Source: Tsukamurella paurometabola DSM 20162
GTDB taxonomy: Bacteria; Actinomycetota; Actinomycetes; Mycobacteriales; Mycobacteriaceae
Reading direction: 5' to 3'
DNA: 64,000 bases
Assembly (NCBI RefSeq): GCF_000092225.1
Contig: NC_014158.1
Span: 3,162,001 to 3,226,000, forward strand
Numbering within the stretch: the first letter of the stretch is position 1; each line of letters begins with the position of its first letter. Positions 1 to 64,000 of this stretch are shown here, one piece after another. Both the position numbers and the translations under genes were made by a program. The notes beneath the pieces are model-generated. The model worked only from the letters and a program-made list of their open reading frames with translations, did no database searches and was not told the DNA's origin.

Positions 1-777
1 GGTTCCCGGCTGGTCGCCGAGCAGCACCGCTGCGGGCATGGTGAGGTTCACCGTGACGGGCAGACCGTCCGCGATGTCGCGGCCGGTGATCCTGGCGAAA
101 GCCGTGTCGGCCATGATCTGTCCGCGACTGCGGCTCTCGCCTGGGGTGCCGAAGATGCTGTCGGCGGCCGTCTTCACCGCCGCATAGACGCCGACGGCTT
201 GGGCGACCGGCAGCAGGATCGATACTCGCGCCATGCAGTCCGGTGCCGGACGGATCGTGACGCGACGATCTTTCGCCGCCAGCGCCGCACGATCGACCGT
301 GGCCCGGGCATCGAGCCGATAAGCCACCTCTTTGACCTGATCCTGCAACCGTCTCAGCCCGAGCCCGGACGCCACGAAGCTCTCCCCGCACAACTCGTTG
401 TCGGCTTCGGTCTTCAGGCGGGGTTCCAGGTGCGAGACCCCGGACACGATCACCTCCACCGCCTCCGGTGAGAGGTCACCATCACGCAACCGACCCAGCG
501 TGGCGGGCAGGTCCCGTTCCAACACCGTCGCCCGCGACAGCATCGCCGCGGCCCGATGCGGCGAGACCCGCAGTGCGAGCGCCACCTCGGACGCGACACC
601 GGCCTCCCACCGCTCCTGCGCGACACCCGCCGCGATCCGCTCACACACCCGCGTGCGCAGCAACTCGACGATCAACCGGTACTGATCGAACACCACCCGC
701 GCACGCAACCGCTCCAACGCGGACAGCCCGGCGACCACATCACCGCCAGGCCCTGAGTCGCTGTTTTCCTCTTCCAT
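1..777 (-). CDS. DUF222 (13E12-repeat family) HNH-endonuclease-type protein, N-terminal part
   Basis: The frame opens at the ATG at 775-777 and runs off the left edge, so only the first 259 codons are present. The translation begins MEEENSDSGPGG and continues through the helical DUF222 domain, with a SPHRAAAMLSRA segment near residue 75 and a LSPEAVEVIVSG segment near residue 105. Family members carry a C-terminal HNH nuclease domain, which would lie outside the window. These proteins occur in many copies in actinobacterial genomes, often near mobile DNA. Their biochemical role is not firmly known. The family call is confident; nuclease activity is inferred from the family only. Confidence 0.8.
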   Translation of the reverse strand, partial: MEEENSDSGPGGDVVAGLSALERLRARVVFDQYRLIVELLRTRVCERIAAGVAQERWEAGVASEVALALRVSPHRAAAMLSRATVLERDLPATLGRLRDGDLSPEAVEVIVSGVSHLEPRLKTEADNELCGESFVASGLGLRRLQDQVKEVAYRLDARATVDRAALAAKDRRVTIRPAPDCMARVSILLPVAQAVGVYAAVKTAADSIFGTPGESRSRGQIMADTAFARITGRDIADGLPVTVNLTMPAAVLLGDQPGT

Positions 778-802
778 ACCCGAACACTACGACCACCCAC
801 TG

Positions 803-819
803 ACAAGTTTTCAACTTGT
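803..819. promoter_or_regulatory. Inverted repeat upstream of the DUF222 gene
   Basis: ACAAGTT and AACTTGT form perfect 7-bp arms around a 3-base TTC spacer, 25 bp upstream of the DUF222 start codon. This AT-rich spot stands out from the GC-rich surroundings. It may be an operator or part of the promoter. No regulator is assigned. Confidence 0.35.
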
Positions 820-955
820 AACCTCAACTCAACCAATGCTTTTGAAAGAGTGTCCCGATGCCCTCGGCATGCGTCGAGCGCGGCCACGCTGAAGCGTCTA
901 GCAGTGATGATCAACGATCTGACCGAGCGCCATCCGATGGTTGCCCGCACAGCGA

Positions 956-974
956 GCCGCCGGCGTCCGGCGGC
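956..974 (-). terminator. Strong GC hairpin downstream of the GMC oxidoreductase gene
   Basis: GCCGCCGG and CCGGCGGC form a perfect 8-bp stem with a 3-base loop, 32 bp past the stop codon of the minus-strand GMC gene. No T tract follows, which is usual for actinobacterial terminators. The rest of 778-1006 shows no gene I can support. Confidence 0.4.
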
Positions 975-1006
975 ACCCTCGCACCACACCGGCCGACACC
1001 GGGAAC

Positions 1007-2953
1007 TCAGGTCATCCGCGCGGCAAGGCGGCAGGCGTTCATGTACGCGATCGCCTCCACGGAGATCATCGGATTGACCCCGCTGGGTGTGGGGAAGCAC
1101 GACGCATCGGCGACCACCAGGTTCGGCACCTCCCAGGTGGCGCCGTCGGGATCCGTGGCCGATGTCTTCGGGCTCCCGCCCATCGCCGCGGTGCCCATGA
1201 TGTGAAGAGCGGCCATCAAACAGCGACCTGGCGCATACCCCTGTTCCTGTGCGGCGGCGGCGAATCCGTCGAGCGGACCGGGCAGCGTGGCCGCCACCCG
1301 GACCTGGTGCGCCGACCGCACCGAGCTCGCTCCAGCCGCGGCAAGGATCTGGGCGGCCCCGACGATGCCGCGGTGCATGTGCGCCGCATCGTGATCGTTG
1401 ATCCGGTAATGCGCCACGGGTTCACCGTTCCGCCCCACGGCGACCCGACCGCTCCCGGTATCGCGCGTGATCACCCCCACCACACCGAGATTGCGCAGCG
1501 CACGCATCTCCTCCGCCAGCTGTTCCGCCGAGTGCCAGGGCTGGAAGATCGCAGCCGCGCCGGGATGCATCGGACCGGTCTCGTAGATCACGCCGTACCC
1601 GCGGCCGTCGAGATCGGCGTGCTCGGTCGAGTATCGCGTCTGCAGGCCGCCCTCCCAGGGCCGGATGTCCTCGTCGAATCGGCCCGCGACCGCGGTCGCC
1701 GGATGCAGCCGCAGATTCGCGCCGATCTGCTTGTTACGCAGTCCCGACCGGCGCAGGAGTGCCGGCGTCTGGAGCGTCCCCGCCGCGACCACGACCGCCT
1801 TCGCCGCGACGATGAGCGGCGCACCGTCGGACATGACCGCCTCGACGCCGGTCGCCCGGCCCCGCTCGACCCGCACTCGCCGCACGTCGGCCCCCACCAC
1901 GATGCGTGCTCCACCGTCGGCGGCGTCCTGCAGCCAGGTCTTCGCAGTCGACTGTTTGGCGCCGATCCGGCAGCCGTAGCCGCATCGTCCGCATTCCACT
2001 CCCTGATCGCAGCCGACCACGTTGCGCGGCATGGCATCGCAGTGCCAACCCAGCGCCCGCAGCCCGCGTTCCATCACGGCGTCGCGGTGCGCGATCCGGT
2101 CGTGATCGGTATTCACCGACAGTCGCTGCTGCACAGCCGCCAGCGCGCGGTCGTACTCCTCGCCGGCGAACTGGGTGGCGCCGAGCCCGGCCCATTCGGC
2201 CCGCACGTGATCCGGGGTGGGGAACGACGTTGTCCAGTTGACCACGGTTCCGCCACCCAGGGTGCCGCCCGCCATGAGCGAGAGCTGTCCTTCTTTCGTC
2301 GCGGCGGGTGGGCCCGCGTACAGGGACGTGAGCGCCTCCAGTTCGCCCGCGCCGAAGTCCCGGTCATCGTGGTAGCCGCCCTTCTCCAGCACCACCACGT
2401 CCAGCCCCGCGGCAGTGAGCACGGCGGCCGCGGTACCGCCACCGGCGCCCGACCCCACGATCACCACATCGGCCGTGAGCGCGGCGCCGCCCGGCGGCAC
2501 GACCAACGGCGTGATCGGCCGCGGCGGCGCATCGGGGAGCGGACCGAAGGCCTCCGGATACCCGATGGCGGCGCGCACCGCGGTGGCATCCGGCGCGATG
2601 TAGTAGGCACCGATGAGCAGCGAACGCAGCCCCTGGAAGATCGATCGCTTCGCTCCGACCGACGACGAGCCCCAGCGCAGCAGGGCCGCCTCGCGTTCGG
2701 CCGGTGAGACGGCGGAGAATCGCCGCGGGCCGATCCCGTGCACCATCCCCATCCCTGGGGTGTCCCACAGATCGAGGAAGATCTTCATCTCCCGGAGCTC
2801 ACCCGGCAGCAGTTTGTGCTCGGCGGTACGCGTCACTGTCGCCATGTAGTCGAGATCGCGGGGAGCGGGCGCACCGTCGCCTCCCGGGACGAGGGTCTCC
2901 GCGATCGCGAGGAGCGCCTGGGCCTGACGGGGCGTGAACGTGTCTGAGGTCAC
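1007..2953 (-). CDS. GMC-family FAD-dependent oxidoreductase
   Basis: A 648-residue protein of the glucose-methanol-choline oxidoreductase superfamily, expected to oxidise an alcohol or sterol-like substrate with FAD. The first 150 residues form a helical extension. The Rossmann motif VGSGAGGG lies near residue 167. A cysteine-rich GCDQGVECGRCGYGC segment typical of the long-chain alcohol oxidase branch lies near the middle. The C-terminal part has the active-site region ALHIMGTAAMG and the SGVNPM motif with its histidine/asparagine pair. The start is a GTG 5 bases past the thiQ stop, so the gene probably shares the transporter transcript. The substrate cannot be told from sequence. Confidence 0.85.
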   Translation of the reverse strand: MTSDTFTPRQAQALLAIAETLVPGGDGAPAPRDLDYMATVTRTAEHKLLPGELREMKIFLDLWDTPGMGMVHGIGPRRFSAVSPAEREAALLRWGSSSVGAKRSIFQGLRSLLIGAYYIAPDATAVRAAIGYPEAFGPLPDAPPRPITPLVVPPGGAALTADVVIVGSGAGGGTAAAVLTAAGLDVVVLEKGGYHDDRDFGAGELEALTSLYAGPPAATKEGQLSLMAGGTLGGGTVVNWTTSFPTPDHVRAEWAGLGATQFAGEEYDRALAAVQQRLSVNTDHDRIAHRDAVMERGLRALGWHCDAMPRNVVGCDQGVECGRCGYGCRIGAKQSTAKTWLQDAADGGARIVVGADVRRVRVERGRATGVEAVMSDGAPLIVAAKAVVVAAGTLQTPALLRRSGLRNKQIGANLRLHPATAVAGRFDEDIRPWEGGLQTRYSTEHADLDGRGYGVIYETGPMHPGAAAIFQPWHSAEQLAEEMRALRNLGVVGVITRDTGSGRVAVGRNGEPVAHYRINDHDAAHMHRGIVGAAQILAAAGASSVRSAHQVRVAATLPGPLDGFAAAAQEQGYAPGRCLMAALHIMGTAAMGGSPKTSATDPDGATWEVPNLVVADASCFPTPSGVNPMISVEAIAYMNACRLAARMT

Positions 2954-2957
2954 ACCC

Positions 2958-3971
2958 CTATCCGATCACAGCAACCCGTCGAGGGTTGAGCGAAACCTGC
3001 ACCGTGTCGCCATCGGGCGGGGCGGTGTCACCGTACGCATCCACCCGGAGCTCACCGTCGCCAGTGTCCACGGCGACGGTGATCCGCACCCCGTCGGCGG
3101 TGGGCATCGAGCCCGTGACCAGTGCCGGAACCCCGCGCGCCTGGATCACCACCGACCCCGGACGCAGCCCCAGCGCGAACGTGCCGTCCGGGCAGTCGAC
3201 GAGAATGGGGCCGAGCACGGTCTGTGCGTGGCCCGCTTCGACGCGGGCGTCGATCTGCGTCGAGTAGCCGAGGAACCTGGCTACCTCGGGCGTCTTGGGC
3301 CGCCGCCACAACCGAGTGGGCTCGTCGGATTGCACGATCCGCCCGGCGGTCATCACGGCCACGGTGTCCGCGAGCTCGACGGCCTCGTGGTGGTCGTGGG
3401 TCACGATCAGGGCCGGGGTACCGGTGTCGCGCAGGATGCGGCGCAGATCACCCGCGAGGCGATCGCGGAGCTGTCGGTCGAGGGCGGACAGGGGCTCGTC
3501 GAGCAGCAGGAGCCGCGGGCGCGGCGCAAGCGCCCGGGCCAGTGCCACGCGCTGCTGCTGCCCACCGGACAGCGCGCCCACGGGTCGCGATCCCAGCCCC
3601 GGCAGCCCGACCAGTTCGAGCAGTTCGGTCACCCGGGCATCGGCGTCGTCGCGGTTCCAGTGGTGCCGCTGCAATCCGTAGCGGATGTTGCCGGCGACGT
3701 CCCGGTGCCCGAACAGCTGGCCGTCCTGGAAGACCATGCCGAAACCGCGGCGGTGGGTGGGGGTCCGCGCGAGATCGTCACCGTCCCAGAGGACTCGGCC
3801 GCTCGAGAGCGGTTCCAGTCCGGCGACGGCGCGCAGCAGGGTCGATTTCCCGCAGCCCGACGGTCCGAGCAACGCCGTCACCGGGGCGCCGGGCACGCCG
3901 ACGGCGAGCGAGACCTCGTCGACCGCGGTGCGGGAGCCGTAGCGGACCGTGGCCTCGTCGATCGTGAGCAT
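2958..3971 (-). CDS. thiQ: ABC transporter ATP-binding protein, probable thiamine importer ThiQ
   Basis: A 337-residue ATPase. Walker A is GPSGCGKST near residue 36, the signature is LSGGQQQR, Walker B is LLLLDEPLSALD, and the switch histidine is in IVTHDHHEA. About 100 residues follow the nucleotide-binding domain and resemble the TOBE-like regulatory domain of iron and polyamine importer ATPases. It starts 12 bp after the permease stop behind a textbook AAGGAGG ribosome site. With thiP and thiB upstream it forms a complete importer. Substrate assignment rests on the binding protein; ferric iron is the main alternative. Confidence 0.82.
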   Translation of the reverse strand: MLTIDEATVRYGSRTAVDEVSLAVGVPGAPVTALLGPSGCGKSTLLRAVAGLEPLSSGRVLWDGDDLARTPTHRRGFGMVFQDGQLFGHRDVAGNIRYGLQRHHWNRDDADARVTELLELVGLPGLGSRPVGALSGGQQQRVALARALAPRPRLLLLDEPLSALDRQLRDRLAGDLRRILRDTGTPALIVTHDHHEAVELADTVAVMTAGRIVQSDEPTRLWRRPKTPEVARFLGYSTQIDARVEAGHAQTVLGPILVDCPDGTFALGLRPGSVVIQARGVPALVTGSMPTADGVRITVAVDTGDGELRVDAYGDTAPPDGDTVQVSLNPRRVAVIG

Positions 3972-3982
3972 TGTTCGCCTCC

Positions 3983-5581
3983 TTAGAATTCCGCCTGGCC
4001 GGCACCGTCGCGCCGGAGTGCCTCGACCGCAGCGATCACCGCCACGGTGGCCGCGATGAGCAGAACCGAGCAGGCCGCGGCGAGCGCGGCGCTCTCGTAG
4101 CCGGGCCGGGCCATGATGCGACCGATCAGGACCGGTAGCGTCATCTGGCCCGGCTGCACCAGGAAGCTCGCCGCACCGAACTCCCCCAGGGTCACCACGT
4201 ACGCGAACCCGGCTGCCACGGCCACGGATCGGCCGATCACGGGCAGATCGACCGTGGTGAAGACCCGCACCGGCGAGGCCCCGAGGACGGCGGCGGCCTG
4301 TCGCTGCCGCGGATCGACGGCGGCCAGCGCGGGCACCAGCACCCGTACTACCAGTGGTACCGCGACCAGGGCCTGGACGAAGGGCAACACCGCCGGGGAT
4401 TCGCGCATTGCCGGGAGCGATTGCAGCGCCAGCAGATAGCCGAAGCCGAGTGTCACCGCACTCACCCCCAGCGGGAGCATCACGACGGCGTCGGCGAACC
4501 GGCTGAGGAGACCCGACGACCGCGAGATGGCGATGGCGGCCAGTCCACCGACGATGAGCGCGATCGCCCCCGCCTGGATCGCGGTCAGCAGCGACATCTG
4601 CAGGGCCTTGAGCGGCACCACGCCGTTCACGTTCTCACCCAGGCGCCGGTAGGCACCGAGACTCAGACCTGTTGCGGCGTCGGGCCGCAGCGAGCGCAGC
4701 ACGAGCGAGACCATCGGATAGGCGAGCAGTACGGTCGACACGGGCACGCCGATGAGCACGGCGATCCGGGTCCCTCGACCGGGCCGGGAAGGCAGTGCGG
4801 CCGACGACGCCGGCCGGCTGCCGCGGTGCCGCAGTGCCGCACTCACCAGCACGGCGATCACCACGATCGCGATCTGCACCAGTGCGAGTAGCGCGGCGGT
4901 GCGCAGGTCGAAGGCACCGACCACCTCCTGGTAGACCGCGGTCTCCAGGGTGCGGAATCGGCTACCGCCCACCACCAGCACGATGCCGAAGCTGGTGGCG
5001 CAGAACAGGAAGACCACCGACGCCGCCGAGGCGATCGCGGGGGCCAGCGCCGGCATCGTCGCGGTCATGAAGGCGCGGACCGGGTTCGCTCCCAGCGTCC
5101 GGGCCGCCTGCGCCGCACGCGGATCGAGGCCGGCCCACACCCCACCGACGATGCGCGCCACCACCGAAACGTTGAAATAGGCGTGCGCGATGAGCACCGC
5201 CCAGACCGTCTCGGACAGGCCGAGGAAACCGAGCCCGCCCTCCGCGGCGAACAGGGTGCGGAAGGCCACGCCGACGACCACCGTCGGCAGCACGAAGGGC
5301 ACCGTCGCCAGCACCCGGACGATCCACTGACCGCGGAACCGGGCGCGAGCGGTGAGCCACGCCAGCGGCAGGCCGAGGACCACGGTGAGCAGGGTCGACG
5401 CGGCGGCCTGCCACATGGTGAACCACACCAGACCGACACCGCCGGCGCCGGTGAATCCGTCCCAGGGCGGGGGTCCGTCGGTGGTGAGACCGCGGGCGAT
5501 GATCGCGCCCACCGGCCAGAGGAAGAAGACGCCGATGAACAGCAGCGGCGCCGCGATCAGGGCGTATCGCGCCCGGGTCAC
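3983..5581 (-). CDS. thiP: Two-domain ABC permease, probable thiamine importer ThiP
   Basis: A 532-residue fused permease carrying two binding-protein-dependent inner-membrane domains in tandem (about residues 50-260 and 320-520), each with several membrane segments and an EAA-like coupling loop (ARTLGANPVRAF; AAVLGASPVRVF). That double arrangement is usual for ThiP and FbpB permeases. The frame is open further upstream, into the thiB coding region, but the GTG at 5581 gives the sequence VTRARYALIAAPLLF, which leads straight into the first membrane helix. It lies 22 bases past the thiB stop. Confidence 0.82.
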   Translation of the reverse strand: MTRARYALIAAPLLFIGVFFLWPVGAIIARGLTTDGPPPWDGFTGAGGVGLVWFTMWQAAASTLLTVVLGLPLAWLTARARFRGQWIVRVLATVPFVLPTVVVGVAFRTLFAAEGGLGFLGLSETVWAVLIAHAYFNVSVVARIVGGVWAGLDPRAAQAARTLGANPVRAFMTATMPALAPAIASAASVVFLFCATSFGIVLVVGGSRFRTLETAVYQEVVGAFDLRTAALLALVQIAIVVIAVLVSAALRHRGSRPASSAALPSRPGRGTRIAVLIGVPVSTVLLAYPMVSLVLRSLRPDAATGLSLGAYRRLGENVNGVVPLKALQMSLLTAIQAGAIALIVGGLAAIAISRSSGLLSRFADAVVMLPLGVSAVTLGFGYLLALQSLPAMRESPAVLPFVQALVAVPLVVRVLVPALAAVDPRQRQAAAVLGASPVRVFTTVDLPVIGRSVAVAAGFAYVVTLGEFGAASFLVQPGQMTLPVLIGRIMARPGYESAALAAACSVLLIAATVAVIAAVEALRRDGAGQAEF

Positions 5582-5603
5582 CGGCCGGTTTCCATCAGCC
5601 GGT

Positions 5604-6665
5604 TCACCGTCCCATGATCTGCCGCCAGTCGCGGACCCAGCCGTCGCGCTCGTCGGCGATCCGATCGGCCGGGAGCGTGGCCGGACGCTGCGGCACGGGC
5701 GCGAACTTCTGCCAGGACGCCGGCAGCGGCACCTCACGAGTCACCGGGTACACGTACATCGCATCCGGTATCGCTCCCTGCGCGCGCGGCGTGAGCAGGA
5801 AGTCGATCAGTTTGCGCGCCCCCTCGGGGTTCTTGGTACCGCGCAGCACACCGGCGTATTCGACCTGCCGGAAGCAGGTGTCCAGCAGGGCTTTCGTGGG
5901 CGGCGGTGCGCCGTCCTTGCCCACCTCCGCGACGGGCGAGCTGGCGTAGGACACCACGATCGGCCGCGGACCCCTGCCCGACGATCCGGAGAAATCGGTG
6001 GAGTAGGCGGTGCTCCAGTTCGGGACCACGGAGACGTCGTTGCCCCGCAGTGCGGTCCAGTAGTCCTTCCAGCCGTCACCGAGCGCGGCGACGGTGCCGG
6101 CGAGGAAGGCCATTCCCGGCGAGGCCGTCTCGGGATGCTCGACCACGGTGAGGCCGCGGTACTTCGGGTCCGCGAGATCCCGGTAGGTCGCCGGCTCGGG
6201 CAGTCCCTTGTCCTGGAAGTAGCGGGTATCGATGTTCACGCAGACGTCGCCGAAGTCGATCGCGGTGAGTCCGCCGATGCCGTCGAGCGCGTAGTCCGCC
6301 GCCCCGTTCGCGGCGGCGGGTGAGGTGTAGTCGTCGAAGACACCGGCGCGAGCGGGCCGGGCCGCATAGGTGTTATCCACGCCGAAGGCCACGTCGCCGG
6401 GCGGATTCCCCGGGGTCAGAGCGAGTTTGGTGGCCAGCTCACCGCCGTCGCCCAGGGCCACGGTCTTCAGCTCCAGGCCGGTCTGCCGGGTGAACTCGGC
6501 GGTCACGTCGTCGGGCAGGCTGAAACTATCGTGGGTGACCAGAGTGACGGTCCCGGTGGCCGCCGGTGCGCCGCTCGGCGCCGACGGTGCGGTATCCGTC
6601 GCGCAGGCGCTCAGCGCCAGGGTCGCCGCCGTGAGGACGAGGCCGATCCGCGCGAGGTTCTTCAT
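5604..6665 (-). CDS. thiB: ABC transporter substrate-binding lipoprotein, thiamine type
   Basis: A 353-residue periplasmic-type binding protein with a lipoprotein signal peptide. The hydrophobic stretch ends in the lipobox LSAC at about residue 20, so the mature protein is membrane-anchored. The opening of the mature domain, VTLVTHDSFSL, matches the start typical of TbpA/ThiB proteins, and the later GDVAFGVDNTYAARPARAG segment fits the same family. Length is normal. It is the first gene of the thiB-thiP-thiQ set, starting 4 bp after the stop of the GT87 gene. I see no TPP riboswitch-like leader, and the tight spacing leaves no room for one here. Confidence 0.82.
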   Translation of the reverse strand: MKNLARIGLVLTAATLALSACATDTAPSAPSGAPAATGTVTLVTHDSFSLPDDVTAEFTRQTGLELKTVALGDGGELATKLALTPGNPPGDVAFGVDNTYAARPARAGVFDDYTSPAAANGAADYALDGIGGLTAIDFGDVCVNIDTRYFQDKGLPEPATYRDLADPKYRGLTVVEHPETASPGMAFLAGTVAALGDGWKDYWTALRGNDVSVVPNWSTAYSTDFSGSSGRGPRPIVVSYASSPVAEVGKDGAPPPTKALLDTCFRQVEYAGVLRGTKNPEGARKLIDFLLTPRAQGAIPDAMYVYPVTREVPLPASWQKFAPVPQRPATLPADRIADERDGWVRDWRQIMGR

Positions 6666-6669
6666 CGGC

Positions 6670-7974
6670 TCAGACTACGGCCTGGAGGCGTCGGCGCTGC
6701 GCGAGGATCAGGGCGATCAGACCGATCGCCGCGCCCAGACCCTGCGCCATGAACAGGGCCCACACCGGACCGTCGCTCAGCCCGAGCCAGCCGAGCACAT
6801 CGTCGGTGTAGTGCACCCCGACGAGTCCGACCACGACGAATGTGCCCGCGAGTGCCGTCGACCACGGTGTGTATCCGGCGCCCGCGCCGCTGAACCGGTG
6901 GTCGCCAAGTCGGCCGAGCGGGCCGTGCACCACCCAGATCAGCAGCGGCACGATCCACACCCAGTGGTGGATCCACGAGATCGGCGACCCCAGGAGCCCG
7001 AGCAACTGCACGAGCACCAGAGCGATGAGGGCGTCGCCCCGGCGCACCACCCACCAGGCGGCGAACAACAGCAGTGCCGCAACGGCGAGGCCCACCATCC
7101 ACGCGGCGCCGGTACCCACGTCGTGGCCGGCGAACCGGGAGATCGCGCCGCGCAACGATTGGTTGTCGGGTTTGGCGGGGTCGCCGATCGGTCCGGTATC
7201 GCCGAGAAGCACGGTGAAGTAGCGCCGGGTCTCCGAGGGCAGCAGCAGGTAGCTGAAGCCGACGGTAGCGCCGAAGGTGAGGCCCGAGAACACGGCGGCC
7301 CAGGGTCGGCCGCGAGAGAGGAGGAACAGCCCGCCCACGGCGGGGGTGAGCTTGATGCCGGCGGCGATCCCGATCAGGGCGCCCGAGGCACCGTCGACCC
7401 GCTGCGGCCGCAGCACGAGCGCGGGCGGGCCCGCCTCGGTGCGCGCGATCAGGTACGCGGCCCACACGCCGAGCGCCATGAGGACCACGTTGATCTGGCC
7501 GTAGTCGAGATTGGTGCGCACGGGATCGATCCACAGCGCACCGGCGGTCCAGAACAGGGCGTGTTCGACGGGAACGTCGCCCAGGCGCGACGGGGCGCCG
7601 CGGCCGGCCGCCAGGATCGCCAGGCTCATCCGCACCACAAGGAACAACAGCCCCGCGGTGAGGAGCACCCAGGCGACCGCGACCACCGGGAACGGCAGGA
7701 ACTTCAGCGGGTAGAAGCACAGCGCGGCGAACGGTGGATAGGTGAACGGCAGCGGCTGCTGCGGGGTGTAATCGGTGAGCGCGAAGTCGTACAGCGTCCC
7801 ATCGGCGACACGCTGCGCCGCCTCGTAGTACACCCGCAGGTCGACGAAGTTGAAGTTGTGCTGGCCTGCCGCGATCCACACGAATCTCGCCGCCAGCGAG
7901 AGCAGGAACACCGCGAGCGCCCAACGGCGCAGGGTGCCGCGGGACGTCGGGCCGGAGTGGTCGGACGTCGTCAC
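6670..7974 (-). CDS. GT87-family polyprenyl-phosphate mannosyltransferase-like membrane protein
   Basis: A polytopic membrane protein of about 434 residues from the DUF2029/GT87 family, which includes mycobacterial PimE and lipoarabinomannan mannosyltransferases that use polyprenyl-phosphomannose. The first extracytoplasmic loop has FVDLRVYYEAAQ, with the aspartate placed like the family's catalytic residue. Later motifs are TYPPFAALCFYP, LDYGQINVVLM and SPISWIHHWVW, all typical of the family. I chose the GTG at 7974 (VTTSDHSGPTS); the frame is open to 8082. A role in cell-envelope glycolipid synthesis is inferred from the family. Confidence 0.78.
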   Translation of the reverse strand: MTTSDHSGPTSRGTLRRWALAVFLLSLAARFVWIAAGQHNFNFVDLRVYYEAAQRVADGTLYDFALTDYTPQQPLPFTYPPFAALCFYPLKFLPFPVVAVAWVLLTAGLLFLVVRMSLAILAAGRGAPSRLGDVPVEHALFWTAGALWIDPVRTNLDYGQINVVLMALGVWAAYLIARTEAGPPALVLRPQRVDGASGALIGIAAGIKLTPAVGGLFLLSRGRPWAAVFSGLTFGATVGFSYLLLPSETRRYFTVLLGDTGPIGDPAKPDNQSLRGAISRFAGHDVGTGAAWMVGLAVAALLLFAAWWVVRRGDALIALVLVQLLGLLGSPISWIHHWVWIVPLLIWVVHGPLGRLGDHRFSGAGAGYTPWSTALAGTFVVVGLVGVHYTDDVLGWLGLSDGPVWALFMAQGLGAAIGLIALILAQRRRLQAVV

Positions 7975-8093
7975 GGGGCACCAGACTACCTGCGTCGCGC
8001 CGTCGACCGGCGGGCCCGTGACGTCGGTGTTCACCATCGGCGAACGGCGAACCCGGTCACACGCCATTGCGCGACACGCCAACCGTCTGGACC

Positions 8094-8861
8094 ATGGAGC
8101 GGGTGAGTTCAGCAGCCCAGCCCGCCGTCCCCGAACAGTCCGCTCTGCGTGCGGCCGTTTCCGGGGTCCGCGCCTACGTCGACATCGCGGTCGTCGTCGG
8201 CGTACTCGTGGCCACCAACCTGGTGGCGCACTTCACGGGCAGCTGGGCCGCGCTGCTGGCCGTCCCGATCTCGGCGGCGGTGCTGCTGGGCATCGCTCGC
8301 TACCGCGGCCTGGACTGGCACGAGCTGGGGCTGGGCCGCGAGCACTGGCGTTCCGGCGCGAAGTACGCCGCCGCGGCGGTGTTCATCGTCGCCACCGTGA
8401 TCATCGTGGGCGCGCTGCTCCCGGTGACCCGCGGCTTGTTCCTCAACGACCGCTACGCGACGTTCTCCACGGCGATCATCGCGTCGATGGTGATCATCCC
8501 GCTGCAGACGGTGATCCCCGAGGAGATCGCCTTCCGCGGCGCACTGCACGGCACGCTGTCGCGGGCGATGAAGTTCCGCTGGGTGGTGGTGACCGGTTCG
8601 CTGCTCTTCGGGTTCTGGCACATCGCCTCGTCACTCGGTCTCACCGCCGGCAACGCCGGGCTCACCAAGATCCTCGGCAGCGGCCCCCTGGCACAGATCG
8701 CGGGAATCGCCGGAGCGGTGCTCGCGACCGCGCTCGCCGGTTACGTCTTCACCTGGCTGCGCACCCGCAGCGGCTCTCTCATCGCGCCCATCGCGCTGCA
8801 CTGGTGCCTCAACGGCGCCGGCGCGCTGGCCGCCGCCTTCGCCTGGCAGCTCCTGCGCTGA
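8094..8861 (+). CDS. CPBP-family (CAAX/Abi) intramembrane metalloprotease
   Basis: A membrane protein of about 255 residues. The diagnostic motifs are EEIAFRG (motif 1, the glutamate pair and arginine), FWHIA (motif 2) and LHWCLN (motif 3), which together supply the metal and catalytic residues of CAAX-processing-type proteases. At least six hydrophobic segments are visible. The start is ambiguous: ATG at 8094, or GTG at 8103 with GGAG just upstream. It is divergent from the GT87 gene. The bacterial substrates of most such proteins are unknown; some act in bacteriocin immunity. Confidence 0.82.
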   Translation: MERVSSAAQPAVPEQSALRAAVSGVRAYVDIAVVVGVLVATNLVAHFTGSWAALLAVPISAAVLLGIARYRGLDWHELGLGREHWRSGAKYAAAAVFIVATVIIVGALLPVTRGLFLNDRYATFSTAIIASMVIIPLQTVIPEEIAFRGALHGTLSRAMKFRWVVVTGSLLFGFWHIASSLGLTAGNAGLTKILGSGPLAQIAGIAGAVLATALAGYVFTWLRTRSGSLIAPIALHWCLNGAGALAAAFAWQLLR

Positions 8862-8868
8862 CCATTCC

Positions 8869-8888
8869 CCGAGCCTCGCTTCGCTCGG
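8869..8888 (+). terminator. Hairpin downstream of the CPBP protease gene
   Basis: CCGAGC and GCTCGG pair around an 8-base loop, starting 8 bp after the stop codon. No T tract follows. A plausible terminator. Confidence 0.4.
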
Positions 8889-8894
8889 GCCGCG

Positions 8895-8979
8895 CTCCCT
8901 AGCGGGGAGCACACGTCCCTAGGTCCATTGACATGGGGAGCGCACACCGCCCTAGGGAGAAGACGCTCCCGCTAGGGAC
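8895..8979. repeat. Cluster of CCCTAGCGGG-type short palindromic repeats
   Basis: Four related elements sit in 85 bp: CTCCCTAGCGGGGAG (8895-8909, itself a 5-bp stem with 5-base loop), GTCCCTAGG (8915-8923), CCCTAGGGAG (8950-8959) and CTCCCGCTAGGGAC (8966-8979, inverted). The same core recurs on the other side of the neighbouring gene at 10052-10230. I do not recognise the family. Confidence 0.6.
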
Positions 8980-8996
8980 GAGCGGGCGGGGACGGA

Positions 8997-9944
8997 TCAG
9001 CCCGGAAAGCGCGGGATCGACCGCATCACGCCGGCCCGGAACATCGCCGTGGTCAACACCTGGTAGAACCGCTCACGGCTGCGGAGGTCGGCCCAGCTCC
9101 AGTGGCATACGACCATGCCCAGGGTCGCGAAGTCGCTGTCGCGGCGCTTCTCGTAACGCCGACGGTCCGCGTCGCGCTCGTACTTGCCGTCCCCGTCGAA
9201 CTCCCCGACGAGTGGACCCCATCGGAAGTCGGCGTAATAGACCCGATCGGCCACGACGAACCTGCGCTGCAGCTCGGGCATCGGCAGCTTCCACTCGATC
9301 ATCCGTGCGCGGGACCACGACTCGCCCACCGACTCGCTGCTCTGCACCGAGTCCCGGAGCGCGCGCAGCGCGGTCTCCCGTCCGGTCCGAGGTCCCAGCT
9401 CCTCGATCACCCGGATCAGATCCGCGAGAGGCACGCTCGGCCGGCTGGCCTGCGTCGGGAACCGTGACGCACGACGCGCACCGTCGAAAACGGCGAGCGC
9501 CTGCTCATAGTTCCCCGCCAACGCGGTATCCACGGCGGTACGGGCGGGCGACGTCAGTCTGAGCCCCTCGAGCACCACCACGTCCTGCGGCGGGAGTGGG
9601 CGCGGATGGACGTGCCGTTTGGCGCTCACGAAACCGCCGCGGTGTCGATGGTCGATCGTGCTGTGCACGCGGCTGAAGTCGGGATCGAGCATCGGCAGGC
9701 CCCACAGGACGGCCGCACTCTGGTGACTCAGCACGCCCCATCCGCCCACGGTCCCTGCGGCCCGCACCATGCGCGCGTACTCCGTCCAGGGCTCGCCGAC
9801 CGGCAGGTCGGTGTAGACCGTCGGCCACAGCATTCGTAGCTTCCTGGTCCTGATCGCCTGCCGGATCCCGTTCCGGGTCCATCCCTGGGCCAGCAGTAGA
9901 TCCCGAGTCAGCAATTCCCCCACGAGGCCGATCCTGGCGCACAC
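8997..9944 (-). CDS. AbiEi/DUF559-like protein (winged-helix N-terminus plus endonuclease-like domain)
   Basis: About 315 residues. The N-terminal third (LTRDLLLAQGWTRNGIRQAI and following) resembles the winged-helix domain of AbiEi-type type IV antitoxins. The C-terminal third carries YYADFRWGPLVGEFDGDGKY followed by ERDADRRRYEKRRD, the acidic/lysine pattern of the DUF559/Vsr-like nuclease fold. Such proteins are common as single genes in actinobacteria and their function is unproven. No toxin partner lies alongside. The GTG at 9944 gives the longest form; a GTG at 9923 or a TTG at 9914 (behind GGGG) are alternatives. Short palindromic repeats flank the gene on both sides. Confidence 0.65.
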   Translation of the reverse strand: MCARIGLVGELLTRDLLLAQGWTRNGIRQAIRTRKLRMLWPTVYTDLPVGEPWTEYARMVRAAGTVGGWGVLSHQSAAVLWGLPMLDPDFSRVHSTIDHRHRGGFVSAKRHVHPRPLPPQDVVVLEGLRLTSPARTAVDTALAGNYEQALAVFDGARRASRFPTQASRPSVPLADLIRVIEELGPRTGRETALRALRDSVQSSESVGESWSRARMIEWKLPMPELQRRFVVADRVYYADFRWGPLVGEFDGDGKYERDADRRRYEKRRDSDFATLGMVVCHWSWADLRSRERFYQVLTTAMFRAGVMRSIPRFPG

Positions 9945-10130
9945 GTGTCACCCATCCGCTCCGTGAGCAACTGCCGATACCCCGCTCATCCACAGAACCG
10001 GCGTCATCCACAGGGGGCTTGCCTGATCCATTCGTGTGTGCCGCCGCCACCCTCCCTAGCGGGGGTGTGCGCTCCCCCGGTCCAGGGACCGAGGGAGTGC
10101 CCGCTGACAGAGGGAGCAGCAGGCCCCTAG

Positions 10131-10230
10131 CGGGAGAGCGACGGTGCGTCCCTCGCGGGAGAGCGACGGTGCGTCCCTCGCGGGAGAGCGACGGTGCGTC
10201 CCTCACGGGAGAGCGACGGTGCGCCCCTAG
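10131..10230. repeat. 25-bp tandem repeat, four copies
   Basis: Units at 10131-10155, 10156-10180, 10181-10205 and 10206-10230 read CGGGAGAGCGACGGTGCG followed by TCCCTCG or a variant. The first two copies are identical, the third differs at its last base and the fourth at a few bases near its end. A partial fifth copy begins at 10231. Each unit boundary re-creates a CCCTCGCGGGAG-type palindrome related to elements at 8895-8979, 10052-10065 and 10124-10136. The array touches the stop codon of the minus-strand MFS gene. Confidence 0.85.
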
Positions 10231-11441
10231 CGGGAGGCGCGGGCGGGTTCGCGGGCGGCGGGAGCCACGACGATCGCCACGGCGACGGCACCGAGCACCA
10301 CGATCAGCGCGGAGAGCAAGGTGATCCGCGAACCGAGGGCGCCGATGATCGGTGGGCCGGCGAGGAACGAGAGGTAGCCGATGGTCGAAACTACGGACAC
10401 CCGCGCCGCGGCCATTCGCGGATCATCGGCGGCGGCCGACATACCCACCGGGAAGCCGAGCGAGGCACCCAGACCCCAGAGCGCGACACCGACGTAGGCG
10501 GCCCAGGTGGGACCGAAAATCACCAGCGACAGGCCGGCGAAGGCCAGCACACCGCACGCGCGCAGGGTGGGCACGCGGCCGAACCGGTCGAGCACCTTGG
10601 TGCCGGCGAACCGTCCGATGGTCATGAACGTCACGAAGACGGCGAAGGTGAGTGTGCCGACGGTCTTCGACGTGCCGTGATCGTCGACCATCGCCAGCGC
10701 CAGCCAGTCGTTCGCGCTGCCCTCGGTCAGAGCCATACCCAGAACCATGAGCCCGATCACGAGCGTGCGCGGCTCGCGCCAGACGGCGAGCCGTTCGCGG
10801 CGCGAGACGGGCGCGTGGTCGGCGGCGTCATGCGCCTCGTAGGGCACCTGCCGTAGCGCGAACCAGCCCGCGATCAGTAGTACCGCGTTCACCACCAGCA
10901 GGTGCGCGAGCAGCGGTACGTGCGCCGCCTGTGCTGCCGCCGCGGTCAGCGCGCCGGCGACGGTGCCCAGCGAGAACGCGGCATGGAAGGCCGGCATCAC
11001 GGTGCGGCCCAACGCCCGCTCGTTCTCGGCTCCGGAAAGGTTCATGCATACGTCCGTCACTCCGTGCGAGAGGCCGACCAGCACGAGCGGCAGCAGAGTC
11101 AGCAGGTACACGCCCGACTGCGCGCCCGCAGCAGCCGCGATCATGGTGACGCCGAGCGCGGGTACGGTCACGGCCATCACCCGGCGCGCGCCGAACCGAG
11201 CCGCCAGTGCCCCGGAACCGAGCAGGCCCACCACCGAACCGACGGCGAGCCCGAAGGTGAGCAGGCTCACCTGGAGCGTGGTGGCGCCGAGATCGTCGCG
11301 GACCTGCGGCAATCGGCCCAGGTAGCTGGCGAACGTCAGGCCGCTGAGCGCGAAGATCACGAAGACGCCGTTGCGCCACGCGAGCACCGAGCCCGGTGCG
11401 GCCTGCGCCTTTCTCTCCTGGAAATCCACGCTCACGATCAA
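10227..11441 (-). CDS. MFS permease, controlled by the divergent LacI regulator
   Basis: A 404-residue major facilitator protein with about twelve hydrophobic segments and the loop 2-3 motif GSGALAARFGARRV. It resembles the YbjJ-like or sugar-transporter branches of the superfamily; the substrate is not evident. The ATG at 11439-11441 lies only 3 bp from a perfect 16-bp LacI-type operator shared with the divergent regulator, so repression by that regulator is very likely. A sugar or sugar-derivative substrate would fit a LacI partner. This is inference. Confidence 0.8.
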   Translation of the reverse strand: MIVSVDFQERKAQAAPGSVLAWRNGVFVIFALSGLTFASYLGRLPQVRDDLGATTLQVSLLTFGLAVGSVVGLLGSGALAARFGARRVMAVTVPALGVTMIAAAAGAQSGVYLLTLLPLVLVGLSHGVTDVCMNLSGAENERALGRTVMPAFHAAFSLGTVAGALTAAAAQAAHVPLLAHLLVVNAVLLIAGWFALRQVPYEAHDAADHAPVSRRERLAVWREPRTLVIGLMVLGMALTEGSANDWLALAMVDDHGTSKTVGTLTFAVFVTFMTIGRFAGTKVLDRFGRVPTLRACGVLAFAGLSLVIFGPTWAAYVGVALWGLGASLGFPVGMSAAADDPRMAAARVSVVSTIGYLSFLAGPPIIGALGSRITLLSALIVVLGAVAVAIVVAPAAREPARASR

Positions 11442-11444
11442 CCT

Positions 11445-11460
11445 TTCGAAACGTTTCGAA
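11445..11460. promoter_or_regulatory. LacI-family operator (perfect 16-bp palindrome)
   Basis: TTCGAAACGTTTCGAA is a perfect palindrome with the central CG typical of LacI/GalR operators. It lies between the divergent MFS start (11441) and the LacI-type regulator start (11484). Confidence 0.85.
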
Positions 11461-11483
11461 CACTACTGCTAGGCTAGGTGCCC

Positions 11484-12476
11484 ATGGCACGAGGGTCAAA
11501 CCGCGTGACGTTGGTCCACGTCGCGGAGACGGCCGGCGTCTCGCTATCGACGGCCTCGCACGCCTTCGGCATCGACAAGCCGATCAGCGAGGCCACTCGC
11601 GCCCGCGTCCTCGCGGCCGCAGCCGAGCTCGGCTATGAGGGCCCCGACCCCCGTGCCCGGTCGCTGCGCAGCGGCCGCACCGAGATCATCGGGGTACAGA
11701 TCGACGACGAGGCCGGACGCGCCTTCCGAGATCCGGTGATCATCGGCATCCTGGACGGAGTCACCAGCGCTCTGGCGGACAGCCCCAATTCGGTTCTGTT
11801 GATACCGGATTCGGTTCCTCCGGAGCGACTGCGCGCCCTTCCGGTCGACGGGGTGATCGCCGCGGGCTGTTCTCCGCACCTCGCCGCCTTGCGCGAAGCG
11901 ATGGCGCGCCGGGAACTCCCCGTGGTCACCGCCGGCGATCAAGTCGATGAGCTCGGCTGTGTGGGCGTCGAGAATCGCGCCGCCACCGCCCGGCTCACCG
12001 CGCACCTGTCCGACCTCGGACACCGCGCGGTAGGCATCGTCAAACTCAGTCCGAGCACGGTCGAGGTCGCCCGGACCGGTGCCGCACTCGCCGCCTACCC
12101 TGCGGCACCCTCGGTGTCCGCCGCGGACAGCACCATCGACGAGGGAGTCCGGGCCGGCGGCGCGCTGCTCGACGGCAATCCCGGCCTCACCGCGATCATC
12201 GCGCAATCCGATCTCCTCGCCGCCGGCGTCGTCCGCGCCGCGGAGAGCCGAGGATTGCGAGTACCCGAAGATCTCTCGGTCACCGGGTTCGACGGCATCC
12301 GAGTGGACGGATTCGCCCGCCGGCTCACCACGATTCGGCAACCCCTGGTCGAGATGGGACGCCTCGCCGCCGAAGCGGTGCTCGCCTCGCTCGATGGTGC
12401 GCCGCTGCCCACCACCGCCATGCCGGTGGAGCTCGTGCTCGGCGATACCACCGGTCCGGCGCCTCAGCGGAGCTGA
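11484..12476 (+). CDS. LacI-family transcriptional regulator
   Basis: About 330 residues. The N-terminal helix-turn-helix reads VTLVHVAETAGVSLSTASHA, followed by the hinge region ARSLRSGRTEIIGVQI. The remainder is a periplasmic-binding-protein-like effector domain ending with the family pattern VTGFDGIRVDGFARRLTTIR. The ATG at 11484 is preferred; a GTG two codons upstream (11478) is possible. It is divergent from the MFS permease with the operator between them, so it is probably autoregulated. Its 3' end overlaps the convergent acyltransferase gene by 13 bp. Confidence 0.9.
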   Translation: MARGSNRVTLVHVAETAGVSLSTASHAFGIDKPISEATRARVLAAAAELGYEGPDPRARSLRSGRTEIIGVQIDDEAGRAFRDPVIIGILDGVTSALADSPNSVLLIPDSVPPERLRALPVDGVIAAGCSPHLAALREAMARRELPVVTAGDQVDELGCVGVENRAATARLTAHLSDLGHRAVGIVKLSPSTVEVARTGAALAAYPAAPSVSAADSTIDEGVRAGGALLDGNPGLTAIIAQSDLLAAGVVRAAESRGLRVPEDLSVTGFDGIRVDGFARRLTTIRQPLVEMGRLAAEAVLASLDGAPLPTTAMPVELVLGDTTGPAPQRS

Positions 12477-13792
12477 GCCACCTCGCGCAGCGCCTCATCG
12501 AGCAGCGTCGCGTAGTCGTCCGGATCGGGGACGGCGGTGCGTGAGCTGGTAACGGACAGGGTCACCGTGTCTCCCAGGCCGTGCACGCCGTGGGTGAGCC
12601 CCATCGCGGGCGACAGGGCGGGGAAGCCGGCGGTGAACACCGCACGGCCGCCGAGTAGTTCGAGGTCGGCCGGCCCCCGGTTCACGCTGGAGACCACGGT
12701 GGCGCCGGCCATCGTCTCGGGCCGCAGCTCCGGATCGAAGGCGTCCACACCGAACCGCGCGAGCGGCGCGGGCGTCGCATCGTCGGGTGCGGAGACGATG
12801 CGCCACAGCGGGTCCGCAGCGCGGGCGCGCGCGGCGGCCAGGGCGGCCGTGATCCGGTGCGGCCGTTGCGCGACCGGCACACCGGGCAGCAGCGGAACGG
12901 AGACATTGCCGAAGGCATTGCGCTCCCCCGGTTTCCGCTCCCGCGCGACCATCACCTCCGCGCACAGCGTGTCCGGCACCCCAGCGCCCCGCACCCGCAG
13001 GTACCGCTCCACCGCGAGCGAGACGGCCGTGAGCGCGCCGACCGTCACGGTCCCGGCGGCGGCGAGTCCGGCGTGATCACGCACCAACATCCGCACATCG
13101 CGGCCGGCATCGGGGCGGGCGTTGAGCGGGGTGATCGGGCAGCCTGGCACGGGCGGCGGCAGTGCTCCCGCGGCGGTCCGCGCGGCGATGCGGTCCCGGG
13201 CCGACTGCACACGCATGCCCCGGATCACGGTGCGCGCCATATCGACCGGGAACCCGGCGAGGCCACGGATCACCCGCACCGCGTCCGGGGCGGCCGCAGT
13301 CGGCACGACGGCGGGTCCGGCGGGCGCGGACGAGAACAGCGCGCGGGCGATCTCCGCGGTGCGGCGCCCGTCGGCGAGGCAGTGCGCCACCTGCAGTACC
13401 AGCACAGTCGCGACGCCGGTGCACCGCGGCACACCGCGGACGGACGGGAAAACGTGCAGACGCCACGGCGCTACGGTGGCGTCGACCTGGCGGGTGAATA
13501 GGCGGGCCACCGCCGCGGGGATCCTCTCCCAGGTGTGCGCGATCCCCTCCCGGACGTCGACCACCTCGGTCGGCGCCCAGGACGGCCGTTCCACATCGAA
13601 GGGGGCCGGCGCCACCCGGATCCGCAGATCCGGGATCGACGGCGCGCGGGCGAAGACGACGTCGGCGACCTCGGCAGCCGTCGGCGCGGGTCCCTCACCG
13701 TGATCGAAGGCGTACAGCAGGAACTGGTCGCTGGGGATCACCGCCGACGCCCAGTGGGTGCGGGCGTCGCGCGGGGACAGCAGCGGGCTCAC
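12464..13792 (-). CDS. WS/DGAT-family acyltransferase (wax ester synthase / diacylglycerol acyltransferase-like)
   Basis: A 442-residue protein with the two-part architecture of actinobacterial WS/DGAT enzymes, which make triacylglycerol or wax esters from acyl-CoA. The catalytic motif is degenerate: VAHCLADGRR keeps HxxxDG but has alanine instead of the first histidine of HHxxxDG. The C-terminal DUF1298 part has SSVNRGPADLELLGG and the later VHGLGDTVTLSVTS segment. The GTG start overlaps the stop of the ROK kinase gene by 4 bp (GTGA), so the two are translationally coupled. The catalytic histidine and aspartate remain, so it may be active. Confidence 0.75.
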   Translation of the reverse strand: MSPLLSPRDARTHWASAVIPSDQFLLYAFDHGEGPAPTAAEVADVVFARAPSIPDLRIRVAPAPFDVERPSWAPTEVVDVREGIAHTWERIPAAVARLFTRQVDATVAPWRLHVFPSVRGVPRCTGVATVLVLQVAHCLADGRRTAEIARALFSSAPAGPAVVPTAAAPDAVRVIRGLAGFPVDMARTVIRGMRVQSARDRIAARTAAGALPPPVPGCPITPLNARPDAGRDVRMLVRDHAGLAAAGTVTVGALTAVSLAVERYLRVRGAGVPDTLCAEVMVARERKPGERNAFGNVSVPLLPGVPVAQRPHRITAALAAARARAADPLWRIVSAPDDATPAPLARFGVDAFDPELRPETMAGATVVSSVNRGPADLELLGGRAVFTAGFPALSPAMGLTHGVHGLGDTVTLSVTSSRTAVPDPDDYATLLDEALREVAQLR

Positions 13793-14696
13793 GGCAGCAG
13801 ATCGCGCCGGTAGACCAGTCCCGCGGCGCCGACCAGTGGCGCATCCTTGCCGAGACCGGCCGGCACCACGCGGGCGGCGGCCACGTACGGCAGCGGATGC
13901 TGCGCCAGTTCCGCCTGCACCTGGTCGACGAAATCATCTGCGACGTTGCAGAATCCGCCGCCGAGGGCGATCACCTCGACCGGAACCAGGGCGACCGCGC
14001 TGCCGATCCCCTGGCCGAGGGCGGCGGCGCACCGTCGGACCGCGGCGACCGCGACCGGATCGCCCACCCGGTAAGCGGCACCGAGCTCCTCACCGGTCGT
14101 ACCGGCGAATCCCTGCGTCCGGGCCCACTCCACGGTATGCGGCCCGGAGGCGACGGATTCGAGCATGGTGGTGCGTCCCAGGCTGTCCGAGCCGGTGAAA
14201 CCCGAAAGCTCCACCTGCCCGATATGACCGGCGTTGCCGCCGAGCACCCGTCCGTTCACCACGAGTCCGCCACCGATGCCGGTGGAGACCACCATGCCCA
14301 GCACATCGTCATGTCCGCGACCGGCACCGAGCCAGTGCTCGGCGAGCACGATGGCGACCCCGTCGCGGCGGAACTCCACGGGCAGCCCACCAGCAGCGTC
14401 CGCGACGGTGTCGCGCAGAGGGAATCCGTGCAGGGCCTCGATGTTGATCGGGGCGGTGGTGCCGGCGGCCTCATCGACCGGGCCGGCGGAGGCGAGGCCG
14501 ACGGCCGTGACCTCGACGTCGGGAGCGGCGGCCAGAGCGTCCCGGACGACGCCCGTGATCCGCTCCGCCAGTTCCGCGGTCGTGGCCTCGCGGCAGTGGG
14601 GGCGCGGCGCCGGGTCTCCTCGATCACCGCGCCCTCGGGCGTGACGAGTGCAGCGGCCACCTTGGTCCCGCCGAGGTCCACGGCGAGCACCGTCAT
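13789..14696 (-). pseudogene. ROK-family sugar kinase, frameshifted by one base
   Basis: The N-terminus (MTVLAVDLGGTKVAAALVTP, with the ROK ATP motif DLGGTK) starts at the ATG at 14694-14696 and overlaps the glgP stop (ATGA). The rest of the kinase (from EATTAELAERI on, including STGIGGGLVVNGRVLGG) is in another frame. The total length leaves remainder 2 on division by 3, so one missing base restores the protein; the plus-strand GGGGG at 14598-14602 is the likeliest place. The repaired protein would be 302 residues. The usual ROK zinc motif CxCGxxGC is absent (GFTGSDSLGRTT instead). Sequencing error or true inactivation cannot be separated here. Confidence 0.8.
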
Positions 14697-17170
14697 CGCG
14701 CGTACCTGACGAGGCCGAGCTCGGCGGGGCCGGCGAGGAGGCGGTGTTGTGGCAGTACCCGCACCGCGAAGCCGAACCGGCCCACATGTGCGGGAAGTAC
14801 CGCGCGGTAGCGGCTGCCGTCGAAGTGCAACCGGACGGGCGCGCCGCCCACCAGCTTTCCGGTGTCATCGACGCCGCCGATCACGGCCTCGACGCGCACG
14901 TCACCGTCCTCGAGGTCGCCGAGGTCGATCTCGGCGGTGAGGTCCACGCCGTCGGGCACCACCTGCGCCTGGGACGCCCCGACGCGCACCGCGTCCCAGC
15001 CCTGCCGGACTCGGCGGGTGTAGTCGACCAACTCGTCGACGAGGGGGCGGACGGCGCGCGCCGACCGGGCCGCGGGGCGGTAGTAGTCGGTGGCGTACTC
15101 ACGGACCATCCGATCGGCGGACACCTCGGGACCGGTAACGGCGAGTGTGTGCCGCACCTTCGCCATCCATCGCGGCGGCGCATCGCCGGGTTCGCGCCGG
15201 TCGTAGAACGTGGGGACCACCTCGTGTTCGAGGAGGTCGTAGAGGGCATCGGCCTCGATGTCATCACGCCGGCCGGGGTCGATGCCGATCGCCGAAGGGA
15301 TGGCCCAACCGTTCTGGCCGTCGTACAGCTCATCCCACCAGCCGTCGAGCACGGAGAGGTTGAGGCCTCCGTTGAGGGCACTCTTCATGCCCGACGTTCC
15401 GCACGCCTCGAGCGGGCGCAGCGGATTGTTCAGCCAGACGTCGCAGCCGTGGTAGAGGTATCCCGCCATGCCGATCGAGTAGTCGGGCAGGAAGGCGATC
15501 CGGTGCCGGATGGCGCGGTCGTCGGTGAAAGCCAGAAGCTGCTGCAGCAATCGCTTGCCCTCGTCATCGGCGGGGTGGCTCTTGCCTGCGATCACCACCT
15601 GGACGGGACGATCCCGGTCGAGCAACAGTGCGCGCAGGCGGTCGGGATCGCGGAGCATCAGGGTGAGCCGCTTATAGGTGGAGACCCGCCGGGCGAAACC
15701 GATGGTGAGCGTATCGGGGTCGAACATCCTTTCCGTCCAACCGAGTTCGGCGTCGACGGCGCCGCGCTCACGCCAGGCCGCTCGGGTGCGGTCACGAACC
15801 TCGTCGACGAGCCGGGACCGCAGCGCGCCACGGAGGCGCCACAGCGCCTCATCAGGCAGGGCGAGCGGATCGGATGCACGTTCCTGCACCAGCCGGTGCG
15901 CCCAGGTGCCGCGGTGCACGCCGTTGGTGACCGAGCCGATCGGCACCTCGCTCGGTTCGAAACCGGACCACAGGCCGGAGAACATCTCAAGGCTCACCAC
16001 ACCGTGCAGCGCGGAGACGCCGTTCGCACGCTGAGCAAGCCGGAATCCCATGTGGGCCATGTTGAAGACGTTCGGATCGGCTTCGGCGCCGAGCGCGATC
16101 ACCTCATCGAGGGGCACGGTGGGCAGCAGCGAGCACATCTGCCCACCGTCACCGAAGTACCGGCGCACCAGGTCGGCGGGGAACCGGTCGATCCCGGCGG
16201 GCACCGGTGTGTGGGTGGTGAAGACGGTGGCGGTGCGGGCAACGGCTTTGGCGGCCTCGTAGGTCAGTTCCTCGGTGGCCATGAGTTCCCGGATGCGTTC
16301 GAGGCCGAGGAATCCGGCGTGCCCCTCGTTCGCGTGGAAGACCTCGATGCCGGGATGCCCGGTGAGGTCGCAGAAGGCTCGGGCGGCACGGACGCCGCCG
16401 ATGCCGAGCAGGAGCTCTTGCCGGAGCCGGTGTTCGGCGTCGCCGCCGTAGAGCCGGTCCGTCACACCGCGCAGATCGGCGTCGTTGACGTCGATGTCGG
16501 TGTCCAGCAGCAGCAGTGGGATGCGGCCGACGAAGGCCCGCCACACCGCGGCGTGCAGCACGCGGCCTTCGGCGAGGGTGATCGAGACGGTGAGCTGCTG
16601 CCCGTCCGAGAGCTGAACCGGTTTCAGCGGAAGCATTTTCGGGTCCAGGACGGGGTACTGCTCCAGCTGCCACCCGTCGGCGGAGAGCGACTGCTGGAAG
16701 TAGCCGTGCCGGTACAGCAGCCCCAACGCGAGCAGCGGTAGACCGAGATCGGAGGCTGCCTTGAGATGGTCGCCGGCGAGCACTCCGAGGCCGCCCGAGT
16801 AGTTGGGCAGGGTCTGGCTGATACCGAACTCCATCGAGAAGTACGCGATGGCGCGGGCGCCGTCCTTCAGACCGTCCGCCCATGCCGGGCGGGCGAGATA
16901 GTCGTGCAGGTCCGCCTCGACCGCCCGCACCCGGGCCACGTACTCGGGATCGTCGCCGAGCAACGCGACTCGCGCCTGATCGGCACCGCGGAGCGCGGCC
17001 AACGGATCGTGGGTGGCGGCCCAGGCCTCGGGTGCGAGCGCGGCGAACAGATCCTGGGTGGGGCCGTGCCACACCCAGCGCAGGTTGAGGGCGAGTTCGG
17101 CGAGCGGCGCGAGCGTCTCGGGATAGACGGGCTCGACGGTGAAGGTTCCGGTGGCGTGCACGACAGCCAA
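14693..17170 (-). CDS. glgP: Alpha-glucan (glycogen/maltodextrin) phosphorylase, actinobacterial type
   Basis: An 825-residue GT35 phosphorylase that releases glucose 1-phosphate from alpha-1,4-glucan. It begins with the DUF3417 domain of the actinobacterial branch (LNLRWVWHGPTQDLF). The active-site regions are YFSMEFGISQTLPNYSGGLG near residue 112, HANEGHAGF, NGVHRGTWAHR, and EACGTSGMKSALNGG with the pyridoxal-phosphate lysine. Length is normal for the family. It heads a coupled operon with the ROK kinase (4-bp overlap) and the WS/DGAT gene, which suggests a link between glycogen breakdown and neutral-lipid formation. Confidence 0.93.
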   Translation of the reverse strand: MAVVHATGTFTVEPVYPETLAPLAELALNLRWVWHGPTQDLFAALAPEAWAATHDPLAALRGADQARVALLGDDPEYVARVRAVEADLHDYLARPAWADGLKDGARAIAYFSMEFGISQTLPNYSGGLGVLAGDHLKAASDLGLPLLALGLLYRHGYFQQSLSADGWQLEQYPVLDPKMLPLKPVQLSDGQQLTVSITLAEGRVLHAAVWRAFVGRIPLLLLDTDIDVNDADLRGVTDRLYGGDAEHRLRQELLLGIGGVRAARAFCDLTGHPGIEVFHANEGHAGFLGLERIRELMATEELTYEAAKAVARTATVFTTHTPVPAGIDRFPADLVRRYFGDGGQMCSLLPTVPLDEVIALGAEADPNVFNMAHMGFRLAQRANGVSALHGVVSLEMFSGLWSGFEPSEVPIGSVTNGVHRGTWAHRLVQERASDPLALPDEALWRLRGALRSRLVDEVRDRTRAAWRERGAVDAELGWTERMFDPDTLTIGFARRVSTYKRLTLMLRDPDRLRALLLDRDRPVQVVIAGKSHPADDEGKRLLQQLLAFTDDRAIRHRIAFLPDYSIGMAGYLYHGCDVWLNNPLRPLEACGTSGMKSALNGGLNLSVLDGWWDELYDGQNGWAIPSAIGIDPGRRDDIEADALYDLLEHEVVPTFYDRREPGDAPPRWMAKVRHTLAVTGPEVSADRMVREYATDYYRPAARSARAVRPLVDELVDYTRRVRQGWDAVRVGASQAQVVPDGVDLTAEIDLGDLEDGDVRVEAVIGGVDDTGKLVGGAPVRLHFDGSRYRAVLPAHVGRFGFAVRVLPQHRLLAGPAELGLVRYAR

Positions 17171-17295
17171 GCCTATTGCCTGCCCGGGACCGCTGCGACG
17201 TTACCGGCGGGTCACTTGCCCCGGTCGGCGGCGAGCACCACGACGCGACGCCGAGGCCGCCGCAGGGCGGAGTCGCTCGCACCTCGCCGGCCTGC

Positions 17296-18126
17296 TCAGC
17301 CTTGTCGGTGCTCCGCCGGCACCAGTCGCGTGAGTCGCTCGCGGGTGCGTTCGTCGCGCGGCAGGTAGGTCAGCATCCGCAATGAGGGCCGGTCCCGCAG
17401 GTTGAAGGTACTCACCTGCAGGTGCAGCTCACCTACCCGCGGATTGCGGATCGTCTTCTCCCAATCGGCGGCGTCCAGCACCAGGCCCGCGTGCCACAGC
17501 TGGGCGAACAGCGGGGATGCCGCTCGCAACCGGGCCAGCAGGGGTTCCCACGCGGGATCGGCGTGACTGTCGGCGTAGATCGCACGCGTTCGGGCCACCA
17601 CTGCCTCCAGCTCCTGGCGATCCGCGGCGTAGGCTCCCAGCCACAGCTCGTCGGTGAAGTCGAGCCACAGGCAGTTCCGGTCCTCCGGCGCGAACTCCTC
17701 GACATCGGTGATGAGGAACCGGAAAGCGCGGTTGTACCGGATCATGTCGCCGCGAGCGTTGAGTACCACGGCGGGGTTCGGCAGCAGCGCATCGAGCACC
17801 GGCTGCACCGCGGAGGCCGCGCCGGTGTCGACCGGCGGACCGGGCTGGTGCCCGGCCAATCGCAGTACGTGATCTCGCTCCCCCGCATCCAGCAGCAGGG
17901 CGTCGGCCACGGCGCACAGCACCTCCGGGCTCGGGTTCACATCCCGGCCCTGCTCGACCCACGTGTACCAGGTGGTTCCCACATTGGCCCGCGCCGCGAC
18001 CTCCTCGCGACGAAGCCCGGGGGTTCGGCGTCGCCCACCCATCGGGAGCCCCACCTGCTGCGGCGTCACCTGCTCCCGACGCGTGCGCAGGAAGCGCGCC
18101 AGTTCGGCGTTGTTGCGGGTGGCCAT
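17296..18126 (-). CDS. XRE-type regulator with MmyB-like ligand domain
   Basis: A 276-residue protein. The N-terminal helix-turn-helix region (residues about 8-85) has RRRTPGLRREEVAARANV and TWYTWVEQGRDVNPSPEVL, both diagnostic of the MmyB-type family. The C-terminal part (ALLPNPAVVLNARGDMIRYNRAF to the end) is the MmyB-like domain, reported in some members to bind fatty acids. It is divergent from an MFS pump across 110 bp and probably controls it, as is common for this family. Confidence 0.88.
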   Translation of the reverse strand: MATRNNAELARFLRTRREQVTPQQVGLPMGGRRRTPGLRREEVAARANVGTTWYTWVEQGRDVNPSPEVLCAVADALLLDAGERDHVLRLAGHQPGPPVDTGAASAVQPVLDALLPNPAVVLNARGDMIRYNRAFRFLITDVEEFAPEDRNCLWLDFTDELWLGAYAADRQELEAVVARTRAIYADSHADPAWEPLLARLRAASPLFAQLWHAGLVLDAADWEKTIRNPRVGELHLQVSTFNLRDRPSLRMLTYLPRDERTRERLTRLVPAEHRQG

Positions 18127-18236
18127 GCCCCGAGTATCCCCCGCGTCCGCACCGGAAGGGGCCGCCAGCCCGGTGGTCTCACTACTAGGATCCGTGCGCT
18201 CTGGATACCCGGATACTGCAGGAGCAGGGTCGCGTC

Positions 18237-19658
18237 ATGACCGATTCCCCCACTCCGCGCCTGACGGGCGCCGGCCTGGCCGTTCTGGGCCTGGCGTACT
18301 TCCTCACCACATTCCTGTTCGCCTCGGCGACTATCGCGGTGCCGAGCATCGCGGAGCACCTGTCCGCATCACCGGCCCAGCAGTCGCTCGTGCTGGCCGC
18401 ATTCTCGGCCACGTTCGCGACCGCACTGATCCTGTTCGGACGGCTCGGCGACAACCATGGGAGGCGCAGGGTATTGATGATCGGCCTCGGCGCGGTCGGA
18501 ATCACTTCGGTGGCAGCGGGGTTCGCTCCCAATATCACCTCGTTGATCGTGCTGCGCGGCGGGCAGGGCATCGCCGCCGCCGCGTTCACCCCGCAGGTCC
18601 TCTCGACCATCCAGGCGACCTCGACCGGTGCGGAGCGCCGTCGCGCCGTCGCGGTGATCGCCGCGACCGCCGGAGTGGGATTCTGCGGCGGACAGGTGCT
18701 CGGCGGCGCGCTGCTGGCCTGGGATCCGGGCGGGTTCGGCTGGCGCTCGGTGTGGTGGTGCGCCGCCGCGATCGCCTTCGCCGCCGCGCTGGCCGGGCGC
18801 GCGGTGCCCGACACCCGGGCCGATCGGCGGCTGCCGCTGGACTACCGCGGTGCGGCGCTGCTCACGGTGGCCCTGCTCGCCCTCCTGGTCGGCCTCGCGA
18901 TCGGCAGCACGCTCGGCTGGCCCGCGGTGTCGTGGGCGCTCCTGGGCCTGGCCGTGCTGTCGGGCGGGGCCTTCTGGACCGCGCAGCGCCGGGTGGAGGC
19001 CGCGGGCGGGGCCCCGCTCGTCCCGCCGTCGGTGTTCGCGCACCGCCCGATCCGCGTGGGCCTGCTCATGGCGCTGCTGTTCTTCTCCGGTTACGGCGCC
19101 CTGGTCTACGAGTACGCCCTGGTGACCGAGCACGCACTCGGGATGAGCCCAGCCCTATCGGGTCTGACGCTGCTGCCCTACGGGGTGGCCTTCGTGGCGG
19201 TCTCGTTGCGGCAGCCCGCGATCCACCGTCGCCTGGGTACCCGCACCATGCCGGTCGGTGCTGCCGTGAACGCCGCGGGGCTGCTCGCGCTCGCGGCCGG
19301 TGGGTGCGCGCCGCACGGGTGGGCGTGGGCGGTGCAGCCCGCGTTGGTCGTGGTGGGCGCCGCGCAGGCGATGCAGTTCGGTCCCCTCGTCTCCACGATC
19401 ATGGGTGCGGTGCCCGACCGGATCGCGGGCCTCACCGGCGGGCTGGTGAACACGGGGCAGCAAGCCGCGCTCGCCCTCGGCGTGGCGACCCTGGGCACCG
19501 GCTACACCGCGCTCGCGACCGAGATGCCTGCGCAGCGCGCCTTCGCCGTGATCCTGCTCGTGCACGCGGCACTCGCGGCCGCCTTCGCGCTGTGTGCGTG
19601 CAGCCTGCACCGCGACCGTCCGGCGATCACCGGCGAACTCGTGCCGGCGCGCGAGTGA
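18237..19658 (+). CDS. MFS drug-efflux-type transporter (DHA2-like)
   Basis: A 473-residue polytopic protein with roughly fourteen hydrophobic segments. Family motifs include LGDNHGRRRVLMIG (motif A) and the helix-5 pattern GVGFCGGQVLGGALL. These point to the DHA2 drug:proton antiporter group, but the substrate is unknown. An AGGAGCAGGG stretch upstream of the ATG serves as ribosome site. It is divergent from the MmyB-like regulator. It ends 1 bp from the convergent MarR gene. Confidence 0.82.
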   Translation: MTDSPTPRLTGAGLAVLGLAYFLTTFLFASATIAVPSIAEHLSASPAQQSLVLAAFSATFATALILFGRLGDNHGRRRVLMIGLGAVGITSVAAGFAPNITSLIVLRGGQGIAAAAFTPQVLSTIQATSTGAERRRAVAVIAATAGVGFCGGQVLGGALLAWDPGGFGWRSVWWCAAAIAFAAALAGRAVPDTRADRRLPLDYRGAALLTVALLALLVGLAIGSTLGWPAVSWALLGLAVLSGGAFWTAQRRVEAAGGAPLVPPSVFAHRPIRVGLLMALLFFSGYGALVYEYALVTEHALGMSPALSGLTLLPYGVAFVAVSLRQPAIHRRLGTRTMPVGAAVNAAGLLALAAGGCAPHGWAWAVQPALVVVGAAQAMQFGPLVSTIMGAVPDRIAGLTGGLVNTGQQAALALGVATLGTGYTALATEMPAQRAFAVILLVHAALAAAFALCACSLHRDRPAITGELVPARE

Positions 19659-19659
19659 A

Positions 19660-20160
19660 TCAGAAGTCGCCGTGGAATCGCCGCAGACTGCGGATCGCGC
19701 TGACCAGATCCGCGGATTCGTCGTCGGGCATGCCGAGGTCTGCGAACACGTCGTTGAGCACCAGCGTGGCCTCTTCGACCACCTCCCGGCCCTCGTCAGT
19801 GATCGCGACCAGGGTGGTGCGGCCGTCGGTGGGGTGCGGCCGCCGCTCGACCAGCCCGGCCTCACCGAGTCGGTCGATGGCGTGCGTCACCGACGAGACG
19901 TGCACCTGGAGCCGGGTACTGGCCTTGGAGATCGGGAGCGCGCCCTGCCGGGTGAAGGCCAGCAGACGCAGCAACTCGAACCGGGAGAACGACAGCTGGA
20001 AAGGTTTGAGGGCCGCCTCGATCCGGGCGAGCAGGATCTGATGCGCCCGCATCACCGACGTCACCGCTTCCATGCCGACGGCGGTCGCGCCGCCCCAACC
20101 GGCGTCCTCCCAGTTGCGGCGGGCGAGCGCGATCGGGTCCCTGTCGTCCGGTGTCTCCAA
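19660..20160 (-). CDS. MarR-family regulator, last gene of the valine-catabolism operon
   Basis: A 166-residue winged-helix protein. The DNA-binding part reads LSFSRFELLRLLAF, STRLQVHVSSVTHAID and VERRPHPTDGRTTLV, the last being the typical wing. No ATG fits; the TTG at 20160 (LETPDDRDP) lies 8 bp past the mmsB stop behind AGGTAGGGG and gives a normal family length. The frame stays open into mmsB, so a longer form is formally possible. Co-transcription with mmsB, acyl-CoA dehydrogenase and mmsA suggests it regulates them, probably through the 18-bp palindrome at 23825-23842. Confidence 0.83.
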   Translation of the reverse strand: METPDDRDPIALARRNWEDAGWGGATAVGMEAVTSVMRAHQILLARIEAALKPFQLSFSRFELLRLLAFTRQGALPISKASTRLQVHVSSVTHAIDRLGEAGLVERRPHPTDGRTTLVAITDEGREVVEEATLVLNDVFADLGMPDDESADLVSAIRSLRRFHGDF

Positions 20161-20168
20161 GGAGTCCC

Positions 20169-21038
20169 CTACCTCAACGTCGAAATGATCGCGCTGAAGT
20201 CTAAGCCCCCGTTGTTCTCGGCGAACGCCGAGTACAGCTGCGCGGCGTGGGTGCCGAGCGGTGCCGATGCCCCGGTGGAAGCCACCGCGTCCATCGCCAG
20301 CCCGAGATCCTTGTTCATCAGCGCGGTCGCGAACCCGGGCTTGAACTCGTTGCCCGACGGTGCGCCCGCCACCGGCCCCGGCACGGGACAGTTGGTGTGC
20401 AGCGACCAGCAGTTGCCGGTGGCACCGGTGACCACGTCGTACAGCGCCTGATCCGCGAGGCCCAGCTTCTCGGCCAGGACGAAGGCCTCGCCCACGACGA
20501 TCTGCTGCACGGCGAGGATCATGTTGTTGCACACCTTGGCGGCCTGGCCGTTGCCGGAGCCGCCACAGTGGATCACCTTGCCCGCCATGGGGTCGAGCAC
20601 CGGCTGCGCCTCGGCGAACGCGACCTCGTCGCCGCCGACCATGAAGGCGAGGGTGCCCGCGTCGGCCCCTTTGACGCCGCCGGAGACCGGGGCGTCCACC
20701 TGCTTCATCCCCGCGGCCTCGGCCAGGGCATGCACCGCGCGGGCGTCGTCCACCGAAATGGTGGAGCTGTCGATGAACAGCGTGCCGGCGGCCGCATGCG
20801 GGAGCACCGCCTCGTACACGGACTTCACGATGGCCCCGTTGGGCAACATGGTGACCACCGCTTCGGCACCGACCACGGCCTCCTCGGCGGTATCGATCAC
20901 CGTGACGCCGGCCGCGCGGGCGGCGTCCTGCGCCTCGGGCACAAGATCGAAGCCGCGCACGGTGTGCCCGGCGGCCACCAGGTTCTTCGCCATCGGCCCG
21001 CCCATGTGGCCGAGACCGAGGAATGCAATCGTGCTCAT
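20169..21038 (-). CDS. mmsB: 3-hydroxyisobutyrate dehydrogenase
   Basis: A 289-residue NAD-dependent dehydrogenase that oxidises 3-hydroxyisobutyrate to methylmalonate semialdehyde in valine breakdown. The N-terminal dinucleotide motif is FLGLGHMGGPMAKNL. The substrate-binding signature DAPVSGGVKGADAGTL lies near residue 120, and the catalytic lysine lies in GQAAKVCNNM near residue 170. It sits between the MarR gene (8 bp downstream) and the acyl-CoA dehydrogenase (13 bp upstream). Confidence 0.93.
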   Translation of the reverse strand: MSTIAFLGLGHMGGPMAKNLVAAGHTVRGFDLVPEAQDAARAAGVTVIDTAEEAVVGAEAVVTMLPNGAIVKSVYEAVLPHAAAGTLFIDSSTISVDDARAVHALAEAAGMKQVDAPVSGGVKGADAGTLAFMVGGDEVAFAEAQPVLDPMAGKVIHCGGSGNGQAAKVCNNMILAVQQIVVGEAFVLAEKLGLADQALYDVVTGATGNCWSLHTNCPVPGPVAGAPSGNEFKPGFATALMNKDLGLAMDAVASTGASAPLGTHAAQLYSAFAENNGGLDFSAIISTLR

Positions 21039-21051
21039 GACGGTGTTCCTC

Positions 21052-22215
21052 CTACTTGCCCTGAATGCGGGCGGCCTCGGCGCGGCCGATCACCATCCGC
21101 ATGATCTCGTTGGTGCCCTCCAGGATCCGGTTCACCCGCAGATCGCGGACGATCTTCTCGACCCCGGTCTCGTGCAGGTAGCCGTACCCGCCGTGCAGTT
21201 GCAGCGCCTGATCGGCCACCTGGAAACAGGTCTCGGTGACGAACTTCTTGGCCATCGCGCAGAGCTCGACCTTGTCGGGGTCGTTCTCGTCGAGGGCCGT
21301 GGCCGCGCGCCACAGGATCAGCCGCGCGGCCTCCAGTGAGGTGGCCATATCAGCCAGCGTGAAACGAATCGTCGGCTCGTCGATCAGCTTGCGGCCGAAT
21401 GTCTCCCGCTCGGTCATGTACTGCAGCGCCAGATCGTACGCGGCCTGCGCGCCACCCATCGAGCAGGCGGCGATGTTGAGGCGTCCGCCGTTGAGCCCGT
21501 TCATGGCGATGCCGAAACCCTTGCCTGCGCCCTCGGGCCCGCCGAGCATGCGGCTGGCGGGAATGCGCACGTTCTCGAAGATCACCTGCGTGGTGGGCTG
21601 GCTGTGCCAGCCCATCTTCACCTCGGCGGGTCCGAACGAGAGGCCAGGGGTTCCCTTGTCCACCAGGAAGGTCGAGATGCCCCGGGCGCCCTCGCCCTCG
21701 CTCCGGGCCATGACCACGTACAGGTCGGAGGCTCCACCACCCGAGATGAACTGCTTGGTGCCATTGAGCACGAAGTCGTCGCCGTCGCGCTCGGCTTTGG
21801 TGGTCAGCGAGGCCGCATCCGATCCGGCGCCCGGCTCGGTGAGGCAGTAGCTGGCCATGATGTCCATCGGCGCGAGCTTCGGGATCCACTCCTGCCGCTG
21901 CTCCTGCGAACCGTAGGTGTCCACCATCCAGGTGCACATGTTGTGGATCGAGAGGAAGGCGGCGGTCACGGGGTCGCCCTTGGCCAGCTCCTCGAAGATG
22001 CGCACACCGTCGAGGCGACGTAGCCCGGAACCGCCCACGTCCTCGCGGGTGTAGATGGCGGCCATCCCCAGGCTGCCCGCCTCCTTCATCTCCTCGACGG
22101 GGAAGTGCTTGGTGGCATCCCATTCGAGTGCGTACGGCGCGAGGCGTTTGCGCGCGAAATCACGCGCCATGTCGACGACGGCGCGGTCGTCGCCGGTCAA
22201 TACGGGATAAGGCAT
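21052..22215 (-). CDS. Acyl-CoA dehydrogenase, probable isobutyryl-CoA dehydrogenase
   Basis: A 387-residue flavoprotein. Signatures include YCLTEPGAGSDAASL and the C-terminal ILEGTNEIMRMVIGR with the catalytic-base glutamate of short-chain acyl-CoA dehydrogenases. It lies between mmsB and mmsA, so isobutyryl-CoA, the valine-derived intermediate, is the most likely substrate. 2-Methylbutyryl-CoA from isoleucine is the main alternative. Length and domain order (N-terminal helices, beta domain, C-terminal helices) are normal. Confidence 0.9.
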   Translation of the reverse strand: MPYPVLTGDDRAVVDMARDFARKRLAPYALEWDATKHFPVEEMKEAGSLGMAAIYTREDVGGSGLRRLDGVRIFEELAKGDPVTAAFLSIHNMCTWMVDTYGSQEQRQEWIPKLAPMDIMASYCLTEPGAGSDAASLTTKAERDGDDFVLNGTKQFISGGGASDLYVVMARSEGEGARGISTFLVDKGTPGLSFGPAEVKMGWHSQPTTQVIFENVRIPASRMLGGPEGAGKGFGIAMNGLNGGRLNIAACSMGGAQAAYDLALQYMTERETFGRKLIDEPTIRFTLADMATSLEAARLILWRAATALDENDPDKVELCAMAKKFVTETCFQVADQALQLHGGYGYLHETGVEKIVRDLRVNRILEGTNEIMRMVIGRAEAARIQGK

Positions 22216-22233
22216 CGGTCTGCGATCTCCCCG

Positions 22234-23754
22234 TCAGCGCATCGTCGGGATGGAGAACTCGGCACCGTCCTTGATGCCGGACGGCCAGCGCGAGGTGACC
22301 GTCTTGGTCTTGGTGTAGAACAGGATCGAGTGCGGGCCGTGCTGGTTCAGATCGCCGAAGCCGGAACGCTTCCAGCCGCCGAAGGTGTGGTACGCCACGG
22401 GAACCGGGATCGGGACGTTGACGCCCACCATGCCGACCTCGACGCGGGCCACGAAGTCGCGGGCCGCGTCGCCGTCGCGGGTGAAGATGGCCACGCCGTT
22501 GCCGTACTCGTGCTCGGTGGGCAGTGCGATGGCCTCCTCGTAGTCCTTGGCGCGCACGATGCACAGGACCGGGCCGAAGATCTCGTCGGTGTAGATCGAC
22601 ATGTCCTTGGTGACGTGGTCGAACAGCGTGGGACCGAGGTAGTTGCCGCCGGAGAGGTCGGCGTCACCGAAGGTCAGCTCGTCGCTCGCGCGCTCGCGAC
22701 CGTCGACCACGAGGTCGGCGCCGGCATCCACACCCTGCTGGATGTAGCTGCGGGTGCGCTCGACGGCCGCGGGGGTGATCAGTGGTCCGTAGTCGGCCTT
22801 CGGGTCGTGACTGTGGCCGACACGCAACTGCTGCACGCGCTCGACGAGCCGCTCGCGGAGCCGGTTGGCGGTCTCCTCGCCGACGGGCACCGCCACGGAG
22901 ATCGCCATGCAGCGCTCGCCGGCGGAGCCGTAGCCTGCACCGATCAGAGCGTCCACGGCCTGATCGAGATCGGCGTCGGGGAGGACGATCATGTGGTTCT
23001 TGGCACCACCGAAGGCCTGACTGCGCTTGCCGTTCTTCGCGGCGGTCTCGTAGATGTACTGCGCGATATCGGAGCTGCCGACGAAGCCGACGGCCTTGAT
23101 GTCGGGGTTGTTCAGCAGCGCGTCCACCGACTCCTTATCGCCGTGGACGACTTGGAAGACGCCCTCGGGAAGACCGGCCTCGATGAAGAGCTCGGCGAGG
23201 CGGACGGGGACCGAGGGATCGCGCTCGGAGGGCTTGAGCACGAAGGCGTTACCGCACGCCAGGGCGGGGCCGGCCTTCCACAACGGAATCATGGCGGGAA
23301 AGTTGAACGGGGTGATCCCGGCGACCACGCCGAGCGGCTGGCGCATCGAGTACACGTCGATGCCGGTGCCCGCGCCCTCGGTGTACTCACCCTTGAGCAG
23401 GTGCGGGATGCCGATGGAGAACTCGATGACCTCGATGCCACGCTGGATGTCTCCCGCGGCGTCGGCGAGGGTCTTGCCGTGCTCGCTGGACAGCAGCGAG
23501 GCGAGCTCGTCCATGTTCTGGTGCACGAGTTCGATGAACTTCATGAAGACGCGGGCGCGGCGCTGAGGGTTGTAGGCGGCCCACACCTTCTGCGCCTCCT
23601 TCGCGCGGGCGACCACATCGTCGACCTCGGCGGTGGTGGCCAGGGGGACCGTCGCCTGGACCGCACCGGTGCTGGGGTCGAAGACCTCGGCCGTACGGCC
23701 GGTGCCCTCCACGCGCCGGCCGTCGATGAAGTGCGGGATCGCCCGTGTCGCCAT
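22234..23754 (-). CDS. mmsA: Methylmalonate-semialdehyde dehydrogenase (CoA-acylating)
   Basis: A 506-residue aldehyde dehydrogenase that converts methylmalonate semialdehyde to propionyl-CoA, the last step of distal valine catabolism. It starts MATRAIPHFIDGRRVEG behind an AAGGA ribosome site; the open frame runs farther upstream but that part is antisense to the acyl-CoA synthetase. The catalytic cysteine is in GSAGERCMAISVAV, and NFPAMIPLW, the MmsA version of the family's NFP region, precedes the nucleotide-binding fold. First gene of the operon, facing the 18-bp palindrome. Confidence 0.93.
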   Translation of the reverse strand: MATRAIPHFIDGRRVEGTGRTAEVFDPSTGAVQATVPLATTAEVDDVVARAKEAQKVWAAYNPQRRARVFMKFIELVHQNMDELASLLSSEHGKTLADAAGDIQRGIEVIEFSIGIPHLLKGEYTEGAGTGIDVYSMRQPLGVVAGITPFNFPAMIPLWKAGPALACGNAFVLKPSERDPSVPVRLAELFIEAGLPEGVFQVVHGDKESVDALLNNPDIKAVGFVGSSDIAQYIYETAAKNGKRSQAFGGAKNHMIVLPDADLDQAVDALIGAGYGSAGERCMAISVAVPVGEETANRLRERLVERVQQLRVGHSHDPKADYGPLITPAAVERTRSYIQQGVDAGADLVVDGRERASDELTFGDADLSGGNYLGPTLFDHVTKDMSIYTDEIFGPVLCIVRAKDYEEAIALPTEHEYGNGVAIFTRDGDAARDFVARVEVGMVGVNVPIPVPVAYHTFGGWKRSGFGDLNQHGPHSILFYTKTKTVTSRWPSGIKDGAEFSIPTMR

Positions 23755-23824
23755 GCTCAGTCCTTCTCTCGATCTGTGGGAAGTCCATCGCGAACCCTTG
23801 CGCGATGTGTTGCCCATCACTATA

Positions 23825-23842
23825 TACTTGGATATCCAAGTA
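23825..23842. promoter_or_regulatory. MarR-type operator, perfect 18-bp palindrome
   Basis: TACTTGGATATCCAAGTA is perfectly palindromic and lies between the divergent starts of mmsA (23754) and the acyl-CoA synthetase (23863), 20 bp from the latter. Half-site spacing fits a MarR dimer. The obvious candidate is the MarR protein encoded at the end of the mmsA operon. Confidence 0.75.
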
Positions 23843-23862
23843 ATCAACCGGAAGGCGTGAAA

Positions 23863-25542
23863 GTGACCAGTGCACAGGGGTATCGGGACTTCCTGGCCGC
23901 GCGCGACCTGCTCGTGGAGCTCGCGGAGGACTACGACGCGGCCCGTGAGCAGTTCGCCTGGCCGCAGCTCGACGAGTGGAATTTCGCCCTGGACTGGTTC
24001 GACCGGGTGGCCGAGAACAACGACGCACCGGCACTGTGGATCGTCGAGGAGGACGGATCCGAGTCGAAGTTCAGCTACGCCCAGATGAGCACCCGCAGCA
24101 ATCGGGTGGCCAATTGGCTCCGGGAGCGTGGCGTGAACCCGGGCGATCGCATTCTCCTGATGCTGAGCAACCAGGTGGAACTGTGGGACGTCATGCTCGC
24201 AGCCATCAAACTGGGTGCGGTGGTCATCCCCGCCACCACGCTGCTCGCGGAGGCCGATATCGCCGACCGCATCGCTCGGGGCGGCGCCAAGCACGTGATC
24301 GTGCGCAGCGAGCTGGCCGACCGCGTGCCCGCCGATGCCGATGTGAGCCGCATCGTCATCGGCTCGCCGGTTCCCGGTTGGGAGACCTTCGCGTCCGCGT
24401 ACACCGCCTCCGAGAAGTTCACCCCCACGCACACCACGCACGCCGACGACAGCCTCCTGCTCTACTTCACCTCGGGCACCACCAGCGCGCCCAAGCTGGT
24501 CGAGCACACCCATGCGTCGTACCCCGTCGGGCACCTGTCCACGATGTACTGGATCGGCCTGCGCCCCGGCGACGTGCACCTCAACGTGAGCTCCCCCGGC
24601 TGGGCCAAACACGCATGGAGCAATGTCTTCACCCCCTGGATCGCCCAGGCGTGTGTGTTCATCTACAACTACAACCGGTTCGACGCGGCAGCCCTCATGA
24701 GCCAGATGCAGCGCGCCGGTGTGACCAGCTTCTGCGCACCGCCCACGGTGTGGCGCATGCTGATCCAGGCCGATCTCGGCGCGCTGACGTCACCACCCCG
24801 GGTGGTTGTGGGCGCCGGCGAACCGCTCAATCCCGAGGTGATCTCGCGGGTCCGCGATGCCTGGGGCGTCACCATCCGTGACGGCTTCGGCCAGACCGAG
24901 ACCACCGTCCAGGTGGCGAACACGCCCGGCCAGCAGCTCAAGGACGGTTCCATGGGCCGCCCGTGCCCCGGCTACGACGTGGTTCTCGTCGATCCCGCGA
25001 CCGGCGAACAGGGTGTCGACGAGGGCGAGATCTGTCTGCGGCTCGATCCGCGGCCCCTCGGCCTGATGGTGGGATACCACGGCGACCCGGAGAAGACCGC
25101 GAAGGTGATGGAGGGCGGGGTTTATCACACCGGCGATGTGGCCTCACGCGATGCGGAGGGCTACCTGACCTACGTGGGCCGCACCGACGACGTGTTCAAA
25201 TCGAGCGACTACAAGATCAGTCCTTTCGAGCTGGAATCGGTTCTGCTGGAACATGAGGCGGTCGCCGAAGCGGCGATCGTCCCGGCACCCGACGAGCTGC
25301 GGCTCGCGGTCCCGAAGGCGTACATCGTGCTCGCCGAGGGGTACGCACCCACCGATGAGACCGCGCGGTCGATCTTCGACTACAGCCGCGGACACCTGGC
25401 CCCCTACAAGCGCGTGCGCCGGATCGCCTTCGCCGACCTGCCGAAGACGATCAGTGGCAAGATCCGCCGGGTGGAGTTGCGCAAGGCCGAGGAGCAGGGC
25501 CTCACCTCGCAGGAGTTCCGCGAGGACGACGTCAAGGCGTGA
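23863..25542 (+). CDS. Acyl-CoA synthetase (AMP-forming, medium-chain/ACSM-like)
   Basis: A 559-residue adenylate-forming enzyme. Motifs are YFTSGTTSAPKLVEHTH (P-loop), DGFGQTETT (A5), YHTGDVASRDAEGYLTYVGR (A7-A8) and the C-terminal catalytic lysine in LPKTISGKIRR (A10). The GTG at 23863 has GGAAGG seven bases upstream. The frame is open far upstream, but that part is antisense to mmsA. It shares the palindromic control region with the valine operon, so it probably activates isobutyrate or another short or branched acid that enters the same pathway. Confidence 0.9.
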   Translation: MTSAQGYRDFLAARDLLVELAEDYDAAREQFAWPQLDEWNFALDWFDRVAENNDAPALWIVEEDGSESKFSYAQMSTRSNRVANWLRERGVNPGDRILLMLSNQVELWDVMLAAIKLGAVVIPATTLLAEADIADRIARGGAKHVIVRSELADRVPADADVSRIVIGSPVPGWETFASAYTASEKFTPTHTTHADDSLLLYFTSGTTSAPKLVEHTHASYPVGHLSTMYWIGLRPGDVHLNVSSPGWAKHAWSNVFTPWIAQACVFIYNYNRFDAAALMSQMQRAGVTSFCAPPTVWRMLIQADLGALTSPPRVVVGAGEPLNPEVISRVRDAWGVTIRDGFGQTETTVQVANTPGQQLKDGSMGRPCPGYDVVLVDPATGEQGVDEGEICLRLDPRPLGLMVGYHGDPEKTAKVMEGGVYHTGDVASRDAEGYLTYVGRTDDVFKSSDYKISPFELESVLLEHEAVAEAAIVPAPDELRLAVPKAYIVLAEGYAPTDETARSIFDYSRGHLAPYKRVRRIAFADLPKTISGKIRRVELRKAEEQGLTSQEFREDDVKA

Positions 25543-25601
25543 CCTCGTCGCGCGACCGATAGTGATTGCCGTGTTTCGCATCATGAACTAACCTGCAGCA
25601 C

Positions 25602-26366
25602 ATGACGACTCCCGCGCCACCCGCCCTGCTCCTGCAGGACCTCTACCTCGCCTTCGGGAACAAGGAGGCGGTGTCGGGCGTGTCACTGTGGGTGCCGCAG
25701 GGATCGATGTTCGGCCTGGTGGGACCGAACGGCGCGGGCAAGACCACGTCGCTGTCGATGGCCGTGGGCCTACTGCGGCCGGGCCGTGGGCGGAGTCTGG
25801 TGTTCGGCGTGGACGTGTGGGGCGATCCGCTCACCGCGAAGCCGCTCATCGGCGTGCTCCCCGACGGGCTCGCGTTGCCCGATCAGTTCACCGGGCCCGA
25901 ACTCCTCACCTACCTCGGCCGCCTGCGCGGGATGCCAGAATCCGTGATCGCGCAGCGCCGCGACGAACTGCTCTCCGTACTCGGTCTCGCCGATGCCGGC
26001 GGCACCGTGATCGCGGACTACTCGGCGGGCATGACGAAGAAGATCGGGTTGGCCGCCGCCCTGCTGCACGGCCCCCGGCTGCTGGTGCTCGACGAGCCCT
26101 TCGAGGCCGTCGATCCCGTCTCCAGCACGTCGATCCGCGCCATTCTCGTGGACTTCGTGCACAGCGGCGGCACGGTGATCCTCTCCAGCCACGTCATGGC
26201 CACCGTCTCCGAGCTGTGCACACACGTGGGCGTGATCAACGCGGGCCGGGTGGTGGCCGCGGGCACGGTCGATCAGGTGCGCGCCGGCGGCACTCTCGAC
26301 GAGGCTTTCGTGCGACTCGTCGGTGGCGCCGCGCACACCGGCGGACTGTCCTGGATGCAGTCGTGA
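25602..26366 (+). CDS. ABC transporter ATP-binding protein (exporter type)
   Basis: A 254-residue ATPase. Walker A is GPNGAGKTT near residue 45. The signature is replaced by YSAGMTKKIGLA, the degenerate form common in actinobacterial exporters. Walker B is LLVLDEPFEAVD and the switch histidine is in LSSHVM. The following permease starts inside its stop codon (GTGA overlap), so the two subunits are translationally coupled. The substrate is not identifiable. Confidence 0.87.
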   Translation: MTTPAPPALLLQDLYLAFGNKEAVSGVSLWVPQGSMFGLVGPNGAGKTTSLSMAVGLLRPGRGRSLVFGVDVWGDPLTAKPLIGVLPDGLALPDQFTGPELLTYLGRLRGMPESVIAQRRDELLSVLGLADAGGTVIADYSAGMTKKIGLAAALLHGPRLLVLDEPFEAVDPVSSTSIRAILVDFVHSGGTVILSSHVMATVSELCTHVGVINAGRVVAAGTVDQVRAGGTLDEAFVRLVGGAAHTGGLSWMQS

Positions 26367-27964
26367 CCGGAGCGAACGCCGCCGCGGCCCCGGCGGCGGG
26401 CCTCAATCGCACCGTCGCGCAGATGCAGTGGACCCTGTACAAACGGCGCGCCCGAGGCGGCCGGCTGGCACTGAACATCATCGTCGGAGTCGTCGCCACC
26501 CTCGTCGCACTGGGCTTGGTGCTGGGATCCGTGGCGATCGGTGTCAGCGGCGACGCTGCGGGCGGTGCGTGGATGGCCGCCGCGCTCGCCGGGATCGGTG
26601 CGATGTGGGCCTACCTGCCCGCGCTGTCGGGATTCTCCGATAGCACTCTGCAACCGCGCCAGTTCACCCTGCTCCCGTTGCGGCCGCGCCCGTTCGCCCG
26701 CGCGTTGTTCCTCGCCTCCCTCATCGGGATGCCCTTTCCCATCACCGTTCTCGCCTGCTGCTTGATCGTGGGGTACGCGATCGGCCGGGCGCCGATCACG
26801 CTGCTGGTGGCCCTGCCCGCCGTCCCCCTCACGGCGCTGCTGTTCGTGGCCCTGTCCCGGGTCATCTCGCTCGGCCTCTCCCAGGCGATCCGGTCGCGCC
26901 GCGGCCGCGAGCTGGCGATGCTGGCCTTCGTGGTGGTGTTCTGCGTGCTCTACGCGGGCCAATTCATTCTCAACCAGCGCATCGGCGAGACCATCGACAG
27001 CGGCGGTCCTCGTGCGGCGTACGCGATCCCGTTCGCCTGGGGCATCACTGCGGTCGAGCGGGCCGCTCAGGGCCAGTGGCTGATCGCGGTTTGCGCGCTG
27101 CTCGCACTTGCGACGCTGTGCGGTTTACTCCTGCTGGCCTGGCAGGCGTTGGTGGGCAGGCTCTTCGACGGCCGGGTCGCGCCGCCGACGGCCGAGCGGT
27201 CGGCGCGCAGCCGCACCAACTATCGACGCCAGGGCTGGCGCGCGAGCCCACGCGGCGCGGTGATCGCGCGGGAGCTCTCGGCGTGGCGGGGCGATGTACG
27301 GCGCCTGTACCAGCTCCTCCCCACCCTGGCCTTCGCCGTGATGAGTGCGGTGATGCCGCTGTTTCTGCCGGACTTCCCGTTCAACGCCCGCTGGGGCGCC
27401 TACTTCGTCCTGATGATGGCGATCATGGGCGCGATGAACCTGTACGGCTTGGACGGCAAGACCTTCTGGCATCTCGCGATGGTGCCCGCAGCGGCCTCCG
27501 CCGATGTTCGCGGCCGGCAGATCGCGTGGGCCGCCGTCACGCTGCCGATCGCTGCGGTCTCGGCGGTGGTGGTGCGGTTGTTCGGCGACGATCCGTGGGA
27601 CCGGATCGAGGTGCCGATCGCGGTGACCGTGGTGATGCTCGGAGTAGGCGCCGGAGCGATGATCGCAGGCTCGGCCACCGTGCCGTACCCGGTACCGGAT
27701 GCGAAGAAGATGATGTCCTTCTCGACGCGGAACTCCGCTGGCGGAGCGGCCATCGGCTGGACCTTCGGCGCACTCGGTGTCCTGGTCCTGACGACGGTGC
27801 CGTGCGCACTGCTGGCAGCGCTGTTACCGGCGCCCTTCCGCTGGCTCGGTGTGCTGCTCGCCGTCGTCCTCGGTGCCGTCGGCTGGTGGTGGGGCGGACG
27901 AGTCGCGACCCGCCGGCTGGTCGATCGCCCTGATCTGATCCAGTACCAGGTGACTCGCGGCTGA
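26363..27964 (+). CDS. ABC exporter permease, large membrane protein
   Basis: A 533-residue protein with about twelve hydrophobic segments, dominated by long alanine/leucine/valine runs. It begins VTGANAAAAPAAGLNRTVAQ at a GTG that overlaps the ATPase stop. A cytoplasmic loop near residues 270-310 (PPTAERSARSRTNYRRQGWR) separates two membrane blocks. It resembles uncharacterised actinobacterial ABC-2-like exporters. Without a characterised relative I cannot name the substrate. The next gene, an ArsR-type regulator 54 bp downstream, may control it. Confidence 0.78.
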   Translation: MTGANAAAAPAAGLNRTVAQMQWTLYKRRARGGRLALNIIVGVVATLVALGLVLGSVAIGVSGDAAGGAWMAAALAGIGAMWAYLPALSGFSDSTLQPRQFTLLPLRPRPFARALFLASLIGMPFPITVLACCLIVGYAIGRAPITLLVALPAVPLTALLFVALSRVISLGLSQAIRSRRGRELAMLAFVVVFCVLYAGQFILNQRIGETIDSGGPRAAYAIPFAWGITAVERAAQGQWLIAVCALLALATLCGLLLLAWQALVGRLFDGRVAPPTAERSARSRTNYRRQGWRASPRGAVIARELSAWRGDVRRLYQLLPTLAFAVMSAVMPLFLPDFPFNARWGAYFVLMMAIMGAMNLYGLDGKTFWHLAMVPAAASADVRGRQIAWAAVTLPIAAVSAVVVRLFGDDPWDRIEVPIAVTVVMLGVGAGAMIAGSATVPYPVPDAKKMMSFSTRNSAGGAAIGWTFGALGVLVLTTVPCALLAALLPAPFRWLGVLLAVVLGAVGWWWGGRVATRRLVDRPDLIQYQVTRG

Positions 27965-28017
27965 CGCATTCCGTCGATCCGTGGCGCGTTCGAGCCGATC
28001 CGCATACTGTCCGGCTC

Positions 28018-29013
28018 ATGCTCACGTACGTACTCGATGTCCGGGACCTGTCGGATGTGCGGTTCGTGCTGGCCCCGCTCAACGAGACCGCCTTCAGCCT
28101 GTTCCACCTCGACCAGGAACGTGCGACCGCCCCGCACCTGCGGCGCTGGCACGAGAACGCGCAGGCGCAGCGCGATCTGTACGATCATCGACTGATCCGG
28201 GCGTTGATCGCCCCGTCGGGCAATGCGATCCCGGACTTCCTCACGCCGATGCCCGACACCGGCGTCGCCCGGCCCTCCTTGGCGGACGGCCTCCATGCGG
28301 TCGCGGCGACCGATCCCGCAGTGGTGCACGCGCAACTCGACGAGCTACGGGAGGGGCAGCGGCCGTCCCCCGCCTTGGCCAGGCTGCTCGACGCGGACGA
28401 TGCCGGCGCGCGGATCGCCGACGCCCTGGAGCGCTACCACCGGGTGACGATCGCGCCGGTCTGGCCGGCGGTGAATCGGATCCTGGAGTCCGACATCACC
28501 TTCCGCGGCCGGGAGCTGGCCCTGGGCGGACCCACACAGCTGTTCACCTCGCTCACCCCGCATGTGAGCTGGGACCGCGACGGCGTCCTGCGACTCGATC
28601 TGGCCTACGCCCGGAACGCGGGCGAATATTCAGCGGCGGGAAGGGGACTCACACTGATTCCCAGCGTCTTCGTCACCCGCCTGGTGAGCGCCCACTCCCC
28701 CGAGTTCGCGGCGCCGCACGTGGGCTACCCGGCCCGCGGCAGCGCCACCCTCACGGAATCGATGCGGACGGTGCCGCCCGGAGCACTGCGCAGGCTGATC
28801 GGCGGCGCGAAGGCCGATGTTCTGCACGCGCTCGACGAGGCGGTCTCGGTCAGTGAACTGGCGCGGCGTCTCGACGTGACGCCGCCTGCGGTCTCCCAGA
28901 GCTTGCGCGTGCTCCACGAGAACGGGTTGATCGATCGAGCCCGCAGCGGCCGCGAGGTGTTGTACCGGCGGTCACCCGACGGTGAACGCTTGGCTCGCGG
29001 CCACCGGTCCTGA
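28018..29013 (+). CDS. ArsR-family regulator with N-terminal DUF5937 domain
   Basis: A 331-residue protein. The first about 240 residues match the DUF5937 layout seen at the N-terminus of many actinobacterial ArsR-type regulators. The last about 80 residues are a winged helix: VLHALDEAVSVSELARRLDV, TPPAVSQSLRVLHENGLIDR and SGREVLYRRSPDG. No cysteine metal site is visible, so metal sensing is unlikely. It follows the ABC exporter by 54 bp on the same strand. Confidence 0.83.
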   Translation: MLTYVLDVRDLSDVRFVLAPLNETAFSLFHLDQERATAPHLRRWHENAQAQRDLYDHRLIRALIAPSGNAIPDFLTPMPDTGVARPSLADGLHAVAATDPAVVHAQLDELREGQRPSPALARLLDADDAGARIADALERYHRVTIAPVWPAVNRILESDITFRGRELALGGPTQLFTSLTPHVSWDRDGVLRLDLAYARNAGEYSAAGRGLTLIPSVFVTRLVSAHSPEFAAPHVGYPARGSATLTESMRTVPPGALRRLIGGAKADVLHALDEAVSVSELARRLDVTPPAVSQSLRVLHENGLIDRARSGREVLYRRSPDGERLARGHRS

Positions 29014-29019
29014 CGCGAA

Positions 29020-29226
29020 TCAGGCGCGCAGGTAAGCGGGGCCGGTGTACTCGGGCTGGGAAGCGACGAAGCGCGTGAGAACCGAACGCACTGCGGCGGC
29101 GAGGCCCGCGGGGCGGGGCGCACCTGCGGGGCGGGAAGCCTCGTCGTGCAGGTCCGCGAGGCGGGCGTAGACGGACGCGGTCATCGGGTCGATCGCGAGA
29201 TTGTGGTGGTGACGGAATTCGCTCAT
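29020..29226 (-). CDS. Small hypothetical protein
   Basis: A 68-residue protein starting MSEFRHHHNLAIDPMTASVY at the ATG at 29224-29226. No domain is recognised. It has a histidine-rich start, an acidic and helical middle (ARLADLHDEASRP) and no membrane segment. It is convergent with the ArsR gene, with 6 bp between stops. The inverted repeat at 29266-29282 lies about 40 bp upstream, which supports a real promoter region. Function unknown. Confidence 0.5.
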   Translation of the reverse strand: MSEFRHHHNLAIDPMTASVYARLADLHDEASRPAGAPRPAGLAAAVRSVLTRFVASQPEYTGPAYLRA

Positions 29227-29265
29227 GCCACCAGTAGACCGAGCCGTGGATCGGAGTGCCAATCC

Positions 29266-29282
29266 TTAAGCAATAGGCTTAA
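29266..29282. promoter_or_regulatory. Inverted repeat between divergent genes
   Basis: TTAAGC and GCTTAA form perfect 6-bp arms around AATAG, in an AT-rich pocket between the small hypothetical gene and the FMN oxidase. It could be an operator for either promoter. No cognate regulator is obvious; the ArsR-type protein at 28018-29013 is the nearest candidate. Confidence 0.4.
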
Positions 29283-29446
29283 TAGTGATCGGGAACACTG
29301 TGCTCCGCACCACAATTGACGTGCCGGCGGCCTCCATTCCGAATCCTTTCTAGGTTCACGTGTGAGATCGTGAAGCCCTGGTGCCCGGTCCACGTGAGCC
29401 GCCGGGTGCCCGAGAGCGGCAACGCCACGAGACCAGGGGACGACGG

Positions 29447-30454
29447 ATGATCGAACTCGCCCAGCGCGCAGAGCAGACACTCGCGCCGGACGTGTGGGCC
29501 TATCTGATGCGCGGCGCGCGGCGCGGCGAATCCCCATGGGAAAACTGGCGGTTCGCTCCACGGGTGCTTCGCGATGTGCGATCGATCGACACCTCGACCA
29601 GCCTCTTCGGCACCTGGCGCTCGCCCATCGGCGTCGCTCCGACTGCCTTCCATCGCCTCGTCCATGCCGGCGGCGAGACGGCGTCCGCTCGTGCCGCGGT
29701 CGAGTGCGGCGCCCCGTTCGTGCTGTCCATGCGCGCCACCACACGGATCGAAGAGGTGGCGGCCGCGGTAGGCGGCCCCTGGTGGCAGCAGGTGTACCTC
29801 ATGCGCGACCGCGGAATCACCGATGCCCTGGTGCAGCGTGCCGCGGCAGCCGGAGCAACGGCGTTGGTGCTTACCGGCGACACCCCGTACGTGGGTCGCT
29901 CCGGCGGCCGCGGGCTGCCGCCGCTGGACGATGCCCTCGCGCTGGTCAACGTCGCGCAGCACCTCGCTCCCGGTGCCGACGCATGGGAGTCCATCGAGCA
30001 GAACGCCGGAGCCGTCGTCGACGACATCGGACGGCTGGCCGACCTGACCGGGCTACCGGTCATCGTCAAGGGCGTTCTGCGCGCCGACGAGGCTCGGCGG
30101 TGCGTCGATGCCGGCGCGGCGGGCGTCTGGGTGAGCGACCACGGCGGGCGACAACTGGGCCGTGCCATCGAGCCGGCGCGGGCGCTGCCCGCGATCGCGG
30201 CGGCGATCGGATCCGATGCCGCGGTCCTCGTGGACGGCGGCGTGCGCGACGGTCTCGATGCGCTGGCCGCACTCGCGCTCGGCGCGGACGCGGTCTTCGT
30301 GGGACGGCCGATCCTCTGGGCCTTGGCCTCCGCCGGCGCCGACGGCGTCCGCTCCGTTCTCACCGGGCTGCAGGACGAACTCCGGCACTCCATGGGCCTG
30401 GCCGGGGCCACGTGCATCAGCGAGCTCTCACCGGATCTCGTCGTGCCCCGCTGA
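29447..30454 (+). CDS. FMN-dependent alpha-hydroxy acid oxidase/dehydrogenase (LldD-like)
   Basis: A 335-residue TIM-barrel flavoenzyme. Key pieces are PIGVAPTAFHRLVHAGGE (FMN site), LVLTGDTPYVG, LPVIVKGVLRADEA with the FMN lysine, the active-site histidine and arginine in SDHGGRQLGR, and VLVDGGVRDGLDALAALALG with GRP for phosphate binding. The ATG at 29447 behind AGGGGA is preferred over starts farther upstream. Lactate or a related 2-hydroxy acid is the likely substrate. It stands alone, with no permease or cytochrome partner. Confidence 0.87.
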   Translation: MIELAQRAEQTLAPDVWAYLMRGARRGESPWENWRFAPRVLRDVRSIDTSTSLFGTWRSPIGVAPTAFHRLVHAGGETASARAAVECGAPFVLSMRATTRIEEVAAAVGGPWWQQVYLMRDRGITDALVQRAAAAGATALVLTGDTPYVGRSGGRGLPPLDDALALVNVAQHLAPGADAWESIEQNAGAVVDDIGRLADLTGLPVIVKGVLRADEARRCVDAGAAGVWVSDHGGRQLGRAIEPARALPAIAAAIGSDAAVLVDGGVRDGLDALAALALGADAVFVGRPILWALASAGADGVRSVLTGLQDELRHSMGLAGATCISELSPDLVVPR

Positions 30455-30524
30455 CGACATCGGGGCCGCGTGGCGGCCACCGGTCCGTATCGTGGGCCCG
30501 ACAGCCCATCCCAGGAGGAACTGC

Positions 30525-31163
30525 ATGCTCACCGGTCGCGCTCTACTGCTGGACATGGACGGCACGCTGGTCGATTCGCACGCCGTGGTGGAGCGGTGCT
30601 GGACCCGATGGGCACGGGAGAAGGGCCTCGATCCCGCTCAGGTGCTGGCCGTCGCGCACGGCCGGCAGGGCCACGCCACGATGGCGCAATTGCTGCCGGA
30701 TCGCCCCGTCGAGGTCAATCTCGCAGAGAACCGTGCACTGCTCGCGCAGGAGACCGCCGACACCGAGGGCATCGTCCCCATTGCCGGCGCGCCCGCCTTC
30801 CTCGCCGCGCTCGACGGTGCGCCGCACGCCCTGGTGACCTCCGCGGACGTCGCACTGTCGACGGCGCGCATGAGCGCGGCGGGTCTACCTCTGCCGGCGG
30901 TCCGGGTGACCGCCGAAGACGTGCGCGCCAGCAAACCCGACCCGGAGGGTTTTCTCCGTGGCGCCGCGCTCCTCGGGGTCGCTCCCGCCGACTGCATCGT
31001 CTTCGAGGACTCGGAGGCCGGTATCGCCGCAGCCAAGGCCGCCGGAATGCGGGTGGTCGGGGTGGGCGCGCAGGCGGCGCGCCTGTCTCCCGACGCGCAG
31101 GTGGACGACCTGACCGGGGTCGGCGTCACCGTCGATGACGCGGGTATTCACGTGCGCCTCTGA
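30525..31163 (+). CDS. HAD-family sugar- or glycerol-phosphate phosphatase
   Basis: A 212-residue haloacid-dehalogenase hydrolase. The nucleophile motif is LLDMDGTLVDS at residue 8, motif II is ALVTSAD, motif III has the lysine in ASKPDPEGF, and motif IV is VFEDSEAGI. An alpha-helical cap lies between motifs I and II. It belongs to the GPP/YfbT-like group that dephosphorylates small sugar phosphates; the substrate is not defined. Its AGGAGGA ribosome site is strong and fixes the start. Confidence 0.87.
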   Translation: MLTGRALLLDMDGTLVDSHAVVERCWTRWAREKGLDPAQVLAVAHGRQGHATMAQLLPDRPVEVNLAENRALLAQETADTEGIVPIAGAPAFLAALDGAPHALVTSADVALSTARMSAAGLPLPAVRVTAEDVRASKPDPEGFLRGAALLGVAPADCIVFEDSEAGIAAAKAAGMRVVGVGAQAARLSPDAQVDDLTGVGVTVDDAGIHVRL

Positions 31164-31230
31164 CCGGCTCCTGGACCCCGGATGAGACGGATGGTCGGCC
31201 CGGCGACATAGACAGGGTGTGACGTCCACA

Positions 31231-31800
31231 ATGAGCATCGACGAGACCGGCGACCGCGCCCTGCTCGCGCGTGCCGGTACGGGTGACGCCGACGCGTTCG
31301 CCGCGATCTACGACCGGCACATCAGACCCGTGTACTGGCAGGCCTACGCGGTCCTGCGTGACGCCGACGCCGCGCAGGAGGTGGGCCAGGACACCTTCCT
31401 CACGCTGTGGCGGCGGATCGAGGAGGTACGCGTGGTCGACGAATCGGTACTTCCGTGGCTCCTTGCCACCGCCCGGTACACGGCGCTCAACGCGGGCCGG
31501 CGGCTGTCCGTCGTGCGGGACCGGTCAGCGCCGCTCGACGGAGATGGTTCCGTCGCAGACCCGGCTCCGTCACCCGAGGATGCGCTGCTGGCGAGCGAGG
31601 TCAGGCATCGGATCGACAGCGCCGTCGCGGCACTCTCGCCCATCGACCAACGCCTCTATCACCTCTGCGTGGAGGGCGAACGAACCTACGACAGCGCTGC
31701 GAACGAGTTGGGCGTGACGCACGCCGCCGTCCGTAATCGCGTCTCCCGGCTACGCACCCGCCTGCGCGCCGACCTGAGCACCCTGAGGGAGCAGTCATGA
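31231..31800 (+). CDS. ECF-family RNA polymerase sigma factor
   Basis: About 189 residues. Region 2 (AFAAIYDRHIRPVYWQAYAV, then GQDTFLTLWRR) and region 4 (LSPIDQRLYHLCVEGERTYD, then HAAVRNRVSRLRTRLR) are both present, without the C-terminal extension of larger ECF groups. The ATG at 31231 or a GTG at 31219 could start it. Its stop overlaps the ATG of the DUF4349 membrane protein (ATGA), which makes that protein a candidate anti-sigma factor. Confidence 0.88.
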   Translation: MSIDETGDRALLARAGTGDADAFAAIYDRHIRPVYWQAYAVLRDADAAQEVGQDTFLTLWRRIEEVRVVDESVLPWLLATARYTALNAGRRLSVVRDRSAPLDGDGSVADPAPSPEDALLASEVRHRIDSAVAALSPIDQRLYHLCVEGERTYDSAANELGVTHAAVRNRVSRLRTRLRADLSTLREQS

Positions 31801-32807
31801 ACACCGCCGACACGATCCTGACCGACGACCGGATCGACGCCATGCGCCGCACCGTGATGAACGAGGTGAACCGGGACGTACGGAGTCGCCGAGACGCCCG
31901 CCGCAAGCGCACCCTGGCCCTCTCCGCGGCGGCGGCGGTCGCTGTGGTCGGCGTGGGTGGCGGCGTCCTGGCCGGCGTGCTCACCGCCGGAAACACCTCA
32001 TCCTCACCGGTCCAAGGCTTCGCGGCACCCCCGGCCACCGAGACGCGTAGTGCGCCGGTCACCGGTGCCGAGCCCGTGGCACCGAAGGGCGCTTCCGGTG
32101 CGGCGGCCGGCGCTCCGACGCCGGTCGAATCGCCCACTCCGGGTCCGACCAGTAGGCAGGTGATCACGACGGGGTCGGTGGACCTGACGGCCGCCGATCC
32201 CGCTCAGGCCGCCCGGGACGTGGTCACCGAGGTCGAGCGCGCCGGGGGCCGGATCGATGAGCGCTCCGAGACCGGTGGCGAGAACGAGTCCGCCCGCCTG
32301 ACGGTGCGTCTGCCCACCGACCGGGTCAACGACGCGGTGGCGAAGATGTCCTCGCTCGGCGAGGTCGGTTCGGTACAACTTCAGCACGAGGACGTGACGG
32401 GAACGGTGGTCGATCTCGACGCCCGCATCCGCGCCACCCAGCTGTCCGTGGACCGGCTCACCGCGATCCTGGCCCAGGCGAGCACCTCCGACCAGGTGGT
32501 CCAGGCCGAGGGCGCACTCACCCAACGGCAGCAGCAGTTGGAGAGCCTGCAGTCGCGACGCGCGATGATCGGCGAGCAGGTCGCGCTCTCCACGGTGACG
32601 GTGAACATCACCGCCGAGCAGCAACCGGCGCGCAGCGGGTTCTCCGATGGCCTGCGCTCCGGCTGGACCGCCTTCACCACGGCCGGGCGCTGGCTGGTGG
32701 TGGCCGCCGGCGCCCTCCTGCCGTGGATCGCCGTACTGCTGGTGCTCTACGGCGGCTACCGCGTTCTGCGACGGGTCCGGTCGCGATCCGCCGACGCCGA
32801 CGACTAG
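31797..32807 (+). CDS. DUF4349 membrane protein coupled to the sigma factor, possible anti-sigma factor
   Basis: A 336-residue protein. About 40 charged cytoplasmic residues (DRIDAMRRTVMNEVNRDVRS) precede a first membrane helix near residues 42-63. A proline/threonine-rich linker and an extracytoplasmic DUF4349 domain (residues about 115-275) follow, containing a coiled-coil stretch (EGALTQRQQQLESLQSRRA). A second helix near residue 300 ends in a short basic tail. The domain layout and 4-bp overlap suggest that the cytoplasmic N-terminus holds the sigma factor. No ZAS zinc motif is visible, so that role is inference. Confidence 0.75.
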   Translation: MNTADTILTDDRIDAMRRTVMNEVNRDVRSRRDARRKRTLALSAAAAVAVVGVGGGVLAGVLTAGNTSSSPVQGFAAPPATETRSAPVTGAEPVAPKGASGAAAGAPTPVESPTPGPTSRQVITTGSVDLTAADPAQAARDVVTEVERAGGRIDERSETGGENESARLTVRLPTDRVNDAVAKMSSLGEVGSVQLQHEDVTGTVVDLDARIRATQLSVDRLTAILAQASTSDQVVQAEGALTQRQQQLESLQSRRAMIGEQVALSTVTVNITAEQQPARSGFSDGLRSGWTAFTTAGRWLVVAAGALLPWIAVLLVLYGGYRVLRRVRSRSADADD

Positions 32808-33826
32808 GAGGGCACGACCAGCGCGGGCGATCCCGCGCCGAGTGCCGGGGCGGACGCGGAGCGAGACGACGGTGCGGGACGCGTCGGCGGCGGAGCCACG
32901 GGAGCGCCGAGGCCACCGAGCCCGGAGAGCACGTCGAAGGCGATCTCCCCGGTCTGCCACAGCGCGAGCACGGCACCGTCGGCAGCGGGGCGCGCCCCGG
33001 GACTCTGGAGTGCGAGACCGTTGGCGAAGGTGAGGGTGTTGTAACCGTCGTCCGCGGCGCGCAGCATGAGGTTCGATGCGACACCGGCCCCGACCAGGCG
33101 GTCCAGGCCCTGACCGAAGAAGTAGAAGGTCCACAGCCCCCACAGATCGGCGTTGTAGATCCGCTTGCTCCGCTCCGGAATCACGTTGCCGTTCTTCGCG
33201 ATCGCATCGACGATCCGGTAGAAGTCTAGGGCGTTGCGCGGGGTACTGCGGGTGACTGCCACGCTGTGCGCGAGGTCGACGGTGATGTGCGCGTTGTATC
33301 CCGCCATCGCGACTCGCCCGGGTGGGAGGTCGCATCGTCCGGCCAGCCGGAAGTAGTTCGCCCACCAGGAGGGCACCGCTGCGCCAGTCCACTGCGCGTG
33401 GATCGCGAACAGATAGCGGCTCACCAGATCGATCGAGAGCGCCTTGGCGTAGTGCGGATCGTTGAGTCCGGCCTCGTCGCGCTGCGTCGGGATGACCGCG
33501 TCCCCGATCACCCCGTCCATGCCGACGCCGAACAGGCCGCGCCAATCGCGATGCGCGGCCAGAATATCCGCGATGTCGCGCTGCCGGGCGGTGAGATCAT
33601 CGAGAGTCGCGAACGTCGGATCCCCCCGGGTGCCCCGCAGGTCCGAACGCGCGATGATGCGATCGTTCTCGGATCGGCTCAACGCGCTGACACCGCAGTA
33701 GTGCGATGGGTTCGCCCGTACCGGCGCGGCGCCGACTGTGGCGCCCACCGCGGCAGCCGCGACGAGCATCACGCCGACCAGGGCCGACCGTGCGTGCTGC
33801 CGATCGGTCATCGCGTGGTTCTCCAT
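32804..33826 (-). CDS. Secreted DUF5995-family protein
   Basis: A 340-residue protein with a signal peptide (VGVMLVAAAAVGATVGAAPVRANP), so it is exported. The body resembles the DUF5995 family of actinobacteria, with DWRGLFGVGMDGVIG, SWWANYFRLAGRCDLPP and MAGYNAHITVDLAHSV. Its histidine/asparagine-rich core hints at a metal-binding alpha-helical fold. A proline/serine/alanine-rich tail of about 50 residues follows. Function unknown. The stop overlaps the end of the convergent DUF4349 gene by 4 bp. Confidence 0.7.
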   Translation of the reverse strand: MENHAMTDRQHARSALVGVMLVAAAAVGATVGAAPVRANPSHYCGVSALSRSENDRIIARSDLRGTRGDPTFATLDDLTARQRDIADILAAHRDWRGLFGVGMDGVIGDAVIPTQRDEAGLNDPHYAKALSIDLVSRYLFAIHAQWTGAAVPSWWANYFRLAGRCDLPPGRVAMAGYNAHITVDLAHSVAVTRSTPRNALDFYRIVDAIAKNGNVIPERSKRIYNADLWGLWTFYFFGQGLDRLVGAGVASNLMLRAADDGYNTLTFANGLALQSPGARPAADGAVLALWQTGEIAFDVLSGLGGLGAPVAPPPTRPAPSSRSASAPALGAGSPALVVPS

Positions 33827-33888
33827 TCGCCCAGCAGATCTGCGGTGTCAGTCTAGAGCGGGTACCGCCCGCCGGACGAGCGATCGGA

Positions 33889-35082
33889 TCAGAGCTCGCC
33901 GAGGGATACTCCGGGGTCGGCCAGCCGGGCGGAATCCACGATGCGCCGCGAGGTGATCAGCGCGCGCACATCGTCGCCCACATCCCAGACGTTGACGTTC
34001 ATACCGGCGATCACCCGACCGTCGGCGAGCCAGAACGCGACGAATTCGGTGGCGTCGAGATCGCCGCGGATCACCACGGAGTCGTAGCCGGTCGACAGGC
34101 CCACATATTCCATACCGAGCTCGTACTGATCGGTGAAGAAGTACGGGAGACGGTCGTACACCTCGGCGCCGCCCAGCATGTTGGCCGCGGCGACGCGGGG
34201 CTGATTGAGTGCATTCGCCCAGTGTTCCACCCGGATCCGCCTGCCCAGCAGCGGATTGTCGGCGGCAGCGATGTCGCCGACGGCGAAGATGTCGGGATCG
34301 GCGGTGCGCAGGCCGGCATCGACGTCGACTCCGCCATCGGTGATCGGGAGACCCGCGTCGGCCGCGAGGTCGACGTTGGGCTCGGCCCCGATACCGACCA
34401 GGACCGCATCGGTCGCAATTTCCTCTCCGCCGCCGAGCACGAGCCCCTTACCGCCCGGGAGCACCGATTCGACGGTCGTGGCCGTGCGCAGATCGACGCC
34501 GTGCGCGCGATGCAGGTCCGCGAACACCTGTCCGAGCTCGGGACCGAGGGCCCCCACGAGGGGCTGGGCGGCCGGCTCGACCACAGTGACCTCGAGCCCG
34601 GCTCCGCGTGCTGCGGCGGCGGCCTCCAGTCCGATCCATCCCGCCCCGACGACACCGAGGTGTCCCCCGCGAGCGAAGACCTCACGCAACCGGTCGCTGT
34701 CGTCGAGGGTACGCAGGTAGTGCCCCCCGTCGGCACCGGGCAGCTCGCGCGCACGGGAACCCGTCGCGAGAAGCAGTTTGTCGTACCGCAGGGACTCGCC
34801 GTTCGCGAGCGTCACGGTGTGCTCGGCCCGCTCGATCTCGGTGACCCGGACACCGGTGCGCAATGCCACATCGTGCTCGGCGTACCACTGCTCATCGAGA
34901 GTGAACACGTCGTCGCGATCGGACGTGCCTTGCAGATAGCCCTTCGACAGCGGTGGCCTCTCGTAGGGCCGGTGGTGCTCCGCGCCGATCACGGTGAGTG
35001 GACCGTCGTGACCCTGATCCCGCAGAGCCTCCGCGGCTTTCGCAGCCGCAAGGCCGCCTCCAACGATGATGATCGCAGCCAT
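33889..35082 (-). CDS. FAD/NAD(P)-dependent ferredoxin-reductase-type oxidoreductase
   Basis: A 397-residue flavoprotein of the rhodocoxin/putidaredoxin reductase class. The FAD motif is IIIVGGGLAAAKAAEAL at the N-terminus, RPPLSKGYL follows, the NAD motif is LGVVGAGWIGLEAAAA near residue 145, and the second FAD motif is PDIFAVGDIAA near residue 270. The C-terminal domain is intact. No ferredoxin or cytochrome P450 gene is adjacent, so the redox partner is encoded elsewhere. Confidence 0.88.
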   Translation of the reverse strand: MAAIIIVGGGLAAAKAAEALRDQGHDGPLTVIGAEHHRPYERPPLSKGYLQGTSDRDDVFTLDEQWYAEHDVALRTGVRVTEIERAEHTVTLANGESLRYDKLLLATGSRARELPGADGGHYLRTLDDSDRLREVFARGGHLGVVGAGWIGLEAAAAARGAGLEVTVVEPAAQPLVGALGPELGQVFADLHRAHGVDLRTATTVESVLPGGKGLVLGGGEEIATDAVLVGIGAEPNVDLAADAGLPITDGGVDVDAGLRTADPDIFAVGDIAAADNPLLGRRIRVEHWANALNQPRVAAANMLGGAEVYDRLPYFFTDQYELGMEYVGLSTGYDSVVIRGDLDATEFVAFWLADGRVIAGMNVNVWDVGDDVRALITSRRIVDSARLADPGVSLGEL

Positions 35083-35197
35083 GACTCGACGGTAGCCCCC
35101 GTGCGCCGGGTCCGAAACCCCTCGGGTCTGCGGCGTTGCAGTTGCCCTCCGGCTGATCGAGGCTTGCCGAGGGTCCGCGCGATGAACGGCTGCGACG

Positions 35198-35551
35198 TCA
35201 GCGATTGTCCTGCACGTAGTCGCGCAGCTCGTCGAGTTTGCGGCGCGCCGCGTTCAACTCGCGGATCCGGGCGTCCAGCACACCGCGGCGTTCGCGGATC
35301 GTGGCCAGCGCCGCATCCACCTCGTCGGCCGACGCCGGTGCCTCACCGCACACGATGCCGACGAGTTCGGCCGTCTCCGCCGCCGACAGGCCGGCCTCGA
35401 TGAGACAGCGGGCATCGTTGACGGTCCGCACATCGGTCTCGGTGAACACGCGGTAGCCGTTGGCCTCGCGACCCGGCGCGAGGATGCCGGTGGCCTCGTA
35501 GTGCCGGATCATCCGCGGCGTCGCCCCGGTCCGGGCGCACAGATCACGCAT
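35198..35551 (-). CDS. MerR-family regulator
   Basis: About 117 residues from MRDLCARTGATPRMIRHYEA, which gives a standard MerR winged helix, then a dimerisation coiled coil (ATIRERRGVLDARIRELNAA). No cysteines line a metal pocket, so it is probably of the organic or redox-responsive type. An in-frame ATG at 35593 would add 14 residues but would overlap the presumed operator. It is divergent from the quinone-reductase-like gene across a MerR-style promoter. Confidence 0.8.
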   Translation of the reverse strand: MRDLCARTGATPRMIRHYEATGILAPGREANGYRVFTETDVRTVNDARCLIEAGLSAAETAELVGIVCGEAPASADEVDAALATIRERRGVLDARIRELNAARRKLDELRDYVQDNR

Positions 35552-35564
35552 CTTGAGCCCGGCC

Positions 35565-35596
35565 TTGACTATGACACTGATGTCAGAGTTCATGCT
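35565..35596 (+). promoter_or_regulatory. MerR-type promoter/operator of the oxidoreductase gene
   Basis: TTGACT (35565-35570) serves as -35. The dyad TGACA-CTGA-TGTCA (35572-35585) lies in the spacer, and CATGCT (35591-35596) is a possible -10 about 20 bp on. An over-long spacer holding the dyad is the hallmark of MerR promoters. The predicted transcript would start at or next to the ATG at 35604, implying a leaderless mRNA. Confidence 0.5.
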
Positions 35597-35603
35597 TGTC
35601 AGT

Positions 35604-36233
35604 ATGACTGAAACACCCGACCGATTCCGCACTCTCATCGTCACGGCACATCCCGACCCCGGTTCCGTGACGGGGCGCGCTGCGCGGGCCGTCGCGGACG
35701 GTTTCCGTGACGGCGGTTTCGCGGTCGACGCGCACGACGTCCTCGCCTTCGACCCACGGTTCGCCGCGGCCGATCTTGCCGCCTATCGCGACGGTGCCGC
35801 CGGACTCCCGCCCGACGTCCGGTCCGAACAGCGCAGACTCGAGCGCTACGACGCGGTGGCGATCGTCTTCCCGGTGTACTGGTGGACCCTGCCCGGCGCA
35901 CTCAAGGGGTGGATCGACCGGGTCTTCACCCGTGGCTGGGCATACGACGATACCGGCGCGGGCACTGCCCTGTCGGCACCGAAGCGCCTGTACTTCTTCG
36001 GAATCGGAGCCACGAACGAGGCCACCTACACCAAGCACGGATACGAGGCCGGGATGCACGCCCAGCTTGTGGACGGCCTGGCCGGCTACATGGGCGCAGC
36101 GGATTCCGAGCTGGTGCTGCTGTACGACGGCGAGTCCACCGATGCCGCCGCGCACGCCGCCCGCGATGCGACTGCGCGATCGCGCGCCGCGGCGATCGCA
36201 CGCCGCGCAGGGCGCACCGACGACGCCGCCTGA
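35604..36233 (+). CDS. NAD(P)H oxidoreductase / quinone reductase, KefF-MdaB type
   Basis: A 209-residue flavodoxin-fold protein starting MTETPDRFRTLIVTAHPDPG. The flavin-binding loop is TAHPDPGSVTGR, and the core motif FPVYWWTLPGALKGWIDRVF is diagnostic of the NQO/KefF group. FFGIGATNEATYTKHGYE follows. It likely reduces quinones or other electrophiles with NAD(P)H. The divergent MerR regulator suggests induction by such compounds. Confidence 0.87.
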   Translation: MTETPDRFRTLIVTAHPDPGSVTGRAARAVADGFRDGGFAVDAHDVLAFDPRFAAADLAAYRDGAAGLPPDVRSEQRRLERYDAVAIVFPVYWWTLPGALKGWIDRVFTRGWAYDDTGAGTALSAPKRLYFFGIGATNEATYTKHGYEAGMHAQLVDGLAGYMGAADSELVLLYDGESTDAAAHAARDATARSRAAAIARRAGRTDDAA

Positions 36234-36281
36234 GTCACCGCTGGCGACCTCGTTGCGCACCGTCGAAATCGCGGCGCTGAA

Positions 36282-36911
36282 TCATTGCCGCCCGACGCGA
36301 GAGGAGAGCTCGGCGAGACCGGAACCGGTCAGCTCGGCCAGGGCGATGGTGCGGCCGCTCACTGCGAGCAGCAGCGCCAGCGTGTGTCCGGCGACCTCCG
36401 CACCGTCGCCGAACACGAGATCCGAATCGTCGGCGACGAGGCGCAGGCCCGTGAGGTGTTGTTTGGCACCGCCCATCGCCGTGCTGGTGCGGGCCTGCAG
36501 TCGCAGCGCGCGAATGACGGCCCAGAGGGGGTAGTCGCCGATCGCACCGAGGGGCCGTCGGATGTCCTCACCGTGCACGATCGCCTCGACCAGCCGCGTA
36601 TCGAGCGGTGCGGGCGGGGTGGCGGTCGCGTCCGCCACCGCACGGAAGGCGGCGAGCATCTGCGCGGCGGTACCGCGCTCCCGCTCGACACCGTTCAGAT
36701 TGTCTCGGTCGAAGTCGAATCGAGCCGTGATCATCCCGCGCACGAAGCCGAGTCGGGTGGTCTTCGCGGTGGAGATCTGGTGTGCCGTCACATCGCGCAC
36801 GCTCCACCCCGGGCAGAGCGACGGGGTGTCCCAGCGGGATTCGTCGACGGTGGAGAGGAAGTCGATGAGTGCGCGCCGTTCGGCGTGCACCATGGGCCAG
36901 ACGTCGGACAT
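36282..36911 (-). CDS. Maleylpyruvate isomerase family / mycothiol-dependent DinB-like protein (TIGR03083)
   Basis: A 209-residue protein starting MSDVWPMVHAERRALIDFL behind AAGGGAG. The N-terminal DinB-like bundle has LCPGWSVRDVTAHQISTA, whose histidine is one metal ligand, and VEAIVHGEDIRRPLG, which supplies others. The C-terminal SCP2-like part ends FGDGAEVAGHTLALLLAVSG. Many members use or conjugate mycothiol, but the specific reaction is unknown. Confidence 0.82.
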   Translation of the reverse strand: MSDVWPMVHAERRALIDFLSTVDESRWDTPSLCPGWSVRDVTAHQISTAKTTRLGFVRGMITARFDFDRDNLNGVERERGTAAQMLAAFRAVADATATPPAPLDTRLVEAIVHGEDIRRPLGAIGDYPLWAVIRALRLQARTSTAMGGAKQHLTGLRLVADDSDLVFGDGAEVAGHTLALLLAVSGRTIALAELTGSGLAELSSRVGRQ

Positions 36912-36984
36912 AGGGCTCCCTTGCTGGTGCGGCGCGAACCCCACCCTAGTGCGGATCGCCGCGCGGCGGCGCAGTACCGGCGAG

Positions 36985-38157
36985 CTACCCGCGCCGCGCG
37001 GCGAGGTACGCCCGCTCGCCGGGATCTGTGGTCAGTGAGATCGCCTTGTCGTACGCGGATTCCGCGCGCGGGTCACCGAGGCGGCGTAAGAGGTGGGCCC
37101 GCAACGCCCAGGCCGATTGCAGCCGTTCGGTATCCGGTATCGCGTCGAGCGCGGCCAAGCCGGCCTCGGCACCGTCGAGCTCACCGGTGACCGCGGCGAG
37201 CGCGACGGCCCCACCGCGGGTCGGTGCGATCGCCTGCAGCGAGCCGTACAGCCCGTGCAGCGTGCGCCAATCCGGTGCCGCGCCGGGTGCCCGGGCACAG
37301 TGCACGGCGCCGATAGCAGCCTCGAGCTGGAATCGTCCAACGGTGCCCAGTGCGTGCGCCGCGCGCAGGTGACGGTGTCCGAGGGCGATGAGATCTCGGT
37401 CCCAACGACGCGGATCCTGTTGCGGCAGTGGAACGAAACCACCGTCGCCCGCGAGCCGTGCGGGGAGCCGGGCGCTGCTCAGGTACAGCGTCGCCGCGAG
37501 ACCGTGGGCTTCGGCGACGGTGGGTGCGGTATCGGTGATCGTCTCGACGAGGCCGAGCAGAAGAGCGTGTCTCTCGCGCGGCGGCGTGGGCCACTGAAGG
37601 CTGTACGCGCCGTACACGGCCTCGAGGACCGCGTCGATCCTGGCGCCGACCTCCGCGCCCTCGGGGATCGTGAAGGGCACCTGGTCGCGCTGGATCCGCT
37701 TCTTGGCGCGGGTCAGTCGCGCAGCCATGGTGGCGGTGGGGATGAGGAATGCGCGGCCGATCTGTTCAGCGGTGAAGCCGAGCACGGTGTTGAGCATGAG
37801 CGGCACGGCGGCGTCGGCGACGTCGGGGTGGGCGCACACGAGGAGTAGCTCGAAGCGCTGGTCGGGCTGGTCCGGCAGAGCGGGGCCGTCGTGCACGTCA
37901 TCGAGCGGGACGGTGCTGCGCTGCGCCGCCGACTTCCAGTGGTCGCGCTGGCGGTTGCGTGCGACGGTGAGCAGCCAGGCGTCGGGATCGTCGGGCACCC
38001 CGTCGACCGGCCACCGCGTGAGGGCGCGCTCGAAGGCGTCGGCGAGCGCATCCTCCGCGGCGGCGAGGTCGTGGGTGCGGGCCGCGAGCAGGGCCAGCAG
38101 TCGACCGTACGAGGTGCGGGCGGCGTTCTCCGCCCGCACCGTCGCGCCGGCATCCAT
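36985..38157 (-). CDS. Large ECF sigma factor with C-terminal DUF6596/TPR-like extension (ECF42 type)
   Basis: A 390-residue sigma factor. Region 2 (YGRLLALLAARTHDLAAAED, then RNRQRDHWKSAAQ) and region 4 (LGFTAEQIGRAFLIPTATMA, then LTRAKKRIQRDQ) occupy the first about 180 residues. The remaining about 210 residues form a helical extension typical of the ECF42-type group. The ATG shares one base with the DGPF-protein stop (TGATG). Genetic pairing with a DGPF (YCII-like) protein is characteristic of this group, and no anti-sigma factor is expected. Confidence 0.87.
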   Translation of the reverse strand: MDAGATVRAENAARTSYGRLLALLAARTHDLAAAEDALADAFERALTRWPVDGVPDDPDAWLLTVARNRQRDHWKSAAQRSTVPLDDVHDGPALPDQPDQRFELLLVCAHPDVADAAVPLMLNTVLGFTAEQIGRAFLIPTATMAARLTRAKKRIQRDQVPFTIPEGAEVGARIDAVLEAVYGAYSLQWPTPPRERHALLLGLVETITDTAPTVAEAHGLAATLYLSSARLPARLAGDGGFVPLPQQDPRRWDRDLIALGHRHLRAAHALGTVGRFQLEAAIGAVHCARAPGAAPDWRTLHGLYGSLQAIAPTRGGAVALAAVTGELDGAEAGLAALDAIPDTERLQSAWALRAHLLRRLGDPRAESAYDKAISLTTDPGERAYLAARRG

Positions 38158-38542
38158 CAGTCCGTGCAGGCCGCGGCGTTCCACACGCCGTCCTCGCAGG
38201 CCGCGGCGACCTTCCGGACTTCGATCACGGCGTACTGGGTGGCCGGGTGCTTCTGCGCCCAGGCGATCGCGGCGTCCTGATCCGGCACGTCGAGGATGAA
38301 GACACCGGCGAGCACCTCGCGGGTGTCGGCGAACGGGCCGTCCTGGATCCGCAGATCGCCTTCGCGGCGGGTGACGGTGACGGTCCGCGCAACCGGCTCC
38401 ATGATCTCGGCGCCGACGAAGACGCCTGCGGCGTGCAGCGCGGCGGTGTAGTCGGCCATGGCCTGCTGCATCTGCAGTAGCGCCTCGGTAGGGATGTCCC
38501 GTCGGTGGGCTCGGCGTTGTTGAGCAGTAGTGCGTAGTGCAT
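38157..38542 (-). pseudogene. YCII/DGPF-domain protein, frameshifted by one base
   Basis: The start is clear: ATG at 38540-38542 behind AGGAGGA, giving MHYALLLNNAEPTDG. The rest (PTEALLQMQQAMADYTAAL, with the family motif DGPF in IQDGPFADTREVLAG) is in a different frame. Length leaves remainder 2 on division by 3. Adding one base at the CCC at 38498-38500 joins the two parts as TDG-DIPTEA, for a 128-residue protein of normal family size. It precedes and overlaps its ECF42-type sigma factor. The frameshift could be a sequencing error. Confidence 0.8.
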
Positions 38543-38563
38543 GGTTCCTCCTGATGTCCACTC

Positions 38564-38580
38564 TGCCCCAGGGTGGGGCA
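38564..38580 (-). terminator. Hairpin between the PfpI-like gene and the DGPF/sigma operon
   Basis: TGCCCC and GGGGCA pair around AGGGT, about 43 bp past the stop of the PfpI-like gene and 22 bp before the DGPF start. It may terminate the upstream gene or act in the leader of the sigma operon. Confidence 0.35.
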
Positions 38581-38622
38581 CAGTGATGACGATCGACGTG
38601 CGGAGGAATCGACAGCTGTGCG

Positions 38623-39315
38623 CTACTTCTTGTCGAGCAGCGTCAGGACGCCCTGCGCAACCGGGTGAGCACTCGCGGGATTCTGCCCGGTCACGACGTT
38701 CCCGTCGGTCACGGCGAACGGAGCCCAGGCCTCGTCGGCCTCGATGTAGGTCGCACCGCGCTCGGCGATCCGCTCCTCCAGATTGAACGGGACGATGGCG
38801 TCGAGCCCGGCCAGGACCTCTTCGTTCCAGGAGAAGCCGGAGATGCGGCGGCCTGCGATGAGCGGCGCACCGTCGGCCTTGGTGGCGCCGAGCAGACCGG
38901 CGGTGCCGTGGCAGACGGCGGACACGACCTTTCCCGCCTCGTCGAACTCGCGGAGCAGGGTGGCCAGGCGCGCGTCGTCGGGGAAGTCGAACATGACGCC
39001 GTGGCCGCCGGTGAGGTAGATCGCGTCGAAGTCGGAGGCGTCGATGTCGTTGAGCGAAGGAGTATTCGCAATGCGCGCCATGAATGCGGGATCGTCGTAC
39101 CGGGCGCGGGTACCGCCCTGCGCGAGCACCTCGTGGCCGAGCGATTCGGGATCGATCGGAACGAAGCCGCCGTCGATGCTGGCGATGGTGGTGGTGTGAC
39201 CCGCAGCCTCGACGGCGTCAACGAAGTGCGTCAACTCGCCGAGCCAGAGGCCGGTGCGGCGCCCGCTCACGCGGTACGACGGCACACTGGTGGTGACGAC
39301 CAGGATGTTGCTCAT
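38623..39315 (-). CDS. DJ-1/PfpI-family (type 1 glutamine amidotransferase-like) protein
   Basis: A 230-residue protein starting MSNILVVTTSVPSYRVSG behind AAGGAG. The nucleophile elbow is VVSAVCHGTAGLL, with the cysteine-histidine pair near residue 120, and the preceding TGGHGVMFDFPDD has the conserved glycines and acidic residue. This is the Hsp31-like glyoxalase III/chaperone branch, usually tied to dicarbonyl or oxidative stress. The divergent MarR-type regulator probably controls it. Confidence 0.88.
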   Translation of the reverse strand: MSNILVVTTSVPSYRVSGRRTGLWLGELTHFVDAVEAAGHTTTIASIDGGFVPIDPESLGHEVLAQGGTRARYDDPAFMARIANTPSLNDIDASDFDAIYLTGGHGVMFDFPDDARLATLLREFDEAGKVVSAVCHGTAGLLGATKADGAPLIAGRRISGFSWNEEVLAGLDAIVPFNLEERIAERGATYIEADEAWAPFAVTDGNVVTGQNPASAHPVAQGVLTLLDKK

Positions 39316-39353
39316 GTTCCACTCCTTATTGTTTGCACGACAACTCAAACGTA

Positions 39354-39386
39354 TCACATATCAGTTGTTCTGCAATTAATATGTGA
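39354..39386. promoter_or_regulatory. Inverted repeat between the PfpI-like gene and the MarR gene
   Basis: TCACATAT (39354-39361) and ATATGTGA (39379-39386) are perfect 8-bp arms with a 17-bp spacer, in an unusually AT-rich divergent promoter region. A regulator dimer bound to each arm, or a dimer spanning both, would cover both promoters. The divergent MarR-type protein is the likely ligand. Confidence 0.55.
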
Positions 39387-39406
39387 AGCGTTGATACAAT
39401 CGGTCG

Positions 39407-39841
39407 GTGGCGGAACATGAGGAGACCTGCGACTTCGGGTGGTCGCTCGGAGTGCTCAATAAGGCGTACGCCGACGAGGTGGCGCCGATCCTGGAACGGC
39501 TGCCCCGCGGGGTGCGCGGCTATCAGACGCTGTACGCGGCGGCGACCTACGATCTGCCGACGCAGTTGGCGCTCGCCGAATACCTGATGATCGACAAATC
39601 CGTCATGCCCTACGTGGTGGACGATCTCGTGGCCGCCGGACTGGTGACCCGCGAGCCCTCACCGACCGATCGTCGGACGCGGCGTGTGGTGCCCACGGCA
39701 GCAGGCCTCGCTGCGTTGTCCGATGTGAGCGCGGCCGTGGGGGCGGCCGAGGCGCGACTGCTGGGTCCGCTCTCCCCCGATGACGCCCAGGCCTTGCGGC
39801 GCGCCGTGGCGATCGTCGCGCGCACCTCCCGTGACGGTTAG
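39407..39841 (+). CDS. MarR-family regulator
   Basis: A 144-residue winged-helix protein. LAEYLMIDKSVMPYVVDDLV is the recognition region and TREPSPTDRRTRRVVPT is the wing, both typical of MarR. The GTG at 39407 is the start. It is divergent from the DJ-1/PfpI gene with an 8-bp-arm inverted repeat between them, so both genes are probably repressed by it. Its stop overlaps the convergent GNAT gene by 4 bp. Confidence 0.83.
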   Translation: MAEHEETCDFGWSLGVLNKAYADEVAPILERLPRGVRGYQTLYAAATYDLPTQLALAEYLMIDKSVMPYVVDDLVAAGLVTREPSPTDRRTRRVVPTAAGLAALSDVSAAVGAAEARLLGPLSPDDAQALRRAVAIVARTSRDG

Positions 39842-40278
39842 GCCTCGATCGCGAGGTGGAGCAGTGGGTACGGACGGCCCTCGCCGTCGGTCTCGCTTCG
39901 CCCGGTGATGACGAAGCCCTTGCGGGCGTAGAAGCCCACGGCCTGGTCGTTCTGTTCGTTGACGTCGACGGTGCGCACGCCCTGCTCGGCGAGGACGTGG
40001 TCCACCAGAGCGGAACCGATTCCCCTTCCGCGGGCGGCGGCGTCGACGAAGAGCATCACCAGATCACCCCCGGCGGTGCCTGCGAACCCCACCGAGTGGC
40101 CGTCGAGATCGGCGACGGTGAGCCGCACCTGCGGGAAGTACACCCCCGCCAGATCGCGCTCGATCCTGTCCCGGTCGGCATCGGCGAGGAAGTGGTGTGT
40201 CGCATCGACGGCACTGCGCCATATCCGCACGAGTCGTGGGTACTCGTCGGGGCCGGAGGCTTCGCGCAGCTCGATCAC
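39838..40278 (-). CDS. GNAT-family N-acetyltransferase
   Basis: A 146-residue acetyltransferase. The acetyl-CoA motif is VDAAARGRGIGSALVDHVL (the RGRGIG pyrophosphate loop), and the C-terminal part has NEQNDQAVGFYARKGFVITG. This matches the YjaB-like group. The GTG at 40278 gives VIELREASGPDEYPRLVRIW, a natural family start. The substrate is unknown. Confidence 0.85.
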   Translation of the reverse strand: MIELREASGPDEYPRLVRIWRSAVDATHHFLADADRDRIERDLAGVYFPQVRLTVADLDGHSVGFAGTAGGDLVMLFVDAAARGRGIGSALVDHVLAEQGVRTVDVNEQNDQAVGFYARKGFVITGRSETDGEGRPYPLLHLAIEA

Positions 40279-40347
40279 GAGTGGGATTGTGCCCGATCCG
40301 TCGCGGCTGATGCGATCGGATTTCCTTGCCGGCGGTACTGTCGCGAC

Positions 40348-40980
40348 ATGAGCTTCACCGGATTCCCCGAGGCGGCGCTGGACTTCTACGACGACCTCGA
40401 GGCGGACAATTCGAAGGTGTTCTGGGAGGCGCACAAGGACACCTACCGGTCGGCCGTCGCCGAGCCGATGACCGCGTTGACCGAGGAGCTGGCAGACGAG
40501 TTCGGGACCGCCAAGATCTTCCGGCCGTATCGTGACGTGCGCTTCTCCAAGGATAAGACGCCCTACAAGACACATCAGGGTGCGTTCATCGCGGTGGGCC
40601 CGGCAACCGGTTACTACGTGCAGATTGGAGCGCCGGGCGTGCGGGTGGGCGCCGGATTCTACGACGCCAGTCCCACCCGCCTCGCCGCCTTCCGCAAGGC
40701 CATCGACCACGAGCGGTACGGGCCCGAACTGGAGCAGATCGTCGCGAAGCTGGGCCGCAAGGGCTGGGAGATCGGCGGCGACACGCTCAAGACGGCACCG
40801 CGCGGGTGGGACGCCGATCATCCCCGGATCGAACTGCTCCGCCACAAATCGCTGACCGCCATGCGCGACTACGGATTCGGCGAGATCATCCATTCACACA
40901 AGCTGGTCGCGCAGATCCGCAAGCACTGGCGCGAGAGCGCACCTCTCCTCGACTGGCTCGTCGAGCACGGGGACCGCTGA
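40348..40980 (+). CDS. DUF2461-family protein
   Basis: A 210-residue protein of the TIGR02453/DUF2461 family, starting MSFTGFPEAALDFYDDLEAD. Characteristic segments are NSKVFWEAHKDTYR, IFRPYRDVRFSKDKTPYKTH and GYYVQIGAPGVRVGAGFYDA. The family is widespread and without a firm function. It is divergent from the GNAT gene across 69 bp. Confidence 0.85.
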   Translation: MSFTGFPEAALDFYDDLEADNSKVFWEAHKDTYRSAVAEPMTALTEELADEFGTAKIFRPYRDVRFSKDKTPYKTHQGAFIAVGPATGYYVQIGAPGVRVGAGFYDASPTRLAAFRKAIDHERYGPELEQIVAKLGRKGWEIGGDTLKTAPRGWDADHPRIELLRHKSLTAMRDYGFGEIIHSHKLVAQIRKHWRESAPLLDWLVEHGDR

Positions 40981-40993
40981 CCCTGGAGGCACG

Positions 40994-41273
40994 ATGACCG
41001 GCGACCTGCTGCTCACCTGCGACATCTCCGACAAAGCACGCGCGGTACGGCGTCACGGCCAATGCGATCATGCCGGGTTGGATCGAGACCGAAATGACCG
41101 CCGCATCACTCGGCAACAGCCGGCTCGCTTCAGCGGTGTCGTCACGGGTTCCGGTGCGCCGCTTCGGCGATCCTGCCGACTTCGCGGGCATCGCCGTCCA
41201 TCTCCTGTCGCGGGCCCGCAGCTATCACAACGGCGACCACCTCGTGATCGACGGCGGTTACCACCGCTTCTGA
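40994..41273 (+). pseudogene. Short-chain dehydrogenase remnant with internal deletion
   Basis: The 3' part is clearly the end of an SDR enzyme: ARYGVTANAIMPGWIETEMT, then VPVRRFGDPADFAGIAVHLL and NGDHLVIDGGYHRF. The Rossmann fold and catalytic YxxxK region are missing. At 40994 an ATG with a strong GGAGG site opens MTGDLLLTCDISD in a different frame, which may be the original start. A deletion of roughly 150-180 codons would explain both. It cannot be a functional dehydrogenase. Confidence 0.7.
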
Positions 41274-41275
41274 GC

Positions 41276-41629
41276 TCAGTCGTCGAGGGCGCTGACGGCG
41301 ATGCCGTAGGGCAGGAAGCGGACCTTCCGCGTGGCGTCGGTGTTGTGCTGATGCGCGCGCAGCGCCTCGATCTCGGTCTTGAAGACCTGCTCGACGCGGG
41401 CGCCACCGTCGTCGGCGGTGGCGATGATGGCCCACACGCCGTCGCCCGCCTCCCCCGCCGTCTCGGGCTCGCGTCGCGTGCGGCGGCCTGCCTCGTCGAA
41501 GAGGCTTCCGAAGACATCGCGACCGCCTGCGGCACCGCCGACGATCCGGCCCAGCATGTCGCGGGCCTCCCGGGCGATATCGTCGAACTCGCCCGGTCCG
41601 AATCCGAACGGATTCTCGTTCCCTGCCAT
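41276..41629 (-). CDS. Conserved hypothetical protein
   Basis: A 117-residue protein. The N-terminal half is glycine/acid-rich (MAGNENPFGFGPGEFDDIAR). The C-terminal half (GDGVWAIIATADDGGARVEQ, then LPYGIAVSALDD) looks like a small beta-rich domain, with an ALRAHQHNTDATRKVRF segment between. No signal peptide or membrane helix. I do not recognise a characterised family. The codon pattern fits a real gene. It is convergent with the SDR remnant. Confidence 0.6.
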   Translation of the reverse strand: MAGNENPFGFGPGEFDDIAREARDMLGRIVGGAAGGRDVFGSLFDEAGRRTRREPETAGEAGDGVWAIIATADDGGARVEQVFKTEIEALRAHQHNTDATRKVRFLPYGIAVSALDD

Positions 41630-41722
41630 GGTGGACTCCCTGGTTCGTTTGCTCTCTCATTCCAGTGTCCACGCCGGAGGCCGTCTCGGCCAGTGCCGAT
41701 CAGCCGTGAGCAGACGGCGAGG

Positions 41723-42181
41723 TCAGTTCCGCAGCGCGGCGAGCGCCCGGTCGGCGTGGACCTGCATGTTCACCTCGGAGGCGATCACATCGGCGACGGT
41801 GCCATCGGCCCGGATAGCGAACGTGGTGCGCTTGGTGGGCATACCGGCGAGCTTGAGCAGGCCATCGCGGCGCACGCCGTAGGCCGATGCCACGGCGCCG
41901 TCGGCGTCGGAGAGCAGCGGGTAGCCGAGCTCGTGCTTCGCGGCCCATTCCTGCTGCTTCGCCACTGCGTCGCGGCTGATGCCGATGCGCTGCACGCCGG
42001 CCTCGGCGAACTCCGCCGCCAGGTTGCGGAAGTGGCACGCCTCCTTGGTGCAGCCGGGCGTGAACGCCGCGGGGTAGAAGAACAGCGCGACGGGGCCATC
42101 GGCCAGCAGGTCGCTGAGCTTGCGCGGGTGGCCGAGCTGATCGGATAGCTCGAACTCGGGGGCCTTGTCTCCGGGTTTCAT
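41723..42181 (-). CDS. bcp: Thiol peroxidase of the Bcp/AhpE-type peroxiredoxin family
   Basis: A 152-residue peroxiredoxin. The peroxidatic cysteine is in FFYPAAFTPGCTKEACHF near residue 44, with a second cysteine five residues on in the classical Bcp position. A downstream arginine lies in GMPTKRTTF. Length is normal. It is the last gene of a run of small minus-strand genes, starting within the stop of the DUF1905/YdeI-like gene (ATGA overlap). Confidence 0.9.
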   Translation of the reverse strand: MKPGDKAPEFELSDQLGHPRKLSDLLADGPVALFFYPAAFTPGCTKEACHFRNLAAEFAEAGVQRIGISRDAVAKQQEWAAKHELGYPLLSDADGAVASAYGVRRDGLLKLAGMPTKRTTFAIRADGTVADVIASEVNMQVHADRALAALRN

Positions 42182-42624
42182 GTCCCCAACGCTAGCGCGT
42201 CGACCACGGCCGCTACCCGCCGCTCGCGGGTCTCGACACGCTTGGCCTCCGCCACACCCCGGGCGTACTCCTTGCGCTTGGTGTAACTGAGGGCGTCGAA
42301 GGCGGCGCGCACCGCCGGGTCGGCGTTGAGCGCAGCGGCGAGGTCCTCGGGAAGGTCGACGGTGCGCTCGGCATCGTCGAGCTCGATGGTCGCATCGACG
42401 GTGTCGCCGATCTCGACCGCGAGCTCCTTCCGTGCGGCCTTCGACATCCCGATCATGAAACAGCCGCCCATCGATGCCAGGCGCAGCCGTGCGGAGCGTT
42501 CGCCGATGGTGACTCGGACCGCTGCTCGCTTACCGCCACCGAGCTCGTCGACCTGGGCTTCGGTGAGCACGATGGCGGTGGCCGGTCCGGTGGGTTCGAG
42601 AGTGGTGTGCACGGTGAGGGACAT
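42178..42624 (-). CDS. DUF1905 / YdeI-like (OmdA domain) protein
   Basis: A 148-residue protein. The N-terminal DUF1905 beta-barrel part reads TIGERSARLRLASMGGCFMI, and the C-terminal YdeI/OmdA segment reads ALSYTKRKEYARGVAEAKRV, ending with the typical VETRERRVAAVVDAL. The start MSLTVHTTL has GGAG upstream. Homologues are linked to bacteriocin or peptide tolerance in some bacteria; here the role is unknown. Coupled to bcp by a 4-bp overlap. Confidence 0.82.
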   Translation of the reverse strand: MSLTVHTTLEPTGPATAIVLTEAQVDELGGGKRAAVRVTIGERSARLRLASMGGCFMIGMSKAARKELAVEIGDTVDATIELDDAERTVDLPEDLAAALNADPAVRAAFDALSYTKRKEYARGVAEAKRVETRERRVAAVVDALALGT

Positions 42625-42628
42625 GTCG

Positions 42629-42976
42629 TCATGCTCCCTGATCCGACGGTCCGCCGCCCACACCGAACTCGTTGCCATCGGGGTCGCGGAAGATCGTCTT
42701 CCGCACGCCGTTGTCGTACACCTCCTGCGAATCCGGCCGGAGACCGCGGTCTGCGGCGGCGGCGAGGAAGCCATCCAGATCGTCGACGAACAGCGCCACC
42801 GAGCTGTGACCGGCGTGCACAGGCAGCACTTCGGCGTAGACATGGCAGTGCTCGGCGAGCGTCCAAACGTGTTCGGTGTCGTTCGGTGCGAAGGTCTCGA
42901 CCGGTCCGAAGAGCTTGTCGCCCCAGGCGATCGACTCGGACAGGTTGCTCACGGCGATACGGGCGAACAGATCCAC
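42629..42976 (-). CDS. VOC-family (glyoxalase/dioxygenase superfamily) protein
   Basis: A 115-residue single-domain protein starting VDLFARIAVSNLSESIAW at a GTG behind GAGAGGAG. FVDDLDGFLAAAADRGLRPD and FRDPDGNEFGVGG are typical of the VOC fold. One possible metal ligand, the glutamate of the latter motif, is present. Function not assignable. Confidence 0.8.
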   Translation of the reverse strand: MDLFARIAVSNLSESIAWGDKLFGPVETFAPNDTEHVWTLAEHCHVYAEVLPVHAGHSSVALFVDDLDGFLAAAADRGLRPDSQEVYDNGVRKTIFRDPDGNEFGVGGGPSDQGA

Positions 42977-42987
42977 GACTACTCCTC

Positions 42988-43583
42988 TCACCGGTCCCAG
43001 TATCCGGTTGCAGCGTCGGTCGCGGGCGGGAACGGCACGCTCGCTCCGCGAGGAACCGGTCGACGGCGCCGCGCGTGCGGAGGCGGCGGATCTTCGGACC
43101 GTGGATGCGGGCCGCTGCCGCGTATCGGGCGCGGACACGGGGATGGGAGTTCCAGGCCCAGCCGAGGACCGTGTCGTCACCTCGCCAGAAGAACAATCCG
43201 GCGATCGACTCCCGGTTGCCGTTCCACAGCTGCTCGCGCCGCAGCACCCGACTGACGGTGCGCCGGCACACCCGCCACATCACCCGCCAGCGCGGTGGGT
43301 CGATCCAGACGACCTCGTCGGCACGATCCCACACCAGGGTGCCCAGCTTGCCGTGGTAGTTCCCATCGACCACCCAGCCGCCGGCGGCGGTCACACGGCT
43401 CGCGGCGTCACGGAACTCCGCCTCACCGAGGGAGGTCCAATTCGGACCCCAGTGCAGCGCATCGAGTTCGATGTGCGGAACGGCCAGAGTGCGGGCGAGC
43501 CGCGCCGCGAGGGTTGACTTCCCGGCACCGGAGCAGCCGACGACGAGGACCCGCGCGGGGCCGTCAGTCGAGGCAGAACTCAT
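42988..43583 (-). CDS. P-loop AAA-type kinase (adenylate-kinase/FlaR-like), possible frameshift near the C-terminus
   Basis: The protein starts MSSASTDGPARVLVVGCSGA and has Walker A GCSGAGKST at residue 16. HIELDALHWGPNW, WVVDGNYHGKLGTLVW and WRVMWRVCRRTVSRVLRREQ are the usual signatures of this shikimate/adenylate-kinase-like group. The domain should end near RGAVDRFLAE (about residue 182), but the frame stays open to 42453, through two downstream genes. Adding one base near 43035 would give the short tail SVPFPPATDAATGYWDR and the stop at 42988-42990, just before the next start. I give that end as the likelier one. Confidence 0.65.
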
Positions 43584-43998
43584 TGCCCTCGATGTCCTGC
43601 ATGACGAGGCAGGACTCGTTCACCCCGTCGGCTTCGAGGAGCTCGAAACGCGTGGCGCCGAGTGGGATGAGACGCGCGCATTCGGCTTCGAGAGCGGCCA
43701 GGCGCTCGGCACCGACGAGGCCGGTGCCCACGCGCACGTCCAGGTGCACACGGTTCTTCACCACCTTGCCCTCGGGCACCCGCTGGAAGAACAGACGCGG
43801 GCCGACCCCGTGGGGATCGACGCAGGCGAACACGGAGCCGTGTTGCCCGGGCGGCAGCGTCTGCTCGAAGGCGTCCCACGAGTCGAACCCCGGAGGTGGC
43901 GGCGGCACAACGTATCCCAGAACCTCACACCAGAACAGCGCGACCTTTTTCGGATCCGCGCAGTCGAACGTCACCTGAATCTGCCTGACCTCAGCCAT
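43564..43998 (-). CDS. VOC-family protein
   Basis: A 144-residue protein with the layout of glyoxalase-like VOC proteins: IQVTFDCADPKKVALFWCEV, then VDPHGVGPRLFFQRVPEG, NRVHLDVRVG and VMQDIEGNEFCLD. HLDVRVG and the final GNEF box are the usual ligand regions. Its 3' end overlaps the start of the P-loop kinase by 20 bp. Function unknown. Confidence 0.82.
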   Translation of the reverse strand: MAEVRQIQVTFDCADPKKVALFWCEVLGYVVPPPPPGFDSWDAFEQTLPPGQHGSVFACVDPHGVGPRLFFQRVPEGKVVKNRVHLDVRVGTGLVGAERLAALEAECARLIPLGATRFELLEADGVNESCLVMQDIEGNEFCLD

Positions 43999-44117
43999 GC
44001 GGCAACCATAGCCAGCGAGGCGGTCAGTTCACGACCTATTTCCGCGCCTTCTCCCCTCCGATATCGGCATCCGCCACCGCGGCGCGGAGGTGGATGCTAT
44101 TGCCGGAAGCGAGAGGA

Positions 44118-44951
44118 TCAATGCCGGGCCAGTCTCTGCGATCGCGGCCGTGCGAGTAGTTCGCCGAGCCGGGCCACCTCCTGCGGCGTCGCACCGCTCT
44201 CGTCGACGGTGACCAGCGTGAGCACCCGCACCGCCGCACCGGCCCGCACCGCCGCCTCGAACTTGTGATGTCCGTCGAGGAGATAATGGGTGAGCGCCCA
44301 ATGGGAGTAATAGTCGGAACCGTCGTACTCCACCGCCGGCTGGCGCACGTCGAGGATCGACAACGCTACCGCGGTCGGCGTCGTCCCCTCGGCGAGAAGG
44401 TCGAGATAATGCCGAACTCGCGGCTCGTCGTTCCACGCGGGAGGAACCATGGGGACCGCGAATTCGTAGAGGTGCGCCTCGGGGTCGATCGCGGTCTCGT
44501 AGGTCCGGTAGTAGGAACACCGCGGATCGTGCGGGCGACCTCCCCAGAGGCTGTACGTCGCCCAGGTATCCAGCTGCTCATGGGTGAAGTAGTCGCGATC
44601 CGCTCGCGGGTCGACTAGTTCAGGGTGGACCTCGATTAGCAGCGGGACGTAATCGCCGATTGGCAGTAGCGGAGCGAATGCGTCGATCACCTCGTCGGAA
44701 ACACTGTCGAGTCCGCGTTCCAAGGCCGCCAGTGGTTCGGGCCCAATCGTAATCGGCGTGGTCTCATCCGCGGTGCGCTCGAACAGGAACGGACAGGTGC
44801 CGCACCAGAACGACAATCCGAAGACCGGATTCGATCGATGAAACAGAGTCCGATCCGAGTACTCGTTCGCTGCGTCGATGGGGGCGATTCGGAGTGCCGC
44901 CTCGCCGGGTGCCGCACCGAGACGACGCTGCGGTGCGGCGTGCAGAAGCAT
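44118..44951 (-). CDS. Unrecognised protein with a DGHHK motif
   Basis: A 277-residue protein starting MLLHAAPQRRLGAAPGEAAL. I do not recognise the family. Visible features are FWCGTCPFLFER with a CxxC pair near residue 50, LWGGRPHDPRCSYYRTYETA, and near the C-terminus HWALTHYLLDGHHKFEAAVR. The last recalls the DGHHR box of ParB/DUF1015-like phosphatase folds. No signal peptide or membrane helix. Base use looks somewhat less GC-rich than its neighbours, which may mean transfer. It lies between a VOC gene and an MFS pump on the same strand. Confidence 0.65.
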   Translation of the reverse strand: MLLHAAPQRRLGAAPGEAALRIAPIDAANEYSDRTLFHRSNPVFGLSFWCGTCPFLFERTADETTPITIGPEPLAALERGLDSVSDEVIDAFAPLLPIGDYVPLLIEVHPELVDPRADRDYFTHEQLDTWATYSLWGGRPHDPRCSYYRTYETAIDPEAHLYEFAVPMVPPAWNDEPRVRHYLDLLAEGTTPTAVALSILDVRQPAVEYDGSDYYSHWALTHYLLDGHHKFEAAVRAGAAVRVLTLVTVDESGATPQEVARLGELLARPRSQRLARH

Positions 44952-44983
44952 GTCCGCAGCGTAGCCCCACCCGCTGTGCGCCG

Positions 44984-46459
44984 CTAATGACCGGAGGTGG
45001 CGGCCCCATGGACCCGGGAGGGGAGGAGGAGCGCGGCGGCGACCACCACCACACCGATGAGCGCTGCGGCCACGAAGGCCCACTGCAAGCCGCCGACGAA
45101 GGCCTCCGGCTGGGAGGCGCCCGCTTCGGTGAGCTGTGCGGTGCGATTCGACATGACCACGATGAGCGCCGCCGTGCCGATCGCCCCCGCCACCTGCTGG
45201 AGCGTGCCGAGCAACGAGGAACCGTGCGAATACAGGTGCTCCGGGAGGTCGCCGAGTCCCACGGTGAAGACCGGGGTGAACACCGCAGCCAGGCAGGCCA
45301 TGAGCGCCATGTGGATGGCGACGATGACCGGGTAGGGAGTGGTCGAGCTGATCCGGCTGAGCGCGGCGAGGGCGATGACGATGCCGATCGAGCCGGGAAT
45401 CACCAACGGTCGCGCACCGACCCTGTCGTAGATCTTGCCGACCTGCGGGCCGAGCAGCCCCATCGCCAGTCCACCCGGCATCACCAGGAGACCGGTCTGC
45501 AACTCGGACAGGCCGCGGAGGTCCTGCAGGTACAGGGGCAGCAGGATCATCGAGCCGAGGAACGCCATGAACGCGGCGGTCATGAGCAGCAGGGACACCG
45601 CGTAGGTGCGATGGCCCAGGGTGCGCAGGTCCAGCAGCGGCATCTCGCGCTGCTGCAGGCGCACCTGGTACGCGGCGAAGGCGGCGATGAGCAGGACGCC
45701 CGCGAGCACCGTGAGGACCGGCCCGGTCCAACCGCCGGTGCCGATCTCGCTGAGCCCGTAGACGAGGCTGCCGAAGCCGCCCGCAGCGAGCGCGACGCTG
45801 AGCCAGCTGACCGGCGTGCTCTCGGTCTCGCCGACGTTCTCCAACTGCCGCATCCCGGCGATGCCGACGAGCACAGCGATGGGCAGGACGAAAGCGAAGA
45901 TCAGCCGCCACGAGCCGAAGTGCAGAATCACACCGGACACCGCCGGCCCCAGCGCCGGCGCGCACGACATGGCCAGCGTGACCTGCCCCATCACGCGGCC
46001 GCGGTCGCTCTCCGGGACCACGGTCATCAGGGTGGTCATGAGCAGCGGCATCATCACCGCGGTACCGCCCGCCTGCACCACGCGGGCCGCGAGCAGCACC
46101 TCGAACGTCGGCGCGACCGCGGCGAGCGCGGTTCCGGCGCTGAACGTGGCCATGGCCACCGCGTACGCCGTGCGCGTGCTGACGCGCTGCAGGAACCAAC
46201 CGGTCACCGGGATCACCGCGGCCATGGTGAGCATGAAGACGGTGGAGAGCCACTGCGCCGCGCGGGCGTCGATGTGGAAGTCGGTCATCAGCCGCGGGAT
46301 CGCGTTGATCATGATCGTCTCGTTGAGGATCACCACGAACGTGGCTGCGACCAGCAGTTTGATCACCAGCGGCGTGCGCCCGGCCTGCTCGGTCCGTTCG
46401 TCGACGGGCTTCGTCAGGTCGGTGGGGGGATGGTCCATGGGATCAGTGTGCGTGGTCAT
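44984..46459 (-). CDS. MFS multidrug-efflux-type transporter (DHA2, EmrB/LmrB-like)
   Basis: A 491-residue polytopic protein with about fourteen hydrophobic segments. Typical motifs are LNETIMINAIPRLM (motif D1 region), GWFLQRVSTRTAYAVAM (motif A) and ALGPAVSGVILHFGSWRLIF (motif C and following), as in LmrB. The ATG at 46459 has GAGGAA upstream, and earlier codons of the open frame are not needed. No TetR or MarR gene is adjacent. An inverted repeat lies 15-32 bp upstream. Confidence 0.85.
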   Translation of the reverse strand: MTTHTDPMDHPPTDLTKPVDERTEQAGRTPLVIKLLVAATFVVILNETIMINAIPRLMTDFHIDARAAQWLSTVFMLTMAAVIPVTGWFLQRVSTRTAYAVAMATFSAGTALAAVAPTFEVLLAARVVQAGGTAVMMPLLMTTLMTVVPESDRGRVMGQVTLAMSCAPALGPAVSGVILHFGSWRLIFAFVLPIAVLVGIAGMRQLENVGETESTPVSWLSVALAAGGFGSLVYGLSEIGTGGWTGPVLTVLAGVLLIAAFAAYQVRLQQREMPLLDLRTLGHRTYAVSLLLMTAAFMAFLGSMILLPLYLQDLRGLSELQTGLLVMPGGLAMGLLGPQVGKIYDRVGARPLVIPGSIGIVIALAALSRISSTTPYPVIVAIHMALMACLAAVFTPVFTVGLGDLPEHLYSHGSSLLGTLQQVAGAIGTAALIVVMSNRTAQLTEAGASQPEAFVGGLQWAFVAAALIGVVVVAAALLLPSRVHGAATSGH

Positions 46460-46473
46460 GGTGTGTTCCTCAT

Positions 46474-46491
46474 AGTCGTTTTCCGACGACT
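46474..46491. promoter_or_regulatory. Inverted repeat in the MFS pump leader
   Basis: AGTCGT and ACGACT, perfect 6-bp arms with a 6-bp spacer, lie 15 bp upstream of the MFS start codon. Possibly an operator for an unlinked TetR or MarR protein. Confidence 0.35.
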
Positions 46492-46680
46492 CGGGATCGT
46501 CGCCGTTATACCTACGACGAACGCCTGACAGGTTTTTCGACATCACCCTCGGCGCCGCGGTTGAGAAACCGGCGTTCGGCGCGCCTACCAGTGGATACGA
46601 GCTCCGCAGCCGAGATTTCGCCGGTTTCGCGACGGCGCATCGGGAGGAGCCTCCCCACGGAGATCGGTACGCTCGGTCCG

Positions 46681-47289
46681 GTGTTCGCAATACTGCGCCG
46701 GTCGATTCGGTACGTAGTGATCGTGCTCATCGTCATCGTCGCGGCATCCAGTACGTGGGTGCAGTGGGAGAGCCGTTCGCGGATCGATCAGAACGCCTCC
46801 CGCGACTGGGTGATCGTGTTGGGCGATCGCGTGGTCGATGGAGAGCCGTCGGTGTACCTGCGGGAACGCCTCGACACCGCGCTCGCTGTTCTGCGCGAGA
46901 ACCGCGCCCGACGCGCACTGGTGTCGGGGCACGCCGCATCGACGAAGGGCGACGAGGTCGCCGCGATGCGCACCTACTTGATCCAGCACGGCGTGGATCC
47001 AGGGAAGATCACCGACGACCGCTTCGGCGTGACGACCTACAACACCTGCGCCCGCGCCAGGACGGTGTTCGGAATCGACTCGGCGATTCTCGTGACGCAA
47101 GACTTCCATCTGCGGCGCGCGGTCGCATTGTGTCGCGCAGAGGGCATCGATGCCGCGGGTATCGAGGCGGATTCGGACGCCGGGGTCTACCTGACGGTGC
47201 GGAACTGGGTTCGAGAGATCGGACTGTCGCGCCCGAAAGCCGCGCTCGACGTCCTCCGCGATCCCGGCCCGCAGACCAGCGATCGTTGA
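46681..47289 (+). CDS. SanA/YdcF-like DUF218 membrane protein
   Basis: About 202 residues from the GTG at 46681 (VFAILRRSIRYVVIVLIVIV), which places a single membrane anchor at the N-terminus; the open frame reaches 46561. The DUF218 domain follows: DWVIVLGDRVVDGEPSVYL, RRALVSGHAAST, TYNTCARARTVFG and LVTQDFHLRRAVALCR. The family includes SanA, linked to envelope barrier function and vancomycin tolerance in enterobacteria. The role here is inferred to be envelope-related. Convergent with ychF, 1 bp apart. Confidence 0.8.
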   Translation: MFAILRRSIRYVVIVLIVIVAASSTWVQWESRSRIDQNASRDWVIVLGDRVVDGEPSVYLRERLDTALAVLRENRARRALVSGHAASTKGDEVAAMRTYLIQHGVDPGKITDDRFGVTTYNTCARARTVFGIDSAILVTQDFHLRRAVALCRAEGIDAAGIEADSDAGVYLTVRNWVREIGLSRPKAALDVLRDPGPQTSDR

Positions 47290-47290
47290 A

Positions 47291-48364
47291 CTACACGTTG
47301 AAGCGGAACTCCACTACGTCACCGTCGGCCATGACGTAGTCCTTGCCCTCCATCCGGACCTTGCCGGCGGCCTTGGCGGCGGCCATGGTGCCGTTCGCGT
47401 CGAGGTCGGCGAAGGAGACGATCTCCGCCTTGATGAAGCCCTTCTCGAAATCGGTGTGGATCACGCCGGCGGCCTTGGGGGCGGTGTCGCCCTTGCGGAT
47501 GGTCCAGGCGCGCGACTCCTTGGGGCCGGCGGTGAGGTAGGTCTGCAGGCCCAGGGTGTGGAAACCGGCGCGCGCCAGCGAATCCAGGCCCGGCTCGTCC
47601 TGGCCGATGGACTCCAACATCTCAGCCTGATCCTCGGGATCGAGCTCCAACAGCTCTGACTCGATCTTCGCGTCGAGGAACACCGAATCGGCGGGCGCCA
47701 CCGCGGCGGCCAGTTCGGCCCGCTTAGCGGCATCGGTGAGCACGCCCTCGTCGGAGTTGAAGACGTACAGGAAGGGCTTGGCGGTCATCAGGTGCAGCTC
47801 GCGGATCGGCGTGGTGTCGAAACCGGCGGCGAACAGGGTCTTGCCGTCCTCGAGCACGAGCTGCGCGGCCTTCGCGGCCTCCAGCGTCTCGGCGACCTCC
47901 TTGTTCTTGCGCGCCTCCTTCTCCAGCCGCGGCAGCGCCTTCTCCAGCGTCTGGAGATCCGCGAGGATCAGCTCGGTGGCCACGGTGTCGATATCGGCGA
48001 GCGGATCGACCTTGCCCGCCACGTGCACCACGTCCTCATCGGAGAACACGCGCACCACCTGGCAGATCGCGTCGGCCTCGCGGATGTTGGAGAGGAACTG
48101 GTTGCCCATGCCCTCGCCCTCGGAGGCACCCTTGACGATGCCGGCGATATCGACGAACGACACCGTTGCCGGGAGGATCCGTTCCGAGGAGAAGATCTCG
48201 GCCAGGCGGTCCAGGCGCGGGTCGGGCAGGTTCACCACGCCGACGTTCGGCTCGATGGTGGCGAACGGGTAGTTCGCCGCCTCCACCTCACTGTTGGTGA
48301 GGGCGTTGAACAGGGTGGACTTGCCGACGTTGGGCAGTCCGACGATTCCGAGGGTAAGGCTCAC
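47291..48364 (-). CDS. ychF: Ribosome-associated ATPase/GTPase YchF (Obg family)
   Basis: A 357-residue protein, the standard length. The N-terminal G domain has IVGLPNVGKSTLFNALT (G1), FVDIAGIVKGASEGEGMGNQ (G3) and the modified NSDE-type G4 (YVFNSDEG) that gives YchF its ATP preference. The C-terminal TGS domain contains FHTLGLQTYLTAGPKESRAW and ends AGKVRMEGKDYVMADGDVVE. It binds ribosomes and acts in stress responses and translation control. Confidence 0.95.
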   Translation of the reverse strand: MSLTLGIVGLPNVGKSTLFNALTNSEVEAANYPFATIEPNVGVVNLPDPRLDRLAEIFSSERILPATVSFVDIAGIVKGASEGEGMGNQFLSNIREADAICQVVRVFSDEDVVHVAGKVDPLADIDTVATELILADLQTLEKALPRLEKEARKNKEVAETLEAAKAAQLVLEDGKTLFAAGFDTTPIRELHLMTAKPFLYVFNSDEGVLTDAAKRAELAAAVAPADSVFLDAKIESELLELDPEDQAEMLESIGQDEPGLDSLARAGFHTLGLQTYLTAGPKESRAWTIRKGDTAPKAAGVIHTDFEKGFIKAEIVSFADLDANGTMAAAKAAGKVRMEGKDYVMADGDVVEFRFNV

Positions 48365-48401
48365 GGGGCCTCATTCTACGTGCCGACCTCGGCACTCCCG
48401 C

Positions 48402-48432
48402 GGCGGCGCGGACAACCCGCATCCGCGCCGCC
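48402..48432 (-). terminator. Hairpin after the sugar-importer operon
   Basis: GGCGGCGCGG and CCGCGCCGCC form a perfect 10-bp stem with an 11-base loop, starting 16 bp past the stop of the binding-protein gene. A second hairpin, GTGCCGA/TCGGCAC with a 2-base loop, lies at 48380-48395 just before ychF. The first probably ends the importer transcript and the second may lie in the ychF leader. Confidence 0.55.
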
Positions 48433-48447
48433 GGGGCGCCGCCACCC

Positions 48448-49428
48448 TCACCGGTAGAGGCTGCCCGAGATCTTCGGATCGTCGATGTTCGTCTTGTCGT
48501 ACCAGTAGTAGCCGGTGTCGATGGTCTTCGGCAGGCTCTCCTTATTGATCGCCTTCACCGCCGCTGCCACCGTCTCCCTCCCGATGCCCAAGGGGTTCTG
48601 GGTGATCGCCCCGGCCATCAGGCCCGACTTGATCGCGTCGATCTGGGCCGCACCGGAATCGAACCCGACGATCGTGATGTTCTTCTTTCCACTGCGCTGC
48701 GCGGCGTTCACCACGCCGGTCGCCGCTCCCTCATTGGTGCCGTACAGCCCGGCCAGATTCGGGTAGGCCTCCAGCATCGTCGACGTGAGATCGGCGGCCT
48801 TCGCGGGATCGCCGCCGTACTGGACGTCGACGATCTTCACTCCGGGCGCGTTCTTCTTGATCCAGTCGGTGAATCCGTCGCGGCGATCCACACCGGTCTT
48901 CGAGGTCTGGTCGTGCGCCACGACACCGATCTCCCCCTTGCCGCCGATCAACTCGACCATCCGCTTGGCCGCCTCGCCCGCCGCCGCGAAGTTGTTCGTG
49001 GACGCCGTCGTCACCGGGATATCGCTGTCCACACCGGAGTCGAAGGCGATCACCGGTATGCCCTTGTCCTTGGCTTGCTGCAGGATCGGCGCGACGGCAG
49101 AGGAATCGAGGGCGGCGATCGCGATAGCCGAGGGATTGCGATCGAGCGCGGTCTGCAGCAATTGCACCTGCTTCTCGACCTGCGTCTCGCTGTCGGGCCC
49201 CTCGAAGGTGATGGTCTTGCCGAGTTCCTTCGCCGACTCCTCGGCGCCCTTGTTCACGGCCTTCCAGAACTGATGCTGATAGCCCTTGGAGATGATCGCG
49301 ATCTGGCCGTTGCCCGACGAGCCGCCGCTCGAACACGCGGTGAGCGCCGTGGCGGTGGCGACCGCGGCCACGGTGACGGTGGCCGCTCTGGCGATGCGCC
49401 GCAATGGCGTGGAAGACAGTGTGAACAC
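48448..49428 (-). CDS. CUT2-family sugar ABC transporter substrate-binding lipoprotein (RbsB-like)
   Basis: A 326-residue protein with a lipoprotein signal ending in LTAC near residue 30. The body is a class-B periplasmic binding fold: GYQHQFWKAVNKGAEESAKE, AIAIAALDSSAVAPILQQAK, IPVIAFDSGVDSD and LAGLYGTNEGAATGVVNA. These match the ribose/xylose/autoinducer-2 binding group; the exact sugar is unclear. The GTG at 49428 has AGGAGA upstream. It is the last gene of the ATPase-permease-binding protein set. Confidence 0.87.
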   Translation of the reverse strand: MFTLSSTPLRRIARAATVTVAAVATATALTACSSGGSSGNGQIAIISKGYQHQFWKAVNKGAEESAKELGKTITFEGPDSETQVEKQVQLLQTALDRNPSAIAIAALDSSAVAPILQQAKDKGIPVIAFDSGVDSDIPVTTASTNNFAAAGEAAKRMVELIGGKGEIGVVAHDQTSKTGVDRRDGFTDWIKKNAPGVKIVDVQYGGDPAKAADLTSTMLEAYPNLAGLYGTNEGAATGVVNAAQRSGKKNITIVGFDSGAAQIDAIKSGLMAGAITQNPLGIGRETVAAAVKAINKESLPKTIDTGYYWYDKTNIDDPKISGSLYR

Positions 49429-49463
49429 GCGAAATCTCCTTGGTAGGTGGATCAGAACGAGGC

Positions 49464-50469
49464 TCAGGGACGCTTGCGGACGATGTCGATGTACACGGCG
49501 ACGAGGATGACGGCCCCCACGGCGATGGACTGCCACTCCTGCGGGATCGACATGATGCGCAGGCCGTTGGTGAGCACGCTCATGATCAGGATCCCGATCA
49601 CCGTGCCGGTGATGGTGCCGCGACCGCCGGCGAGCGACGTGCCGCCGATCACGACCGCGGCGATCGCTTCCAGTTCGAGTCCCTGGCCGCCGGTGGGCTG
49701 CGCGGAGTTGAGCCGGGCAGCGGCCAGCACACCCGCGAGGCCGACGAAGACACCGGAGAAGGTGTAGATGGCCACCTTCCAGGACCGCACGTTCACACCG
49801 GAGAGCCGGGTGGCCTCCTCATTGCTGCCGATCGCATACGCGTAGCGGCCCATCCGGGTCTTGGTCAGGACGAATCCCGCGATCAGGGCCATCAGCGCCA
49901 GCAGTACAACGCTGATCGGGATGCGGGCGCCGGAGACCAGCGACGTGTTGGCGATATCGCTGAATCCGGGGACACTGGTGAACCGGATCGGCTCTGTCCC
50001 CGAGATCACCCAGGGACGCACCGATAGTCACGAGCATCATCGCCAGCGTGGCAATGAACGGCGGGATTCCGAGGTACGAGACCACGAGCCCGTTCACAAG
50101 CCCGATGACGGCGCCGAACAGGACGCCGCCGATCACCCCCACCCACAGGGGAAGGTTCCAGTGCACCAGGAAAACGCCCGTCATGACGCCGGACAGGATC
50201 ATCGCCGTGCCGATCGACAGGTCGATGCCGCCGGTGATGATCACCGCGGTGGTGCCCAGCGCCAGCAAGCCGATCGTCACCGAGGCGACGAGGATGCCAG
50301 TCAGATTGCTGGCGGTCAGGAAGTTCGGGCTCGCGAAGGAGAAGAAGATCACGATCACGATGAGGCTGACGAAAGCGAGGAACTGTTGCATCTGTCCACG
50401 GACCCAGCCGAGGGCGATACTCCCGCCCTGCTGATCCTCCGTGGCGCGCGGCGCGGTGGTCGTGCTCAT
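49464..50469 (-). pseudogene. CUT2-family sugar ABC transporter permease (RbsC-like), frameshifted by one base
   Basis: The N-terminal two fifths (from ATG 50469, with GGIDLSIGTAMILSGVMTG and PPFIATLAMMLVTIGASL) and the C-terminal three fifths (VISGTEPIRFTSVPGF, then TKTRMGRYAYAIGSNEEATR and GGTSLAGGRGTITGTVIG) are in different frames. Removing one base at the CCC at 50009-50011 joins them as GASL-VISGTEP, for a 334-residue protein of normal length. The start shares a base with the ATPase stop (TGATG). The other two subunits are intact, which favours a sequencing error or very recent loss. Confidence 0.85.
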
Positions 50470-52004
50470 CACTTCACCGCCGTCTCATGGAATCGGGTGG
50501 CGTTCTGCATGATCGTCTCCTGGGTGGCGTTGTCACTGTCGACAATGGTGGCGAGGCGGCCCTCGCCCATCACCGCGATGCGGTGCGAGAGCCTCAGTAC
50601 CTCGGGAAGGTCGCTGGAGATCACCATGATCGCTTTGCCCGAGGCCGCGAGATGTTCCAGGAGCCGGTAGATCTCGTCTTTGGCGCCCACGTCGATACCG
50701 CGGGTCGGCTCGTCGACGATGAGGATGTCGCAATCGCGCGCAAGCCACTTGCCGATGATCACCTTTTGTTGATTCCCGCCGGACAGGTTGCGCACCGCTT
50801 GCCGGATCGATGGCGTCTTGATCCGGAGCCGGGTGACCATATCGGTCGCCAGAGTGCTCAGCTCACGGTCGCGGATCACGCCGAGGGTCGCGTGCGCGTC
50901 GAGCGAGGACAGCGCGATGTTGTCGCGCACCGTCTGATCGACCACGGCGCCGAATCTCTTGCGATCCTCGGAGAGATAACCGATGCCGTACTTCGCCGCA
51001 GTCGCCGGTGAGTCGATCTTCCGCTCGGTGCCGGCCACCTCGATGCGGCCGGCGGTGATCGGGTCGGCGCCCACGATCGCGCGGGCCAGTTCAGTGCGGC
51101 CGGCCCCCATCAGCCCCGCGAACCCGAGGATCTCTCCGCGGTGCAGTTCGAACGAGATGTCGTGCAGCGGATGGCTACTGGAGAGTCCCTCGACTTTCAG
51201 CACCACCTCCCCCTGCTTCTCGGGGATCGTCGGGCGTTGTTCATCGGCGACCTCACGGCCCACCATCATTTCGATGATCTCCCGCATCGGCGTGGTCGCC
51301 GTGGGACGTTGCCCGACGTAGACGCCGTCCCGCAGCACGACGATGCGGTCCGAGATGCGCGCAAGCTCGTCCATTCGGTGCGAGATGTAGATGACGCCGG
51401 TGGCGTCGGTGACGAACCGGTCGATGAGTTCGAAGAGCGTCTGCACCTCGGCCTCATTGAGCGCCGCGGTCGGCTCGTCGAGGATCAGCAGCCGCGCGTC
51501 CTCGGACAGCGCCCGGGCGATCTCGACCATCTGCTGTTTACCGACCGTGAGGTCGCGGACCCGGGCGTCGGGGTCGATCACCATGCCGAGGCGATCGAGC
51601 AGGGCGGAGGTATCGCGAACGCAGCCGCGGCGATCCAGTACGCCGAACCGGGTGCGCTCCCGGCCGAGGAAGATGTTCTGCGCCACGGTGAGATCGGGAA
51701 CGAGCCCCAACTCCTGATGGATGATGCTCACCCCCAGCGATCGGGCCTGCGCGGGGGAAGTCAACTCCACTGGTGCACCGTCGATCTCGATCGTCCCCTG
51801 GTCCGGGGACTCGACACCACTGAGCAGTTTCATCAGTGTGGACTTGCCGGCACCGTTCTCGCCGACGAGCGCCACCCGCTCACCCGGGTACACCTCCAGG
51901 TCGACGCCGTCGAGCGCGACGACGCCCGGGAACCGCTTGGTGACGCCGCTCATCCGGATCAAGGGAATGCGACGGGGCGCATCTTCTTCGGTCAGGGTGG
52001 ACAT
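50469..52004 (-). CDS. CUT2-family sugar ABC transporter ATPase (RbsA-like, two ATPase domains)
   Basis: A 511-residue tandem ATPase. Domain 1 has Walker A GENGAGKST near residue 50, signature LTVGKQQMVEIA and Walker B LLILDEPTAAL. Domain 2 has a degenerate Walker A (GLMGAGRTE), signature LSGGNQQKV and ILIVDEPTRGIDVGAK. This is the fixed pattern of RbsA/XylG/MglA proteins. First gene of the importer operon; divergent from cstA across a control region with two identical-type palindromes. Confidence 0.93.
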   Translation of the reverse strand: MSTLTEEDAPRRIPLIRMSGVTKRFPGVVALDGVDLEVYPGERVALVGENGAGKSTLMKLLSGVESPDQGTIEIDGAPVELTSPAQARSLGVSIIHQELGLVPDLTVAQNIFLGRERTRFGVLDRRGCVRDTSALLDRLGMVIDPDARVRDLTVGKQQMVEIARALSEDARLLILDEPTAALNEAEVQTLFELIDRFVTDATGVIYISHRMDELARISDRIVVLRDGVYVGQRPTATTPMREIIEMMVGREVADEQRPTIPEKQGEVVLKVEGLSSSHPLHDISFELHRGEILGFAGLMGAGRTELARAIVGADPITAGRIEVAGTERKIDSPATAAKYGIGYLSEDRKRFGAVVDQTVRDNIALSSLDAHATLGVIRDRELSTLATDMVTRLRIKTPSIRQAVRNLSGGNQQKVIIGKWLARDCDILIVDEPTRGIDVGAKDEIYRLLEHLAASGKAIMVISSDLPEVLRLSHRIAVMGEGRLATIVDSDNATQETIMQNATRFHETAVK

Positions 52005-52034
52005 GCAACTCCTCTGTGTGCTGGATCACAGCAG

Positions 52035-52045
52035 ACATCGGATGT
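52035..52045. promoter_or_regulatory. Palindromic site 1 (ACATCNGATGT) between the sugar importer and cstA
   Basis: ACATCGGATGT is a perfect 5-bp-arm palindrome around one base, 31 bp upstream of the ATPase start. TTGACA on the minus strand at 52052-52057 may be a -35 hexamer beside it. The matching second site is at 52109-52119. Confidence 0.55.
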
Positions 52046-52108
52046 TTGCGTGTCAATAGGGCGTAGAACGCGGAGAAACATGGCCGATCACGCGTCGAAG
52101 CCGCACAC

Positions 52109-52119
52109 ACATCTGATGT
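52109..52119. promoter_or_regulatory. Palindromic site 2 (ACATCNGATGT) between the sugar importer and cstA
   Basis: ACATCTGATGT repeats the motif at 52035-52045 with a different central base. The centres are 74 bp apart, close to seven helical turns, so proteins bound at both sites would face the same side of the DNA and could form a loop. Confidence 0.55.
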
Positions 52120-52265
52120 TCGGGGACCACCATCAACCGGACGCGCAGCCCCGGTCCGAGCCGGCGGCCGGCTACTCAAGGCAACCGATTCCGCGACGTC
52201 CGGAGCGCCCGGATGAAACGATGACCCTTGCGCAGCACCACCCCGACTCCCCCACTGGAGGCCTC

Positions 52266-54536
52266 GTGTCAGCTCCGACAGCTCCGTCGACCACGGAGAC
52301 CGACGGCGACATCACCTACGTCCGCACGAACCCGGACCAACCGCCGGTCGCGATCATCGACCGCAGCCCGATCACCACGAGGCACAAGCTGATCTTCGGC
52401 GCCGTCGCGATCCTGGGCGCAGTCGCTTGGGCGTTCATCGCCCTCTCGCGCGGCGAATCGGTCAACGCCGTGTGGTTCGTCCTCGCCGCGGTGTGCACCT
52501 ACGTCGTGGGATACCGCTTCTACGCCCGGCTGATCGAGCTGAAGGTGGTGCGCCCCCGCGACGATCATGCGACGCCCGCGGAAGTGCTGGAGAACGGCAC
52601 CGACTACCTCCCGACCGACCGGCGCGTGCTGTTCGGCCACCATTTCGCTGCGATCGCCGGCGCCGGACCGCTCGTGGGCCCGGTGCTCGCGGCACAGATG
52701 GGCTACCTACCGGGCACCATCTGGATTATCGTGGGCGCACTCGTCGCGGGCTGTGTCCAGGACTACCTGGTGCTCTGGGTCGCCACCCGGCGACGGGGCC
52801 GCTCGCTCGGCCAGATGATCCGTGACGAGCTCGGCCCCATCGGAGGCGCCGCCGCGATCATCGGCATCGCCGCCATCATGACGATTCTCATCGCTGTGCT
52901 CGCCCTCGTAGTGGTCCAGGCCCTCGGGCACAGCCCGTGGGGCGTGTTCTCCATCGCCGCGACCATCCCCATCGCGCTGTTCATGGGTGTGTACCTGCGG
53001 TTCCTGCGGCCCGGCCGGGTGTCCGAGGTCTCGCTGATCGGCTGCATCCTGCTGCTGGCGGCGGTGATCGGCGGCCGCTACGTGGGCGAAAGCAGCTGGG
53101 GCAAAGACCTGTTCACGCTGACCCCGGTCCAGCTGAGCTGGGCGATCATCATCTACGGATTCGCCGCCTCGGTACTGCCGGTGTGGCTGCTGCTCGCGCC
53201 GCGCGACTACCTGTCGACGTTCATGAAGGTCGGCACCATCGTCTTGCTCGCCGTCGGCATCCTCATCGCCCGGCCGATGATGGAGGCGCCCGCCGTCTCC
53301 GACTTCGCCACCCGCGGTGACGGACCGGTGTTCGCCGGATCGCTCTTTCCGTTCCTCTTCATCACCATCGCCTGCGGCGCCCTCTCCGGTTTCCACTCCC
53401 TGGTCAGTTCGGGCACCACACCGAAGCTGCTGGAGAAGGAGGGCCAGATGCGGCTGATCGGCTACGGCGGCATGCTCACTGAGTCCTTCGTGGCGATCAT
53501 GGCGCTGATCACCGCATCGATCATCAACCAGCACTTCTACTTCGCCATGAACGCCCCGATCGCCAAGACAGGCGGTACCGCGGAGACCGCGGCCACCTAC
53601 GTCAATTCGCTGGGGCTCAGCGGTGATCCGATCTCCGGCCAAGAACTCTCCCAGGCCGCCAAGGACATCGGCGAGGAATCGATCGTCTCCCGCACCGGCG
53701 GCGCACCGACCCTCGCCTTCGGCATGTCGGAGGTCTTGCACCAGGTGTTCGGCGGCTCCGGTATGAAGTCTTTCTGGTACCACTTCGCGATCATGTTCGA
53801 GGCCCTGTTCATCCTCACCACCGTCGATGCCGGTACCCGCGTGGCTCGCTTCCTGGTCTCGGACGCGCTGAGCAACCTGGGCGGACCGTTCCAGCGGCTC
53901 AAGGACCCCAGCTGGCGGGTGGGCGCCTGGGCCGCCTCGCTCCTTGTGGTCGCCGCCTGGGGCAGCATCTTGCTGATGGGCGTGACCGATCCGCTGGGCG
54001 GCATCAACACGCTGTTCCCGCTGTTCGGCATCGCCAACCAACTGCTCGCCGCGATGGCGCTCACCGTGGTGGTCGTGGTGGTGGTCAAGAAGGGCTACTA
54101 CAAGTGGGTGTGGATACCGGCGATACCACTCGTGTGGGACCTCATCATCACCATGACCGCCTCCTGGCAGAAGATCTTCAGCGGCGATCCCGCGGTCGGG
54201 TATTGGAAGCAGCACAGCAATTTCAAGGCCGCCGCCGAACAGGGCCTGCAGTCCTACGGATCGGCGAAGACCCCTGCGGCCATCGACGCAGTGGTCCGCA
54301 ACACCTTCATCCAGGGCACTTTGTCGATCGTGTTCGCCGTCATGGTGCTCATCGTGGTGATCATGGGCGCCTGGACCATCTATCGCACCGTGACCGGCAA
54401 CGGACGCCCACTCACCGAGGAGGAGCCGGTGCCCAGTCACCTGTTCGCTCCGAGCGGCCTGATACCGACCCCCGCGGAGAAGGAGGTGCAGGCGCAGTGG
54501 GACGCTCAAGGCCTCGCCCGGTCGTCCGGGCACTGA
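52266..54536 (+). CDS. cstA: CstA-family carbon starvation protein (peptide/pyruvate transporter)
   Basis: A 756-residue polytopic protein of the CstA family, which imports pyruvate or peptides. Family marks are RRVLFGHHFAAIAGAGPLVG near residue 123, GCVQDYLVLWVATRRRGRSL, and in the second half SGFHSLVSSGTTPKLL and TTVDAGTRVARFLVSDAL. The GTG at 52266 has GGAGG four bases upstream and gives a normal N-terminus; an ATG at 52221 lacks a site. The small ybdD gene overlaps its 3' end, the usual arrangement. Confidence 0.92.
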   Translation: MSAPTAPSTTETDGDITYVRTNPDQPPVAIIDRSPITTRHKLIFGAVAILGAVAWAFIALSRGESVNAVWFVLAAVCTYVVGYRFYARLIELKVVRPRDDHATPAEVLENGTDYLPTDRRVLFGHHFAAIAGAGPLVGPVLAAQMGYLPGTIWIIVGALVAGCVQDYLVLWVATRRRGRSLGQMIRDELGPIGGAAAIIGIAAIMTILIAVLALVVVQALGHSPWGVFSIAATIPIALFMGVYLRFLRPGRVSEVSLIGCILLLAAVIGGRYVGESSWGKDLFTLTPVQLSWAIIIYGFAASVLPVWLLLAPRDYLSTFMKVGTIVLLAVGILIARPMMEAPAVSDFATRGDGPVFAGSLFPFLFITIACGALSGFHSLVSSGTTPKLLEKEGQMRLIGYGGMLTESFVAIMALITASIINQHFYFAMNAPIAKTGGTAETAATYVNSLGLSGDPISGQELSQAAKDIGEESIVSRTGGAPTLAFGMSEVLHQVFGGSGMKSFWYHFAIMFEALFILTTVDAGTRVARFLVSDALSNLGGPFQRLKDPSWRVGAWAASLLVVAAWGSILLMGVTDPLGGINTLFPLFGIANQLLAAMALTVVVVVVVKKGYYKWVWIPAIPLVWDLIITMTASWQKIFSGDPAVGYWKQHSNFKAAAEQGLQSYGSAKTPAAIDAVVRNTFIQGTLSIVFAVMVLIVVIMGAWTIYRTVTGNGRPLTEEEPVPSHLFAPSGLIPTPAEKEVQAQWDAQGLARSSGH

Positions 54537-54697
54537 AGGCGGTCCGCTGGTACGTCGCCTCCGTGATGGGTGACAACCACTACGAGAGGTACCTCGCGCA
54601 CCGCCGGGCGACGCATCCTGACGAACCGGTGATGACCGAGCGGGAGTACTGGAAGGCCCGGCACGACGGGACGACGGTGACCGCCCGTTGCTGCTGA
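54497..54697 (+). CDS. YbdD/YjiX-family small protein (DUF466), CstA partner
   Basis: A 66-residue protein in another frame, overlapping the cstA end by 40 bp. It carries MGDNHYERYLAHRRATHPDE, PVMTEREYWKARHDG and a terminal ARCC, all matching YbdD/YjiX proteins of Escherichia coli, which end in the same way and are encoded beside CstA/YjiY. It is thought to assist pyruvate uptake by CstA-type carriers. The GTG at 54497 is the likeliest start. Confidence 0.83.
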   Translation: MGRSRPRPVVRALKAVRWYVASVMGDNHYERYLAHRRATHPDEPVMTEREYWKARHDGTTVTARCC

Positions 54698-54741
54698 GCA
54701 GCGACAGCACGGTGGTGTCTGAAACCCGCTAGCGTGTCCCC

Positions 54742-55626
54742 GTGCGGGCTGCCAGAGTCGAAGGCGTGAACACCAGCTCGCCCCACCTCGACTTCGACCG
54801 GTGCTACCGGGCGATCGCCGGCCGGGATGCTCGATTCGATGGGCAGTTCTACACCGCCGTCGCCACCACCGGCATCTACTGCCGCCCCTCCTGCCCGGCC
54901 ACCACACCGAAGCGGGAGAACGTGAGCTTCCACCTCACCGCGGCCGCCGCCCAATCGGAGGGCTACCGCGCGTGCCGACGCTGCCTCCCCGATGCCGTGC
55001 CCGGATCACCGCGGTGGAACCTCGAATCCGACCTCGCCGCACGGGCCATGCGACTCATCGCCGACGGCACCGTCGACCGCGCCGGCGTACCCGGGCTCGC
55101 CGAGCGGTTGGGATACAGCCCCCGACAACTGAGCCGCGTGCTCACCGCCGAGCTCGGCGCCGGCCCGCTCGCGCTCGCCCGGGCGCACCGCGCCACCACC
55201 GCCCGCATCCTCATCCAGGGCTCGGCGATGTCCTTCTCCGACATCGCTTTCGCTGCCGGTTTCTCCTCGATCCGCCAGTTCAACGACACCATCCGGGAGG
55301 TCTTCGCCCGCACACCGTCGCAACTGCGCGCAGCCGGCAGGGGCGCTCCGCCCGGAACCGGCGAACTCACCTTGCGGCTGGCCCTCCGCGGTCCGTACGC
55401 CGCGAGCTGGGTGCGCTGGTTCCTCACTGCTCACGCGGTGCCCGGGCTCGAGCACGCCGACGGTGACCGCTACACCCGGGTACTCAACCTGCCCGGCGGC
55501 CACGGCATCGCCACCATCGATCTGTCCACCGCCCCGGACGGATTCGTCCGCGCCACCCTGGTGCTGGCCACGATGAGCGATCTGTCGGTGGCGGTGACCC
55601 GGCTACGGCACCTCCTCGACCCCTAA
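54742..55626 (+). pseudogene. alkA: AdaA-AlkA fusion gene, 5' fragment cut by IS110 element
   Basis: The N-terminal part of the mycobacterial-type AlkA (AdaA-AlkA fusion). The Ada metal-binding domain has GIYCRPSCPA and ACRRC (four zinc cysteines), followed by an AraC-type helix-turn-helix (DIAFAAGFSSIRQFNDTI) and the start of the AlkA N-terminal domain (LRLALRGPYAASWVRWF). The reading frame ends in LLDP and a TAA supplied by the insertion. TAGCGT at 54730-54735 just before the GTG fits a leaderless start. The fragment may still make a truncated regulator-like protein but lacks the glycosylase. Confidence 0.88.
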
Positions 55627-55629
55627 GTT

Positions 55630-55805
55630 GGTCTTGTCCGGGATCTACTCCCGGACGGCCCAGGTGGGTGGGATTGACTTACCTCCTTCTGCCACAGTTA
55701 CGGCTTGCCCAGAACGGTTCGCCCACCCGCCTGTGGTCACCTTGACCGCTAATTGAGATCCGCTGCGAAGATGATCCGCTGCTTAGGGAAATGCTGCGGC
55801 TGGGT
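55630..55805 (+). ncRNA. Predicted IS110 bridge RNA
   Basis: The left noncoding end folds into a hairpin (55636-55656, 8-bp stem) and then a long stem (55661-55672 with 55722-55733, 12 bp, one G-U pair) closing a loop with candidate target guides: TTGACTT (55674-55680) or ACCTCCT (55681-55687) on the left and GCCCAG (55707-55712) on the right. Next come donor-guide candidates: ATTGAGAT (55752-55759), identical to 57098-57105 at the right end, and CTTAGGGAA (55782-55790), complementary to the abutted ends TT+CCCTAAG. Order and position match the bridge RNA of IS621. Exact RNA ends are estimated. Confidence 0.65.
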
Positions 55806-55828
55806 GAACCTCGGGCCGCCCTCGACCA

Positions 55829-57061
55829 ATGAGCGGAGAGCGAATAGTGCAACCGATTTACGTCGGCGTCGACATCGGAAAGCGGTTTCACCACGCGTGC
55901 GTCATCGACGCTACGGGAAGCGTTCTGCTGAGCAGGCAGGTGCTCAACAGCGAGAGCGACTTGAACGCGATCGCCGCCGAAGTCGAACGGCAAGCTGAAG
56001 GTGCAGCGGTTTGGGTGATCGACGTTGTCTCGGAGATCTCGGCGCTGTTGCTGGCGATCCTCGCCGCACGTGAGGTTGCCCATGTGGTGCGGTATGTACC
56101 GGGCGCGGCCGTATCGGCGATGTCGAAATCCTTTGTCGGTGAGGGTAAAACCGACGCCAGAGACGCGAAGGTTATCGCGGAGCTCGGTCGCCTACGACGA
56201 TCTCTGAGGACAGTGTCTCTGCGTGATGATGCGACAGCGGCATTGACAACGCTGACTTCCTATCGATCTGACCTAGCCGCAGAGTGGGTCGCCAACATCA
56301 ACAGGCTCCGCGCAATCCTGACCAGTATCTTTCCTGGTCTGGAACAGCAGCTTGACCTGTCGACCAAATTCCCGCTGATCCTCGTCTCGATGTTCTGCAC
56401 GCCCACCGCCGTGATCGAGGCCGGCGAAAAGGGCGTCCACGAGGCTTTGCTGACCGCCGGGGTCTACCGGAACTCCGCTGCACGCCTAGCCGCGGCCGCG
56501 ATGGAGTCGGCCAGGCATCAATCCGTTCGTGGAGCTGGAGAGAGTGATATCGCAGCTCTTACAATGCGATTGGCCTCCCGGCTGCTGTTGCTTCTCGATG
56601 AACGGAAGCTGCTCGACAAGCAGATCGCTGAGTTGTTCCGACAGCATCGCCATGCTGCCCTGATTGAGTCGATTCCAGGACTCGGACCGCAACTCGGCGC
56701 CGAGCTATTGGTCTGTCTCAACGGTGATATCCGGAACTTTGCCAACGCCGGCAAACTCGCCTCTTACGCTGGTTTGGTGCCGGTCCCGCGCGATTCAGGC
56801 CGAATATCGGGGAACATGCGTCGGCCGCGCCGCTACAATCGAAGATTGCGTCGTGTCTTCTACCTCGCGGCCATGACCAGCCTGAAAGACCCCGATAGTA
56901 GGTCGCGCCAGTATTACGACCGAAAACGATCGGAGAATCGCACGCATACGCAGGCGACACTGGCGCTCGCGCGCCGTCAAGTTGATGTCCTGTGGGCGGT
57001 ACTACGCGACGAGCGCCCTTACACCGGGGCCGCGCCGGAGGGCGCCGTCATGGCCGCTTGA
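55829..57061 (+). CDS. IS110-family transposase (bridge-RNA-guided DEDD recombinase)
   Basis: A 410-residue protein. The N-terminal RuvC-like DEDD domain begins YVGVDIGKRFHHACVID with the first aspartate and has the later KTDARDAKVIAELGR box. The C-terminal Transposase_20 domain reads IESIPGLGPQLGAELL, then FANAGKLASYAGLVPVPRDS, which holds the conserved serine region. Both halves are complete, with no frameshift or stop, so it may be active. A GTG at 55847 is an alternative start. The upstream noncoding segment is where the guiding RNA of this family is encoded. Confidence 0.93.
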   Translation: MSGERIVQPIYVGVDIGKRFHHACVIDATGSVLLSRQVLNSESDLNAIAAEVERQAEGAAVWVIDVVSEISALLLAILAAREVAHVVRYVPGAAVSAMSKSFVGEGKTDARDAKVIAELGRLRRSLRTVSLRDDATAALTTLTSYRSDLAAEWVANINRLRAILTSIFPGLEQQLDLSTKFPLILVSMFCTPTAVIEAGEKGVHEALLTAGVYRNSAARLAAAAMESARHQSVRGAGESDIAALTMRLASRLLLLLDERKLLDKQIAELFRQHRHAALIESIPGLGPQLGAELLVCLNGDIRNFANAGKLASYAGLVPVPRDSGRISGNMRRPRRYNRRLRRVFYLAAMTSLKDPDSRSRQYYDRKRSENRTHTQATLALARRQVDVLWAVLRDERPYTGAAPEGAVMAA

Positions 57062-57106
57062 GGTCAAGTGGATCGTCCTGCCCGGGTTGACAACGTCATT
57101 GAGATT

Positions 57107-57718
57107 CTGGACGCCGATCCGCTCACCGTCGATGAGGCGCTCTCCACCGACCCGCGGCTCGCGCCACTGGTCGCGGCCACGCCCGGAATCCGGCTGTTCG
57201 GCTGCGTGGACCCAGCGGAACTGCTGCTCCGCACCATGATCGGGCAACAGATCTCCATCGCCGCGGCCACCACCCACCAGGCGCGGCTCGTCGAGGCACT
57301 GGGCGAGCCGGTCGACGACCCCACCGGACGCGTGAGCCGGGCCTTCCCCTCGCCCGCCGTCGTGGCCGAGCGCGGTCACGAGGTGCTCACCGGCCCCCGG
57401 GCACGCGTGACGGCGATCCGATCGGTCGCCGTGGAGATCGCCGAGGGACGGCTCACCCTGCACCCCGGCATGACCCGCGCGGAGGCCCGCGACGTGCTGC
57501 TACGCCTCTCGGGCGTCGGTCCGTGGACCGCCGACTACGTGGCCATGCGGCTGCTCGCTGATCCCGACACCCTGCTCTCGTCCGATCTCGTGGTGGCCAA
57601 AGGCGCCGCCGCGCTCGACCTCGACATCGCGACCAACCACTGGAGCCCCTGGGGCAGCTACGTCTCACTGCACCTGTGGAACCACTCCCTCACCACCGAC
57701 CGGAGGATCACCCCGTGA
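57107..57718 (+). pseudogene. alkA: AdaA-AlkA fusion gene, 3' fragment (glycosylase domain)
   Basis: The remainder of alkA: LDADPLTVDEALSTDPRLAP, then the helix-hairpin-helix glycosylase core LRTMIGQQISIAAATTHQAR and LLRLSGVGPWTADYVAMRLL, with the catalytic aspartate expected in LLSSDLVVAKG. In-frame starts exist at 57068 inside the insertion, so a separate glycosylase fragment might be translated, but it would lack the N-terminal part of the AlkA fold. The stop overlaps the ogt GTG by 4 bp, so ogt was originally coupled to alkA. Confidence 0.88.
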
Positions 57719-58224
57719 CCGCCTACAGCTCCACCCTCGACACGCCCGCTGGGCCGTTCACCGCCATCGTCGACGCCGACGGTGCCGTGCTCGCCTCCGG
57801 CTGGACCGCAGACCTCGGGACCCTCCTCCCCGTCATCCACACCGGGCTGCGCCCGGCCGCCGTGACACAGCGGGCCGATCTCGGGGCCGTCACCCGGGCG
57901 GTCGCCGCCTTCCACGCGGGTGAGGTGACGGCGATCGACGGGATCCCCGTGCGACAGCGCTCAGGGGTCTTCGTCGAACACGCCTGGGAGGTACTGCGCA
58001 CCGTCGAACCCGGGCAGCCGGTGACCTACACCGAATACGCCGGGCTCGCGGGCCGCCCCGCGGCGGTCCGGGCCGCGGCCATGGCGTGCGCCCGCAACGC
58101 CGCCGCACTGTTCGTGCCGTGCCACCGGGTGCTGCGCACCGACGGGACTCTCGGGGGATTCCGGTGGGGACTCGCCGTCAAGGAATGGCTGCTGCGCCAC
58201 GAGGCACTTACCATCGCAACGTGA
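57715..58224 (+). CDS. ogt: Methylated-DNA-protein-cysteine methyltransferase (O6-methylguanine repair)
   Basis: A 169-residue suicide repair protein. The active cysteine is in LFVPCHRVLRTDG (PCHR) near residue 128, preceded by the helix-turn-helix region TYTEYAGLAGRPAAVRAAAM with the arginine finger. It starts at a GTG overlapping the alkA stop. Mycobacterial alkA and ogt have the same order. Because its transcript and translation were coupled to alkA, expression may have changed after the insertion. Confidence 0.93.
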   Translation: MTAYSSTLDTPAGPFTAIVDADGAVLASGWTADLGTLLPVIHTGLRPAAVTQRADLGAVTRAVAAFHAGEVTAIDGIPVRQRSGVFVEHAWEVLRTVEPGQPVTYTEYAGLAGRPAAVRAAAMACARNAAALFVPCHRVLRTDGTLGGFRWGLAVKEWLLRHEALTIAT

Positions 58225-59465
58225 GCGAAAACAGCGAGGGCGACTCCCCGACGACGCCGGACACTCCGGAAGCCAAACCCACCCGCAGCGAGGTGTACGG
58301 CGAAGCGGGCCGCTGGCTCGCCTCGTGGAGCATTCGCATCGTCGCCGTCGCGGCGATGCTGTTCGTGGTCGTCTGGGTGATCGGCGAATTCTGGTCGATC
58401 CTGCTGCCGGTGATGCTGGCGGTACTGCTCTGCACCGTGCTGTGGCCGCCGGTGCGGTGGCTGCGCGACCGCGGGTTCCCACCCGCGCTGGCCACGGCGA
58501 CCGTGCTGCTCCTCGCGCTGGGAATCCTCGGCGGCATCATCGGTGCCATCGCACCGTCGATCACCAGCCAGTCCCAACAGATCGCCGACAGCGCCGTCGC
58601 CGGCGTCCGGAAGATCCAGGAGTGGGTGCAGGGCCCGCCGCTGAATCTGCAGGACGAGCAGATCAGCAACTTCGTCAATTCGATCACCCAGAAACTGCAG
58701 TCCAGCGCGGAGTCCATCGCGTCGGGCGTGTTCACCGGCGTCAGCGCCGCGGGTTCCGTGGTGGTGGCGGTGGTGATGGTCGCGATGCTCACCTTCTTCT
58801 TCCTCAAGGACGGCGACAAATTCCTGCCGTGGATGCGACGCCACTCCGGCACTCCGATCTCCGAGCACCTCGTCGAGCTGCTGAGCCGGATCTGGGCCAC
58901 CCTCGGCGGATTCATTCGCACCCAGGCACTGGTGAGCCTCATCGACGCGGTGTTCATCGGCCTCGGCCTGGTGATCCTCGACGTGCCGCTGGCCTACGCC
59001 CTGGCCGTGATCACCTTCCTCGGCGGCTTCATTCCGATCGTCGGTGCCTTCGTGGCCGGTGCGCTGGCCGTGGTCGTCGCGCTCGTCACCAATGGCTTCA
59101 CCACCGCGTTGCTGGTACTGCTCGTCGTGATCGCCGTGCAGCAGCTCGAGGGCAACGTGCTCTCGCCGATGCTGCAATCCCGGTCGATGAACCTGCACCC
59201 CGTGGTGGTGCTCCTGGCGATCGCCTTCGGCGGCACCCAGTTCGGCATCATCGGGGCCTTCCTCGCCGTTCCGGTGGCCGCCGCACTCGCGGTGCTGTTC
59301 CGCTACCTCGGAGAACTCGTCGACGACAAGACCGGCGAGACCCCGCCGCCGGAGCCCGAAGCACCGGCCAAACCCGGTTTCCGGGAGAGGGTGCTGGGCA
59401 AGCTTCGCAAGTCGGAGCCCGCCGCCGATGCCGATCTCGATCCGGTTGGGCCCGCGAAGTCCTGA
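58221..59465 (+). CDS. AI-2E/PerM-family membrane transporter
   Basis: A 414-residue protein with about eight membrane segments. Typical marks are FWSILLPVMLAVLLCTVLWP, LTFFFLKDGDKFLPWMRR and IAVQQLEGNVLSPMLQSRSM followed by PVVVLLAIAFGGTQFG. The C-terminus is a charged proline/lysine-rich tail. Family members export autoinducer-2, act as sodium/proton antiporters, or are uncharacterised. It starts in the ogt stop (GTGA overlap), so it is co-translated with the DNA-repair genes, though a functional link is not evident. Confidence 0.87.
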   Translation: MSENSEGDSPTTPDTPEAKPTRSEVYGEAGRWLASWSIRIVAVAAMLFVVVWVIGEFWSILLPVMLAVLLCTVLWPPVRWLRDRGFPPALATATVLLLALGILGGIIGAIAPSITSQSQQIADSAVAGVRKIQEWVQGPPLNLQDEQISNFVNSITQKLQSSAESIASGVFTGVSAAGSVVVAVVMVAMLTFFFLKDGDKFLPWMRRHSGTPISEHLVELLSRIWATLGGFIRTQALVSLIDAVFIGLGLVILDVPLAYALAVITFLGGFIPIVGAFVAGALAVVVALVTNGFTTALLVLLVVIAVQQLEGNVLSPMLQSRSMNLHPVVVLLAIAFGGTQFGIIGAFLAVPVAAALAVLFRYLGELVDDKTGETPPPEPEAPAKPGFRERVLGKLRKSEPAADADLDPVGPAKS

Positions 59466-59501
59466 CCGAAACTTGTCAGTCGGGATCGTCATGCTGGCGG
59501 T

Positions 59502-60587
59502 ATGGACCTCCTCAGCCTGCTCGTCGCGCTCCTGGCGCTGCTGGTCGGCCTCGCCGCCGGGGTGATCCTGGCGCGGTACCTGCCGGCCCGGCCGGCACGG
59601 GGGGACGGTGGTCCGCCGGCACCCGAGGCGATCGCCGGCCCGGTCGGCGCCATGCTCGCCCCGCTCCGGCAGACGCTCGACGCCCTCGGTCACGAGTTCG
59701 CCGTCGCCGAGCGCAGCAGGGTCGCGGCCTTCGCCGGGCTGCGGGAGCAGATCGGCACGGTCGCCCGCACCAGCGAGGCACTGCGCGCCGAGACGGCCAC
59801 GCTGCGCTCGGCCATGAAGTCGTCGACGGTGCGCGGTCGCTGGGGTGAGCTCCAACTGGAACGGGTGGTCGAGCTGGCGGGACTGAGCCGGCACTGCGAC
59901 TTCTCCACCCAGGTCGCGGGCGTGGTCGGCGATGATCGCGTGCGCCCCGATGTAGTGGTGCATCTTGCGGGCGGCCGCGATCTGGTGGTCGATGCGAAGG
60001 TGCCTCTCGACGCCTATCTCCAGGTGCTGGAGGCACCACCCGCCGAGCATGCGGCGCTGCTCGCCGATCATGCCCGCCGGTTCCGGTCGCACGTCGTGCA
60101 GCTCGCGGGCAGGCGGTACTGGGACGCCGTCGGCTCGCCCGAGCTGGTGGTGATGTTCGTCCCCGCCGAGGCCTTCCTCGACGCCGCACTGCAGGTAGAC
60201 CCGGATCTGCTGGAATTCGCATTGAACCGCAATGTGGTGCTCGCCACACCTACCACGCTCGTCGCGATGCTGCGCGCGGTGGCGCTGGCCTGGCGCCAGC
60301 ACGCCCTCGGCGAGGACGCCGAACGGATCCACGCGCTCGGCCGTGAGCTCAGCGAGCGCCTGGATGTGCTCAACAACCACTTCAGCTCCCTCGGATCCGC
60401 CCTGACCAGGGCTGTCGATGCGTTCAACACCACCGTCGGCTCCTACAACGCCAGGGTGGGCGTCACGGCCCGCCGGCTGGCGGACCTGGCGTCCATGCCC
60501 GACGGTGCGCGCGATGATCATCCAGGGCTCGACGCTGCGCCGCGCGCAGTCCCACACGGTGCGCATTCTCGGATCTCACAGCCGTAG
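59502..60587 (+). CDS. rmuC: DNA recombination protein RmuC homologue
   Basis: A 361-residue protein. An N-terminal membrane helix (LLSLLVALLALLVGLAAGVI) precedes a short helical region and the RmuC nuclease-like domain: STVRGRWGELQLERVVELAG, VVVHLAGGRDLVVDAKVPLD and VATPTTLVAMLRAVALAWR in its conserved form. The coiled coil is shorter than in enterobacterial RmuC, as usual in actinobacteria. RmuC limits inversions at short repeats. Length is normal for the group. Confidence 0.92.
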   Translation: MDLLSLLVALLALLVGLAAGVILARYLPARPARGDGGPPAPEAIAGPVGAMLAPLRQTLDALGHEFAVAERSRVAAFAGLREQIGTVARTSEALRAETATLRSAMKSSTVRGRWGELQLERVVELAGLSRHCDFSTQVAGVVGDDRVRPDVVVHLAGGRDLVVDAKVPLDAYLQVLEAPPAEHAALLADHARRFRSHVVQLAGRRYWDAVGSPELVVMFVPAEAFLDAALQVDPDLLEFALNRNVVLATPTTLVAMLRAVALAWRQHALGEDAERIHALGRELSERLDVLNNHFSSLGSALTRAVDAFNTTVGSYNARVGVTARRLADLASMPDGARDDHPGLDAAPRAVPHGAHSRISQP

Positions 60588-60603
60588 CCGGTACGGTTCT
60601 CTT

Positions 60604-62076
60604 GTGTCGAAGTTCCCCCCGTCTCGCTCCCAGGTACCGGTCGACGAGCGGTCCGTGCTCGCGACCGTCCCGGGGCTGCCCTGGTGGGGCGCGATCCTGA
60701 CCCTGCTCGCCTTCACTGCGATCGGGCCACTCGTGTCCGATCGGTTCGCCGGTAGCAATGCCGGCGTGCTGGCGATCGCCGTGGGTGCCGTGCTGGCCGT
60801 TCTCGCGGTCCGTAACCGGTCACTGTTCACCGCCATGGTGCAGCCCCCGCTGGTGATGGCCACGGCGATTCCCGCTTACCGCTGGTACGCGATGCCGGAG
60901 CCGCGTAGCACCAGCAAGATCCTCACCGAAGTGATGTTCCCGCTGGTCTCGCTGTTCCCGTGGATGTTCTGGATCACCGTGGTGGTGCTCGCCGTGGGCG
61001 CCGCGCGACTGGTGCTCTACCGCCGCCTCACCGCCGCCGCCCGCAGCGCGCAGCGCGGCGCATCGACCGGTGCCGCCCGGAGCACGACGAAGACGAACGC
61101 GAAGACGAAGGCGACCGCCAAGGACGCGGCCGGAGATCGCAAGCCCGAATCCGCGGGGCTCCCGTGGGGAGACCGGCTCCGCGCCGCGTTCAACCGGCTG
61201 CGCCCCACTGCGGCAACCGGAGCCGCGAGCGCCGCACTGGCGGGCACCGCAGCCACCGGCGGGCGTGCGGAACGGCACCAGAGCCGCGCCGCCGCGTCGG
61301 CGCCGCATCGGTCCAGCCGGCGTGCCGCCGCACTCGCGGATGAGGCTGCGCCGCCCCGCCGCGGCTCCGCCCGGCGCGAGGAGACGGCACCGTCGACCCA
61401 GCAGAACCGGGTGGTGCGCCCCGACTCCGCGCCGCCGCGCCGCCCAGTGGCGCCGCGTCCGGGCCCGGACGACCGCAGGGCCGATTCGGGCCGCGTGCCG
61501 CGGCCCCGCCCGCGGCCGATCACCGACGGTCCCCTGGCGGCGAGCCGCGATCCCCTGCGCGACCGTGACCCGCGCGAGATCCGCGAGGCGCAGCGTCGCG
61601 CTCAGCGCGACCAGCCGCGTCCGCCCCGGTTCCGCGACGCCGACCGGGACGCGATAGCGGCCCGGGATCCGCAATCGGGGCCACGCCGGGCGGTGCCCCG
61701 TCCGGAGTCGCGCGACTACCGGCGCGAGGCCCGCAATCTCGACCGCGCCCGCGAGGTTCCCCCGCCGCCGACGTCGCGCCCCGAACGCGACCGGCCGCGG
61801 CTACCCCGCGATGATTACGCCTCGCTGCCTCGGGTATCCGGCGGCACGGCCGCACAGCCCGACCTGCCGAGCCTGTCGCGCGATACCGAGCGGGCGCCAC
61901 GCCGGGCAGCCGATACGCCCTCCCTGCCGGGCAAGTACGAGCACTACCGCGCCCCCCGGTATCGCCCGCTGTCGGACGAGAAGCCCGCGGAAACCGACTT
62001 CCGTGCCGATTTCGAGGACGATGCGAAGTCCGAGCCAGCGCCGCGGCCGATCCGGCGGCACCGCTACAAGGACTGA
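60604..62076 (+). CDS. DUF6542 membrane protein with long disordered basic tail
   Basis: A 490-residue protein. The first about 140 residues hold four membrane segments and match the DUF6542 domain (TVPGLPWWGAILTLLAFTAI, then PLVMATAIPAYRWYAMPEP). The remaining about 350 residues are low-complexity, rich in arginine, proline, alanine and aspartate, with many RD/RE/PR repeats, and are predicted to be disordered. A gene of this kind (Rv1111c in Mycobacterium tuberculosis) also sits next to ispH. The GTG at 60604 is the chosen start. Function unknown. Confidence 0.8.
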   Translation: MSKFPPSRSQVPVDERSVLATVPGLPWWGAILTLLAFTAIGPLVSDRFAGSNAGVLAIAVGAVLAVLAVRNRSLFTAMVQPPLVMATAIPAYRWYAMPEPRSTSKILTEVMFPLVSLFPWMFWITVVVLAVGAARLVLYRRLTAAARSAQRGASTGAARSTTKTNAKTKATAKDAAGDRKPESAGLPWGDRLRAAFNRLRPTAATGAASAALAGTAATGGRAERHQSRAAASAPHRSSRRAAALADEAAPPRRGSARREETAPSTQQNRVVRPDSAPPRRPVAPRPGPDDRRADSGRVPRPRPRPITDGPLAASRDPLRDRDPREIREAQRRAQRDQPRPPRFRDADRDAIAARDPQSGPRRAVPRPESRDYRREARNLDRAREVPPPPTSRPERDRPRLPRDDYASLPRVSGGTAAQPDLPSLSRDTERAPRRAADTPSLPGKYEHYRAPRYRPLSDEKPAETDFRADFEDDAKSEPAPRPIRRHRYKD

Positions 62077-62207
62077 CCGCCCGCGTAGCGCGCCAGTCGC
62101 GCGTCGAGGTCACGCAAGGTGTACTCGACGTCGTCGAGGGACGGGTCGACCTGATCCTCGTTGTCGCCGCGCTTGCCGATCGGCGGCTTGGCGAAGGTGT
62201 CTATCGG
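62064..62207 (-). other. Coding-like segment in frame after the ispH stop codon
   Basis: Directly after the ispH TGA, the same frame stays open for 47 codons to a TAG at 62064-62066. The translation (IDTFAKPPIGKRGDNEDQVD, then SLDDVEYTLRDLDARLARYA) has strong third-position GC bias and a protein-like composition. No ATG, GTG or usable TTG opens it. It may be a small gene that lost or uses an unusual start (ATA at its head), or a read-through extension. It overlaps the DUF6542 3' end by 13 bp. Confidence 0.45.
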
Positions 62208-63158
62208 TCAGGCCTTGGCGCGCGGGCGCAGCTCCCGAGGCAACGCGAAGACGAGAGTCTCGTTCGCGGTGGTCACGGGCTTCACATCGTGGAAGCCTTC
62301 CCCGTCGAGGTACTCCACGACTCCCTTGACCAAGATCTCGGGCACCGACGCGCCCGAGGTGATGCCGACCGTCTGTACGCCGTCCAACCACGCCGGGTCG
62401 ATCTCGCGGGCGAAGTCGATGAGGTGCGCGGCGCGGGCGCCGGCCTGCAAGGCCACCTCGACCAGCCGCACCGAGTTCGAGGAATTCCGCGAGCCCACCA
62501 CGATCACCAGATCGCACTCGGGCGCCATCGCCTTCACCGCGACCTGCCGGTTCTGGGTGGCGTAGCAGATGTCATCGCTGGGCGGATCCTGCAGCTTGGG
62601 GAACTTCTCGCGCAGCCGGCGCACCGTCTCCATGGTCTCGTCCACCGAGAGCGTGGTCTGCGAGAGCCAGACGATCTTCTCCTCGTCGCGGACCTGCACC
62701 GCATCCACGGCGTCGGGGCCGTCGACGAGTTGCACGTGCTCAGGTGCCTCGCCCGCCGTGCCCTCGACCTCCTCGTGTCCCTCATGGCCGATGAGCAGGA
62801 TGTCGAAATCATCGCGGGCGAATCGCTTCGCCTCCTGGTGGACCTTGGTGACCAGCGGGCAGGTGGCGTCGATGGTGCGCAGGCTGCGCTGTTCGGCACC
62901 GGCGTGCACGGCCGGCGAGACGCCGTGCGCCGAGAACACCAACAGAGATCCCTCGGGCACCTCGTCGGTCTCGTCGACGAAGATCACGCCCTTGTCCTGC
63001 AGCGTCTCGACGACGTGCCGGTTGTGCACGATCTCCTTCCGCACGTACACCGGGGCACCGTGCTTCTCGAGCGCCTTCTCGACAGTCTCCACCGCTCGAT
63101 CGACGCCGGCACAGTAGCCGCGCGGCTCGGCCAACAGGACGCGCTTGCCAGAAGTCAT
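62208..63158 (-). CDS. ispH: 4-hydroxy-3-methylbut-2-enyl diphosphate reductase (IspH/LytB)
   Basis: A 316-residue iron-sulfur enzyme that makes IPP and DMAPP in the last step of the MEP pathway. Cluster cysteines are in [12 protein letters not shown] (near residue 16), [11 protein letters not shown] (near 100) and the later [11 protein letters not shown]. Substrate-binding histidines are in IVHNRHVV and SAHGV, and SRNSSNS supplies the C-terminal serine/asparagine set. It closely resembles mycobacterial LytB2. The coding-like tail past its stop is listed separately. Confidence 0.95.
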
Positions 63159-63218
63159 GTCTCCAGGCTACGGCACCTGGCGATGTGGGGAGACCCCCGA
63201 TGAGGCACCCTGTAGGGC

Positions 63219-63836
63219 ATGAGTCGTTTACCGTTCGTGCTCCGCGTCGCGGTCGGCGCCGTGGCGCTCGCCGCCGAGAAGGGCCAGGAGATCGCCACGG
63301 GCGCGGCGAGCGCACCGATCACGCTGGGCAGCAAGTCGGCGCAGGCGTTCATCCGGGTGCAGCAGGATCTGGCCGAACTCGCCGTACGCGGCGATGCGAC
63401 CCTCGAAACCCTCTTCCCGCCGAAGGCGGAGGAACAGCCCGCATGGGCCACCTTCGACGACGACGAGGATCTCGACGTCGATCTCCCGGCCCCGCCCACC
63501 GCACCGTTCGGCACCGTCCGGCCCGCTACCGAGAAGGCCGCGGACACGGCGCAGTCGCCCGAGCAGCCGGAGGAGACCGCACCGTCGGGCACCGGCCGGT
63601 ACGCCCTCTACAGCTCCCCCGCGCCGACGCCCGGCGATTCCGGGCCGGACACCGCAGACCTGGACCTGCCCGACGCCGTGCGCCGGATCGACTACCCCGA
63701 GCTGACCCTCGCGCAGCTCCGCGGCCGGCTCACGAGCCTGTCGCACGACGATCTCGCGGCACTGCTCGCGTTCGAACGCGAGCACAAGGCGCGGGCACCG
63801 TTCCTCACGATGCTCGAGAACCGCCTGAATCGGTGA
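63219..63836 (+). CDS. Rv1109c-like conserved protein (possible lipid-droplet-associated protein)
   Basis: A 205-residue protein. The N-terminal amphipathic helical part ([20 protein letters not shown], then [19 protein letters not shown]) is followed by an acidic, proline-rich linker and a C-terminal helical domain ([20 protein letters not shown]). The layout and position next to xseA match Rv1109c of mycobacteria, and related rhodococcal proteins have been described on lipid droplets. The stop overlaps the xseA GTG (GTGA). Confidence 0.75.
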
Positions 63837-64000
63837 CGACTCCCGCTTCGCCGAGCGGCGGCGCTTCGACCGCGGAGTCGCCCTGGCCCGTCCGCGTGGT
63901 CTCGATGAAAGTCGCCCAGTGGATCGACCGCCTCGGCGAGGTCTGGGTGGAGGGCCAGATCACCCAGCTCAACCGACGCGGCGGCGGCACCGCGTTCCTG
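63833..64000 (+). CDS. xseA: Exodeoxyribonuclease VII large subunit, N-terminal part
   Basis: The first 56 codons of XseA are present; the gene runs off the right edge. The translation reaches the OB-fold through [35 protein letters not shown] and TAFL, a good match to the family start. The enzyme degrades single-stranded DNA with the small subunit XseB, whose gene normally follows. The GTG start overlaps the stop of the preceding gene by 4 bp. Confidence 0.9.

Follow-up and report, generated by a model that had tools for sequence, protein, structure and literature searches.

The left end of an IS110-group insertion sequence in Tsukamurella paurometabola DSM 20162 very probably encodes an IS110-type bridge RNA with the donor and target guides assigned below, this being the best explanation of the evidence as a whole. 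The window analysed is a stretch of 64,000 nucleotides (NC_014158.1, positions 3,162,001 to 3,226,000), in which the 1486-bp element occupies 55621-57106 on the plus strand, inside an ada-alkA fusion gene. The original prediction had read a bridge RNA here, and further copies, relatives and covariation support that reading. Sequence comparison establishes the element limits, the homology of the RNA, the covariation of its target stem, and the correspondence of guides with target, of guides with donor and of the handshake bases with the element end; from these we infer transcription of the RNA, a circular form, pairing in the cell and catalysis. Weighing against this explanation are the poor in-register fit of the left guide at the window copy, the unequal second core base of target and donor, the barely predicted donor-loop stem, the aspartate that seems to stand for IS621 E60 and the single, low-scoring Rfam match. 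IS110 bridge RNAs, or seekRNAs, have been described since 2024 in the parts of the reports available (PMC11208160, PMC11208158, PMC11187229), and the window element belongs to this already described kind and is ordinary in kind.

The element, its recombinase and its copies

The locus is uninterrupted in all 15 congeners examined, so that the insert is exactly 55621-57106 and arrived without target duplication. The genome searched for further copies consists of contigs of 4,379,918 and 99,806 bases. It holds three copies of the element, identical (100%) in recombinase and left end and differing in their flanks: copy A in the window (55621-57106, +), copy B at C1:880876-882313 on the minus strand, and copy C with its left end from C1:280456 and its ORF to 283237. 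Joining the flanks of copy B restores one open frame, and the congener locus L226 aligns ungapped over the junction; insertion without target duplication was found at this site as at site A. Copy C is interrupted by a 1340-bp insert (L036 2643-3982, C1 near 280642-281981) with two ORFs, IS3-like by eye, which lies just 3' of the right donor guide and splits the RNA part from the recombinase gene. Seven further IS110 copies in the same genome belong to two other types, one with three copies (L004-L006) and one with four (L007-L010), and both types have readable guides of their own.

The recombinase, of 410 aa (55829-57061, +), was recognized through Pfam, NCBIfam and IS621 structure-chain matches. 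It combines an N-terminal DEDD RuvC-like domain with a C-terminal Transposase_20 domain (Pfam DEDD_Tnp_IS110, 5.6e-42; Transposase_20, 9.6e-23) and scores 225 bits against NCBIfam NF033542, 'IS110 family RNA-guided transposase', for which the cut-off is 140. Its sequence is related to those of the IS621 and ISCro4 recombinases, whose structures have been solved, and residues 249-400 match the IS621 chain 8wt6 at 6.4e-12. By eye, S323 appears to align with the serine of the IS621 Tnp domain, and D109 and D112 appear aligned with its KTD..DA motif in a stretch that scores only 2.7 bits; the position of IS621 E60 seems to be an aspartate, numbered D65 by eye. At E 1e-150 the recombinase was found in its own genome only, among 16 genomes of the genus; at E 1e-120 three other genomes among 401 of the family carry it, at 51-52% identity, and a first scan of the wider genome-contig collection returned no close recombinase relatives. 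The E-type recombinase at E 1e-200 was also confined to its own genome among the 401. Plasmid relatives of the element were left out of further comparison.

The predicted bridge RNA and its guides

The 208-nt left end folds better than all 200 of its shuffles (z −3.12), and its segment 55627-55800 gives z −2.49, equalled by 4 of 200 shuffles; a single-sequence fold is not decisive. The original prediction had proposed an 8-bp hairpin and a 12-bp stem, and both hold on re-reading. The 5' hairpin of the predicted RNA (55636-55656, +) is a perfect 8-bp stem that lies outside the covariance model, and the target-binding-loop stem (55661-55672 pairing with 55722-55733, +) consists of 11 Watson-Crick pairs and one G-U pair. 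Within this loop an inner hairpin with a GCC/GGC stem (55691-55704, +) separates the two target guides.

A covariance model built from 21 other elements matches the left end at 55659-55789 with 60.2 bits (E 1.6e-15). The next match in the window, at 36326-36411 on the minus strand, reaches 13.1 bits (E 0.06) and is probably due to chance. Over the whole genome at E 0.001 the model finds ten places, which are the ten IS110 copies; seven of them belong to two types in the model, which leaves the three copies of the window element as the only independent matches. Covariation in the stems had been named as a check, and the homologue of the 12-bp stem does covary across the 21 relatives. The 19 pairs of the target-loop helices are formed in 96.0% of cells as against 83.0% after shuffling, and double changes occur in 10 of the 19 pairs against 6.0 in shuffled data (0 of 500 shuffles as good). 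This signal vanishes when the pairing partner is slid. The donor-loop stem is barely predicted in the consensus fold. Rfam contains no family at gathering score for the left end, its single match having 18.2 bits against 46.6.

The target guides correspond to both strands of the insertion site, and the donor guides to the abutted element ends. The left target guide is ACCTCCTTC (55681-55689, +), which directly precedes the inner hairpin and has the letters of the top strand of the left target; it is itself complementary to a Shine-Dalgarno-like sequence. At the window insertion the left target is ACCTCCTCGAC (55610-55620, +), located by the flanks of the copies and by empty sites. The last letters of the left flanks are cacctcctcgac in copy A, cacctccctc in B and cacctccttc in C. 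The guide matches the flank of copy C at 9 of 9 positions and that of copy B at 8 of 9, whereas against copy A it matches 3 of 9 in register and 7 of 9 only when slid two bases to the left. The identity of ACCTCCT at 55681-55687 and 55610-55616, which had been recorded without a role, holds and represents the actual match of the left guide, displaced from register by two bases.

The left target guide had been placed instead at TTGACTT (55674-55680), which faces the window target TCGACCT with five identical and two wobble positions of seven. The other copies make this assignment highly improbable. At the same positions in B and C, TTGACTT has only two identities and three wobbles of seven, against the 8 of 9 and 9 of 9 of ACCTCCTTC, and the guides of relatives occupy the nine nucleotides just before the inner hairpin. 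We therefore replace TTGACTT by ACCTCCTTC, on the strength of copies B and C.

On the right side the earlier assignment of GCCCAG (55707-55712, +), the complement of CTGGGC, stands. The right target at the window insertion is CTGGAC (57107-57112, +), again located by the flanks of copies and by empty sites. Right flanks start with CTGGAC (A), CTGGGG (B) and CTGGGC (C), which the guide complements at five, five and six of six positions, respectively. GCCCAG arises 1763 times in 20,000 mononucleotide shuffles of the 208 nt and has little weight alone. It is followed by the handshake bases AA (55713-55714, +), complementary to TT, the last two bases of the right end. Among relatives the handshake complements the last two right-end bases in 21 of 23 guide types, with none of 20,000 permutations as good, and the agreement spans TT, AT, GT and CT ends; when the right guide is placed by best match rather than by alignment column, it holds at 29 of 35 sites.

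The donor guides were also read correctly at the outset. The left donor guide ATTGAGAT (55752-55759, +) equals the right end at 57098-57105 and occurs once in the 208 nt, at 55752. The right donor guide CTTAGGG (55782-55788, +) is the complement of the left end CCCTAAG (55621-55627), and the longer CTTAGGGAA (55782-55790) is the exact reverse complement of TT (57105-57106) joined to CCCTAAG. ATTGAGAT and CTTAGGGAA arise 18 and 8 times, respectively, in 20,000 mononucleotide shuffles of the 208 nt. Across relatives the right donor guide exactly complements the first six left-end bases in 21 of 22 readable types, with four sequence variants; G231 is an exception with one mismatch, and L187 was left unaligned. 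The column pairs of left end and donor guide show double changes among relatives.

Homologous copies at other sites had been proposed as a check, and their flanks match their guides. The right-end pattern TTGACANNNTCATTGAGA is present in 26 of 401 family genomes, its own included, and its reversed control had no match in the 401. The genomes with the pattern, four loci from the wider genome contigs and the own genome make up a set of 35 sites with 23 guide types, in which the guide 9-mers were placed by hand from the alignment. Thirty-six regions were fetched and 21 used, the remaining 15 having no readable left end, being cut by contig ends or duplicating another site (L216); of at least 118 loci in the wider genome contigs four were used, the left end being unread in the others. 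In register 0 a guide matches its own left flank at 5.31 of 9 positions, against 2.81 for other guides, a difference equalled in 0 of 20,000 permutations; these, like the other permutations given here, ignore the kinship of the elements. The covariance model has matches in 75 of the 401 family genomes, which gave 66 distinct pairs of guide and flank. With the best of registers −2 to 2, these score 7.12 against 4.60 (0 of 3,000 permutations), a result that is not independent of the right-donor-guide rule, since the junctions of the enlarged set were placed by it. Of 60 further regions taken for this set, four were without a junction and 22 were left outside the 66 pairs; of the latter, 18 (11 distinct flanks) were read separately and L312, L337, L338 and L297 were unused. 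Some sites with a common guide may represent one ancestral insertion.

The ORF begins immediately after the left end, and the left end includes the terminus of the element, as would befit an mRNA leader of the recombinase or a recombination site bound by protein in place of a guide RNA. The relatives leave that reading very little room: the loop letters track the flanks of each element while paired changes keep the stem, and a leader or protein site would have no reason to copy flanks.

Register of the left target guide

The two-base offset of copy A has milder counterparts among relatives. Twelve of the 35 sites match at 4 of 9 positions or fewer in register 0, and in register 1 the same twelve score 5.92 against 2.94 (0 of 5,000 permutations). 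Registers 2 and 3 were equalled by 585 and 4107 of 5,000 permutations and are not significant, which leaves the one-base shift as the only one with support as a class. Over all 35 sites, registers 1-3 give a modest signal (290 of 20,000). Five multi-copy families, with 17 sites, each have one site that matches best off register; together these five score 6.6 against 4.27 (3 of 20,000), a figure flattered by their choice after the scores had been seen. The off-register site of the E family, L008, matches at only 5 of 9 positions.

Among the 66 pairs the best register is 0 in 31, +1 in 20, −1 in five and +2 in one, the window copy; nine are unclear. Twelve guides in this set occur with at least two distinct flanks, and in six of them the registers are mixed. 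L333 and L322, which have a guide 9-mer in common, match it at 9 of 9 positions in register 0 and 8 of 9 in register +1, respectively. A thirteenth family has 11 distinct flanks, nine at −2 (one of them with a guide that differs by one base), one at −1 and one (L287) without a match; of the letters matched at −2, two lie within the element itself. Mixed registers thus occur in seven of 13 guide types with several sites, and mostly by one base. The target of the family to which L287 belongs (ACAATCA) is strongly kept, yet the flank of L287 matches the guide in none of the four registers tested.

Register differences between guide types may come partly from guide placement; differences within one guide cannot. 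The left guide is probably also usable when shifted by one base relative to the exchange point, and that of the window copy, on which the two-base shift rests, was perhaps used with a shift of two. We lean, by a small degree, towards a general form of this reading: in this actinobacterial clade of IS110 elements one RNA would serve target sites whose left half is set off from the right half by 0, 1 or, in the window copy, 2 additional bases, the left RNA-DNA duplex sliding and the right guide and the handshake fixing the joint. It is doubtful, though still quite conceivable, that the shifts have another origin, the right guide having been mainly responsible for the choice of a site with a poorly matched left half, or the flanks having been altered later. 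In keeping with such an origin, the CACCTCCT-like stretch at the window copy belongs to host coding sequence that congeners share, so that chance could account for part of the shifted match. The 585 of 5,000 permutations for register 2 as a class, the 290 of 20,000 for registers 1-3 and the flank of L287 point the same way. It accounts poorly, however, for the twelve sites that fit so much better one base away, for the five off-register sites, post hoc as their choice was, and for the single 9-mer matched by L333 and L322 in adjacent registers. In the literature searched, including the available parts of PMC11208160, PMC11208158 and PMC11187229, no report of a shifting left guide was found; one may exist in print.

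Exchange point and relation to known systems

At base −1 all three copies have C in the target on the left and T in the donor on the right, and at base +2 they have C in the donor on the left and T in the target on the right. To judge from these letters, the strands are exchanged either just to the left or just to the right of the C common to target and donor. A core at +1/+2, CT in the target and CC in the donor, each matched by its own right-hand guide, is more likely. A core at −2/−1 was considered, as it would give IS621-like left guides of 9 and 8 nt and NT cores in the donors; at −2/−1, however, target and donor letters often differ, by eye, and the dinucleotide next to the right guide agrees with the donor rather than the target.

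The element ends also carry the halves of a putative promoter. TTGACA at the right end (57087-57092, +) resembles a −35 box and TAAGTT at the left end (55624-55629, +) a −10 box, and they form a sigma-70-like pair with a 17-nt spacer only when the ends abut. A promoter scan of the linear sequence 55400-57300 gave one promoter-like site, inside the ORF at 56536-56565 (0.3 expected). Excision would join the ends into a circle and so create the TTGACA-17-TAAGTT promoter, which would drive the RNA and the recombinase. The second loop of the RNA would then pair with the abutted ends through ATTGAGAT and CTTAGGG, and the recombinase would exchange strands beside the single common C. The fixed right guide and the handshake bases would set the joint, and the left duplex may slide.

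In the available text of PMC11208160 and PMC11208158, IS621 has the plan found here: a left end that is noncoding and precedes the gene of a RuvC-like/Tnp recombinase, one loop with the left and right target guides and a second with the left and right donor guides, a left guide read against the bottom strand and a right guide against the top strand, a junction promoter (here a putative one) and handshake bases 3' of the right target guide. By the same accounts the IS621 guides include a CT core present in target and donor, whereas here the target has CT and the donor CC, and the left target guide stops at −1, short of the core, in a register that seems to vary from copy to copy. A single CT core lying within the guides was absent in all three copies. 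Of the original label 'IS621 type', the IS110 group is thus retained, and the single CT core of target and donor and a left target guide that includes the core are not. The spacing of the IS900 target is variable (N4-6) in older work. IS900 of Mycobacterium avium subsp. paratuberculosis, an IS110-family element of 1451 bp, has the target motif CATGNNNNNNTCTCCTT, laid out as here, according to the portion of PMC8141618 available, in which a guide RNA is not a subject. Some of the relatives compared here likewise show CATG to the left of the insertion and CCTCCT or CCTTTC to its right. The flanks of L190, L195, L196, L202, L208, L212 and L109 resemble antisense start-codon/Shine-Dalgarno regions and the IS900 motif, the left side having CATG or CAT and the right side CCTCCT- or CTCCT-like letters. 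The ISEc21, or IS110-type, seekRNA, as described in the part of PMC11187229 available, also has a noncoding region upstream of the gene, a circle with a promoter (here predicted), no target duplication and two stretches matching the top and bottom target strands; ISEc21 is a different element with a different target and is likened here by description rather than alignment.

The element presents a naturally programmed recombinase for which three sites are available, the original site is confirmed and all four guides have been assigned; comparison of its three copies within a single genome reveals the letters that select the insertion site. The handshake idea receives an independent check from nature in the match between right end and handshake, seen in 21 of 23 guide types. 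If the register of the left guide does slide, rules for programming these recombinases and for predicting their off-targets must allow for a movable left half.
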